Shown here piece after piece: positions 1 through 31,350 of a stretch of 31,350 nt of DNA. The stretch is from the IMG/VR virus record IMGVR_UViG_3300037963_001985, positions 1 to 31,350 of that record; one strand, 5' to 3'. The first letter of the stretch is position 1. Every line of letters starts with the position of its first letter. The position numbers were made by a program, and so were the translations under genes. This DNA is from a virus. The notes beneath the pieces are model-generated. The model made no database searches. It saw only the letters and a list, made by a program, of their open reading frames with translations, and was not told the origin of the DNA.

Positions 1-1
1 T

Positions 2-1222
2 GCTACTGTTCCGAGCAGTAGAAACACCCTTAGAGACGGACTATTTCACTACGGTACTAGAGCAGCTACTGACAATCCACCTCACTCTTCAAACTATGGC
101 GAGTCTATAGTGTGGGGGAGCGGTACAGGCGGATCAATCGAGCTGTGGGGAGGATGGACTAGTGGGGGCTGGGGCAGGCTATATACTAGAGCGCTTAGAG
201 ACACTGGAGATAACTGGTCTAGTTGGTATGAGGTGTACACTAGCAGAGAGCCTAGATTTAGGGAGGTTTTCAAAAATGGATATGCTGGGATGGGTACTTC
301 CGAAGGTAGCGATTCAACTTGGATTCGTACCACGTCTAATGGAATAATACCTTACCAGTCTGGAGGTTCTAGTAGTTTAGGTACTTCTAGTTGGAGGTTC
401 AATAGTACATACTCTAATAACTTCTACGGAAGTTATATGAGCCTGAGCAACCGTCTAGATATAGTTAACGGTATAGAAGTTACTGGAATTAACAAAGGTA
501 TTTATTTCAATCCAGCAGGTTATAATGACCAAGGGGGTATTAGATACATCGGTACCAACGGTAATGACGGAGCTATGGAGTTCTGGACAAATGACGACTA
601 TGGGGAGCCTTTTGCGTTTAGAATGTATGATGCAGGAAGCTCCGGTACGTATAGAGAACCTTTAAGAATTAACAGTACTCAGCTTGTTGCTAACAGTGAA
701 ATTTTAATTAATCATAATAATGGTTTAGTAATTAGAACGCCTACCAACGGGGCCGGTGCTAAAATTACTTTTTCTGATAACGCTTCTAATGGATACGCTC
801 AAAGAGGCTTCTTAATCTACAAGCATTCCGACAACGCTTTTGGGGTACCTTCTGGGGATGCGTTTGAATTATCTGGTACTGAGTCTGATACTAAGTTTAT
901 TGTGCGTGGCGAGGGCTGGGCAGATGACTGGGTTGCTACTTCTGATATTAGGGTCAAGGAAAACCTAGAGAAGATAGATAGCTCGTTAAATAAGGTAGCT
1001 AAGCTAACTGGATATACGTATGACCAGATTAATCTAAAGCAGAAAAAGGCAGGTATTGTTGCTCAGGACGTACAAGAAGTGCTTCCAGAAGCAGTAGGAC
1101 AAGATGACGAAGGGATGTTAAACGTATCCCCTATGGCAGTCCTGGCCCTTCTAGTTAACGCAGTTAACGACCTGGCCAGAGAAGTTAAGGAGTTAAAAGA
1201 AAATGGCGACTATAACTGTTAA
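2..1222 (+). CDS. Tail fibre protein, C-terminal part with S74 intramolecular chaperone (5' partial)
   Basis: The reading frame is open from the window edge, so the gene starts upstream and about 406 C-terminal residues are visible. The first part is rich in Gly, Ser, Thr, Tyr and Trp, and has the repeated beta-strand style of tail-fibre shafts and tips. The last ~100 residues begin at TSDIRVKEN, the classic start of a peptidase S74 chaperone domain, and end in a predicted coiled coil (VNAVNDLAREVKELKEN). In this family the chaperone trimerises the fibre and then cuts itself off just before the Ser of SD-x-R-x-K. T5 L-shaped tail fibre pb1 has this architecture, and the location next to the replication cluster fits. 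The role is receptor or polysaccharide binding at the host surface. The gene overlaps the next one by 20 nt. The host receptor cannot be inferred. Confidence 0.88.
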   Translation, partial: ATVPSSRNTLRDGLFHYGTRAATDNPPHSSNYGESIVWGSGTGGSIELWGGWTSGGWGRLYTRALRDTGDNWSSWYEVYTSREPRFREVFKNGYAGMGTSEGSDSTWIRTTSNGIIPYQSGGSSSLGTSSWRFNSTYSNNFYGSYMSLSNRLDIVNGIEVTGINKGIYFNPAGYNDQGGIRYIGTNGNDGAMEFWTNDDYGEPFAFRMYDAGSSGTYREPLRINSTQLVANSEILINHNNGLVIRTPTNGAGAKITFSDNASNGYAQRGFLIYKHSDNAFGVPSGDAFELSGTESDTKFIVRGEGWADDWVATSDIRVKENLEKIDSSLNKVAKLTGYTYDQINLKQKKAGIVAQDVQEVLPEAVGQDDEGMLNVSPMAVLALLVNAVNDLAREVKELKENGDYNC

Positions 1223-2486
1223 TTTAGCTACTACTCACTTCTACGAACCAGAGCTAGGCCATACTATAAATATAACTGGCCCTGGTGATCCTATAGAAGT
1301 TAATAGAGGGGACACTATAGTATTTAGGTGGAGTAGTAAATCAGGCAGCCCCTCTAACTATAATATAGGTATAGGTAGTTTAGACTCTTCGGTGTGGACT
1401 AATACTACCGTTGCTTACTTATACGAAGTTAACCAAACAGCCTCTAAAGTAATAAAAAGTAATGCTAGTTATGTAACTGATGGGGTTGTTTGTACTTTTT
1501 CTGCTAACGGTAAGACCAGAAATTTCACCGTAAACATACGAGTATTAAACCCTAACGATAATACTCCTGATTCTTGGAATATGGGTAATCAGACAAGCAA
1601 AGCACCGGGTATAGAGGTATACATTGGCTCGGTTACTGTTCGTGGTATTAACGTACCTGTAACTTGTAGTATTAATAATAGTACGTACTTTAAGTTTAGG
1701 GTTAACGGAGGTAGTTGGCGTACTTCTAGTACTACAGTGAATTCTGGGGATTTGGTGGAGTTAAAGTGTAATACTCCTCAAGCCTTCAGTCAGACAGTTA
1801 CAAATAGGCTAACTATAGGGACAGTTTATGATGATGTGTCCGTTACAACAGGTAGTAGTAACAGCGTTCAATTTATACCTTCAGGTATAACAGGACTACC
1901 TATAAAGTTCTCGGAAGTATTCGGGTTCTTCGGAAGACGTAGACAGTACGCTAGTACAGATTATGAACCTGCTAAGTTAACCGACTATTTAAGAGGTGGT
2001 GACTTCCTACCTAATATTACGCAAAATAACGGAGTACCAACAAGTCCTCCAATACGTTTAAGTGATTTTCCAGGCACAGGTACATCCCTATACTTTGATA
2101 AATACCCTAATGATAAATCTGCTGTATCTAGGACAGACACTGGTTCCACCCCCGCTGAAATAGAAATAGGGTGGGAAGAGTCTGTAGACTACACTTTAGG
2201 TTATGGTCTTATACGGGATAATTGTCAAGTAAGATTTAATTGGCAAATTCTAAATCAGGAAGGTAGAGGGGAAGGTGTTGATGTAGTTTTGATAAACGGA
2301 TCTCAAATTAATACATGGCAAGATATACCTGCTCAGTTTCACTACGTAGGTTTTAAAACTAGACCTAAACAAAACACTGAAGGTTTTTATACCATTGGTG
2401 TTACTATTGAAGTAAGGTTTAGGCAAGATAACTCAACTATTGTAGAAAGCACGGCTACCGGAACTTTAAGGTGGTACGGCCCGTAA
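1203..2486 (+). CDS. Tail-associated structural protein with Ig-like N-terminal region
   Basis: This 427-residue protein starts at ATG 1203 behind AAGGAG and overlaps the tail-fibre 3' end by 20 nt, so the two are translationally coupled. Residues 1-120 and about 135-225 look like beta-sandwich or Ig-like repeats (many Thr/Val/Asn, alternating strands). Around residues 233-300 it carries the phrase KFSEVFGFFGRR, then LTDYLRGGDFLPN, then PPIRLSDFPGTG. This resembles the 'ISLSDl ... DYyRGG..vP ... IsLSDFyG' motif found in many phage tail or virion-associated proteins. The C-terminus is another beta-rich domain. A virion accessory or fibre-attached protein is inferred from position and motif. 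No enzymatic residues were recognised. It could alternatively be a fibre chaperone or a decoration protein. Confidence 0.72.
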   Translation: MATITVNLATTHFYEPELGHTINITGPGDPIEVNRGDTIVFRWSSKSGSPSNYNIGIGSLDSSVWTNTTVAYLYEVNQTASKVIKSNASYVTDGVVCTFSANGKTRNFTVNIRVLNPNDNTPDSWNMGNQTSKAPGIEVYIGSVTVRGINVPVTCSINNSTYFKFRVNGGSWRTSSTTVNSGDLVELKCNTPQAFSQTVTNRLTIGTVYDDVSVTTGSSNSVQFIPSGITGLPIKFSEVFGFFGRRRQYASTDYEPAKLTDYLRGGDFLPNITQNNGVPTSPPIRLSDFPGTGTSLYFDKYPNDKSAVSRTDTGSTPAEIEIGWEESVDYTLGYGLIRDNCQVRFNWQILNQEGRGEGVDVVLINGSQINTWQDIPAQFHYVGFKTRPKQNTEGFYTIGVTIEVRFRQDNSTIVESTATGTLRWYGP

Positions 2487-2490
2487 TAGC

Positions 2491-2524
2491 AAAAAACCCC
2501 TTAGGTTTCGGCCTAAGGGGTTTT
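2491..2524. terminator. Bidirectional rho-independent terminator
   Basis: A perfect 9-bp stem CCCCTTAGG / CCTAAGGGG (2497-2505 with 2512-2520) has loop TTTCGG. It is flanked by A6 on the left and T4 plus further T-rich sequence on the right, so it works on either strand. It lies between convergent transcription units: the tail gene ending at 2486 (+) and the last replication-cluster gene ending at 2528 (-). Confidence 0.93.
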
Positions 2525-2527
2525 ATT

Positions 2528-2719
2528 TTATTCTTTATAGTCTTCTAAAGAAGCTAGATATTTAACTCTATCTATAATATCTTCTGCTGTTATATCTTTC
2601 TCTGTATCTAGTCCCGATACTTTTACTACCTCTGAAAGGATTCTATTCATATTGTCAAGTGCTTCGTTAGCATCATAAATTTTTGCTTTTAAAAGCGTTA
2701 ATTGAGTTTCATCGTTCAT
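2528..2719 (-). CDS. Small acidic protein of unknown function
   Basis: This 63-residue acidic protein is mostly predicted helix, with heptad-like leucines and isoleucines. It is the last gene of the leftward replication operon, ending 4 nt before the terminator stem region. The start ATG at 2719 is preceded by AAGGAAA a few bases upstream, and it lies 10 nt after the dut stop codon. The family was not recognised. Its position suggests co-expression with dUTPase and the flap endonuclease, nothing more specific. Confidence 0.7.
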   Translation of the reverse strand: MNDETQLTLLKAKIYDANEALDNMNRILSEVVKVSGLDTEKDITAEDIIDRVKYLASLEDYKE

Positions 2720-2729
2720 TAGTTTTTCC

Positions 2730-3164
2730 TTATACTAGTTCGTCTGTACTTCCAAAACCGCCGTCGCCGCGCGCAGTTTCGTTTAGTTCTTTAACCTCTT
2801 TAAAGGTTACTTTTTCTTTCTTCTTAAATATAAGCTGACATAGATAGTCACCGGGGTATATGATTAGCTCCGCAGACCCTGTATTCTCTATGTACATATC
2901 GATGTAGCCTCTAAAGTCTGAGTCGATAATACCCATAGTATTAGCTAATCGGTATCCTTTATTACCAGAGCTAGACCTAGGAACTAGCTCTGCATACATA
3001 TCTTCAGGTACTTCTAAAGCTACTCCCGTAGTTACTTTCGACTTGCAGCCTCTAGGTATAACCACTGTGTCGTTAGCAGCTATGTCGTAGCCTGCAGATC
3101 CATCGGTAGCCTTACGCAGTTTAGCTTCCTGCATTTCTTCGTATTTAACTTTAATCAAGCTCAT
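2730..3164 (-). CDS. dut: dUTP diphosphatase (trimeric dUTPase)
   Basis: It hydrolyses dUTP to dUMP and pyrophosphate, keeping uracil out of phage DNA and feeding thymidylate synthesis. At 144 residues it has the normal length for the homotrimeric family. All five motifs are visible in order: motif I GSAGYDIAA near residue 23; motif II PRSSSGNKG near 62; motif III GIIDSDFRGYIDM near 78, with the catalytic Asp; motif IV around residues 100-110; and motif V ARGDGGFGSTD at the C-terminus, with the Phe that stacks on uracil. The start overlaps the end of the flap endonuclease gene by 14 nt, so translation is probably coupled. The same order occurs in T5-like phages. Confidence 0.96.
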   Translation of the reverse strand: MSLIKVKYEEMQEAKLRKATDGSAGYDIAANDTVVIPRGCKSKVTTGVALEVPEDMYAELVPRSSSGNKGYRLANTMGIIDSDFRGYIDMYIENTGSAELIIYPGDYLCQLIFKKKEKVTFKEVKELNETARGDGGFGSTDELV

Positions 3165-4038
3165 TAATTATCTCCTGCATAATATCGTCAATTAATTTTG
3201 TATTGTTATTGTCTGGGTGGTTTATAGCTTCTTCGCAGTAGCTAAGCAAGTCCATTAATTCGTAGTTCCTAAGAATTTTCTCAGGGTCGTTATTAATTGA
3301 CTGTATATATTTTTGTTTACCTGCTAGAGGTAACGCGTCGTATACGTCTAATGCTGAGCCATGCTCACGTATTAGATTGTAAGCTCGTTTTGCGCCTACG
3401 CCTGGGAACCCTGCAACATTGTCTCCGGGGTCTCCAGAAAACACTTTCATAGACACGTAGTCCTCAGGATTTTCACAACCTTCATGGGATTCTGCAAAGT
3501 TATCTACAGTGTACTCTTTTCTAGTAACGTAGGAGAACCTATGTACGTTTGGCTTTAATAGTAAATCCCAGTCTTTATCTGAAGAGATTAACCAAATGTT
3601 GTCAAATAAGTGTCCGTACTTTTTAACAATGTAAGCAGCAATGTCGTCCATTTCCACATTGCGAAGTTTTATTGTGTGATGCATAGTACCGACTAAAGCA
3701 AGGGCTTTTTCAAAGCCCTCCAAGAACTTCTTAAATTTCTCGGCTTCTTCTTCAGTCTGTTCTTTTCGCATTATTTCACGATTTGCTTTGTACTCGCCTT
3801 CGCTTACTTCCTTTCTGAAAGTAGATTTTCCGTAGTCTGATCCTACGATTACATGATTGCAACCGTAGGATTTAGCTAAGGAGTTAACAGTATTCATATA
3901 AGGAGCAGCGTGGTCAAATAAGCTTTGTTGTTTATATCTAAATCCTAGGTTAAGACCGTCAACTAGGAGCAAGTTATTTTGCCCATCAAAGTCTCTAGTG
4001 TCTAGTCCTTCGTCTTCTAATTCGAAAATTCCCTTCAT
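3151..4038 (-). CDS. D15: 5'-3' exonuclease / flap endonuclease, T5 D15-like
   Basis: This structure-specific 5' nuclease removes flaps and RNA primers during phage replication. At 295 residues it is close to the length of T5 FEN. The metal-binding acidic residues are present in the expected order: D27 in LLLVDGLN; D68 in VGSDYGKS; E129, D131 and D132 in VEMDDIAAY; D154 and D156 in ISSDKDWD; and D203 and D206 in SGDPGDN. They are followed by the helix-3-turn-helix GFPGVGAKRAYNLI. Basic residues in the arch region (around 75-92) fit threading of single-stranded 5' ends. The stop overlaps the dut start, and the start overlaps the resolvase gene by 4 nt. Confidence 0.96.
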   Translation of the reverse strand: MKGIFELEDEGLDTRDFDGQNNLLLVDGLNLGFRYKQQSLFDHAAPYMNTVNSLAKSYGCNHVIVGSDYGKSTFRKEVSEGEYKANREIMRKEQTEEEAEKFKKFLEGFEKALALVGTMHHTIKLRNVEMDDIAAYIVKKYGHLFDNIWLISSDKDWDLLLKPNVHRFSYVTRKEYTVDNFAESHEGCENPEDYVSMKVFSGDPGDNVAGFPGVGAKRAYNLIREHGSALDVYDALPLAGKQKYIQSINNDPEKILRNYELMDLLSYCEEAINHPDNNNTKLIDDIMQEIINELD

Positions 4039-4484
4039 ACTAGTATTATTTCCTCTACTTTTTTAACTGCTAGCCAGTCGGTGAACAGATAAAGGTTAAC
4101 TCCCTCCATGCCAAAAGCGGTAATGGAGAATTTATTAATTCCTTCAATGTCTTCTTCGACTGCTATAATAGGTTTGCCCCTGTCTTTCTTAAATACTAGA
4201 GCAGGCTTTCTATTCATTTCTTTTGCTTCTCTAAGCGTTTGTTCCCACCAAGAGAATATGTTATTTGATTTAGCTGATAGTAGGTTCTCTTGAATTACTG
4301 TGTCTTTAAAAGACTTGCATTCAAAGCAATAGTAATAGTGGTTAGTCAGGCAGTATAAATCACCTTTCATTGTACCTGCTCCGCTAAGTGGAACTCTGTC
4401 CCACTTAACGCCAGTTTTCTCAGTAAGCATATCTCTTATCTTGTACTCGAATCGAGAACCTTTTGCTGACTGTTTACTTCCCAC
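4035..4484 (-). CDS. Hjc-like Holliday junction resolvase / PD-(D/E)XK nuclease
   Basis: This 149-residue protein has the compact layout of Hjc-type resolvases. An N-terminal KGSRFEYKIRDML contains the conserved helix-1 Glu. It is followed by RVPLSGAG, then MKGDLYC with the catalytic Asp, then FECKSFK, which supplies the E-x-K of the PD-(D/E)XK core. Holliday-junction or branched-DNA cleavage is inferred from the fold and from the location between the SbcC-like gene and the flap endonuclease, the place of D14 in T5. Packaging-coupled debranching is the likely role. It overlaps both neighbours (11 nt upstream, 4 nt downstream). A generic restriction-like nuclease is the alternative. Confidence 0.82.
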   Translation of the reverse strand: MGSKQSAKGSRFEYKIRDMLTEKTGVKWDRVPLSGAGTMKGDLYCLTNHYYYCFECKSFKDTVIQENLLSAKSNNIFSWWEQTLREAKEMNRKPALVFKKDRGKPIIAVEEDIEGINKFSITAFGMEGVNLYLFTDWLAVKKVEEIILV

Positions 4485-4743
4485 TCTTTATTTCCTCTGC
4501 TAACCTATCGATAAGAGCGTTTTGAATTTGCTCTTTAGCGTGTAACAACTCTCTAAGTTTCTCTTCTTGCTCTTTTTCCGGCAACTCATAGTGCTTAGTT
4601 TGTAGCATTTGCATATAGTGGTCATCGAAAGGTTCTACATAAACTACCTGAGCATGTTTATAAGCTCCGCTTATTATTAACTCATCTATTTTACTGCTTA
4701 GTCTACGTAGTCCATCTGTGGATAGTGTTTTCTTTATTTGCAT
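4474..4743 (-). CDS. Hypothetical protein between SbcC-like and resolvase genes
   Basis: This 89-residue, largely helical protein has a Lys/Arg-rich N-terminus and a Glu/Lys/Leu-rich C-terminal half that looks coiled-coil-like (from about residue 55). The family was not recognised, and there are no metal-binding or catalytic motifs. It overlaps sbcC by 10 nt and the resolvase gene by 11 nt, so it is locked into the recombination-nuclease operon. A small accessory role there is plausible but unproven. Confidence 0.75.
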   Translation of the reverse strand: MQIKKTLSTDGLRRLSSKIDELIISGAYKHAQVVYVEPFDDHYMQMLQTKHYELPEKEQEEKLRELLHAKEQIQNALIDRLAEEIKSGK

Positions 4744-6572
4744 TTTGAAGTTTTTCCTTCTTTAACTATAGATACCGTGTCTGCTAAAGGATGCTCAAAC
4801 CCATGACTAACCACTACTGAGTTAAGGTTCTGCTCTTTAACTAAAATATCTATCAAATTCTCTCTAGACTCTACGTCTAGTACAGAAATAACTTCATCTA
4901 AGAATAGTATATTAATACTTACTTTAGAGATTGAAGTCATCATCTTCCTTACCGCTAGTAAGGTAGCTGTGTTAATATTGTTGAACTCACCACTAGATGC
5001 TGAGTTTATATCGATTTCTTCACCGTGTTGGAACACTACTATACGAAGTTTAGAATCCTCAATCTGGAATCTAATGTTGAAGTCACCATTACTTAATAGA
5101 ACTAAGTATTCGTTAATTAGTGCTTCAAATACTTTGATGTTAGATTCTATCTTATACTGTACAAGACCTTTCGGCCCGAACGCACTCTCTAGTATCTTCA
5201 CATCTTCTAAATAAGCTTCGTATTCTCGTATAGACTCTTGAGTAGATTTTAGTTTCTCTTTAGCTTGAGCTACTAACTCTTTCTGCGCTTCGTATTTAGC
5301 AATTTGCTTAGCGCGCAGAGTGTTGTGCTGTTCAGCTTGTTGCTTAGCAACAGTTTGTCTATTGTATTCAGCAGTAAGTCTAGTTATTTCGTCCTCAACA
5401 GAGTCAGGTAAAGCATCCGGCTTTTCAGTATTTTCTAGTGCTTCTTGTGCGTTTTCAAAGGCTGTTTTAAGGTCTGCTTGCTTCTCTACAAGTAATTGAT
5501 GCTTGGAATATTCACTAGCTTTGCGATTACCTTCTTCATGCTCTCTTTGCTTACCTTGTTGGTACTCTACGAGCTCATTCAGCTCCTTTTTAAGGCATAG
5601 TAAATGTTCTTGTTTACTTTCGCTGTCCGGCAATTCTTGTCCACATGCGGAACATTTTCCTACTCCGGACTCTAGCTCCCTAATACTCTTTCTTAAAGAG
5701 TTAATTTGTCCTTGTACATTTTGAGCTTCTTTGTATAGATTTTTTAAGTGCTCAGTATCGGGAGCTTCAGGTTTATCTTTTGGGAGTTCAAAAACTTCCC
5801 ACGCCAGCTTAGCAGCTTCTTTTGCTTTAAAAGCCCTAGCGTATCTAATAGTTCTTTCCTGAATCTTTTCACGCTGAGACTCTATAGCTTTAAGATTCGC
5901 AATCTCGTCTCTAATAGTTTCGTCTACTACAGGTACTTCTTTTGCATTATACGTAACCTCAATAGCTCTGTTAGACTTTATTTCGGATTCTTTGGCCGCA
6001 GCGACGGCCTTATGTCCTGTTAATACGTCTTTAGCCTCTTTCACAACTTCTTTAATTCTATTGTGAATAGTAACGTATTTGTCTAAGGATAGAAGTGATA
6101 TTAAGAACTCTTTTCTCTTAGAGTCGGTAGCTTTCAAGAAGTCCAAAGAGCTGTTCATTGACTGGTACACTAACTTACTAAATGTGTTGAAATCTAGTTT
6201 TAGAATTTCCGTTTCTAACTTTTTGTAAGTCTGAGTAGGGGTGTGTCCTGATATATCTTCCCCGTTTTTAGTTAGCGTAAGTTTTGTGCTGCTCTTTACT
6301 ACTTTCTCTAGTATATATTCGTCACCGTCTACGTCAAACTCAACTGTACCTGAGTAATAGTTAGCGTCCGTGTATCGGTTTTTTATATCTGCCTTTTTAG
6401 TGCCTCTAGAGTTTTTATTATACAGAAGCTCTTCAAGTATTGTCGGTATTGAACTTTTACCTGCACCGTTCTTACCTACAAGTTGAAGCACGTTAGAGTT
6501 GTTTAGGATAATCTCATTATTCTCACCATAGGAGAACATATTGCTAAATTTTAGCTTTTTTATCGTAATCAT
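4734..6572 (-). CDS. D13: SbcC/Rad50-like ATPase subunit of recombination nuclease (T5 D13-like)
   Basis: This is the ATPase subunit that works with the Mre11/SbcD-like protein encoded just upstream to process DNA ends. Of its 612 residues, Walker A GKNGAGKS sits at 33-40. Long coiled-coil arms flank a zinc-hook CSACGQ near residue 310. Towards the C-terminus come the ABC signature SSGEFNN, Walker B ILFLDEVISVLD with the D-loop, and the switch His in VVVSHG. It is shorter than cellular SbcC (about 1000 residues) but normal for phage gp46/D13-type proteins. Start ATG 6572 overlaps the sbcD stop (ATGA). Confidence 0.96.
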   Translation of the reverse strand: MITIKKLKFSNMFSYGENNEIILNNSNVLQLVGKNGAGKSSIPTILEELLYNKNSRGTKKADIKNRYTDANYYSGTVEFDVDGDEYILEKVVKSSTKLTLTKNGEDISGHTPTQTYKKLETEILKLDFNTFSKLVYQSMNSSLDFLKATDSKRKEFLISLLSLDKYVTIHNRIKEVVKEAKDVLTGHKAVAAAKESEIKSNRAIEVTYNAKEVPVVDETIRDEIANLKAIESQREKIQERTIRYARAFKAKEAAKLAWEVFELPKDKPEAPDTEHLKNLYKEAQNVQGQINSLRKSIRELESGVGKCSACGQELPDSESKQEHLLCLKKELNELVEYQQGKQREHEEGNRKASEYSKHQLLVEKQADLKTAFENAQEALENTEKPDALPDSVEDEITRLTAEYNRQTVAKQQAEQHNTLRAKQIAKYEAQKELVAQAKEKLKSTQESIREYEAYLEDVKILESAFGPKGLVQYKIESNIKVFEALINEYLVLLSNGDFNIRFQIEDSKLRIVVFQHGEEIDINSASSGEFNNINTATLLAVRKMMTSISKVSINILFLDEVISVLDVESRENLIDILVKEQNLNSVVVSHGFEHPLADTVSIVKEGKTSKCK

Positions 6573-7516
6573 ACGTCGTCTACTCCTTGTAGTGCTTCTT
6601 TAAATATAGTAAGAAGTCTTGACATACCTTCTCCCTTAATATCCTTAACTCCTTTAAGATATGTTTGAAGCTCGTCGGATATGTCACCTGTTAGCTCTAG
6701 AGTTGGAGGAGTTACAATATCTTTTGCTACTTTCTTATCTAATAGTTCGTTATTCTTAACTTTAGATAGGTCGGCTAAGTTACCCTCAATCTCATAAAGA
6801 GTGTGGTGATACTCGCCAGGTATTGCTTCTTCAGGGTCGGTAATAGTAAGTCTTAATAGTTGTGGTAGGTTTAGCTCTTTCCACTCATGCTCTCCGGTAT
6901 TAGAATCAAATAATACAATACCATTTGCTCCCTTTGATACACTTCTATGAAAGCTAGTAGTGTATGGGCTACCTGGATATATAAGATTTAACTGGGAGTT
7001 TTTACGAGAGTGTAAATCTCCGCAGAATACTTTTTCATAGTGGGAGAACTTGGAAAGCTCTACTTCTGGTTTAACGTGTGGTGGGATTTCCCCGCGTACG
7101 TGGGTTACTGCTAGTGTAGACTTTGGAGTGCTCCAACTATCTGATAATAGTATGTTATACGGGATGTAGTCTACATTGTTTATCGTCTGGAAATCTCTAA
7201 CTAATGTTATATTAAGGTCTTTAAATATTTGGTCGCAAACTTCAAAGCAATCCTTTTTCTTAGTAAGCATTTCATGGTTTCCAGGTATTAAAATTATTTC
7301 TTCGTGCTCTAGCGCTCTAAGGAAGTCATACATCAAACACACTTCTGGCATAGTAGGCTTAGCTACATCAAGCAAGTCTCCACCAATTACCAATGTTTTA
7401 TCTTTGTATTCATTTAACTCTTTTGCTAGTAGCATTACTCGATTGCGCTGCCATTCACTAGGTACATTCTTTTGTCCTAACTTTATGTGAATGTCTGCTA
7501 CGAAAATATGATCCAT
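6569..7516 (-). CDS. D12: SbcD/Mre11-like nuclease subunit (T5 D12-like)
   Basis: This calcineurin-like metallophosphoesterase is the nuclease partner of the SbcC-like ATPase. The phosphoesterase motifs appear in order: VADIHI (D-x-H), IGGDLLD (GDxxD), IPGNHEM (GNHE), VTHVRG (H) and CGDLHSR (GDxH). The frame is open further upstream to a GTG at 7549, but that start falls inside the SSB terminator hairpin. ATG 7516, behind AAGGAATTAC, gives a 315-residue protein that begins directly with the first motif and is preferred. The ATGA overlap with sbcC keeps the two subunits at matched levels. It resembles T5 D12. Confidence 0.95.
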   Translation of the reverse strand: MDHIFVADIHIKLGQKNVPSEWQRNRVMLLAKELNEYKDKTLVIGGDLLDVAKPTMPEVCLMYDFLRALEHEEIILIPGNHEMLTKKKDCFEVCDQIFKDLNITLVRDFQTINNVDYIPYNILLSDSWSTPKSTLAVTHVRGEIPPHVKPEVELSKFSHYEKVFCGDLHSRKNSQLNLIYPGSPYTTSFHRSVSKGANGIVLFDSNTGEHEWKELNLPQLLRLTITDPEEAIPGEYHHTLYEIEGNLADLSKVKNNELLDKKVAKDIVTPPTLELTGDISDELQTYLKGVKDIKGEGMSRLLTIFKEALQGVDDV

Positions 7517-7524
7517 GTAATTCC

Positions 7525-7552
7525 TTAAAAGAAGGGTGACTTTCGCCACCCT
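7525..7552 (-). terminator. Terminator downstream of ssb, upstream of sbcD
   Basis: On the minus strand the 8-bp stem AGGGTGGC / GTCACCCT (one G-U pair; 7552-7545 with 7540-7533) is capped by a GAAA tetraloop and followed by TCTTTTAA. The U-tract is imperfect, so partial termination is likely. That would keep SSB transcripts abundant while allowing some read-through to sbcD/sbcC. Confidence 0.8.
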
Positions 7553-7563
7553 CTTCGAACTAA

Positions 7564-8235
7564 TTAGTCTTCTAGTTCGTTCATTGCTTCTGCTGTCGCT
7601 TCTTCTTCAGACTCTGAGTTTTCCGCCGGAGCACCTTCTAGGTGAACTTTAAGACGAGCACGTTGTTCTTCTGCTGTCTCACGTGGGAAAATTTCAGCCA
7701 TTGGTTTAAGGTCTTTAACCTTTTCCATGTGCTCCTCTAATAGAGGCTCAGATACAAAGCTGAATGGGTCTACATCGTAAGCTACGTTGAACACTTTCGG
7801 GCCAGTTTTCTTACGCTCTACTGTAATCCAGCAACCTTTCTCGTAGCTAGTTGGGTTGATTTTTTGCTTTTTAGCAAACTTGATGATATCTTGTAGCATA
7901 CCTTTCTTAAGAGTTAGTACCTCTAGGTTGCCTGTTGCTTCGTTTATTACTTGGCAACGGTATCCCCAACCGCAACGTAAGTCGTTACCTTTACCATCCT
8001 GTAGGTTAAGCTCTTTAACAGGGTCTGGTAAGCTAGAATTAAACTTCTCTGTGTTACGATCAAACTGCAAGCATTCAAATGAGCGGTCGTCGCCAGTTGC
8101 TCCTTTCACCCAGTAAAAGTAACCTGGTAGAATGTCACCAACAATACGGAAACGGTTAGTGCCGTCTTGTAGTTTCATGTAATTAACTTTAGAGCCTTTT
8201 TTAGCTTCGCCTTGTAAATCGTCAAATGATAGCAT
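7564..8235 (-). CDS. Single-stranded DNA-binding protein (gp32-like OB fold)
   Basis: This 223-residue protein has the N-terminal pattern FDDLQG...NRFRIVGDILPGYFYWV typical of phage gp32-type ssDNA-binding proteins. An OB-fold core with many aromatic and basic residues follows. The C-terminal tail is strongly acidic (NSESEEEATAEAMNELED), the usual docking tail for replication partners. It coats ssDNA at the fork. The gene is expressed from its own consensus promoter two genes upstream (8594-8622) and is followed by a terminator, which fits a very abundant protein. No zinc-binding cysteine cluster like that of T4 gp32 is evident, so the assignment rests on overall pattern and context. Confidence 0.82.
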   Translation of the reverse strand: MLSFDDLQGEAKKGSKVNYMKLQDGTNRFRIVGDILPGYFYWVKGATGDDRSFECLQFDRNTEKFNSSLPDPVKELNLQDGKGNDLRCGWGYRCQVINEATGNLEVLTLKKGMLQDIIKFAKKQKINPTSYEKGCWITVERKKTGPKVFNVAYDVDPFSFVSEPLLEEHMEKVKDLKPMAEIFPRETAEEQRARLKVHLEGAPAENSESEEEATAEAMNELED

Positions 8236-8241
8236 ATGTAT

Positions 8242-8565
8242 TTATTCCTTATTTAAAATAATTTCTGTTTCTGTTATAGTAATCAGGGGGTTGGTTTCTA
8301 ACTCCCCTAGTTTAATCCAGTTTGGGATAAGCCCTCTACTGAGTGTTTTTCTTTGAGACTCTGCGTAGTCATCATAGTTACGTAACGCAGCAAGTCCTAA
8401 GTATTGAGCCTTATGTAAGGCAGAAGCTTTAGATTTAAGTAAGCCCTCTTCATTTATTAGGAAATCGTTGCCACGTCTGTTTTTTGTTAGCTCGAAAGCT
8501 CGCAGTATTTTCTTAGGCATTCCTGCACCTAATATGTAACAGTATTCATAATCGAAGTATGTCAT
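8242..8565 (-). CDS. Hypothetical protein preceding ssb
   Basis: This 107-residue protein of unknown family has a Lys/Arg-rich middle and a beta-strand-like C-terminus. The frame is open back to 8646, but the upstream part contains a consensus sigma70 promoter. ATG 8565, with GAGGGA about 9 nt upstream, is the convincing start. It is the first gene after that promoter and sits 6 nt before ssb, so the two share a strong transcript. No catalytic motif was seen. Confidence 0.75.
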   Translation of the reverse strand: MTYFDYEYCYILGAGMPKKILRAFELTKNRRGNDFLINEEGLLKSKASALHKAQYLGLAALRNYDDYAESQRKTLSRGLIPNWIKLGELETNPLITITETEIILNKE

Positions 8566-8593
8566 TTTGTTTAATCCCTCAATTTGAAAAGTC

Positions 8594-8622
8594 ATTATAT
8601 ACATAATAGATCGAAATGTCAA
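8594..8622 (-). promoter_or_regulatory. Consensus sigma70 promoter for the ssb unit
   Basis: On the minus strand TTGACA (8622-8617), a 17-nt spacer and TATAAT (8599-8594) match the bacterial consensus perfectly. It lies between the D11-position gene (ending 8646) and the gene starting at 8565, and gives the ssb segment its own strong start. Confidence 0.92.
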
Positions 8623-8645
8623 GAAATATTTTAATTTTATTTGCA

Positions 8646-8945
8646 CTACAGGGTATCTAGATTATTAGCCTTTCCAAATACTTCTGTGCTTAAAACTCTA
8701 CCACAATCTTCGCAGTGAGTTATTTTGCTTATTATTTTCTTACCTGACCCAGACAAGCCACCGTTGCTCAACTTGGTTACGGTATTGCTATGTTCACAGG
8801 AGGCCATTTTCTGTATAAACTTCTCTATACCTGTAGATAGTATTTGCCAATACTTCTTATGGTCTCCCATGCTAGGGTCTACTAAGTCTTTAGAAACCTC
8901 TGCAAGTATGAGGTTAAGTGTAGTGCTAGCTAATTGTTTGCTCAT
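8646..8945 (-). CDS. Small zinc-ribbon-like protein downstream of helicase D10
   Basis: This 99-residue protein has a helical N-terminal half. Its C-terminal half carries CEHSNT followed about 25 residues later by HCEDCGRVL, a plausible Cys2-His-Cys zinc ribbon. The start overlaps the last 20 nt of D10 exon 2, so it is translationally coupled to the helicase. The gene occupies the position of D11 in T5, but no family was recognised. DNA or protein binding is a guess from the ribbon. Confidence 0.75.
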   Translation of the reverse strand: MSKQLASTTLNLILAEVSKDLVDPSMGDHKKYWQILSTGIEKFIQKMASCEHSNTVTKLSNGGLSGSGKKIISKITHCEDCGRVLSTEVFGKANNLDTL

Positions 8946-9942
8946 GTTGTTTCACCAAGTCCAGCATTGCCGCCCTGCTTATTTCTTTAACTTCCCAGCC
9001 CTCTCTTGTATACAGAGCTTTCCTGTTATAGAACTGTCTTCTAGCTGTTTCACCCTCTAGTCTTATATCTACTACTATAGGAGGTAGCTTATTATTAGCA
9101 GGTCTTTGAACCCTACCAATAAGCTGCTCAAGTAACTCTTCAGAGCTGATTAAAGACCCTGCAACTAATGCAGATAGTTCGTTAAGTGACACACCTTCGG
9201 AGAAAATAGATTGTGTTGCACACAATGATAATGCTTTTCCTTGTTTAACAGCATTCATGACTATCTCCCGCTCTTCGGCGGTAGCGGCCATGTTCTTAGC
9301 TATTATTAAGCTATAAGGTAATGCCTTGTGAGCTTTTTCTAAAAACTCTACCCTATCTGCAACCACCAAAACTCTGTGCCCTAGCTGCTCCAATATTTTA
9401 GTTATAAAAATAACATCACTTAAATGTCGTGGGTCTTCCATAACTGCGTTGGCGCGGCGTGCCCACGGAATCATAGAGTTGGATGGAATTTGTACTGCTG
9501 ACCTATAAACCCACACAGTAGGCTTCATACGGTTTTCATCTTTACCAACAAACCTCTTGGAACCAAAGAAGTCGTTAAACAGTACGTGTTTACCGTCTCG
9601 TCTGGTCAATGTACCACTAAGACCTATTTTTATAGATGCTCTAGATACGTTCAGAACTTTGGTAAATGTATTGGCAGAACAATGGTGGCACTCGTCGATT
9701 ATCAGCATTCCATACGTACCGCTTTCCTTTTGGATAATCTTCTCTACTGTTTGTATATTACCTACGGCTATTGGAGATTCGGGATTTATAACCTTCCCAC
9801 CTCCAATAACACAAGGCTCTATACCAAAGTGCTGTTTTATTTCCTTAACCCACATATCACGTATAACTGTGGTAGTAGTTACTATTAAGGTCTTTAATTG
9901 GTACTTAGCTATTAAGCCCATAGCACATATGGACTTACCCCA
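8926..9942 (-). CDS. D10: SF2 DNA helicase D10, exon 2 (C-terminal part)
   Basis: This is the second exon of the helicase interrupted by the group I intron at 9943-10232. It starts at TGG (W115 of the spliced protein), directly continuing the P-loop as W-G-K-S, and adds 338 residues for a spliced product of 452 residues, near the length of T5 D10. Visible SF2 motifs are LIIDECHH (motif II, about residues 194-201), SGTLTRRDG (motif III region) and EQLIGRVQRP (motif VI). D10 family helicases unwind branched DNA and probably act in recombination-dependent replication. An in-frame ATG made from the last three intron bases could be misread as a gene start. The 3' end overlaps the next gene by 20 nt. 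Confidence 0.93.
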   Translation of the reverse strand, partial: WGKSICAMGLIAKYQLKTLIVTTTTVIRDMWVKEIKQHFGIEPCVIGGGKVINPESPIAVGNIQTVEKIIQKESGTYGMLIIDECHHCSANTFTKVLNVSRASIKIGLSGTLTRRDGKHVLFNDFFGSKRFVGKDENRMKPTVWVYRSAVQIPSNSMIPWARRANAVMEDPRHLSDVIFITKILEQLGHRVLVVADRVEFLEKAHKALPYSLIIAKNMAATAEEREIVMNAVKQGKALSLCATQSIFSEGVSLNELSALVAGSLISSEELLEQLIGRVQRPANNKLPPIVVDIRLEGETARRQFYNRKALYTREGWEVKEISRAAMLDLVKQHEQTIS

Positions 9943-10232
9943 CATTTATGTTACGCGTCAGACCGTTACCTGACGCTCTTTATCTTTCGATAAAGATCGG
10001 ACTATATCTTTAATATCTTAATGATATTACTCTCCATTTCGACTTCCGTTGAAGCCTACTCCCATATAGGGATAGTCTCTGAACTTTACCCATTTTAGGG
10101 TCTTAGCTGCTGATTATCCAATCTTTTTATTTTCAAACATTCGCGCTTACCGTTTCCAGTTACGCTGTAGTTAAAAAGCTCTAAGGACGTTCCAGCAATT
10201 AGAAGAGTTTATACCGAGCTAAGGTTACACTA
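9943..10232 (-). ncRNA. Group I intron (IA-like) in helicase D10
   Basis: This self-splicing intron of 290 nt lies in phase 0 between GGT and TGG codons. The upstream exon ends in U and the intron ends in G. P1 is a 7-bp pairing of exon ACCGGGT with intron GCTCGGT (10219-10213), with a U-G pair at the splice site. The conserved core is plain: P4 GCTG/CAGC; P6 ACCC/GGGT; R element GTTCAGAGACTAT (10084-10072) and S element AAGATATAGTCC, whose GACTAT/ATAGTC form P7. A CCC-TATAT-GGG hairpin follows P7 5', as in subgroup IA. P8 is GGCTTC/GAAGTC. A P9 hairpin TCTTTATC-GAAA-GATAAAGA (9996-9977) is followed by a further GCGTCAG/CTGACGC stem. There is no ORF, so it lacks its own homing endonuclease. 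Confidence 0.95.
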
Positions 10233-10574
10233 ACCCGGTTTACAGTTGATAATACCAGACATACCATCGCTGAAATAATCATTAGCTTCTGCTTGATTCT
10301 CTCTTAGCGTAAAACTAGGCTCTGGTATTTCAGCTTCTTCATAACTACGTTTGTCTACAATTTCGTAATCATCTGGTATTAGGTCTACTCTACCTGCGGG
10401 GAATGAAACAACCATATCAGATATCCTAGTAAGGTGTCTAATAACCAAAGGGAACTCTGAGATAGGTTGTTGATTTATTTCATAAGTTAGTTCGGACTCT
10501 AGCTTGTGCTGTAAGTCCGAACCTTTAGAACAGTTCAAATATATCTTGTTAGATATTACTGCCTTTTTTCTCAT
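10233..10574 (-). CDS. D10: SF2 DNA helicase D10, exon 1 (N-terminal part)
   Basis: The first 114 residues of the helicase end at GIINCKPG, the first half of the Walker A loop, exactly where the group I intron begins. Without splicing, translation stops at TAG (10232-10230) immediately after the exon, giving a truncated protein with no ATP-binding site. After splicing the sequence reads CKPGWGKS, a complete P-loop. The RENQAEANDYF motif just upstream is a Q-motif-like segment typical of SF2 helicases. The start overlaps the previous gene by 4 nt. Confidence 0.92.
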
Positions 10575-11080
10575 ATTTTTGTTCTAACTGTTTTGAACTC
10601 TGGAAGCTCCTTGGAAGTTATTAAATCAATTAAAAAGGTACGCCTACCTACTTCAACATAGGCTATATGGGTGTACTGACCGTCAATAGATACAAATGTT
10701 CTATTAGTTTCTAAAACCTTATACGCTCGATGCCCTGTTTGAGTTAGCCAAGACGCTCTTATCTTGGCTATTTTAATATTATAGAACTTAGCAGGCTTAT
10801 ATAAAATCATACGACCTGTGCTATCTATAAACTCTCTATGCTTAGAACGAATTACCTGCCCTATTGTCCTGTGCATCTTATATAGCGGATACACTTTGTA
10901 CGGACAAAGTGGGTCGGTTTTTAACTTCATTCTGCGTATAGCATAATCGTCGTCGGTTTTGTACTTATAGTCAAGCACCCATCTAGTTCTGTTAGTTTGA
11001 ATAACAATGTAGTTACCTTCCTCGAATTTATCTACGTACTTCCTAATTTCGTAGATCGGGAATTGGCACTCCAGAAACAT
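10571..11080 (-). CDS. Hypothetical basic protein between polymerase and helicase D10
   Basis: This 169-residue protein is rich in Lys, Arg and Tyr with a mixed beta-strand pattern. No family or catalytic motif was recognised. ATG 11080 has AGAGG about 6 nt upstream and is preferred over an in-frame TTG one codon earlier. It overlaps the preceding gene by about 38 nt and D10 by 4 nt, so it belongs to the replication operon. Nucleic-acid binding is possible from its charge only. Confidence 0.78.
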   Translation of the reverse strand: MFLECQFPIYEIRKYVDKFEEGNYIVIQTNRTRWVLDYKYKTDDDYAIRRMKLKTDPLCPYKVYPLYKMHRTIGQVIRSKHREFIDSTGRMILYKPAKFYNIKIAKIRASWLTQTGHRAYKVLETNRTFVSIDGQYTHIAYVEVGRRTFLIDLITSKELPEFKTVRTKI

Positions 11081-11381
11081 CAAACACCTCTTTTACTCTC
11101 AACTCTACATGAACGTAACCAGAATTAGCTAATGTTAACGAAGGTACTAAGAACTTTAGCAACTCTTCTGATATAGTCAAGTCACAAGCTAGATATAAAG
11201 TACCATCTGTCACATTAGGTAGTAATACAGTACCTACTTTGTTGTTGTCCAAGTATATAGGGATCTCAGACTGTGGGGAAGTAGGGCCGGTTCTATGCAG
11301 AACCAGCTTGTATAGATAGGTTACAAAGCTACTATCATCAGAGCTTCCCTCAGCTCCAAAAACTTTAAGTAATTTTCTCAT
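11043..11381 (-). CDS. Hypothetical protein downstream of DNA polymerase
   Basis: This 112-residue protein has a mostly beta-strand-like pattern. It begins at ATG 11381, sharing one base with the polymerase stop (TAATG), which implies re-initiation by the same ribosomes. No known family, signal peptide or metal motif was seen. The tight coupling to the polymerase suggests a replication accessory, but nothing in the residues proves it. Confidence 0.75.
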   Translation of the reverse strand: MRKLLKVFGAEGSSDDSSFVTYLYKLVLHRTGPTSPQSEIPIYLDNNKVGTVLLPNVTDGTLYLACDLTISEELLKFLVPSLTLANSGYVHVELRVKEVFDVSGVPIPDLRN

Positions 11382-13735
11382 TATGCTACCTTAGCTAAGT
11401 CTGGATACTTAGCTTCTAATTTACCACAAGAATAGTCTCTAGAACCACCTGGCTCTGAGTCCGCCTCTAGACCAACAGGACAATCAGGGATTGAACATCC
11501 ACGGTCTTTTTGTACATTTCTAGTTACTAGCTCGATGTACTCTTCTACTTTGTCTTCTCTAACAATTGCCACGATGGAGTCATGTACTAGAGCGAAGATT
11601 TCAGCAGGGAATCCTTTTTCTATGATTTCCTTATCAGCATCAATCGCACCTAGTAGCAATGAATCACTAGAGATAGACTGGATGATTGCGTTAAATCCTG
11701 AACGAACTTCACCAGAAGCAATACCTCTGTCTTTAGAGTTAATATTGCGTAGTCTGCGCTTTCTACCAAAGTGGTTATAGATGAAACCATGCTCTTTGAT
11801 TTGGTTATGACATTCATCAATCCAACGTTTAAGCTGCTTGAATCTGCGGAAGTAGTCTTGGATATATCCTTTAGCATCTTCTACAGTACAAGTTGCAGGT
11901 TGGTCATTCTCTAGGAACGCTAGGTTAACCGCTTCTGCTACCTTAGCTGGGCCTGACCCGTATAAAATGCCGAAGCTAATGGCTTTTGCTGCCTGTCTTA
12001 GCGCAGGATATAACTCTTTTACATCTTTAGGTTCGCATGGTAAGTTAAACACCATATGTGCTATGTTGCTATGAAAATCAGGGTATTTATCAGGGTCTTT
12101 CTTCATGTTGATAAATACTTGCTGCATTGCCTTATCTTCCGATAAGACAGCCGCAAAATAAATTTCTGCGGTGGTTAAGTCCAAGGCTACTATTTTATAA
12201 CCTTCAGGAGGAACTACACAACCTTTGATAATAGGATTATCTCTTGGGAGCTGCTGCATGTTAAATCGACCTGATGAGGACAATCGACCCGAAGTGGTCG
12301 TGGTTTGGTGAAACCCTGTTCGTACTCTACTATCTGAATTAATACACGGTATTAGCTTAGATATGTAGGTTGATTTAAGTTTTAAATGCGTTCTGATATT
12401 CTTAATAAGCTTTGGTACTTTATGCTGAGCAGCTAGAGTGTCTAGCACCTCTTTGTCTACTGAGATTGCACCTGTGCCTGTCAATTTACCTGTCGGTTTT
12501 AAGCCTACTTTATCAAACAGTAGCTTTCTAATTTGCTGAACAGAGTTAGGATTAAACACTGCTCCTTGCTCTTGCTCTAGCTCTATTACTTCTTCTACTT
12601 CCCATAGCTGCTTACGGTAAGCTGATAGCTGACTGTCTAGGTAGTTATTAGCTTCTAGAAGTCTGTTAGCAGATACCGGAACTCCACGGTCTTCCATTCT
12701 AGTTAAGAAGTGAAGTGCTGGTAGTTGTAGCTCTTCGTAACAGTATTTTAATTTGTTGTTCTTAATAAGAATAGGGTAGAACTTACGGAACAGTTGGAAT
12801 GTAGCATCTGTATCTTTTGCTGCATACACCTTGATTATGTCCCAAGGTATTAGGTCATACGAGAATGTGTCTGGGTCAATAGAATACTGTTTTATGTAAT
12901 CTTTCTTCCACTCGTCAAGTTCATCATCGTATGCCCCTAAGTCTGTGTATTTAAGTGCCAAAGATTTCAGTCCGTGAGTACCTTGTCGCTCGTCTAACAG
13001 ATAGTGAAGAATCATTGTATCGTGTACGTGACCTTCTCTGTGGTCAAACCTTACGCCTAAATGGTAAAGAAACCACTTCATATCGAACTTAGCATTGTGG
13101 AATACTACGTCCTTAGTATCGATAATTTTTTGTAGAATATCAACACATTCTTGGTCTAGTCCATCCGAGTCTAGGTAAGCTCCTTGGTGAAGCTCGTATG
13201 TTACAGAGATACCGAGCATGTACCCTTCTCTAGGTTCTAATGCACTGGTTTCGGAGTCGAGCGCTACTACGTCAGTTCCGTGGGCTTCAGCTCTTCTAAG
13301 AAACTTCTTAATATCTTCAGTCTCTCTGTAGAACTCGTAGTTTTTATTTGCCATGTCTTCTTCAACGCCACCAAATATATTATGGATAGCTTTTACAGTT
13401 AAGTCAAACACAGGCTTGTTTTCTGGTTTAAATGCTAACATCGCTGGTGATATACTAGCAATGAAATTAGGATAACCGCATTTACCTTCAACTTGTTTTC
13501 CGGTATAATCGGTTACTGATGTTTGTTTTGTATAGTTTTTTAGAGCTTCAGAACCTACGAGGATTACGTAGTCGAATTTAGTTGGGTCGAAGTCTGTAAG
13601 GTCTATATCTCGTTTAAGTAGCCGAGAAACCTTAGTACTTGATAGGTTGTAGACTTCTACCTCGTGATTCTGTAACATGAACAGTTTCTGGTATTCAGTC
13701 TTGGATGGGCATTTTTGGATGATTGCTATTTTCAT
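11381..13735 (-). CDS. Family A DNA polymerase with 3'-5' exonuclease (T5 polymerase-like)
   Basis: This is the replicative polymerase of the phage. The 784-residue protein starts at ATG 13735 behind AAGGAATTAT; an in-frame GTG seven codons upstream lacks a better site. Proofreading motifs are Exo I VVALDSETSAL (near residue 160), Exo II VFHNAKFDMKW and Exo III YAAKDTDATF. Polymerase motifs are A, DLTTAEIYFAAVL; B, RQAAKAISFGILYG, with Arg, Lys and Tyr of the O helix; and C, FALVHDSIVAI, near residue 718. There is no 5' nuclease domain, which is supplied by the separate D15-type protein. It is somewhat shorter than T5 polymerase (about 855 residues). The primase gene ends 33 nt upstream, and the next gene overlaps its stop by one base. 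Confidence 0.97.
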   Translation of the reverse strand: MKIAIIQKCPSKTEYQKLFMLQNHEVEVYNLSSTKVSRLLKRDIDLTDFDPTKFDYVILVGSEALKNYTKQTSVTDYTGKQVEGKCGYPNFIASISPAMLAFKPENKPVFDLTVKAIHNIFGGVEEDMANKNYEFYRETEDIKKFLRRAEAHGTDVVALDSETSALEPREGYMLGISVTYELHQGAYLDSDGLDQECVDILQKIIDTKDVVFHNAKFDMKWFLYHLGVRFDHREGHVHDTMILHYLLDERQGTHGLKSLALKYTDLGAYDDELDEWKKDYIKQYSIDPDTFSYDLIPWDIIKVYAAKDTDATFQLFRKFYPILIKNNKLKYCYEELQLPALHFLTRMEDRGVPVSANRLLEANNYLDSQLSAYRKQLWEVEEVIELEQEQGAVFNPNSVQQIRKLLFDKVGLKPTGKLTGTGAISVDKEVLDTLAAQHKVPKLIKNIRTHLKLKSTYISKLIPCINSDSRVRTGFHQTTTTSGRLSSSGRFNMQQLPRDNPIIKGCVVPPEGYKIVALDLTTAEIYFAAVLSEDKAMQQVFINMKKDPDKYPDFHSNIAHMVFNLPCEPKDVKELYPALRQAAKAISFGILYGSGPAKVAEAVNLAFLENDQPATCTVEDAKGYIQDYFRRFKQLKRWIDECHNQIKEHGFIYNHFGRKRRLRNINSKDRGIASGEVRSGFNAIIQSISSDSLLLGAIDADKEIIEKGFPAEIFALVHDSIVAIVREDKVEEYIELVTRNVQKDRGCSIPDCPVGLEADSEPGGSRDYSCGKLEAKYPDLAKVA

Positions 13736-13768
13736 ATAATTCCTTAGTTTATACACTGAGTTAGTGTG

Positions 13769-14623
13769 CTACATGATTCTAGACTTAAGAGTCTGAACCT
13801 CGTCATAAGTTAGGCTACCGGGGTCTTTAGAGCCAGGTAACTTGTAAACCTCGCATACTAAGTCCGTATTGTAGTCTATTAGCTTTTTTAGTTTATCTGC
13901 GGATTCGATTCCTGATTTATCAGGGTCAAATACGATTACTATTTTCGAGACGCCACTCGACATATATGGTAATAGTTTATCAAATATGTTCTTGGCTGTC
14001 AATTGTTTTGTTCCTAGCGTTGCCGCGACGTTAGTAAGAGATTTGTCGTGTAAGTTAATTACGTCGAATAAACCTTCCACTAGTATCAAAACGCCTGAGG
14101 ATAGGTCACATTTAATAGGTGACGGAAACAAAGGAGTTTGAACGTCTTTGGGCTTCATTAGGTATTTAGGAGATATGTCAGTGTTTTCATATCTACCAAT
14201 CATACACACTAGGTTTTCGTTATAGTCTGAGATAGGTATTACTATCCTATCTGGAAACATCTCTTCCGATTTAAACGCACCAAATTTCTCTAGCGTATCT
14301 ATACCAATTCCCCGATACTCATACGTAATAGGTGAATGCATATCGGCAGGATACGAAACTACGCGGTGGGCGCGAAGCTTAGAAATTGACTGTTTTATTT
14401 TTGCTACTTTTGCGGTGTACGCTGGGGTAGGATCTCGTAATTGAGTAAGTATGTTTCCTCTATAACCACAACTTAAACAGTGGTATAGACCAGTTTCCCG
14501 GTCTATACGTAATGAAGGATGCGTATCTTCGTGCTCTGGGTTGAAGCACTTAACTAATACATCTTTACCCTTAGGAACGTAGTGAATTTTCTTTCTATCT
14601 AAAATCTCTTCAACTCTAGACAT
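13769..14623 (-). CDS. DnaG-type primase (zinc-binding plus TOPRIM)
   Basis: It makes RNA primers for the lagging strand. At 284 residues it is a short phage primase. An N-terminal zinc-binding CHC2-like module has C26, H31, C49 and C52 (KCFNPEHEDTHPSLR ... HCLSCGYRGN). A TOPRIM domain follows, with the catalytic Glu in VEGLFDV (E183) and the metal-binding pair in VFDPDKSG (D233, D235). Start ATG 14623 overlaps the stop of the replicative helicase gene by one base (TAATG), so helicase and primase are produced together. No helicase domain is fused, unlike T7 gp4. Confidence 0.94.
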   Translation of the reverse strand: MSRVEEILDRKKIHYVPKGKDVLVKCFNPEHEDTHPSLRIDRETGLYHCLSCGYRGNILTQLRDPTPAYTAKVAKIKQSISKLRAHRVVSYPADMHSPITYEYRGIGIDTLEKFGAFKSEEMFPDRIVIPISDYNENLVCMIGRYENTDISPKYLMKPKDVQTPLFPSPIKCDLSSGVLILVEGLFDVINLHDKSLTNVAATLGTKQLTAKNIFDKLLPYMSSGVSKIVIVFDPDKSGIESADKLKKLIDYNTDLVCEVYKLPGSKDPGSLTYDEVQTLKSRIM

Positions 14624-16011
14624 TACACTAACTCTCCTGCGCCAGATGGGAAAGTATTTTCTTTACTTTCTTCTTCTGGTCTCAAGTCGTCTATATTGAC
14701 TTCTTTAGGATGTATCTTTAGACAATTCCATGCTATTGCTACCGTCGATGTAACTTCGTCAGAACTGCTTCTAACTTTTGACGGTATGAATGTAATTGTG
14801 CTGGTTTCCTTATCTGGTTCGAGTAGCTGTGCTGTATCGCAAGCATCTAGTATACCTTTAGAAAGTCTAGCTTCTCCGGTAGAGTCTATCTGGTAAGGTG
14901 AAACAATTAGTATTCCATATTTCCTAGCTAAGTTTTTAAGTTGCTTAGCTATAATAGTCTGTATCTTCCAATCATACATTTCAGATTCGTGACCATCCCA
15001 AACCACTTGGTTAACGTAATCTATTACGGCAACCTTGAACCTATCGCCATACTTGGCTTTTAGTTTTGATAGCTGAACATCGATTGATGCTAGTGAAAGT
15101 TCCCTGTCATCTATAACAACTAACTTACTGTCCTTAATAGGTGTGCAAGTTGATTTTAGTTGTTTTTCGAATAAGTAAGGGTCAGGGTCGTCAGACTTTA
15201 AAAATTCATCTAAAATATCTTCTGACTCTTCGTATTGACTAGCCAGCCATTCTGCGATAGCCTTTTGCTCTTCAACACTAAATTCACCAGCTTTTATATT
15301 CCCATAGTTAACACCAGTAACTATAGAAAGTATCCTCTGGAATGTCTCCTGTCCAGTCATTTCTATTGTGAAATAGACACCAACGTTTCCTTGCTCCATT
15401 TGATTTGCTACAATATTGGAGCATACAATACTTTTACCGGATCCTCTTCTTCCCCCTAACAGTATTAGGTCTTCTATTTGACACGTTATTTTACTGTCCC
15501 ACGTATTAGATAACCCAAGTAGAACTGCGTCTTTAAGAATGTCTTCTTTAGGTTTGAACGCTGTTAGTTCATGCGCAGTTAATACTTTCTCTGGAGACTC
15601 AATCTCTTGTTCAAAGTAGATAGGTAGTCTTGCCAAAGTATCCAACATTTCGTTCCTAGAAAGGAGAGATACGTTGTCTACAAAGTCGGTTATTAAATCT
15701 AGTGCAACCTCTTGGGAGTGGTTATCTAATAAAGCTTCCACCGCTACATCCAAGTCTAGGTTAGTAATATCTAAATTCTGAATAGACTTTAGAACTACTT
15801 GAACCCTAGCCGACCTTCCTCTATAAATAGAAATGTCGTTACTAGATGGCAGAGTGTTGAACTCGTGGTAGAAATCTTTAATAGCAGTAAATACGGGTTT
15901 GAAGGATTCTGAGAAGTGCTTTTCTTTTATTCTTGAGAAGGCTAATAATGCTTGTTCTGACTCTTTACTGTGCATCAGCAATTTAAGGACTAAGCCTTCA
16001 GTATTTATCAT
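14623..16011 (-). CDS. DnaB-type replicative helicase (SF4)
   Basis: This hexameric 5'-3' fork helicase works with the downstream primase. From ATG 16011 (AGGGGCAATA upstream) it has 462 residues: a helical N-terminal DnaB-like domain, then the RecA-like motor with Walker A GRRGSGKS at 187-194, Walker B VAVIDYVN (D331) and the SPYQID-type motif region. The frame is open to an in-frame GTG upstream. That extension would be read from the terminator hairpin at 16032-16058, so the ATG start is preferred. It is analogous in order to T5 D6. Confidence 0.93.
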   Translation of the reverse strand: MINTEGLVLKLLMHSKESEQALLAFSRIKEKHFSESFKPVFTAIKDFYHEFNTLPSSNDISIYRGRSARVQVVLKSIQNLDITNLDLDVAVEALLDNHSQEVALDLITDFVDNVSLLSRNEMLDTLARLPIYFEQEIESPEKVLTAHELTAFKPKEDILKDAVLLGLSNTWDSKITCQIEDLILLGGRRGSGKSIVCSNIVANQMEQGNVGVYFTIEMTGQETFQRILSIVTGVNYGNIKAGEFSVEEQKAIAEWLASQYEESEDILDEFLKSDDPDPYLFEKQLKSTCTPIKDSKLVVIDDRELSLASIDVQLSKLKAKYGDRFKVAVIDYVNQVVWDGHESEMYDWKIQTIIAKQLKNLARKYGILIVSPYQIDSTGEARLSKGILDACDTAQLLEPDKETSTITFIPSKVRSSSDEVTSTVAIAWNCLKIHPKEVNIDDLRPEEESKENTFPSGAGELV

Positions 16012-16022
16012 TATTGCCCCTA

Positions 16023-16058
16023 TAAGAAAAAAGGGAGTGAGTAACTCACTCACTCCCT
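16023..16058 (-). terminator. Strong terminator between D5-like gene and replicative helicase
   Basis: On the minus strand a perfect 11-bp stem AGGGAGTGAGT / ACTCACTCCCT (16058-16048 with 16042-16032) with a 5-nt loop is followed by TTTTTTCTTATA. This is a textbook rho-independent terminator inside the replication operon, right after the D5-like gene. Confidence 0.93.
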
Positions 16059-16076
16059 CTTAGGTAGTACTAAATA

Positions 16077-16811
16077 TTACTCAGCAGATGCTTCGTCTAA
16101 CTTCTTACGCTTTGCAGCACCATCGTAGTCTACGCATGTTAAGCCACGACGAGATAGTGTAGAACGAATACCGCGAGCAGTACGTCCAGTAGCTTCTACT
16201 AGTTGTTCTACTGTCATTGTTTCAACGTCAACGCCTTCAAATACGTCTACGCGAGCTTGTGCGTTGCTTTTCGCTTGCTTAGGCATCTCGATATTATGAG
16301 ACTTAGTTAGCGCTAGAGCTTTACCGCGAGCAGAGTTAAGGCTTACACCTAACGCTTCTGCAATTGCTTCAAGGCTTTCACCGGCTTGAGCCATCTCTAC
16401 AAACTTAGCTTCTTGCTCTTCAGTATATTTACGTGGTGGAGCAACTTTTTCAGTTGGCTTTACGTCAGATGTTTTTTCTAGGCTAAGTACTTTACCTTGT
16501 ACTTGTTTAGGAGAGAACTTCCCGCCTAGGATAGCAGAGCTGATTTCGCCGTAAGTGTAATCACCGCTGTTCGCGTCTAAGAATGCTACTAATTCTGCTT
16601 CTTCTGCTTCAGACCATGCTGAGCTACGAGCTTCGCTAGCTTTCTGTACGCTGTAGTCCATTTTACGAAGTTTAGAACCTACAGAACGTGCTGATGTTCC
16701 AAGTTGTTCTGCTACTTCGATTAGTTGCGCTTGAGTAATTGTCTCGTCAGGAGCGCCTACCATGTCTACTAGTTGCGCAGTGTTATCTTCATTCCAGCTA
16801 AATTTTGCCAT
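16077..16811 (-). CDS. D5-like DNA-binding protein with four HTH/SANT-like repeats
   Basis: This 244-residue protein is built from four related 45-55-residue helical repeats: about 4-54, starting FSWNEDNTAQLV; 65-112, AWSEAEEAELVAF; 127-170, KYTEEQEAKFVEM; and a shorter one from about 190. Each ends in a recognition-helix-like segment (SARSVGSKLRKM, SPKQVQGKVLSL, SLNSARGKALAL, TARGIRSTLSRR). The pattern resembles tandem Myb/SANT-type HTH units. The location between ligB and the replicative helicase is that of the T5 D5 gene, whose product is an abundant dsDNA-binding regulator of replication and late transcription. Start ATG 16811 has AGAGG upstream, inside the ligB 3' end, and a strong terminator follows. 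Confidence 0.82.
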   Translation of the reverse strand: MAKFSWNEDNTAQLVDMVGAPDETITQAQLIEVAEQLGTSARSVGSKLRKMDYSVQKASEARSSAWSEAEEAELVAFLDANSGDYTYGEISSAILGGKFSPKQVQGKVLSLEKTSDVKPTEKVAPPRKYTEEQEAKFVEMAQAGESLEAIAEALGVSLNSARGKALALTKSHNIEMPKQAKSNAQARVDVFEGVDVETMTVEQLVEATGRTARGIRSTLSRRGLTCVDYDGAAKRKKLDEASAE

Positions 16812-16812
16812 A

Positions 16813-17577
16813 TTAATAATTATCCTCTAATTCTTTGATTGTCACAATAGGTAGTCCAAGTTTCTCTGCTTTTTTGTAAGAGCTTGAACCTGTCTTTGAA
16901 TCATCTTCGCAGACTAAGTATTGTGTTGTTTTGGTTACTGATGATTTTACTTCCCAACCGAGTGACGCTAAATGTGTTGCTGCGGCATTTCGATTAGGAA
17001 AGTCGTTTAGTTTGCCTGTAATACACACTACACCTTTTTGCTGTATAGTATTACTGACTGGTTTTTCTGTTACTAAATACTGATTCCATTCGGTTTGTAA
17101 TTCTGGAATCCAGTCTGTTTCGATCCAAGCCATTAAGTTGTTTGCAGCTTTATCGCCACCACCTACTTCGCGTATAGCTTCATACGTCAGGTCGTCTATT
17201 TTAATTGAGCCTAGCTTCTTGGCTAGTGAAGTACCTACTAAAGGTATTGACATTCCTGAGATAAAATCTGATACGTAGATTTTTTTATTAAGTCGGTCTT
17301 GAATCTGAGCTACTAAGTTGCTTGAGGTTTTATCCCCTATCCCTTTTGTTTTACAAAACTCTTCCGTAAGAGTTAATAGCTCGTTAATATGAGAAATCTC
17401 TAGTTTATTAACAGTGACCTCTCCGAATCCCTTGATTTTTAAAATCTTACAAAAGTGCTGTACGCGCTTAGTAGATTGTGCAGGACATGATTTAGAGTTT
17501 CGACAGAACAATTGACTGTTTACTGTCTCTAGCTCACTTCCGCAGGAGGGACATTCTGTTGGTACTAAAATTTCCAT
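16813..17577 (-). CDS. ligB: NAD+-dependent DNA ligase, C-terminal subunit (LigB)
   Basis: This 254-residue protein carries the C-terminal half of a bacterial-type NAD+ ligase: a four-cysteine zinc finger (C9, C12, C25, C31), then helix-hairpin-helix DNA-binding segments (KIKGFGEVTVNKL, KGIGDKTSSNLV, VGTSLAKKL), and a C-terminal BRCT domain from about residue 180 (VCITGKLNDF...GWEVKSSV). It lacks the adenylation domain, which is encoded separately by ligA. T5 also splits its ligase into LigA and LigB, so this is ancestral to the group and not a recent break. It has its own promoter and a stem-loop leader (17599-17684). Confidence 0.93.
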   Translation of the reverse strand: MEILVPTECPSCGSELETVNSQLFCRNSKSCPAQSTKRVQHFCKILKIKGFGEVTVNKLEISHINELLTLTEEFCKTKGIGDKTSSNLVAQIQDRLNKKIYVSDFISGMSIPLVGTSLAKKLGSIKIDDLTYEAIREVGGGDKAANNLMAWIETDWIPELQTEWNQYLVTEKPVSNTIQQKGVVCITGKLNDFPNRNAAATHLASLGWEVKSSVTKTTQYLVCEDDSKTGSSSYKKAEKLGLPIVTIKELEDNY

Positions 17578-17598
17578 AGTTATTCCTTGGTCAGGTCT

Positions 17599-17640
17599 GG
17601 GAGAGAACTTCCTAGGTTTACGGAGAAGTTCTTATCTCCC
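17599..17640 (-). promoter_or_regulatory. Stem-loop in the ligB 5' leader
   Basis: On the minus strand GGGAG plus AGAACTTC pairing is formed by 17640-17636 with 17603-17599 and 17632-17625 with 17611-17604. A 3-nt bulge separates the two helices, and the loop has 13 nt. No U-tract follows, so it is not a standard terminator. It lies just downstream of the promoter at 17656-17684 and about 20 nt before the ligB start, where it could stabilise the mRNA or limit translation. Confidence 0.7.
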
Positions 17641-17655
17641 CCAAACCATGAAAGT

Positions 17656-17684
17656 ATTATATACACGTTTGTCAAAAATTACAA
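17656..17684 (-). promoter_or_regulatory. Sigma70-like promoter for ligB
   Basis: On the minus strand the -35 box TTGTAA (17684-17679), a 17-nt spacer and the -10 box TATAAT (17661-17656) sit in the ligA-ligB gap. The -35 region is preceded by AAAAAATCAC, shared with the promoter at 25105-25133. Confidence 0.82.
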
Positions 17685-17714
17685 GTGATTTTTTGATTTA
17701 TATCACCGTGTACT

Positions 17715-18686
17715 CTAATCAATACGGGAAACTACACAAGGTATAATCTCACCGCTGCGAACAATGCCTACCTTGCATCCTATTTCTAAGTCTAGCGCCT
17801 TTATAAATTCTATATTGTTAAGAGTAGCGCGAGATACTTTCGCATCCCCTACCATAACAGGTTCTAGAATCGCCACTGGAGAAACCTTGCCGCTTTTTCC
17901 AGTCTGCCAAACTACGTCTAAAAGAGTAGTCTCCACAGCCTCAGCATTCTCCTTGAAAGCAAAAGCTCCTTTTGGAAACTTAGAGGTAAAGCCATGCGCT
18001 TTGAATTGAGCGTTACTAGATAGTCTGTACACAATTCCGTCTGTTAGAAAGCTTGCTGTTCCATAAGCAGAGGCTAAACCATCTTCTATCTGTAGTTCAG
18101 TTACAGGCAAAAATCCGTTTCGGTATAATAACTTCATGTCATCCGGATATGAGGTAGTAATACCAATAGAAGATTCCGAGGTTTGTACAGAGTAGGCAAC
18201 AAATTCAATAGATCCTTCTACAACCTTGCTAGAGTACTCGTCGAAGTCTTTAAGGTTTAAAGCTCCAGATACGTAATTCCGTGCATTAGGCATAGTGTGG
18301 CTACAAACTACTTCTCCAGTAATTTGTACTAAATCCTTGTCGGTTTCGATCTTATGTGGAACAAGCTGTCGGATTTTATCTGTTATATCGCGCCCTTTAA
18401 ATCCATCGCCTCTAGTAAGAGACAATGTATAATTTCCTTGGACGTATAATATTGAGATAGCAGCTCCGTCTAGCTTGGGAGTCTCGGTACATCTTTCGAT
18501 GCTTAGTGGGGCATCCTGCATGTCGTAGCACTTTTGAAGTGAGTACATTCTAAATGCGTGAGGTGTGTCTCCGTTACCAGAGATAGTTTGGCCGTACATA
18601 CGTTCTAATGTGTCGTATTGCTCATTAGTAAGGATTGGGTTTCCATCGTAGTAGGCTTCAGAAGCAGTTTTAAGTAGTTCTTTCAT
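17715..18686 (-). CDS. ligA: NAD+-dependent DNA ligase, N-terminal adenylation subunit (LigA)
   Basis: This 323-residue protein holds the N-terminal half of an NAD+ ligase. A short domain Ia for NAD+ (SEAYYDGNPILTNEQYD, residues 8-25) comes first. The nucleotidyltransferase core has adenylated lysine K71 in PKLDGAA and TRGDGFKGRDIT. The end is an OB-fold-like region with VWQTGKSGKVSPVA and IVRSGEIIP. The zinc, HhH and BRCT parts are in ligB downstream, so sealing nicks should need both subunits. Its start overlaps the PC4-like gene by 17 nt, and 137 nt separate it from ligB, an unusually large gap for this cluster. Confidence 0.94.
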   Translation of the reverse strand: MKELLKTASEAYYDGNPILTNEQYDTLERMYGQTISGNGDTPHAFRMYSLQKCYDMQDAPLSIERCTETPKLDGAAISILYVQGNYTLSLTRGDGFKGRDITDKIRQLVPHKIETDKDLVQITGEVVCSHTMPNARNYVSGALNLKDFDEYSSKVVEGSIEFVAYSVQTSESSIGITTSYPDDMKLLYRNGFLPVTELQIEDGLASAYGTASFLTDGIVYRLSSNAQFKAHGFTSKFPKGAFAFKENAEAVETTLLDVVWQTGKSGKVSPVAILEPVMVGDAKVSRATLNNIEFIKALDLEIGCKVGIVRSGEIIPCVVSRID

Positions 18687-18954
18687 TTCGTTTCTCTAGT
18701 AAAGTTTCTAACACTTCTGCTTTAGACAGAAGATCTACCAAGGCTTCAAACAGAGCCAGTGTGGTATCTAGAGTATACGGGACTGTAAATCCGTTCTTTG
18801 TTGGAGCGTAAACTCCTTCAAAATCTAAATACCATTCCCGAACTGAAAGATAAGACTTACCTCTGAACTCGGTTACTGACAGCTTGTATAAGATTCCTTT
18901 TTCGTCGTTTTTGAATAGTTCGACTTCTAGTTTATCTACGTGACCTTCCAGCAT
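18670..18954 (-). CDS. PC4-like ssDNA-binding / transcription cofactor protein
   Basis: This 94-residue protein has a central stretch FRGKSYLSVREWYLDFEG followed by PTKNGFTVPY. It closely follows the PC4 (SUB1) ssDNA-binding pattern: RGk-x-y-l-x-iRe-wy, then PtkkGisl. PC4 domains dimerise and bind melted DNA, acting in transcription or replication. The C-terminal helix is leucine-rich (LALFEALVDLLSKAEVLETLL), as expected for the dimer helix. ATG 18954 has AGGGA upstream. It overlaps ligA downstream and the previous gene upstream. Function is inferred from the motif. Confidence 0.72.
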   Translation of the reverse strand: MLEGHVDKLEVELFKNDEKGILYKLSVTEFRGKSYLSVREWYLDFEGVYAPTKNGFTVPYTLDTTLALFEALVDLLSKAEVLETLLEKRNERTT

Positions 18955-19276
18955 TGCTATTCCCTAGTACAGAACTCAGGGGTACAATCTTAACAATTCT
19001 AGATAGTGGTAAGAATCGTAACTTGTATGAGTTCCAACTCCACACCGCAACTCTGTTGTTATTCAGCACATTTACACTACCATCCTCATTGGCTACTATA
19101 TGATAACTACCATCGGAGTTTTTACGTCTGGCATTATCAGGTAATTCCTTTTCTATGTAGGAAGACTCGTGTAAGTCACGAGTCCCCGTAAGGTAGGTAA
19201 TTTGATTGCTACCACTTTTTCGGTAATACAGGTAGAAGTCGCCTTGTGCGTTACGCTCAAAAGTTTTTGCATCCAT
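18932..19276 (-). CDS. Hypothetical protein upstream of the PC4-like gene
   Basis: This 114-residue protein of unknown family has an aromatic-rich beta-type N-terminal half (FYLYYRKSGSNQITYL) and a basic C-terminus (GNSNAGRSRR). It overlaps the PC4-like gene by 23 nt, so the two are probably co-translated. No enzymatic residues or membrane segments were seen. Confidence 0.72.
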   Translation of the reverse strand: MDAKTFERNAQGDFYLYYRKSGSNQITYLTGTRDLHESSYIEKELPDNARRKNSDGSYHIVANEDGSVNVLNNNRVAVWSWNSYKLRFLPLSRIVKIVPLSSVLGNSNAGRSRR

Positions 19277-19280
19277 ATTA

Positions 19281-19676
19281 TTACCCCTTTAGTGCTGTTG
19301 CTTGTGTTAGAACGCTTGTGAAGTACTGCGCAGCTTTACCTGTTAGTTTAGTCACGATATCTTCGTCGATTAGGTCTTCGTCGATAGTTGCAATCGCAGT
19401 TTTTAGTTCTTCAATTGCTTGTGCTTTATTAACACGCTTAGCGCCAGTTGAGCCGTCAGCAGATTTAGCTGCTTTAGCGGTTGGAGTTTTCTTGACGTAA
19501 ACGTCAGCTTTCGATAAAATAATACGCACACCGTTAACGGTCTTATCAAACTGCTCTGATAAGCTCTTTACGATACCCGCACTGTGGTCGCCGCGCTCTT
19601 CTTCTGGAAATTTTTCAATTTCCGTTACGTATTGCGCAATTAGTTCATCTTTTGATTCAGGTGTCCAGTCAGACAT
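19281..19676 (-). CDS. Small D5-repeat-like DNA-binding protein
   Basis: This 131-residue protein has an N-terminal unit (about 3-62) that reads like one repeat of the D5-like protein: an aromatic-acidic start DWTPESKDELIAQY, then a helix, then a recognition-like KTVNGVRIILSKADVYV. A Lys/Ala-rich linker (KKTPTAKAAKSADGSTGAKR) and a helical C-terminal segment follow. It sits directly downstream of a good sigma70-like promoter (19709-19737), with AGAAGGAAAT before ATG 19676, so it is probably well expressed. Regulation or compaction of phage DNA is inferred. A single-repeat paralogue of the D5-like protein is the simplest reading. Confidence 0.68.
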   Translation of the reverse strand: MSDWTPESKDELIAQYVTEIEKFPEEERGDHSAGIVKSLSEQFDKTVNGVRIILSKADVYVKKTPTAKAAKSADGSTGAKRVNKAQAIEELKTAIATIDEDLIDEDIVTKLTGKAAQYFTSVLTQATALKG

Positions 19677-19708
19677 TTTTTATTTCCTTCTTTTATTATT
19701 GAAAAGGT

Positions 19709-19737
19709 ATTATATTATGATTTGGGCTTTTGGTCAA
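19709..19737 (-). promoter_or_regulatory. Sigma70-like promoter for the small D5-repeat gene
   Basis: On the minus strand TTGACC (19737-19732), a 17-nt spacer and TATAAT (19714-19709) lie 33 nt upstream of the start at 19676. Confidence 0.88.
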
Positions 19738-19742
19738 GAAAT

Positions 19743-19835
19743 TTAATGAATTTCTGACTTACTAAACCCTAACGCGTCTACTCGTGTGTCTAGCTTACCA
19801 GAGCTAGCTGCTTCTGCTGTGGTAATATTACTCAT
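19743..19835 (-). CDS. Small 30-residue ORF after the coiled-coil gene
   Basis: ATG at 19835 overlaps the stop of the upstream coiled-coil gene (ATGAGTAA), and the frame runs to TAA at 19743, giving 30 residues (MSNITTAEAASS at the start, SKSEIH at the end). The stop-start overlap is the same arrangement as in proven gene pairs of this cluster. The ORF ends just before the -35 box of the next promoter, so coding and regulation do not overlap. No family was recognised. Confidence 0.45.
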   Translation of the reverse strand: MSNITTAEAASSGKLDTRVDALGFSKSEIH

Positions 19836-20394
19836 CTTCATACTCTTCTTCTACTACAAATTTTACGGAGAAGCCAGAGGTTTCGACACCGTACTCTTCC
19901 ATTAAGCTCTTAATCTCACTATCTAACCCCGTAGCTACATCAGACAGTAGTTGGTTGACTTCATCCTTAAAGCGATAATGACGTAGTTCTATACTAGCTG
20001 TCTCTAGCTCTTTTTGTTGTTCATTGATTATTTCTTGCTTCTTATCAAGATCCTGGGTTATATCCTTGATGGTACTATTAGCCTTAAACAGTTTTGACTC
20101 AATATCAGTTACGTACTGTTTCACGCATTGCTCTTTCTTCTCATAGTCTTCACATCGCTTCTCAAGCTTATTAACCATACACTTGGTTTCATTAACTATC
20201 ATTTCTTTTTCAGAGACAGTTTGCTCAAGTTTACTTTGGAGCTCTTTAATCTGAAAATCTTTTTTACGTGTAACAACGACTAAGTCGTTCTCCATTAGTT
20301 GTTTTATTTCAGCAATACGCTTTTTCAGCGCAGTATTCTCTTTTCGTACTGCGTCTGCACACGTTGCAAAGTTTTCATCGGTTTGTTTAGTCAT
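19828..20394 (-). CDS. Coiled-coil protein of unknown function
   Basis: In this 188-residue protein residues 15-140 form a long predicted coiled coil with heptad Leu/Ile/Val and many Glu/Lys. An acidic C-terminal domain ends in EEEYEDE. It carries several cysteines (C12, and others near residues 75, 85 and 95) without a zinc-site spacing. No membrane segment or catalytic motif was seen. The start ATG 20394 has a weak TAGGAT upstream. Its abundance of coiled coil suggests oligomerisation or a scaffold role, but no function can be assigned. Confidence 0.72.
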   Translation of the reverse strand: MTKQTDENFATCADAVRKENTALKKRIAEIKQLMENDLVVVTRKKDFQIKELQSKLEQTVSEKEMIVNETKCMVNKLEKRCEDYEKKEQCVKQYVTDIESKLFKANSTIKDITQDLDKKQEIINEQQKELETASIELRHYRFKDEVNQLLSDVATGLDSEIKSLMEEYGVETSGFSVKFVVEEEYEDE

Positions 20395-20430
20395 AATATA
20401 TTCTATAATCCTAGTTAGTTTATCTATGAT

Positions 20431-20502
20431 CTATTTACTAGCTTCAAGCTCGCGCTTAGTTAGGTCGGTTAATTCTTGCTGCGATGCCATAGTATACGGC
20501 AT
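20431..20502 (-). CDS. Possible 23-residue ORF
   Basis: This short frame starts at ATG 20502, a few bases after the stop of the HTH-protein gene, and ends at TAG 20431. The peptide (MPYTMASQQELTDL...) is helical and charged and has a second in-frame ATG at codon 5. No convincing ribosome site precedes either start. It fills an otherwise empty 115-nt gap in a very compact operon, which is the only argument for it. Confidence 0.25.
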   Translation of the reverse strand: MPYTMASQQELTDLTKRELEASK

Positions 20503-20509
20503 CACAAAA

Positions 20510-21178
20510 TTACTTAGTTCGTTTGTTGGCATTTTTTACACCCTCGTTAACTTTTATCAAAATATCGTCATCGGACATTGCAGACTTGATAAGTCCTTTA
20601 ACATCCACCCCAAGCTCTATCAGATGCTCAAGCGACCCAAGCTCTTCTGGAGGTTGATAACAATACTGGTTCATAGACTCGTTGATTACTTTGACACGAT
20701 ACGCATTTTTAAATTTCGCCTTAACGATACCAATCGAGCCATACTTGGCTACCCATACGTATTGTCCGTTTTCAAAAGAATCCGCCATACATTCATCAGG
20801 TAACAAAGGCGGGTTAAGCTCGTTTACACGCTCGTTAGTTCTAAGAAGAGCACCGTGCTTTTCTAGATGGTATTTAAGAATAGCTGTGCTACGGTAGTAG
20901 TTATCTGATAGTTCAGCTAAAGAATCACCAGACAAATAATCTGTGATGATATTTACTACTTCGGCTTTTGTAACAGGTTCTTTACGCTTCTTAGCGCGAA
21001 GTCGCTTGTCTCTTTCTAGACCTTGCTGATAATCTTCGATAAGCGTACCTAGACGCTTAGTATTATACGCAATGCCAAGCATCTCACAGGCAGCTTTTTT
21101 AGTCGCTTTATCTGTTTCCAAATAAGCGATTACACTCTCCATTTGTTCTGGAGTTACATCAAGTTTAGCTCTAGCCAT
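20510..21178 (-). CDS. Putative HTH DNA-binding protein
   Basis: This 222-residue protein has two helix-turn-helix-like stretches, at about residues 25-52 (ATKKAACEMLGIAYNTKRL) and 72-110 (AEVVNIITDYLSGDSLAEL, then RSTAILKYHLEKHG), separated by a very basic linker (RDKRLRAKKRKE). A C-terminal beta-rich region follows (GQYVWVAKYGSIGIVKAKF), resembling a small SH3/KOW-like barrel. GAGGAG lies close to ATG 21178, so translation should be strong. A transcriptional or replication regulator is inferred. The family was not named with certainty. Confidence 0.7.
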   Translation of the reverse strand: MARAKLDVTPEQMESVIAYLETDKATKKAACEMLGIAYNTKRLGTLIEDYQQGLERDKRLRAKKRKEPVTKAEVVNIITDYLSGDSLAELSDNYYRSTAILKYHLEKHGALLRTNERVNELNPPLLPDECMADSFENGQYVWVAKYGSIGIVKAKFKNAYRVKVINESMNQYCYQPPEELGSLEHLIELGVDVKGLIKSAMSDDDILIKVNEGVKNANKRTK

Positions 21179-21180
21179 AA

Positions 21181-21426
21181 TTATAGCTCCTCTACTGACA
21201 TTACACTATCGTTTCTAAAAGAACGCCAACCTTTTGCTTCAAGGTCGTAAACAGGCGTAACGTCCTCCGGACGTGTGTTACGCATTCCGCCTTTAAGTGT
21301 AGGATTTACGATTTCTGGTTGCAAGGTACAAACCATCTTGCGGATAGATTTGTCAACTTTCTGAAATGTTACTACCATAGCGCCTTGTTTTGCATCTTCT
21401 ACAAACTTAACTCTATCGAATTTCAT
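21181..21426 (-). CDS. Small SH3-barrel-like phage protein (DUF2693-like)
   Basis: This 81-residue protein has VVTFQKVDKSIRKMVCTL followed by PVYDLEAKGWRSFRNDSV. This is the common phage pattern 'vtFtK.DGtiR.M.cTL ... v.Dle.gaWRsFr.dsi', of unknown function and with a predicted SH3-like barrel. It is the first gene downstream of the promoter at 21456-21484 and lies 2 nt before the HTH gene. Similar genes occur in many unrelated phages, usually among early genes. Confidence 0.72.
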   Translation of the reverse strand: MKFDRVKFVEDAKQGAMVVTFQKVDKSIRKMVCTLQPEIVNPTLKGGMRNTRPEDVTPVYDLEAKGWRSFRNDSVMSVEEL

Positions 21427-21455
21427 AATCTTTCCTCATTTCTTAATATACGTAT

Positions 21456-21484
21456 ATTATATTAGATTATAAGAGATTTAGCAA
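21456..21484 (-). promoter_or_regulatory. Sigma70-like promoter inside the end of the preceding gene
   Basis: On the minus strand -35 TTGCTA (21484-21479), a 17-nt spacer and -10 TATAAT (21461-21456) overlap the last codons of the gene ending at 21467. A palindromic ATATACGTATAT follows at the likely transcript start and could be an operator. Confidence 0.72.
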
Positions 21485-21730
21485 TTCTTTTCTTAATTTT
21501 CCTGCTTCTGAGAGTATCTGAATATATGTGTTGTGAGGGTTGAAGTTATCTATTCTAAAGCTATGCTCTAATAACTCTGGAAATAATCGTACCACAAGGG
21601 GTACTACTTGACATCTGGTTTTGTCTACCTCTTTAAGTTTTGGTTGGTTAGGGTTTTTGGTTGGAGCACGCCTACGCTTTCTAGGCGGGCGTGCTTTATG
21701 TGGGTTAGCTAAGTCATCAAACGATTTCAC
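21467..21730 (-). CDS. Small basic hypothetical protein
   Basis: This 87-residue protein has a strongly basic N-terminal third (HKARPPRKRRRAPTKNPNQ) and a hydrophobic, helical remainder ending in KLRKELLNLL. It overlaps the large primase/helicase gene by 14 nt and is therefore probably co-translated with it. The basic tail suggests nucleic-acid binding. The family was not recognised. Its 3' end contains the promoter for the next gene. Confidence 0.68.
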   Translation of the reverse strand: MKSFDDLANPHKARPPRKRRRAPTKNPNQPKLKEVDKTRCQVVPLVVRLFPELLEHSFRIDNFNPHNTYIQILSEAGKLRKELLNLL

Positions 21731-24443
21731 AGGCTTTTTCCTCTTTGTTAAGTGGATTCTCGTAGCCCTTGAACAAGCAATAGCGTCTATACAACTCTTT
21801 TACCTCTTCTACATCGTCTAATGTTTCTATCATACACCTTTTAAGGACATTTTTAGCATAGGCCATGCTTGGTCTAGCTTGTTGTCCTGTCGCTAAGTAA
21901 AAGTGCTTACCTTTCTCTCTAAGAGCTACCATTAGCTTTTGAGTAGATGCTTTACTAATCTCTTCCCAGAACACTGGAATAATAGAGTGTAGGAAGTCTA
22001 GCTTCTCTTCAATCTTTAACTGAACAAAAGCATGAGCATCGTCAAAGCTGATACTGTCTTCATCTACGTCGTATAACGCACAATAAAGCATTTTCAACTC
22101 ATAGGCATCGTTGTGCCTTGGTATGAATGACTCTGCTTTAGAATTTAGTAACGCTGTTGCTCTTTCGATATAGTAATCTTCTTTAGCTGCGGCTTCATCT
22201 GGCGGCTCATAAGGGTCTGTAATGGCTTCTATTTTACATCCTGCCCTAATTAGGTAATAATTAAATGTACCTAAGTAAGACCTGAACTCTCGTTCTCGTC
22301 TTAGAGCAAAACTATGTCTAGCTTTTTCAAACCATCCCGATTCTACCTTAGAGTCCTTATATCCGGTTACGTAACCTTTGATATTACTAAAAAAGTAATG
22401 AACTTCACTAGGACTACGCTCACGCATTAAAGCCTGAAATCGCATATTTGGAGTATGGTTAGAAGTCTTAGTTATTACGAAAACTGCATCGAAATAGCTA
22501 AAGTCAACTCCATTAGTGACGCTAGGGGAGCATAGGAGAGCATCCACTCGCATGCCTTCGAGTGCAACGTCTGTATCGTTAATGATTTGCTGTACGTCTG
22601 AATCCATTTTAGAATTTGCATGGGCTACCTTTATGTTTTTGGTTGGGCAGGCTCTTGATAGAGTTTTCTGCATTATATTAAGCTTGTCGGGCCCTTGGTC
22701 GGTAACGACCAGCGCCTTAGAACCTGTCTCTAACGACCCTTGAACAGCTCCCCATATAGAGGATTCTTTGTGGTGTCGATAAGCAGGTATATTTTTTAAA
22801 TTTGGGCGATAGTGATCTACTCGGTAAAAATCTCTGTTACCTTCAACTAGCTCTATGTATTGCGCTACAGTCTCTTCTGATAAGTCCCCATCAGATAAAA
22901 CTACCACTTTAGTATAAGTGAGTAATTCAAATAAAATTTCCCTAATTTGAAACCTAACCTCATCATCGATAATTTTAGCAAACAATAGGTTGTTTAGTAC
23001 CGAGTCAGCTTCATCGATAAACAAGAAGTCAAAGTCTCTAGTGAAATCTTTAATCTTTACTAAGCTATGTAGAGTTCCTGATAGTCTATCCAGTGATCCA
23101 GTCGCGAAGTCTAACCTTGCTTGAGGCGAGCGAAAGTCTCCAGCTTTGAATCTGGCAGCGTTTGATTCTACTAACGCGGATGTATCAGTAAGTGCTAAGA
23201 ATTTTCCTTTAATATAGCCGTTTCTTAACCAAGTTTCAACAGTATGTGTTTTACCCGTACCCAACGATGCCTTTAGAAATACTACACCGTCACTAGGCAT
23301 TTTTTCTTTATTAATGTCTAAGTATTTTGGTAAAGACCCACTTTGAATAGTGGATATAGGAAGTTTTTCATACTCATTAGGTATGCTTCTAACAGAGTTG
23401 TTTTTTATCTCTATTATAGCTGCGGCTTTGGCTTGGTTTACGTAGTCTTGCTCAGAACCTGGACGTTTCTTCTCTAGGACTTTTTTAACCATAGAATCGA
23501 GTAAGTCTATGTTAAAGGTATCCTGAACAGCCTCATGGTATAATGAAATTATTTTAGTACGCAAGCCGGATTCGGCTATATTCCAGTTTTCTACAACAGA
23601 CCATTTTCTCCAAAACGCTTCTGATGCTTCTGAACCACCATCTATTTGTTGCAGGTACTCATAGACCTCCTCTTCCGAGGCTCGCACAGTCTTTGCGTAA
23701 GATGAAATAGTATCAGGTATTCTAGCTACTACTCCATATTCATAGACGGTTCTTGGGCTTCTAATAAAAGGGTCGTCTACACCAATGAACATTGGGGCAG
23801 CCGTATAATGCGCTTGTACGTCATGGTACAATGCGGTGTCTACTAACTCATCGCTAGTATCAAAAATTTCCTTATATCTAGAGTTAACTTGCATAAATAA
23901 ATTACGAAGTTGCCCTTGCGTAAGATTAGAATCATTTTCTATCCACAAGTGAATACGGATATTTTCAGTCATACCTGCTTTAGCAGACGCTTGGCAAATA
24001 AAAGCCATGTCGTCAGGGAAGACCTCCGGATCGCATTTATGTAGTAAATTACAGACGTAATTTCCCTGCGAAATAAGGTCAGTAGCAGATATATGAGCTG
24101 GACGAATGATTCCGTCAACGTCTATTGCTATAATTTTCGATGGATGTGGTTCAACCTCGTCTACTCGACGAAAAACCTTATCACCTTGTTTTGCTCTACA
24201 ATACTTATGCCTAATAACCAACTTTTGAGGGTCATTTTCTAGGCTTTGAAGTACCGGTAAGAGTTGTTGCAAGCAATCTGGGTCGTAAAACGACCCTAGC
24301 TTGTATCGCTTACGGGCATTAGCAGGTTTTTCACCGCTCCCCGTAAAACGTTTACAGAAATAGGTATCTACCGCTAATACGCGGTAGAACCCGTTTTCAT
24401 TTTTATCGTTATAGTCGCAAGCCTCAAGAACTTGTAACGTCAT
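21717..24443 (-). CDS. AEP primase-like domain fused to UL9-type origin-binding helicase
   Basis: In this 908-residue protein the N-terminal part resembles an archaeo-eukaryotic primase: IAIDVDG with D108 and D110, NIRIHLWIEND with H165, and VDTALYHDVQAHYTAAP with D202, giving the D-x-D, H, D metal/nucleotide set. The C-terminal part is an SF2-like helicase of the Herpes_ori_bp (UL9) type: Walker A ASLGTGKTHT (GTGKT 395-399), motif II FIDEAD (477-480), PSVTNGVDFSYFD and FQALMRERSP (motif VI). T5-like phages encode a putative replication-origin-binding protein in this region. Origin recognition and opening, possibly with priming, is the inferred role. ATG 24443 has GAGGAAG upstream. The structured non-coding stretch 24446-24728 lies directly upstream. 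Confidence 0.85.
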   Translation of the reverse strand: MTLQVLEACDYNDKNENGFYRVLAVDTYFCKRFTGSGEKPANARKRYKLGSFYDPDCLQQLLPVLQSLENDPQKLVIRHKYCRAKQGDKVFRRVDEVEPHPSKIIAIDVDGIIRPAHISATDLISQGNYVCNLLHKCDPEVFPDDMAFICQASAKAGMTENIRIHLWIENDSNLTQGQLRNLFMQVNSRYKEIFDTSDELVDTALYHDVQAHYTAAPMFIGVDDPFIRSPRTVYEYGVVARIPDTISSYAKTVRASEEEVYEYLQQIDGGSEASEAFWRKWSVVENWNIAESGLRTKIISLYHEAVQDTFNIDLLDSMVKKVLEKKRPGSEQDYVNQAKAAAIIEIKNNSVRSIPNEYEKLPISTIQSGSLPKYLDINKEKMPSDGVVFLKASLGTGKTHTVETWLRNGYIKGKFLALTDTSALVESNAARFKAGDFRSPQARLDFATGSLDRLSGTLHSLVKIKDFTRDFDFLFIDEADSVLNNLLFAKIIDDEVRFQIREILFELLTYTKVVVLSDGDLSEETVAQYIELVEGNRDFYRVDHYRPNLKNIPAYRHHKESSIWGAVQGSLETGSKALVVTDQGPDKLNIMQKTLSRACPTKNIKVAHANSKMDSDVQQIINDTDVALEGMRVDALLCSPSVTNGVDFSYFDAVFVITKTSNHTPNMRFQALMRERSPSEVHYFFSNIKGYVTGYKDSKVESGWFEKARHSFALRREREFRSYLGTFNYYLIRAGCKIEAITDPYEPPDEAAAKEDYYIERATALLNSKAESFIPRHNDAYELKMLYCALYDVDEDSISFDDAHAFVQLKIEEKLDFLHSIIPVFWEEISKASTQKLMVALREKGKHFYLATGQQARPSMAYAKNVLKRCMIETLDDVEEVKELYRRYCLFKGYENPLNKEEKACEIV

Positions 24444-24445
24444 TA

Positions 24446-24728
24446 AAATACTTCCTCTAATAAGTCTACTATTTTTTGCGCGGGGTACTCCGGTCGCCGG
24501 TCAGCGAGTGCGATTATGCCGTTCCTCTCTGCCTTTGGTTAGTCACTCTATACTCTTTCCAGAACGGGCTACCGGTAAGGGTCGCCAGGCTCTGTTCTGT
24601 GTATAGACTGTCAGCTAAACTTAAACTGATACATGCACCACACAGGTATACGCCAACTCTGAACCACAACAAAAGTTCCTAGCGGAAGACGTAAGCCCTC
24701 TAAATTGTTGTAAGGGCTGCTACACTTG
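24446..24728 (-). other. GC-rich structured intergenic element of unknown function
   Basis: About 280 nt without a credible gene separate the 100-residue protein gene from the primase/helicase gene, in an otherwise gapless operon. The stretch is markedly richer in G+C than its surroundings (38 of 56 bases over 24478-24533). On the minus strand it can form AGCCCT/AGGGCT (24718-24713 with 24699-24694), CTGTGT/ACACAG (24645-24640 with 24602-24597), CAGAAC/GTTCTG (24599-24594 with 24565-24560) and CCGG-CGA-CCGG (24500-24490). GGTCGCC occurs twice on the plus strand (24492-24498 and 24580-24586), and CCGGT occurs three times. It could be a structured RNA, a replication origin with binding sites for the adjacent protein, or a processed leader. 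It matches no RNA family I recognise. Confidence 0.5.
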
Positions 24729-24730
24729 CA

Positions 24731-25033
24731 TTATAGGTTGTATTCTTCTGAATCTATTTCAAATTCATTAATCTTACGTACCTCACGATAACGTTGTAAG
24801 GTAAGTTCAATTGATTGTATTTCACGTTCTAGGGTATTGCCTTCTTTCTGTCCAAGTCTCGCGACTGTCTTCAATATATGAAAAAGGCAACCAGATGGGT
24901 CTCTTTCACCCAACTTCCAAATTTTTGCAACTGCGTACGGGTCTAAGACGACCTGACCAGTTAGTGTATCGTCTCTACGTAAATGATACGTAAAGTCGTA
25001 GTGTGACGTTTTACAATCTTTATTGTCTGACAC
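24731..25033 (-). CDS. Small helical phage protein, possibly DUF3310-related
   Basis: In this 100-residue protein the segment LDPYAVAKIWKLGERDPSG, then LFHILKTVARLGQKEGNTLEREIQSIE, resembles the DUF3310 layout. That layout has a Tyr/Val-containing helix, an 'aiKYi.R...K.G' helix and an alternating Glu/Lys helix that ends in an aromatic residue. Key DUF3310 residues are not all present, so this is tentative. It is the first gene downstream of the promoter at 25105-25133, and its message would run into the structured element. No catalytic role is known for the family. Confidence 0.68.
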   Translation of the reverse strand: MSDNKDCKTSHYDFTYHLRRDDTLTGQVVLDPYAVAKIWKLGERDPSGCLFHILKTVARLGQKEGNTLEREIQSIELTLQRYREVRKINEFEIDSEEYNL

Positions 25034-25104
25034 TAAATAAACTCCTAGTTCGTTAATTACATGGGAATCTCCTTAAATAGTTTTTCCCTCAATTTCTGTA
25101 AACT

Positions 25105-25133
25105 ATTATATAGATTTTACAGCAAATTTGCAA
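25105..25133 (-). promoter_or_regulatory. Sigma70-like promoter for 24731-25033 and downstream
   Basis: On the minus strand -35 TTGCAA (25133-25128), a 17-nt spacer and -10 TATAAT (25110-25105) are preceded by AAAAAATCAC immediately upstream of the -35, as at the ligB promoter. It occupies the 121-nt gap between two small genes. Confidence 0.85.
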
Positions 25134-25154
25134 GTGATTTTTTAATTTTCACCA

Positions 25155-25433
25155 CTATTTACCGTATTTAATCTCAGGTTCTAAACGTGGGTCATACTCA
25201 TCATAGTGTTGCGCAGCGCATTTATGCAGGAACTCAGTAAGGTCATCCGCTTCATGCCATTCTGGAACAACTACATCAAGTTCTTTTATAACATCAACGT
25301 ATACCTCATAAATAGTATCCCTAGTCCCCAGCTTATAACGTGGCACAATAAACACTTCTTCATGCTCATCCCACAAGGCCACATAGCTGTTTCTAGCGTG
25401 TACTAAATACACCTTATTATGTTCAAGTTTCAT
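25155..25433 (-). CDS. Hypothetical early-region protein
   Basis: This 92-residue acidic protein has a beta-rich N-terminal half (NKVYLVHARNSYVALWDEHEEVFIVPRYK) and an Asp/Glu/His-rich helical C-terminal half. The family was not recognised. It is the last gene of the leftward unit that starts at the promoter 26636-26664 and lies 1 nt after the previous stop. GGAGAT lies close to the ATG. No function can be assigned. Confidence 0.7.
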   Translation of the reverse strand: MKLEHNKVYLVHARNSYVALWDEHEEVFIVPRYKLGTRDTIYEVYVDVIKELDVVVPEWHEADDLTEFLHKCAAQHYDEYDPRLEPEIKYGK

Positions 25434-25434
25434 A

Positions 25435-25764
25435 TCAATCTCCTAAGTCAAGTTCTTGGTCTACCCCAAATATTTCCTTAGCCATCTCTAGGCTATTTTC
25501 GTCAATAAATCCTGTAAAATCAGCATTACCTTCGTATACTATTAAAGCACCACGGTCTTTACGTTCGTTTTCTTCTAGGTAGAACCAAACCCCGTCAATC
25601 AGAATACGTATACTGTGCTTTGTTATCTTAATAGCCAGATACACTTCTTTAGTGGTTAATCCTATCTCTCGTAATCCACTGTTTAAGTTGTACGGTTTAA
25701 CAAATACCGCCTTGTTGTTTCCTACGCCTAATCTTAAATTTGCATCAAACATCGCTTTCTCCAA
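25435..25764 (-). CDS. Hypothetical early-region protein
   Basis: This 109-residue protein has a predicted beta-sheet core (YLAIKITKHSIRILIDGVWFYLEE) and an acidic C-terminus (FGVDQELDLGD). It overlaps the previous gene by 20 nt, so the two are coupled. No known motif was seen. Its position in a string of small genes under one promoter is typical of host-takeover or anti-defence genes, but there is no residue-level support for such a role. Confidence 0.7.
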   Translation of the reverse strand: MEKAMFDANLRLGVGNNKAVFVKPYNLNSGLREIGLTTKEVYLAIKITKHSIRILIDGVWFYLEENERKDRGALIVYEGNADFTGFIDENSLEMAKEIFGVDQELDLGD

Positions 25765-26011
25765 ATCTTTCTATGCCCTTAACTTCTTGGTCAATAGCAG
25801 CATGTATTCTAGGGTCAACCTTAGCCTTAAAAGAATTAAGACCGGAAATCTGAACTTTCTTTGTATACTCTAATAGTTGCTCTCCAGAAAACACAAACTT
25901 ATTACGGTAGAACGAATCTTCTGCCACCGCCAAAGTACGGGCTTGCCGTATCTTCTCATTATACGGATACATAGTAGCAAGTTCATTAAGTAGTTGTATT
26001 AGTTTATTCAT
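25745..26011 (-). CDS. Hypothetical early-region protein
   Basis: This 88-residue, mostly helical, basic protein starts with a leucine-rich helix (MNKLIQLLNELATMY). No family, membrane segment or metal site was recognised. Start ATG 26011 overlaps the upstream stop (ATGA), and the end overlaps the next gene by 20 nt. Confidence 0.68.
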   Translation of the reverse strand: MNKLIQLLNELATMYPYNEKIRQARTLAVAEDSFYRNKFVFSGEQLLEYTKKVQISGLNSFKAKVDPRIHAAIDQEVKGIERFGESDV

Positions 26012-26307
26012 TTTCTAAGCCAGTCACTAATGCTAATATTGTTTTTTCTGTAGTACTCATAATCAATTACAAATTCCTCACCGTATATTGCTCCAAACTC
26101 TGCATTCCACTTGTCCCATTTAACCATGTGGCCTTCCCAGCCACCGTGACTGTGTACTATACCTGTAGAATCTTTTTCAGCGTATAGGTTGCCGGGACTA
26201 TAGTCATCAGGGCCGCTACTAAGCTCTTTTGTAAACTTAATCCTAGTACCGATTGGTAGCTTAACTTTTTTAAAATCTACCTTTGGTGGTAGCTTCATGT
26301 ACCTCAT
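26008..26307 (-). CDS. Hypothetical early-region protein
   Basis: This 99-residue protein has an N-terminal basic beta segment (KKVKLPIGTRIKFTKEL) and several aromatic residues (HGGWEGHMVKWDKWNAEFG), suggesting a small beta-barrel. The family was not recognised. It lies 8 nt after the membrane-protein gene and overlaps the following gene by 4 nt. Confidence 0.68.
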   Translation of the reverse strand: MRYMKLPPKVDFKKVKLPIGTRIKFTKELSSGPDDYSPGNLYAEKDSTGIVHSHGGWEGHMVKWDKWNAEFGAIYGEEFVIDYEYYRKNNISISDWLRK

Positions 26308-26315
26308 ACCGCCAC

Positions 26316-26606
26316 CTACAAGCTTGCAAAGAATAAACTAATAACCGCAATAGTAAATACTACACCTTTGAGGAATCCTATAAGTTGACCCTTACGCATG
26401 CCTCTCCAGTAGTTAGACTCGCAGTCTGGCTCTGCATCTAATTCGGTGGTAAAGATTTCGTGTGTGCCTACATACAATGATATAGGGTTATCTATTCTAG
26501 AGTTTACAGCAGCCAAATACGTAGGCTTAGGGTACGCACCTAAACGTAACCTGTTGTTACTGTCTCGATATAAGTTTACAAAACCTAATGAACTATTCTT
26601 TTTCAT
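26316..26606 (-). CDS. Small protein with one C-terminal transmembrane helix
   Basis: This 96-residue protein has a soluble N-terminal part with beta-type character and two nearby cysteine/glutamate positions. It ends in a clear single membrane segment (about 75-96, LIGFLKGVVFTIAVISLFFA) preceded by RGMRKGQ, which suggests the N-terminal domain is cytoplasmic under the positive-inside rule. GAGGAA precedes ATG 26606. It is the first gene of the leftward unit from the promoter at 26636-26664. A tail-anchored host-membrane protein is inferred, and no family was recognised. Confidence 0.75.
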   Translation of the reverse strand: MKKNSSLGFVNLYRDSNNRLRLGAYPKPTYLAAVNSRIDNPISLYVGTHEIFTTELDAEPDCESNYWRGMRKGQLIGFLKGVVFTIAVISLFFASL

Positions 26607-26635
26607 TATCGTTCCTCAATTAAAATAATGTACAT

Positions 26636-26664
26636 ATTATACGAAAATTATGGTTATTCGTCAA
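26636..26664 (-). promoter_or_regulatory. Sigma70-like promoter, leftward
   Basis: On the minus strand TTGACG (26664-26659), a 17-nt spacer and TATAAT (26641-26636) lie 30 nt upstream of the gene starting at 26606. It is the left arm of a divergent promoter pair. Confidence 0.9.
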
Positions 26665-26735
26665 CAACTTTTTAAAATTATAAATACGCGTGTGTAACTC
26701 TATTTTCAGGGTAATTCTTGCATTGGTGGTGGGCG

Positions 26736-26756
26736 CACCCGTCTGATTTACGGGTG
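26736..26756. other. Hairpin between divergent promoters
   Basis: A perfect 7-bp inverted repeat CACCCGT / ACGGGTG (26736-26742 with 26750-26756) has a 7-nt spacer. It is upstream of both divergent promoters and is not followed by a U-tract on either strand, so a protein-binding site is as likely as an RNA hairpin. The remainder of 26607-26849 is AT-rich and shows no other gene. Confidence 0.55.
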
Positions 26757-26774
26757 TGAATTGGAATATTTCCC

Positions 26775-26802
26775 TTGATTTTTAGAAAGTTGTATGTATA
26801 AT
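26775..26802 (+). promoter_or_regulatory. Sigma70-like promoter for phoH
   Basis: TTGATT (26775-26780), a 16-nt spacer and TATAAT (26797-26802) are followed by the phoH start 48 nt downstream. The predicted transcript start (about 26809) falls next to an ATG at 26810. Confidence 0.78.
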
Positions 26803-26809
26803 AGTATTC

Positions 26810-26857
26810 ATGGATAAGGTTTACGGAGAGATTTTTAGTAAAGGTCACTATGTCTAA
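26810..26857 (+). CDS. Possible 15-residue leader ORF overlapping the phoH start
   Basis: ATG 26810 opens a 15-codon frame (MDKVYGEIFSKGHYV) that ends at TAA 26857, overlapping the phoH start by 8 nt in another frame. It would begin almost at the 5' end of the transcript, so it would be leaderless. It could couple translation into phoH, but it may also be chance. Confidence 0.25.
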   Translation: MDKVYGEIFSKGHYV

Positions 26858-27551
26858 AAAAGATAGAAAGAACAAATTTGTCGGAGATTCCCCTGTATAC
26901 GAAAGGAAGCCTATTTTACCAAAGAATGATAAGCAAAAGTCATATATTAATTCCATCAGGAATTTTAATATTATAGTTGGTACAGGTGTTGCAGGTTCTG
27001 GTAAATCAGCAATAGCAGCTTGGATAGCTATTGATATGTTGGACGATAATTCATCGCCTATCGAAAAAATAATAATTGCGCGCCCGAATCAAATAGAAGG
27101 TACAAGGTCTATTGGATTACTTCCCGGTACAAAAAACGAGAAGATGGAGCCGTGGGCAGCACCGGTCTCTAACGCAATTAAAGAACGCATTGGAAAACAT
27201 AGATACGAAAGGTTACTAGAGCAAGAGAGGATAGAACTTTTACCTCTAGAGCATATAAAAGGCTTGACATTCAATAACGCCTTTGTTATAATAGATGAAG
27301 CTGAAGATATCGAATGGAGTGTGTTAAAAACACTACTACTTAGAACCGGATGGGACTCTAAGATTGTTATCAATGGTGATGTTAGACAGACGTCAATGAG
27401 GGCTACTAGTGGGCTAACTGTACTTACAGATTTTATAGGCCGTTACGATAATTTACCTATTATACATATTGACTTCCCTGATTGGTCTTACTGCGTGAGA
27501 AGCAAAGAATCCTCTCTTCTAGGAGAGTTATTTGAACACGAGAAGTTATAA
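26850..27551 (+). CDS. phoH: PhoH-like P-loop ATPase
   Basis: This 233-residue protein of the PhoH family has Walker A GVAGSGKS at 46-53 and Walker B VIIDEAED (D149, E150), followed by the conserved NGDVRQTS sensor-like motif near residue 175. Cellular PhoH-type proteins are ATPases, in some cases linked to RNA helicase or ribonuclease activity. The phage role is unsettled, and the name comes from phosphate regulation in E. coli. AAAGG lies 5 nt before ATG 26850. The gene has its own promoter and terminator, so it is a single-gene unit ahead of the RNR genes, as in T5-like phages. Confidence 0.93.
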   Translation: MSKKDRKNKFVGDSPVYERKPILPKNDKQKSYINSIRNFNIIVGTGVAGSGKSAIAAWIAIDMLDDNSSPIEKIIIARPNQIEGTRSIGLLPGTKNEKMEPWAAPVSNAIKERIGKHRYERLLEQERIELLPLEHIKGLTFNNAFVIIDEAEDIEWSVLKTLLLRTGWDSKIVINGDVRQTSMRATSGLTVLTDFIGRYDNLPIIHIDFPDWSYCVRSKESSLLGELFEHEKL

Positions 27552-27553
27552 TC

Positions 27554-27576
27554 AAACCCTCTTCGGAGGGTTTTTT
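27554..27576 (+). terminator. Terminator after phoH
   Basis: An 8-bp stem AAACCCTC / GAGGGTTT (27554-27561 with 27566-27573) is capped by a TTCG tetraloop and runs into a T6 tract. It begins 2 nt after the phoH stop. Confidence 0.95.
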
Positions 27577-27590
27577 AGGCTAAAAATCTC

Positions 27591-27619
27591 TTGCATAAAT
27601 ACATAATTTTGTATAGAAT
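27591..27619 (+). promoter_or_regulatory. Sigma70-like promoter for nrdA-nrdB
   Basis: TTGCAT (27591-27596), a 17-nt spacer and TAGAAT (27614-27619) lie directly after the phoH terminator and 30 nt before the nrdA start. They define a new transcription unit. No NrdR box was recognised. Confidence 0.78.
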
Positions 27620-27649
27620 TTTCATAAATAATAAGAGGAGAAAAAACTA

Positions 27650-29839
27650 TTGTTAGTGACAAAACGAAACGGTTCTAAAGAGCCTTTTAATCACGCTAAA
27701 TTAAGAAAATGGGTTACTTATGTTATTCGTAACTCTGAAGACCAAGTAGAAAAAGAGTACGAGTTACTTAGTAAAGTAATACCTCGTCTAATAGATGGAG
27801 TATCTACCACAGACATAAACGATACAATAATTCAAGTATGTCTAGACAAAGAGCAAGTAGAGTGGAGTAGAATAGCGGCTGAGGTGGAAAGAGCTAATAT
27901 CTATAAAACACAGTCTAATACTCTAGGCATTATGCATCCAGAAGCTATAGATTTCTATGATTTTATGGAAATAATGTCGGACTTAGGCTATTGGAAACAT
28001 TGGGTAGACGACGTAGCTCTTTTCGAGAAAAGAGAACTTATAAATGAATGGTACACGGAGCTTGAAGCTCTAGACTTAGAGTTCCCAACTGTAAAACAGT
28101 TCATTGATAAATACGCTATCAAAGAAAACGAAGAAGCTATAGAGACTCCTGCTCAAGCAGTATTAGGTATTGCAATATCCTTGCACGGAGTAACTGACTT
28201 AGCTTATAGAACCGCCAAGGCTGTAATGTTATCTAAGCTAAATCTTCCGACGCCAGTTAACACCGGATGTAGGGATGGTAACTTTGATACTATTTCATGC
28301 TCAGTAATTGAAGCAAATGATACTGTAGACTCATTAGAAGTAGCAGAACACTTAGCTTCTAAAATGACTTCTAAGAAAGCTGGAATTGGTATTACACTTA
28401 ATACTCGCTCCAAGGGAGACCCCGTTAAAGAAGGCCGCATAGCTCATTTAGGTAAAGCACCTCTTTACAAATCAATTGAAGCTTCTGTTAAAAAGTTCAC
28501 TCAGCTAGCTCGTGGTGGTTCAGCTACAATGACTTTGAAGTGTATTGACCCAGATATTGAGTCAATGCTACTTTGGAAAACCCAGCGTATAGACTTATCA
28601 CAACGTATTGATAAAATAGATTATAGCTTTGCTTACAACGACGATTTTGTTAGAGCAGTTATAAACAACGACGACTGGTATTTATTCTCGATAGAGGAAG
28701 CCCCTGAGGTACATGAAGCCTTCCATAGGGAAGATTACATGGACTTTGTACAAGACGCATTACTAGACGGTAAGAAGCATATTAAAGTAAAAGCTTTAAA
28801 AGTTCTTATTGCTTTTATACAGGCACGTTGGGAGACTGGTAGAGTATACTGCATAAACCTGAGCCGTGCTAATGAACATACACCTTTTATGGATACGATT
28901 ACCCAATCCAATTTATGCCTTGAAATCGCGCTTCCTACTAAAGGCTTTGTGGACATGCACGACATCTACAGAAATTACGTATCTGAAGGTGAAATTGCAT
29001 ATTGCTCACTAGCAGCTCTAAACGTAGCAAAAATCTCTAATGAAGAGTATTTTGAAATGGCTGACATTGCACTACGTACAGTAGAGGCAATGATGGTTAA
29101 AGCTTCTGAGTGTGCACTTACAGACTCCGTTAAGCATAATCTATTACGTAGACGTTCTGTAGGTATTGGAGTTACAGGATTAGCTTCTAGACTATACCAA
29201 GAAGGTTTAGACTACGACGGATCTAAAGAATCTTTAGATTTTGTTGAGAGCCTAGCGGAACTTCACTACTACTCCCTACTTAAAGCTAGTCAGGATATGG
29301 TTGAAGACGGTACTTGTCCTCCTGTAGAAGGCGTAGACTTAAATTGGCTACCTATCGATACTATGCACGGTTATAGATTCCCTACTATGGATTGGGAACT
29401 TAGACGCGGTAAGCCTAGAGGTCATTCAGTTCTAGTAGCGCTTATGCCTACAGAATCAAGCTCTGTATTTAGTAATGCTACAAACGGTATTTACCCTAGC
29501 AGACAGCGAGTAATCTATAAGAGCGCTAGACGTGGAAAAGTACAGTTTATCTCCAAACATTTCGTTGAAGGCACACACTTAAAAGCATGGGACGTGGACA
29601 TGATTCCATACTACCAAGCTTTCCAGAACTACACAGACCAAGCTATTTCTTGTGACTATTACACAGACTTTACTAAGTATGACAACAAGAAAATACCTTT
29701 AATAGAGACTATTAATTGGTTTGTCAGACAAGCATTAGCTGGTATTAAAACAGCATATTACCAAAACTTCATTGATACAGAAAGTGAGGAAGTAATTGAA
29801 CAAGAAGAGACGTGCGATAGTGGCGCGTGTAAATTATAA
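27650..29839 (+). CDS. nrdA: Class Ia ribonucleotide reductase, large subunit
   Basis: It reduces ribonucleoside diphosphates to deoxy forms with NrdB. Of its 729 residues, an N-terminal ATP-cone begins TKRNGSKEPFNHAKLRKWV, for allosteric control by ATP/dATP. Active-site cysteines are C217 (ISCSV) and C452 (YCSLAALN), with thiyl-radical C423 between N421 and E425 (NLCLE). The radical path pair is Y703-Y704 (TAYYQN), and the C-terminal CDSGACKL pair relays electrons from glutaredoxin or thioredoxin. The start is TTG 27650, with AGGAG 9 nt upstream; a GTG two codons later is spaced less well. Nine bases separate it from nrdB. Confidence 0.97.
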   Translation: MLVTKRNGSKEPFNHAKLRKWVTYVIRNSEDQVEKEYELLSKVIPRLIDGVSTTDINDTIIQVCLDKEQVEWSRIAAEVERANIYKTQSNTLGIMHPEAIDFYDFMEIMSDLGYWKHWVDDVALFEKRELINEWYTELEALDLEFPTVKQFIDKYAIKENEEAIETPAQAVLGIAISLHGVTDLAYRTAKAVMLSKLNLPTPVNTGCRDGNFDTISCSVIEANDTVDSLEVAEHLASKMTSKKAGIGITLNTRSKGDPVKEGRIAHLGKAPLYKSIEASVKKFTQLARGGSATMTLKCIDPDIESMLLWKTQRIDLSQRIDKIDYSFAYNDDFVRAVINNDDWYLFSIEEAPEVHEAFHREDYMDFVQDALLDGKKHIKVKALKVLIAFIQARWETGRVYCINLSRANEHTPFMDTITQSNLCLEIALPTKGFVDMHDIYRNYVSEGEIAYCSLAALNVAKISNEEYFEMADIALRTVEAMMVKASECALTDSVKHNLLRRRSVGIGVTGLASRLYQEGLDYDGSKESLDFVESLAELHYYSLLKASQDMVEDGTCPPVEGVDLNWLPIDTMHGYRFPTMDWELRRGKPRGHSVLVALMPTESSSVFSNATNGIYPSRQRVIYKSARRGKVQFISKHFVEGTHLKAWDVDMIPYYQAFQNYTDQAISCDYYTDFTKYDNKKIPLIETINWFVRQALAGIKTAYYQNFIDTESEEVIEQEETCDSGACKL

Positions 29840-29848
29840 GGAGCACTA

Positions 29849-31177
29849 ATGGATTCTAATGACTTTTTTATTGTAACAAAATTAGACTGTCCTTGGTGCG
29901 ATAAAGCCAAGGAACTGCTAAATCGACATGGACTTACGTATACTGCAGTAGTGGTAAACAACAAACACGAGCTATGGTCTTATTTCCCTGAGGCATATAC
30001 TGTGCCTCAGATAGTTGACCAAAGAGAGCAGCAGGTACACGTAGGTGGATACCAAGAACTAGAGAACTATCTAGGCATAGCACCTAAACGTAAGACTGTT
30101 TTTAACTTAAACAATACAGGACACGAAACCTCAGAATACCCATTATTCCTTGGGGACGACCTAGGTTTCGCTGACACTATTAACCGACCATACCCTATCC
30201 TAGATAAGCTATTCCAAGAGCAAATGGCACAGGTATGGAACGAGTTTGAAGTAGATATTACACAAGATAGACAGGACATGCTTAACGCCCCTAAACCTAT
30301 AGTGGACTCTATGGTTAAAACAATACTGTGGCAGCACTTAGCTGACTCTATAGCCTCTAGGTCTATAACAGGTATTTTACTAGAAAACGTTTCCAACTCT
30401 GACTTAGAGAACTGGTACAATGCTGTGGCATTGTTCGAGTCTATCCATGCTAGAACATATTCACACATTATCAAGCAAACGTTCGTAGACCCTAACGACG
30501 CACTACGAGAAGGTTATAAAAACTTTGAAGTTATTCAGCGTTCAAACGTACTACGTAACGTATTTGATGATTTAGGTAACTTACCGCACGACGCTCCTAG
30601 GGAGGAAAGACGCGAAAAGCTATATGTAGCACTGGCAGCATTATACATGCTAGAAGCTGTAAACTTCATGTCAAGCTTCGCTATCACATTCGGCATTGCA
30701 GAACTTGGATTCTTCCAAGGTATTGCGCAGTTAGTAGTTCTTATTGCTAGAGACGAAATGCTACACGCTAAAGGTGGTATGCATATTCTTAGTATTGAGT
30801 TCAAGAATAACCCAGAAGCATATAAACGAGTTAAGCCTAAAATCGAAGAAGTGTTCAACGAAATACTAGAGCAAGAACGTCAATGGACTAACTATCTATT
30901 TTCTGAGGGTAGAGAAATCCTACGACTTAATGCTAATTTAGTATTTGACTACGTTAAGTTCCGCGCAGCTAAAGTAGCTAATACTCTAGATATTGAATTT
31001 GAAGCGCCTAAGGAAGACCCACTGCCTTATATGAGCAGATATTTAGACTCTTCTAAAGTACAAGTAGCGGCTCAAGAAATGCAACTTTCTTCTTACCTAC
31101 TTAACTCTATAGATATGGCTAATTCAAATTACGACGAAATTTCAGCACTACTTAAAGAACAATTCTCACAATATTAA
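29849..31177 (+). CDS. nrdB: Glutaredoxin-NrdB fusion: class Ia ribonucleotide reductase small subunit
   Basis: In this 442-residue protein residues 1-77 form a glutaredoxin domain with redox motif CPWC at 14-17 and the TVP cis-proline loop (51-53). The remainder is a complete NrdB. Diiron ligands are D136, E197, H200, E269, E303 and H306. The radical tyrosine is Y204 (ESIHARTY), so this is a normal tyrosyl-radical class Ia subunit. The short C-terminal tail would dock in NrdA. Fusing the reductant to the small subunit gives the phage its own electron supply. GGAG precedes ATG 29849. Grx-NrdB fusions are known in a few bacteria and phages, but standalone NrdB is the rule in T5. Confidence 0.95.
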   Translation: MDSNDFFIVTKLDCPWCDKAKELLNRHGLTYTAVVVNNKHELWSYFPEAYTVPQIVDQREQQVHVGGYQELENYLGIAPKRKTVFNLNNTGHETSEYPLFLGDDLGFADTINRPYPILDKLFQEQMAQVWNEFEVDITQDRQDMLNAPKPIVDSMVKTILWQHLADSIASRSITGILLENVSNSDLENWYNAVALFESIHARTYSHIIKQTFVDPNDALREGYKNFEVIQRSNVLRNVFDDLGNLPHDAPREERREKLYVALAALYMLEAVNFMSSFAITFGIAELGFFQGIAQLVVLIARDEMLHAKGGMHILSIEFKNNPEAYKRVKPKIEEVFNEILEQERQWTNYLFSEGREILRLNANLVFDYVKFRAAKVANTLDIEFEAPKEDPLPYMSRYLDSSKVQVAAQEMQLSSYLLNSIDMANSNYDEISALLKEQFSQY

Positions 31178-31186
31178 GGAGAGACT

Positions 31187-31350
31187 TTGAAAGTAGCAAT
31201 TGTTGGAGGTAGGAGCTTTCGCTCTTACTTCCTCATGCAAGACGTGATGGATAGTATACACAAACAAACTCCCGTAACTAAGGTAATCTGTGGTGAAGCT
31301 ATAGGTGCTGATAATGTTATAGGATTTGATTCTTCATCCACTCAAAAAGG
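31187..31350 (+). CDS. SLOG/DUF2493-like protein, 3' truncated by window end
   Basis: The frame starts at TTG 31187 behind AAGGAGAG, 9 nt after the nrdB stop. It reads KVAIVGGRSFRSYFLMQDV, then TKVICGEAIGADNVIGF, which fits the Rossmann-like SLOG pattern 'kviv.GsR.f.dy ... i.sGga.GaD..a' seen in DUF2493/YspA-like proteins. These proteins bind nucleotides or nucleotide-derived ligands. Only 54 codons are visible, so length and any C-terminal domain are unknown. The position in the nrd operon suggests a nucleotide-related job. Confidence 0.7.
   Translation, partial: MKVAIVGGRSFRSYFLMQDVMDSIHKQTPVTKVICGEAIGADNVIGFDSSSTQK

Follow-up and report, generated by a model that had tools for sequence, protein, structure and literature searches.

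The window analysed here, a 31,350-nt stretch of viral DNA, carries on its minus strand a D10-type helicase gene in two exons. Exon 1 (10574-10233) encodes 114 aa and ends in INCKPG (codons AAC TGT AAA CCG GGT), and exon 2 (9942-8926) resumes with WGKS (TGG GGT AAG TCC) and holds the Walker B motif DECHH as well as motif VI. Joined, they can be read through for 452 aa and restore the Walker A sequence CKPGWGKS, in agreement with the first-pass annotation, which had placed the break between CKPG and WGKS. The spliced protein matches the Pfam families ResIII (4e-20), Helicase_C (6.8e-7) and DEAD, along with PHROG 16 (helicase, 3.7e-54), and can be aligned over its length, motif I and motif VI included, with homologues that have no intron, among them that of Vibrio phage JSF10. 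T5 D10 is an SF2 branch-migration helicase whose motif I is Walker A (PMC5180179); judged by its sequence, the host gene is a D10/UvsW-type SF2 helicase of a T5-like phage, interrupted inside Walker A.

Between the two exons, base-exact, lies a group I intron of 290 nt (10232-9943, minus strand), ending in G9943. An Rfam search of the window returned the group I model RF00028 at 10262-9978 (minus strand) with 91.1 bits and an E-value of 2.5e-22, against a curated cut-off of 50 bits, and no other Rfam family exceeded its threshold. This search had been suggested along with the original reading of 9943-10232 as a compact, ORF-less group I intron, a reading now backed by the Rfam match, by P1 and P10 pairing, by covariation and by exact empty alleles in two related contigs (L004 and L005). 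All three reading frames of the intron are closed, UAG being the first in-frame codon. The possibility that the 290 nt are read-through coding sequence is ruled out by these closed frames and by the exact absence of the segment from the two near-identical alleles.

A structure built by hand comprises 74 pairs with no mismatch in the window, and the elements that had been read from the letters alone (P1 with a U-G splice site, a perfect P7, an IA-type P7.1 hairpin, a GAAA-capped P9 and a terminal G) were all recovered in it. P1 (10213-10239) pairs the exon end ACCGGGU (10239-10233) with the guide GCUCGGU (10219-10213) over 7 bp, mismatch-free, with the U.G at the 5′ splice site, while the P10 guide ACCUUA (10220-10225) pairs over 6 bp with UGGGGU of exon 2 (9942-9937); the two pairings fix both splice sites. 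The 5′ strand of P3 (10202-10208) meets its 3′ strand at 10035-10029, and P4 is likewise mismatch-free in a letter-by-letter check. P6 (10088-10101) is a minimal hairpin. P7, which we take to be the G-binding helix, pairs GACUAU (10072-10077) with AUAGUC (10005-10000). Sited between P7 and P3, within 10041-10071, are P7.1 (10071-10061, CCC/GGG) and, in addition to the elements already named, P7.2 (10056-10041, GGCUUC/GAAGUC); both co-vary, and because both are present the intron is, on its predicted fold, of subgroup IA, presumably IA2. Further hairpins are P8 (10012-10028, 6-7 bp), P9 (9978-9995, 7 bp, GAAA loop) and P9.1 (9955-9976, GCGUCAG/CUGACGC).

Covariation was scored over seven introns, namely those at the D10 site of the window, of two metagenomic contigs (L007 and L012) and of Salmonella phages Kenya-K44 (K44) and phA11, plus two polA introns, with endonuclease ORFs excised. 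Standard pairs fill 93.6% of cells, compared with 78.1% in shuffled controls and 37-46% in slid controls, where pairing partners were shifted by 1-3 columns. Changes on both sides occur at 40 of the 74 pairs (7-12 in the slid controls). P1 and P10, which are absent from the Rfam model, share in this covariation together with the exons: P10 follows exon 2 in K44 (UUUGGU with ACCAAU, one mismatch), in L133 (UUCGGU with ACCGAA) and also in L134, both of them contigs with a D10 intron. Even L007, whose core is 97% identical to that of the window, differs in P8 by two compensated pair changes. Such conservation bears on the very improbable alternative that efficient splicing has been lost and the intron is decaying into a pseudo-intron, with D10 split into two polypeptides as a gene in pieces. 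The two helicase CDSs annotated in K44 and phA11, and an ATG at the junction that opens the exon 2 ORF, could be read that way; however, all helices are intact, P8 pairing is kept by compensatory change, the junction ATG lacks a preceding ribosome-binding site, and the break falls inside Walker A, so that each fragment would lack part of the ATP site.

In the self-splicing reading, guanosine bound at P7 would attack after U10233, freeing exon 1, whose end, held in P1, would then attack after G9943 while P10 aligns exon 2. The predicted exon junction is ...CCGGGTTGGGGT..., and the ligated product would read ...KPGWGKS.... Unspliced RNA would stop at the UAG and yield only a 114-aa N-terminal fragment. 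A stop codon just within the 5′ splice site is a known habit of group I introns (PMC3073962), which the intron-initial UAG fits.

A 290-nt intron at this position is found in L006, which matches the window at 100% identity, and in L007-L010. An uninterrupted helicase gene is present in the 108-kb contig L004 and in L005, and removing exactly 10232-9943 reproduces these alleles. At the end of exon 1, intron-free L004 has CCTGGG where the carriers have CCGGGT, and it therefore lacks the U needed for the U.G pair at the splice site. Exon differences show no clear gradient that would mark a co-conversion tract around the insertion site. Intron presence and absence among identical exons is compatible with transfer into intron-free alleles. 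Once the intron is taken out of L007, the first 2,105 nt of L005, a 3.3-kb contig, are identical to it, the whole gene included, and the two differ only downstream. Such a match, precisely minus 290 nt, raises the possibility that L005 comes from a metatranscriptome assembly, which would make it a spliced transcript and a direct sign of splicing in vivo, and some IMG sample numbers near that of L005 (3300011278) are, we believe, metatranscriptomes. Against this, L005 departs from L007 further downstream, and there is a genuine intron-free genome, L004; a transcript origin is conceivable but somewhat less probable than a genomic one. The question concerns only where the intron-free contig came from, and either answer is compatible with a self-splicing intron.

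Introns at the same site in other phages carry an ORF. The L012 intron lies between the same codons as that of the window and has a 227-aa ORF in P8. A search with this ORF led to the Salmonella Tequintaviruses Kenya-K44 (OQ291036), phA11 (OQ680478) and phC11 (OQ680480), where the D10 junction GKPG|FGKT falls on the same codon boundary as CKPG|WGKS. Their introns resemble that of the window in gene, site and P1 guide, with a core 75% identical, and differ from it in having, within P8, an endonuclease ORF of 238 aa and, in L6, a promoter-like sequence. When viral contigs were searched by profile, D10-site introns with the same junction and an ORF in P8 came up again (L132/L133 and L134-L136), and the strongest endonuclease matches therefore concentrate at this single site. 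D10-site introns with a P8 ORF are thus found in Salmonella Tequintaviruses and in three metagenomic lineages; more distant matches to the endonuclease lie in introns that interrupt polA in L007/L009 and JSF10. In phA11 (L126:2965-3681) the endonuclease has an in-frame stop that is absent in K44, a decaying HEG in an intron that is maintained.

The annotations of K44 and phA11 present D10 as two 'DNA helicase' CDSs flanking a 'hypothetical protein'. The last three intron bases do form an ATG, as already pointed out in the first-pass annotation, and the two-gene annotation predicted from it is what K44 displays. In L006-L010, L012 and L134 the intron ends with ATG or TTG, in frame with exon 2, where automatic gene calling can open a spurious second gene, a warning that in intron-bearing phages D10 ends up annotated as two broken genes. 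A full-text search, with most of the subscription literature outside it, turned up no earlier account that places a group I intron in D10 or in any Walker A motif. The kind of intron is known, then, and its mechanism is ordinary group I; the site is unusual and the D10-site family is apparently new.

The P8 proteins of the D10 site match no family above cut-off in Pfam, PHROGs or NCBIfam. Common to them are CxxC pairs and, at the C terminus, the motif W..D(F)...E.(T/S). An AF2 model reached a mean pLDDT of 81 (an earlier one from 3 sequences, pLDDT 38, was discarded) and gave 89 matches with E < 0.001 in a library of viral models, several of them annotated as homing or Vsr endonucleases. In the PDB, the same model was matched to the catalytic domain of I-Bth0305I with a probability of 0.97 but an E-value of 0.12, and a profile search against PDB sequences found no match. 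The predicted fold may be similar to that of the I-Bth0305I/Vsr-like (EDxHD) homing endonucleases, beside which the protein is set by fold, below every curated family cut-off. With moderate confidence we regard it as a predicted Zn-finger/Vsr-like homing endonuclease.

The window intron has no such ORF, and its P8 loop, the position of the endonuclease ORF in the relatives, is only 5 nt long. L6 differs as well: HEG-bearing relatives have an extended P6 loop with a sigma70-like promoter in it. Sigma70-like sites were seen in L6 of K44, L133, L134, the second polA intron of L009 and the JSF10 polA intron; compared with 200 shuffles, two of them beat all, and those of K44, L134 and JSF10 are marginal (8-13/200). 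L012 has the endonuclease ORF and no convincing promoter. A tree of the intron cores places L012 as the sister of the window clade (support 98), and the next node outward, towards L134, has 92.

Because the window clade nests inside HEG-bearing introns, and because its homologues at exactly this position of D10 have a P8 endonuclease, the ORF-less state is best read as loss; most likely, the sequences suggest, this lineage lost the endonuclease and, together with it, the promoter-like L6 module. The D10-site introns are not monophyletic in this tree and its deep nodes are weak (the JSF10 polA intron joins L133 at 74), so gain of the HEG remains as an alternative. The window intron would then be primitively ORF-less, the endonuclease having entered P8 of related introns later and separately. 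According to a review (PMC3073962), group I introns probably had no ORF originally and were invaded on many occasions, and the window P8 is a clean hairpin in which no coding remnants are found beyond what the RNA core needs. Yet homologous ORFs occupy the same loop at the same site in four divergent D10 lineages, the window clade is nested among them with support of 98 and 92, and L6 is reduced too, as expected if an expression module was removed; we consider a primitive state unlikely.

Taken together, we put at about 95% the probability that the window holds a self-splicing intron in the D10 Walker A codons, most likely derived from a HEG-bearing mobile intron of the same site by loss of the HEG and the L6 site. 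Splicing, loss as the direction of change, and homing are what we infer from sequence comparison. The ancestor would have been a mobile intron specific for the D10 site whose P8 encoded a homing endonuclease of the Zn-finger/Vsr-like kind and whose L6 held a promoter-like site.

The absence of an endonuclease, as claimed by the first-pass annotation, holds inside the intron and across the window, and fails for the whole record, in which the thymidylate synthase gene, outside the window, has a td group I intron that encodes a GIY-YIG endonuclease resembling I-TevI (G000:32578-33590, corresponding to L084:8591-9635). Apart from that gene, the 108-kb carrier genome contains no GIY-YIG, HNH, LAGLIDADG or D10-type HEG. 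A free-standing D10-type endonuclease was also considered, and none was found there. Mobility of the window intron would now need an outside enzyme and, as the carrier genome lacks a D10-type endonuclease, a co-infecting HEG-bearing phage is a plausible donor. The lineage may persist via inheritance, recombination or possibly homing with such an enzyme. One may speculate further that T5-like phages have, in the D10 Walker A codons, a permanent homing site for an intron and Vsr-like endonuclease pair, that the ORF-less form still spreads with the relatives' enzyme during co-infection, and that L005 is a natural spliced transcript, though this fuller scenario is doubtful.

Other observations were made in the window and its relatives. 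The G002 and G004 relatives have an ORF-less form of the same td intron (a 228-nt model match). Near-identical phages carry polA group I introns at three different sites (L004:1342-1600, L008:1074-1360 and L009:314-1496), and polA of the window (11381-13756) has none. The window also encodes a two-gene NAD-dependent DNA ligase (16813-17577, PHROG 3498, and 17715-18686, PHROG 3359). In L009 an SbcD-like gene (6041-6917) is apparently split into two overlapping frames by the loss of about 70 nt that L004 has.

The single D10 site is seen in several states, with the HEG intact (K44, L012, L133, L134), broken (phA11) or gone (the window), plus intron-free genomes, and thereby offers a natural series for the homing cycle. 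Since deposited Salmonella phages hold HEG-bearing forms, this series is directly testable.

The group I introns of T4 td, nrdB and sunY and of phage Twort belong to subgroup IA2. The window intron has in common with them the P1-P9 core, P7.1/P7.2, the U.G 5′ splice site, the terminal G and a host gene in nucleotide or DNA metabolism; unlike them, it sits in the Walker A loop of a D10/UvsW-type helicase, without an ORF. The lysin intron of Streptococcus thermophilus phages reportedly occurs as ORF-less deletion derivatives (work attributed to Foley, 2000, cited in PMC8541194). These too derive from an ORF-bearing intron at one site, whereas the gene differs and the window deletion spans both the P8 ORF and the L6 module. 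Phage group I introns are well documented in polymerase, nrd, td and terminase genes (PMC11878797), and the helicase P-loop joins these known sites. Inteins such as haloarchaeal MCM-a and VMA-b sit in Walker A (PMC10643990); they are likewise selfish elements that occupy a helicase or ATPase at its ATP-binding loop, a site that is hard to mutate. These inteins are removed by protein splicing, and MCM-a follows the Walker A lysine whereas the window intron precedes it. The parallel supports the view that such elements settle at targets which the host is not free to mutate.
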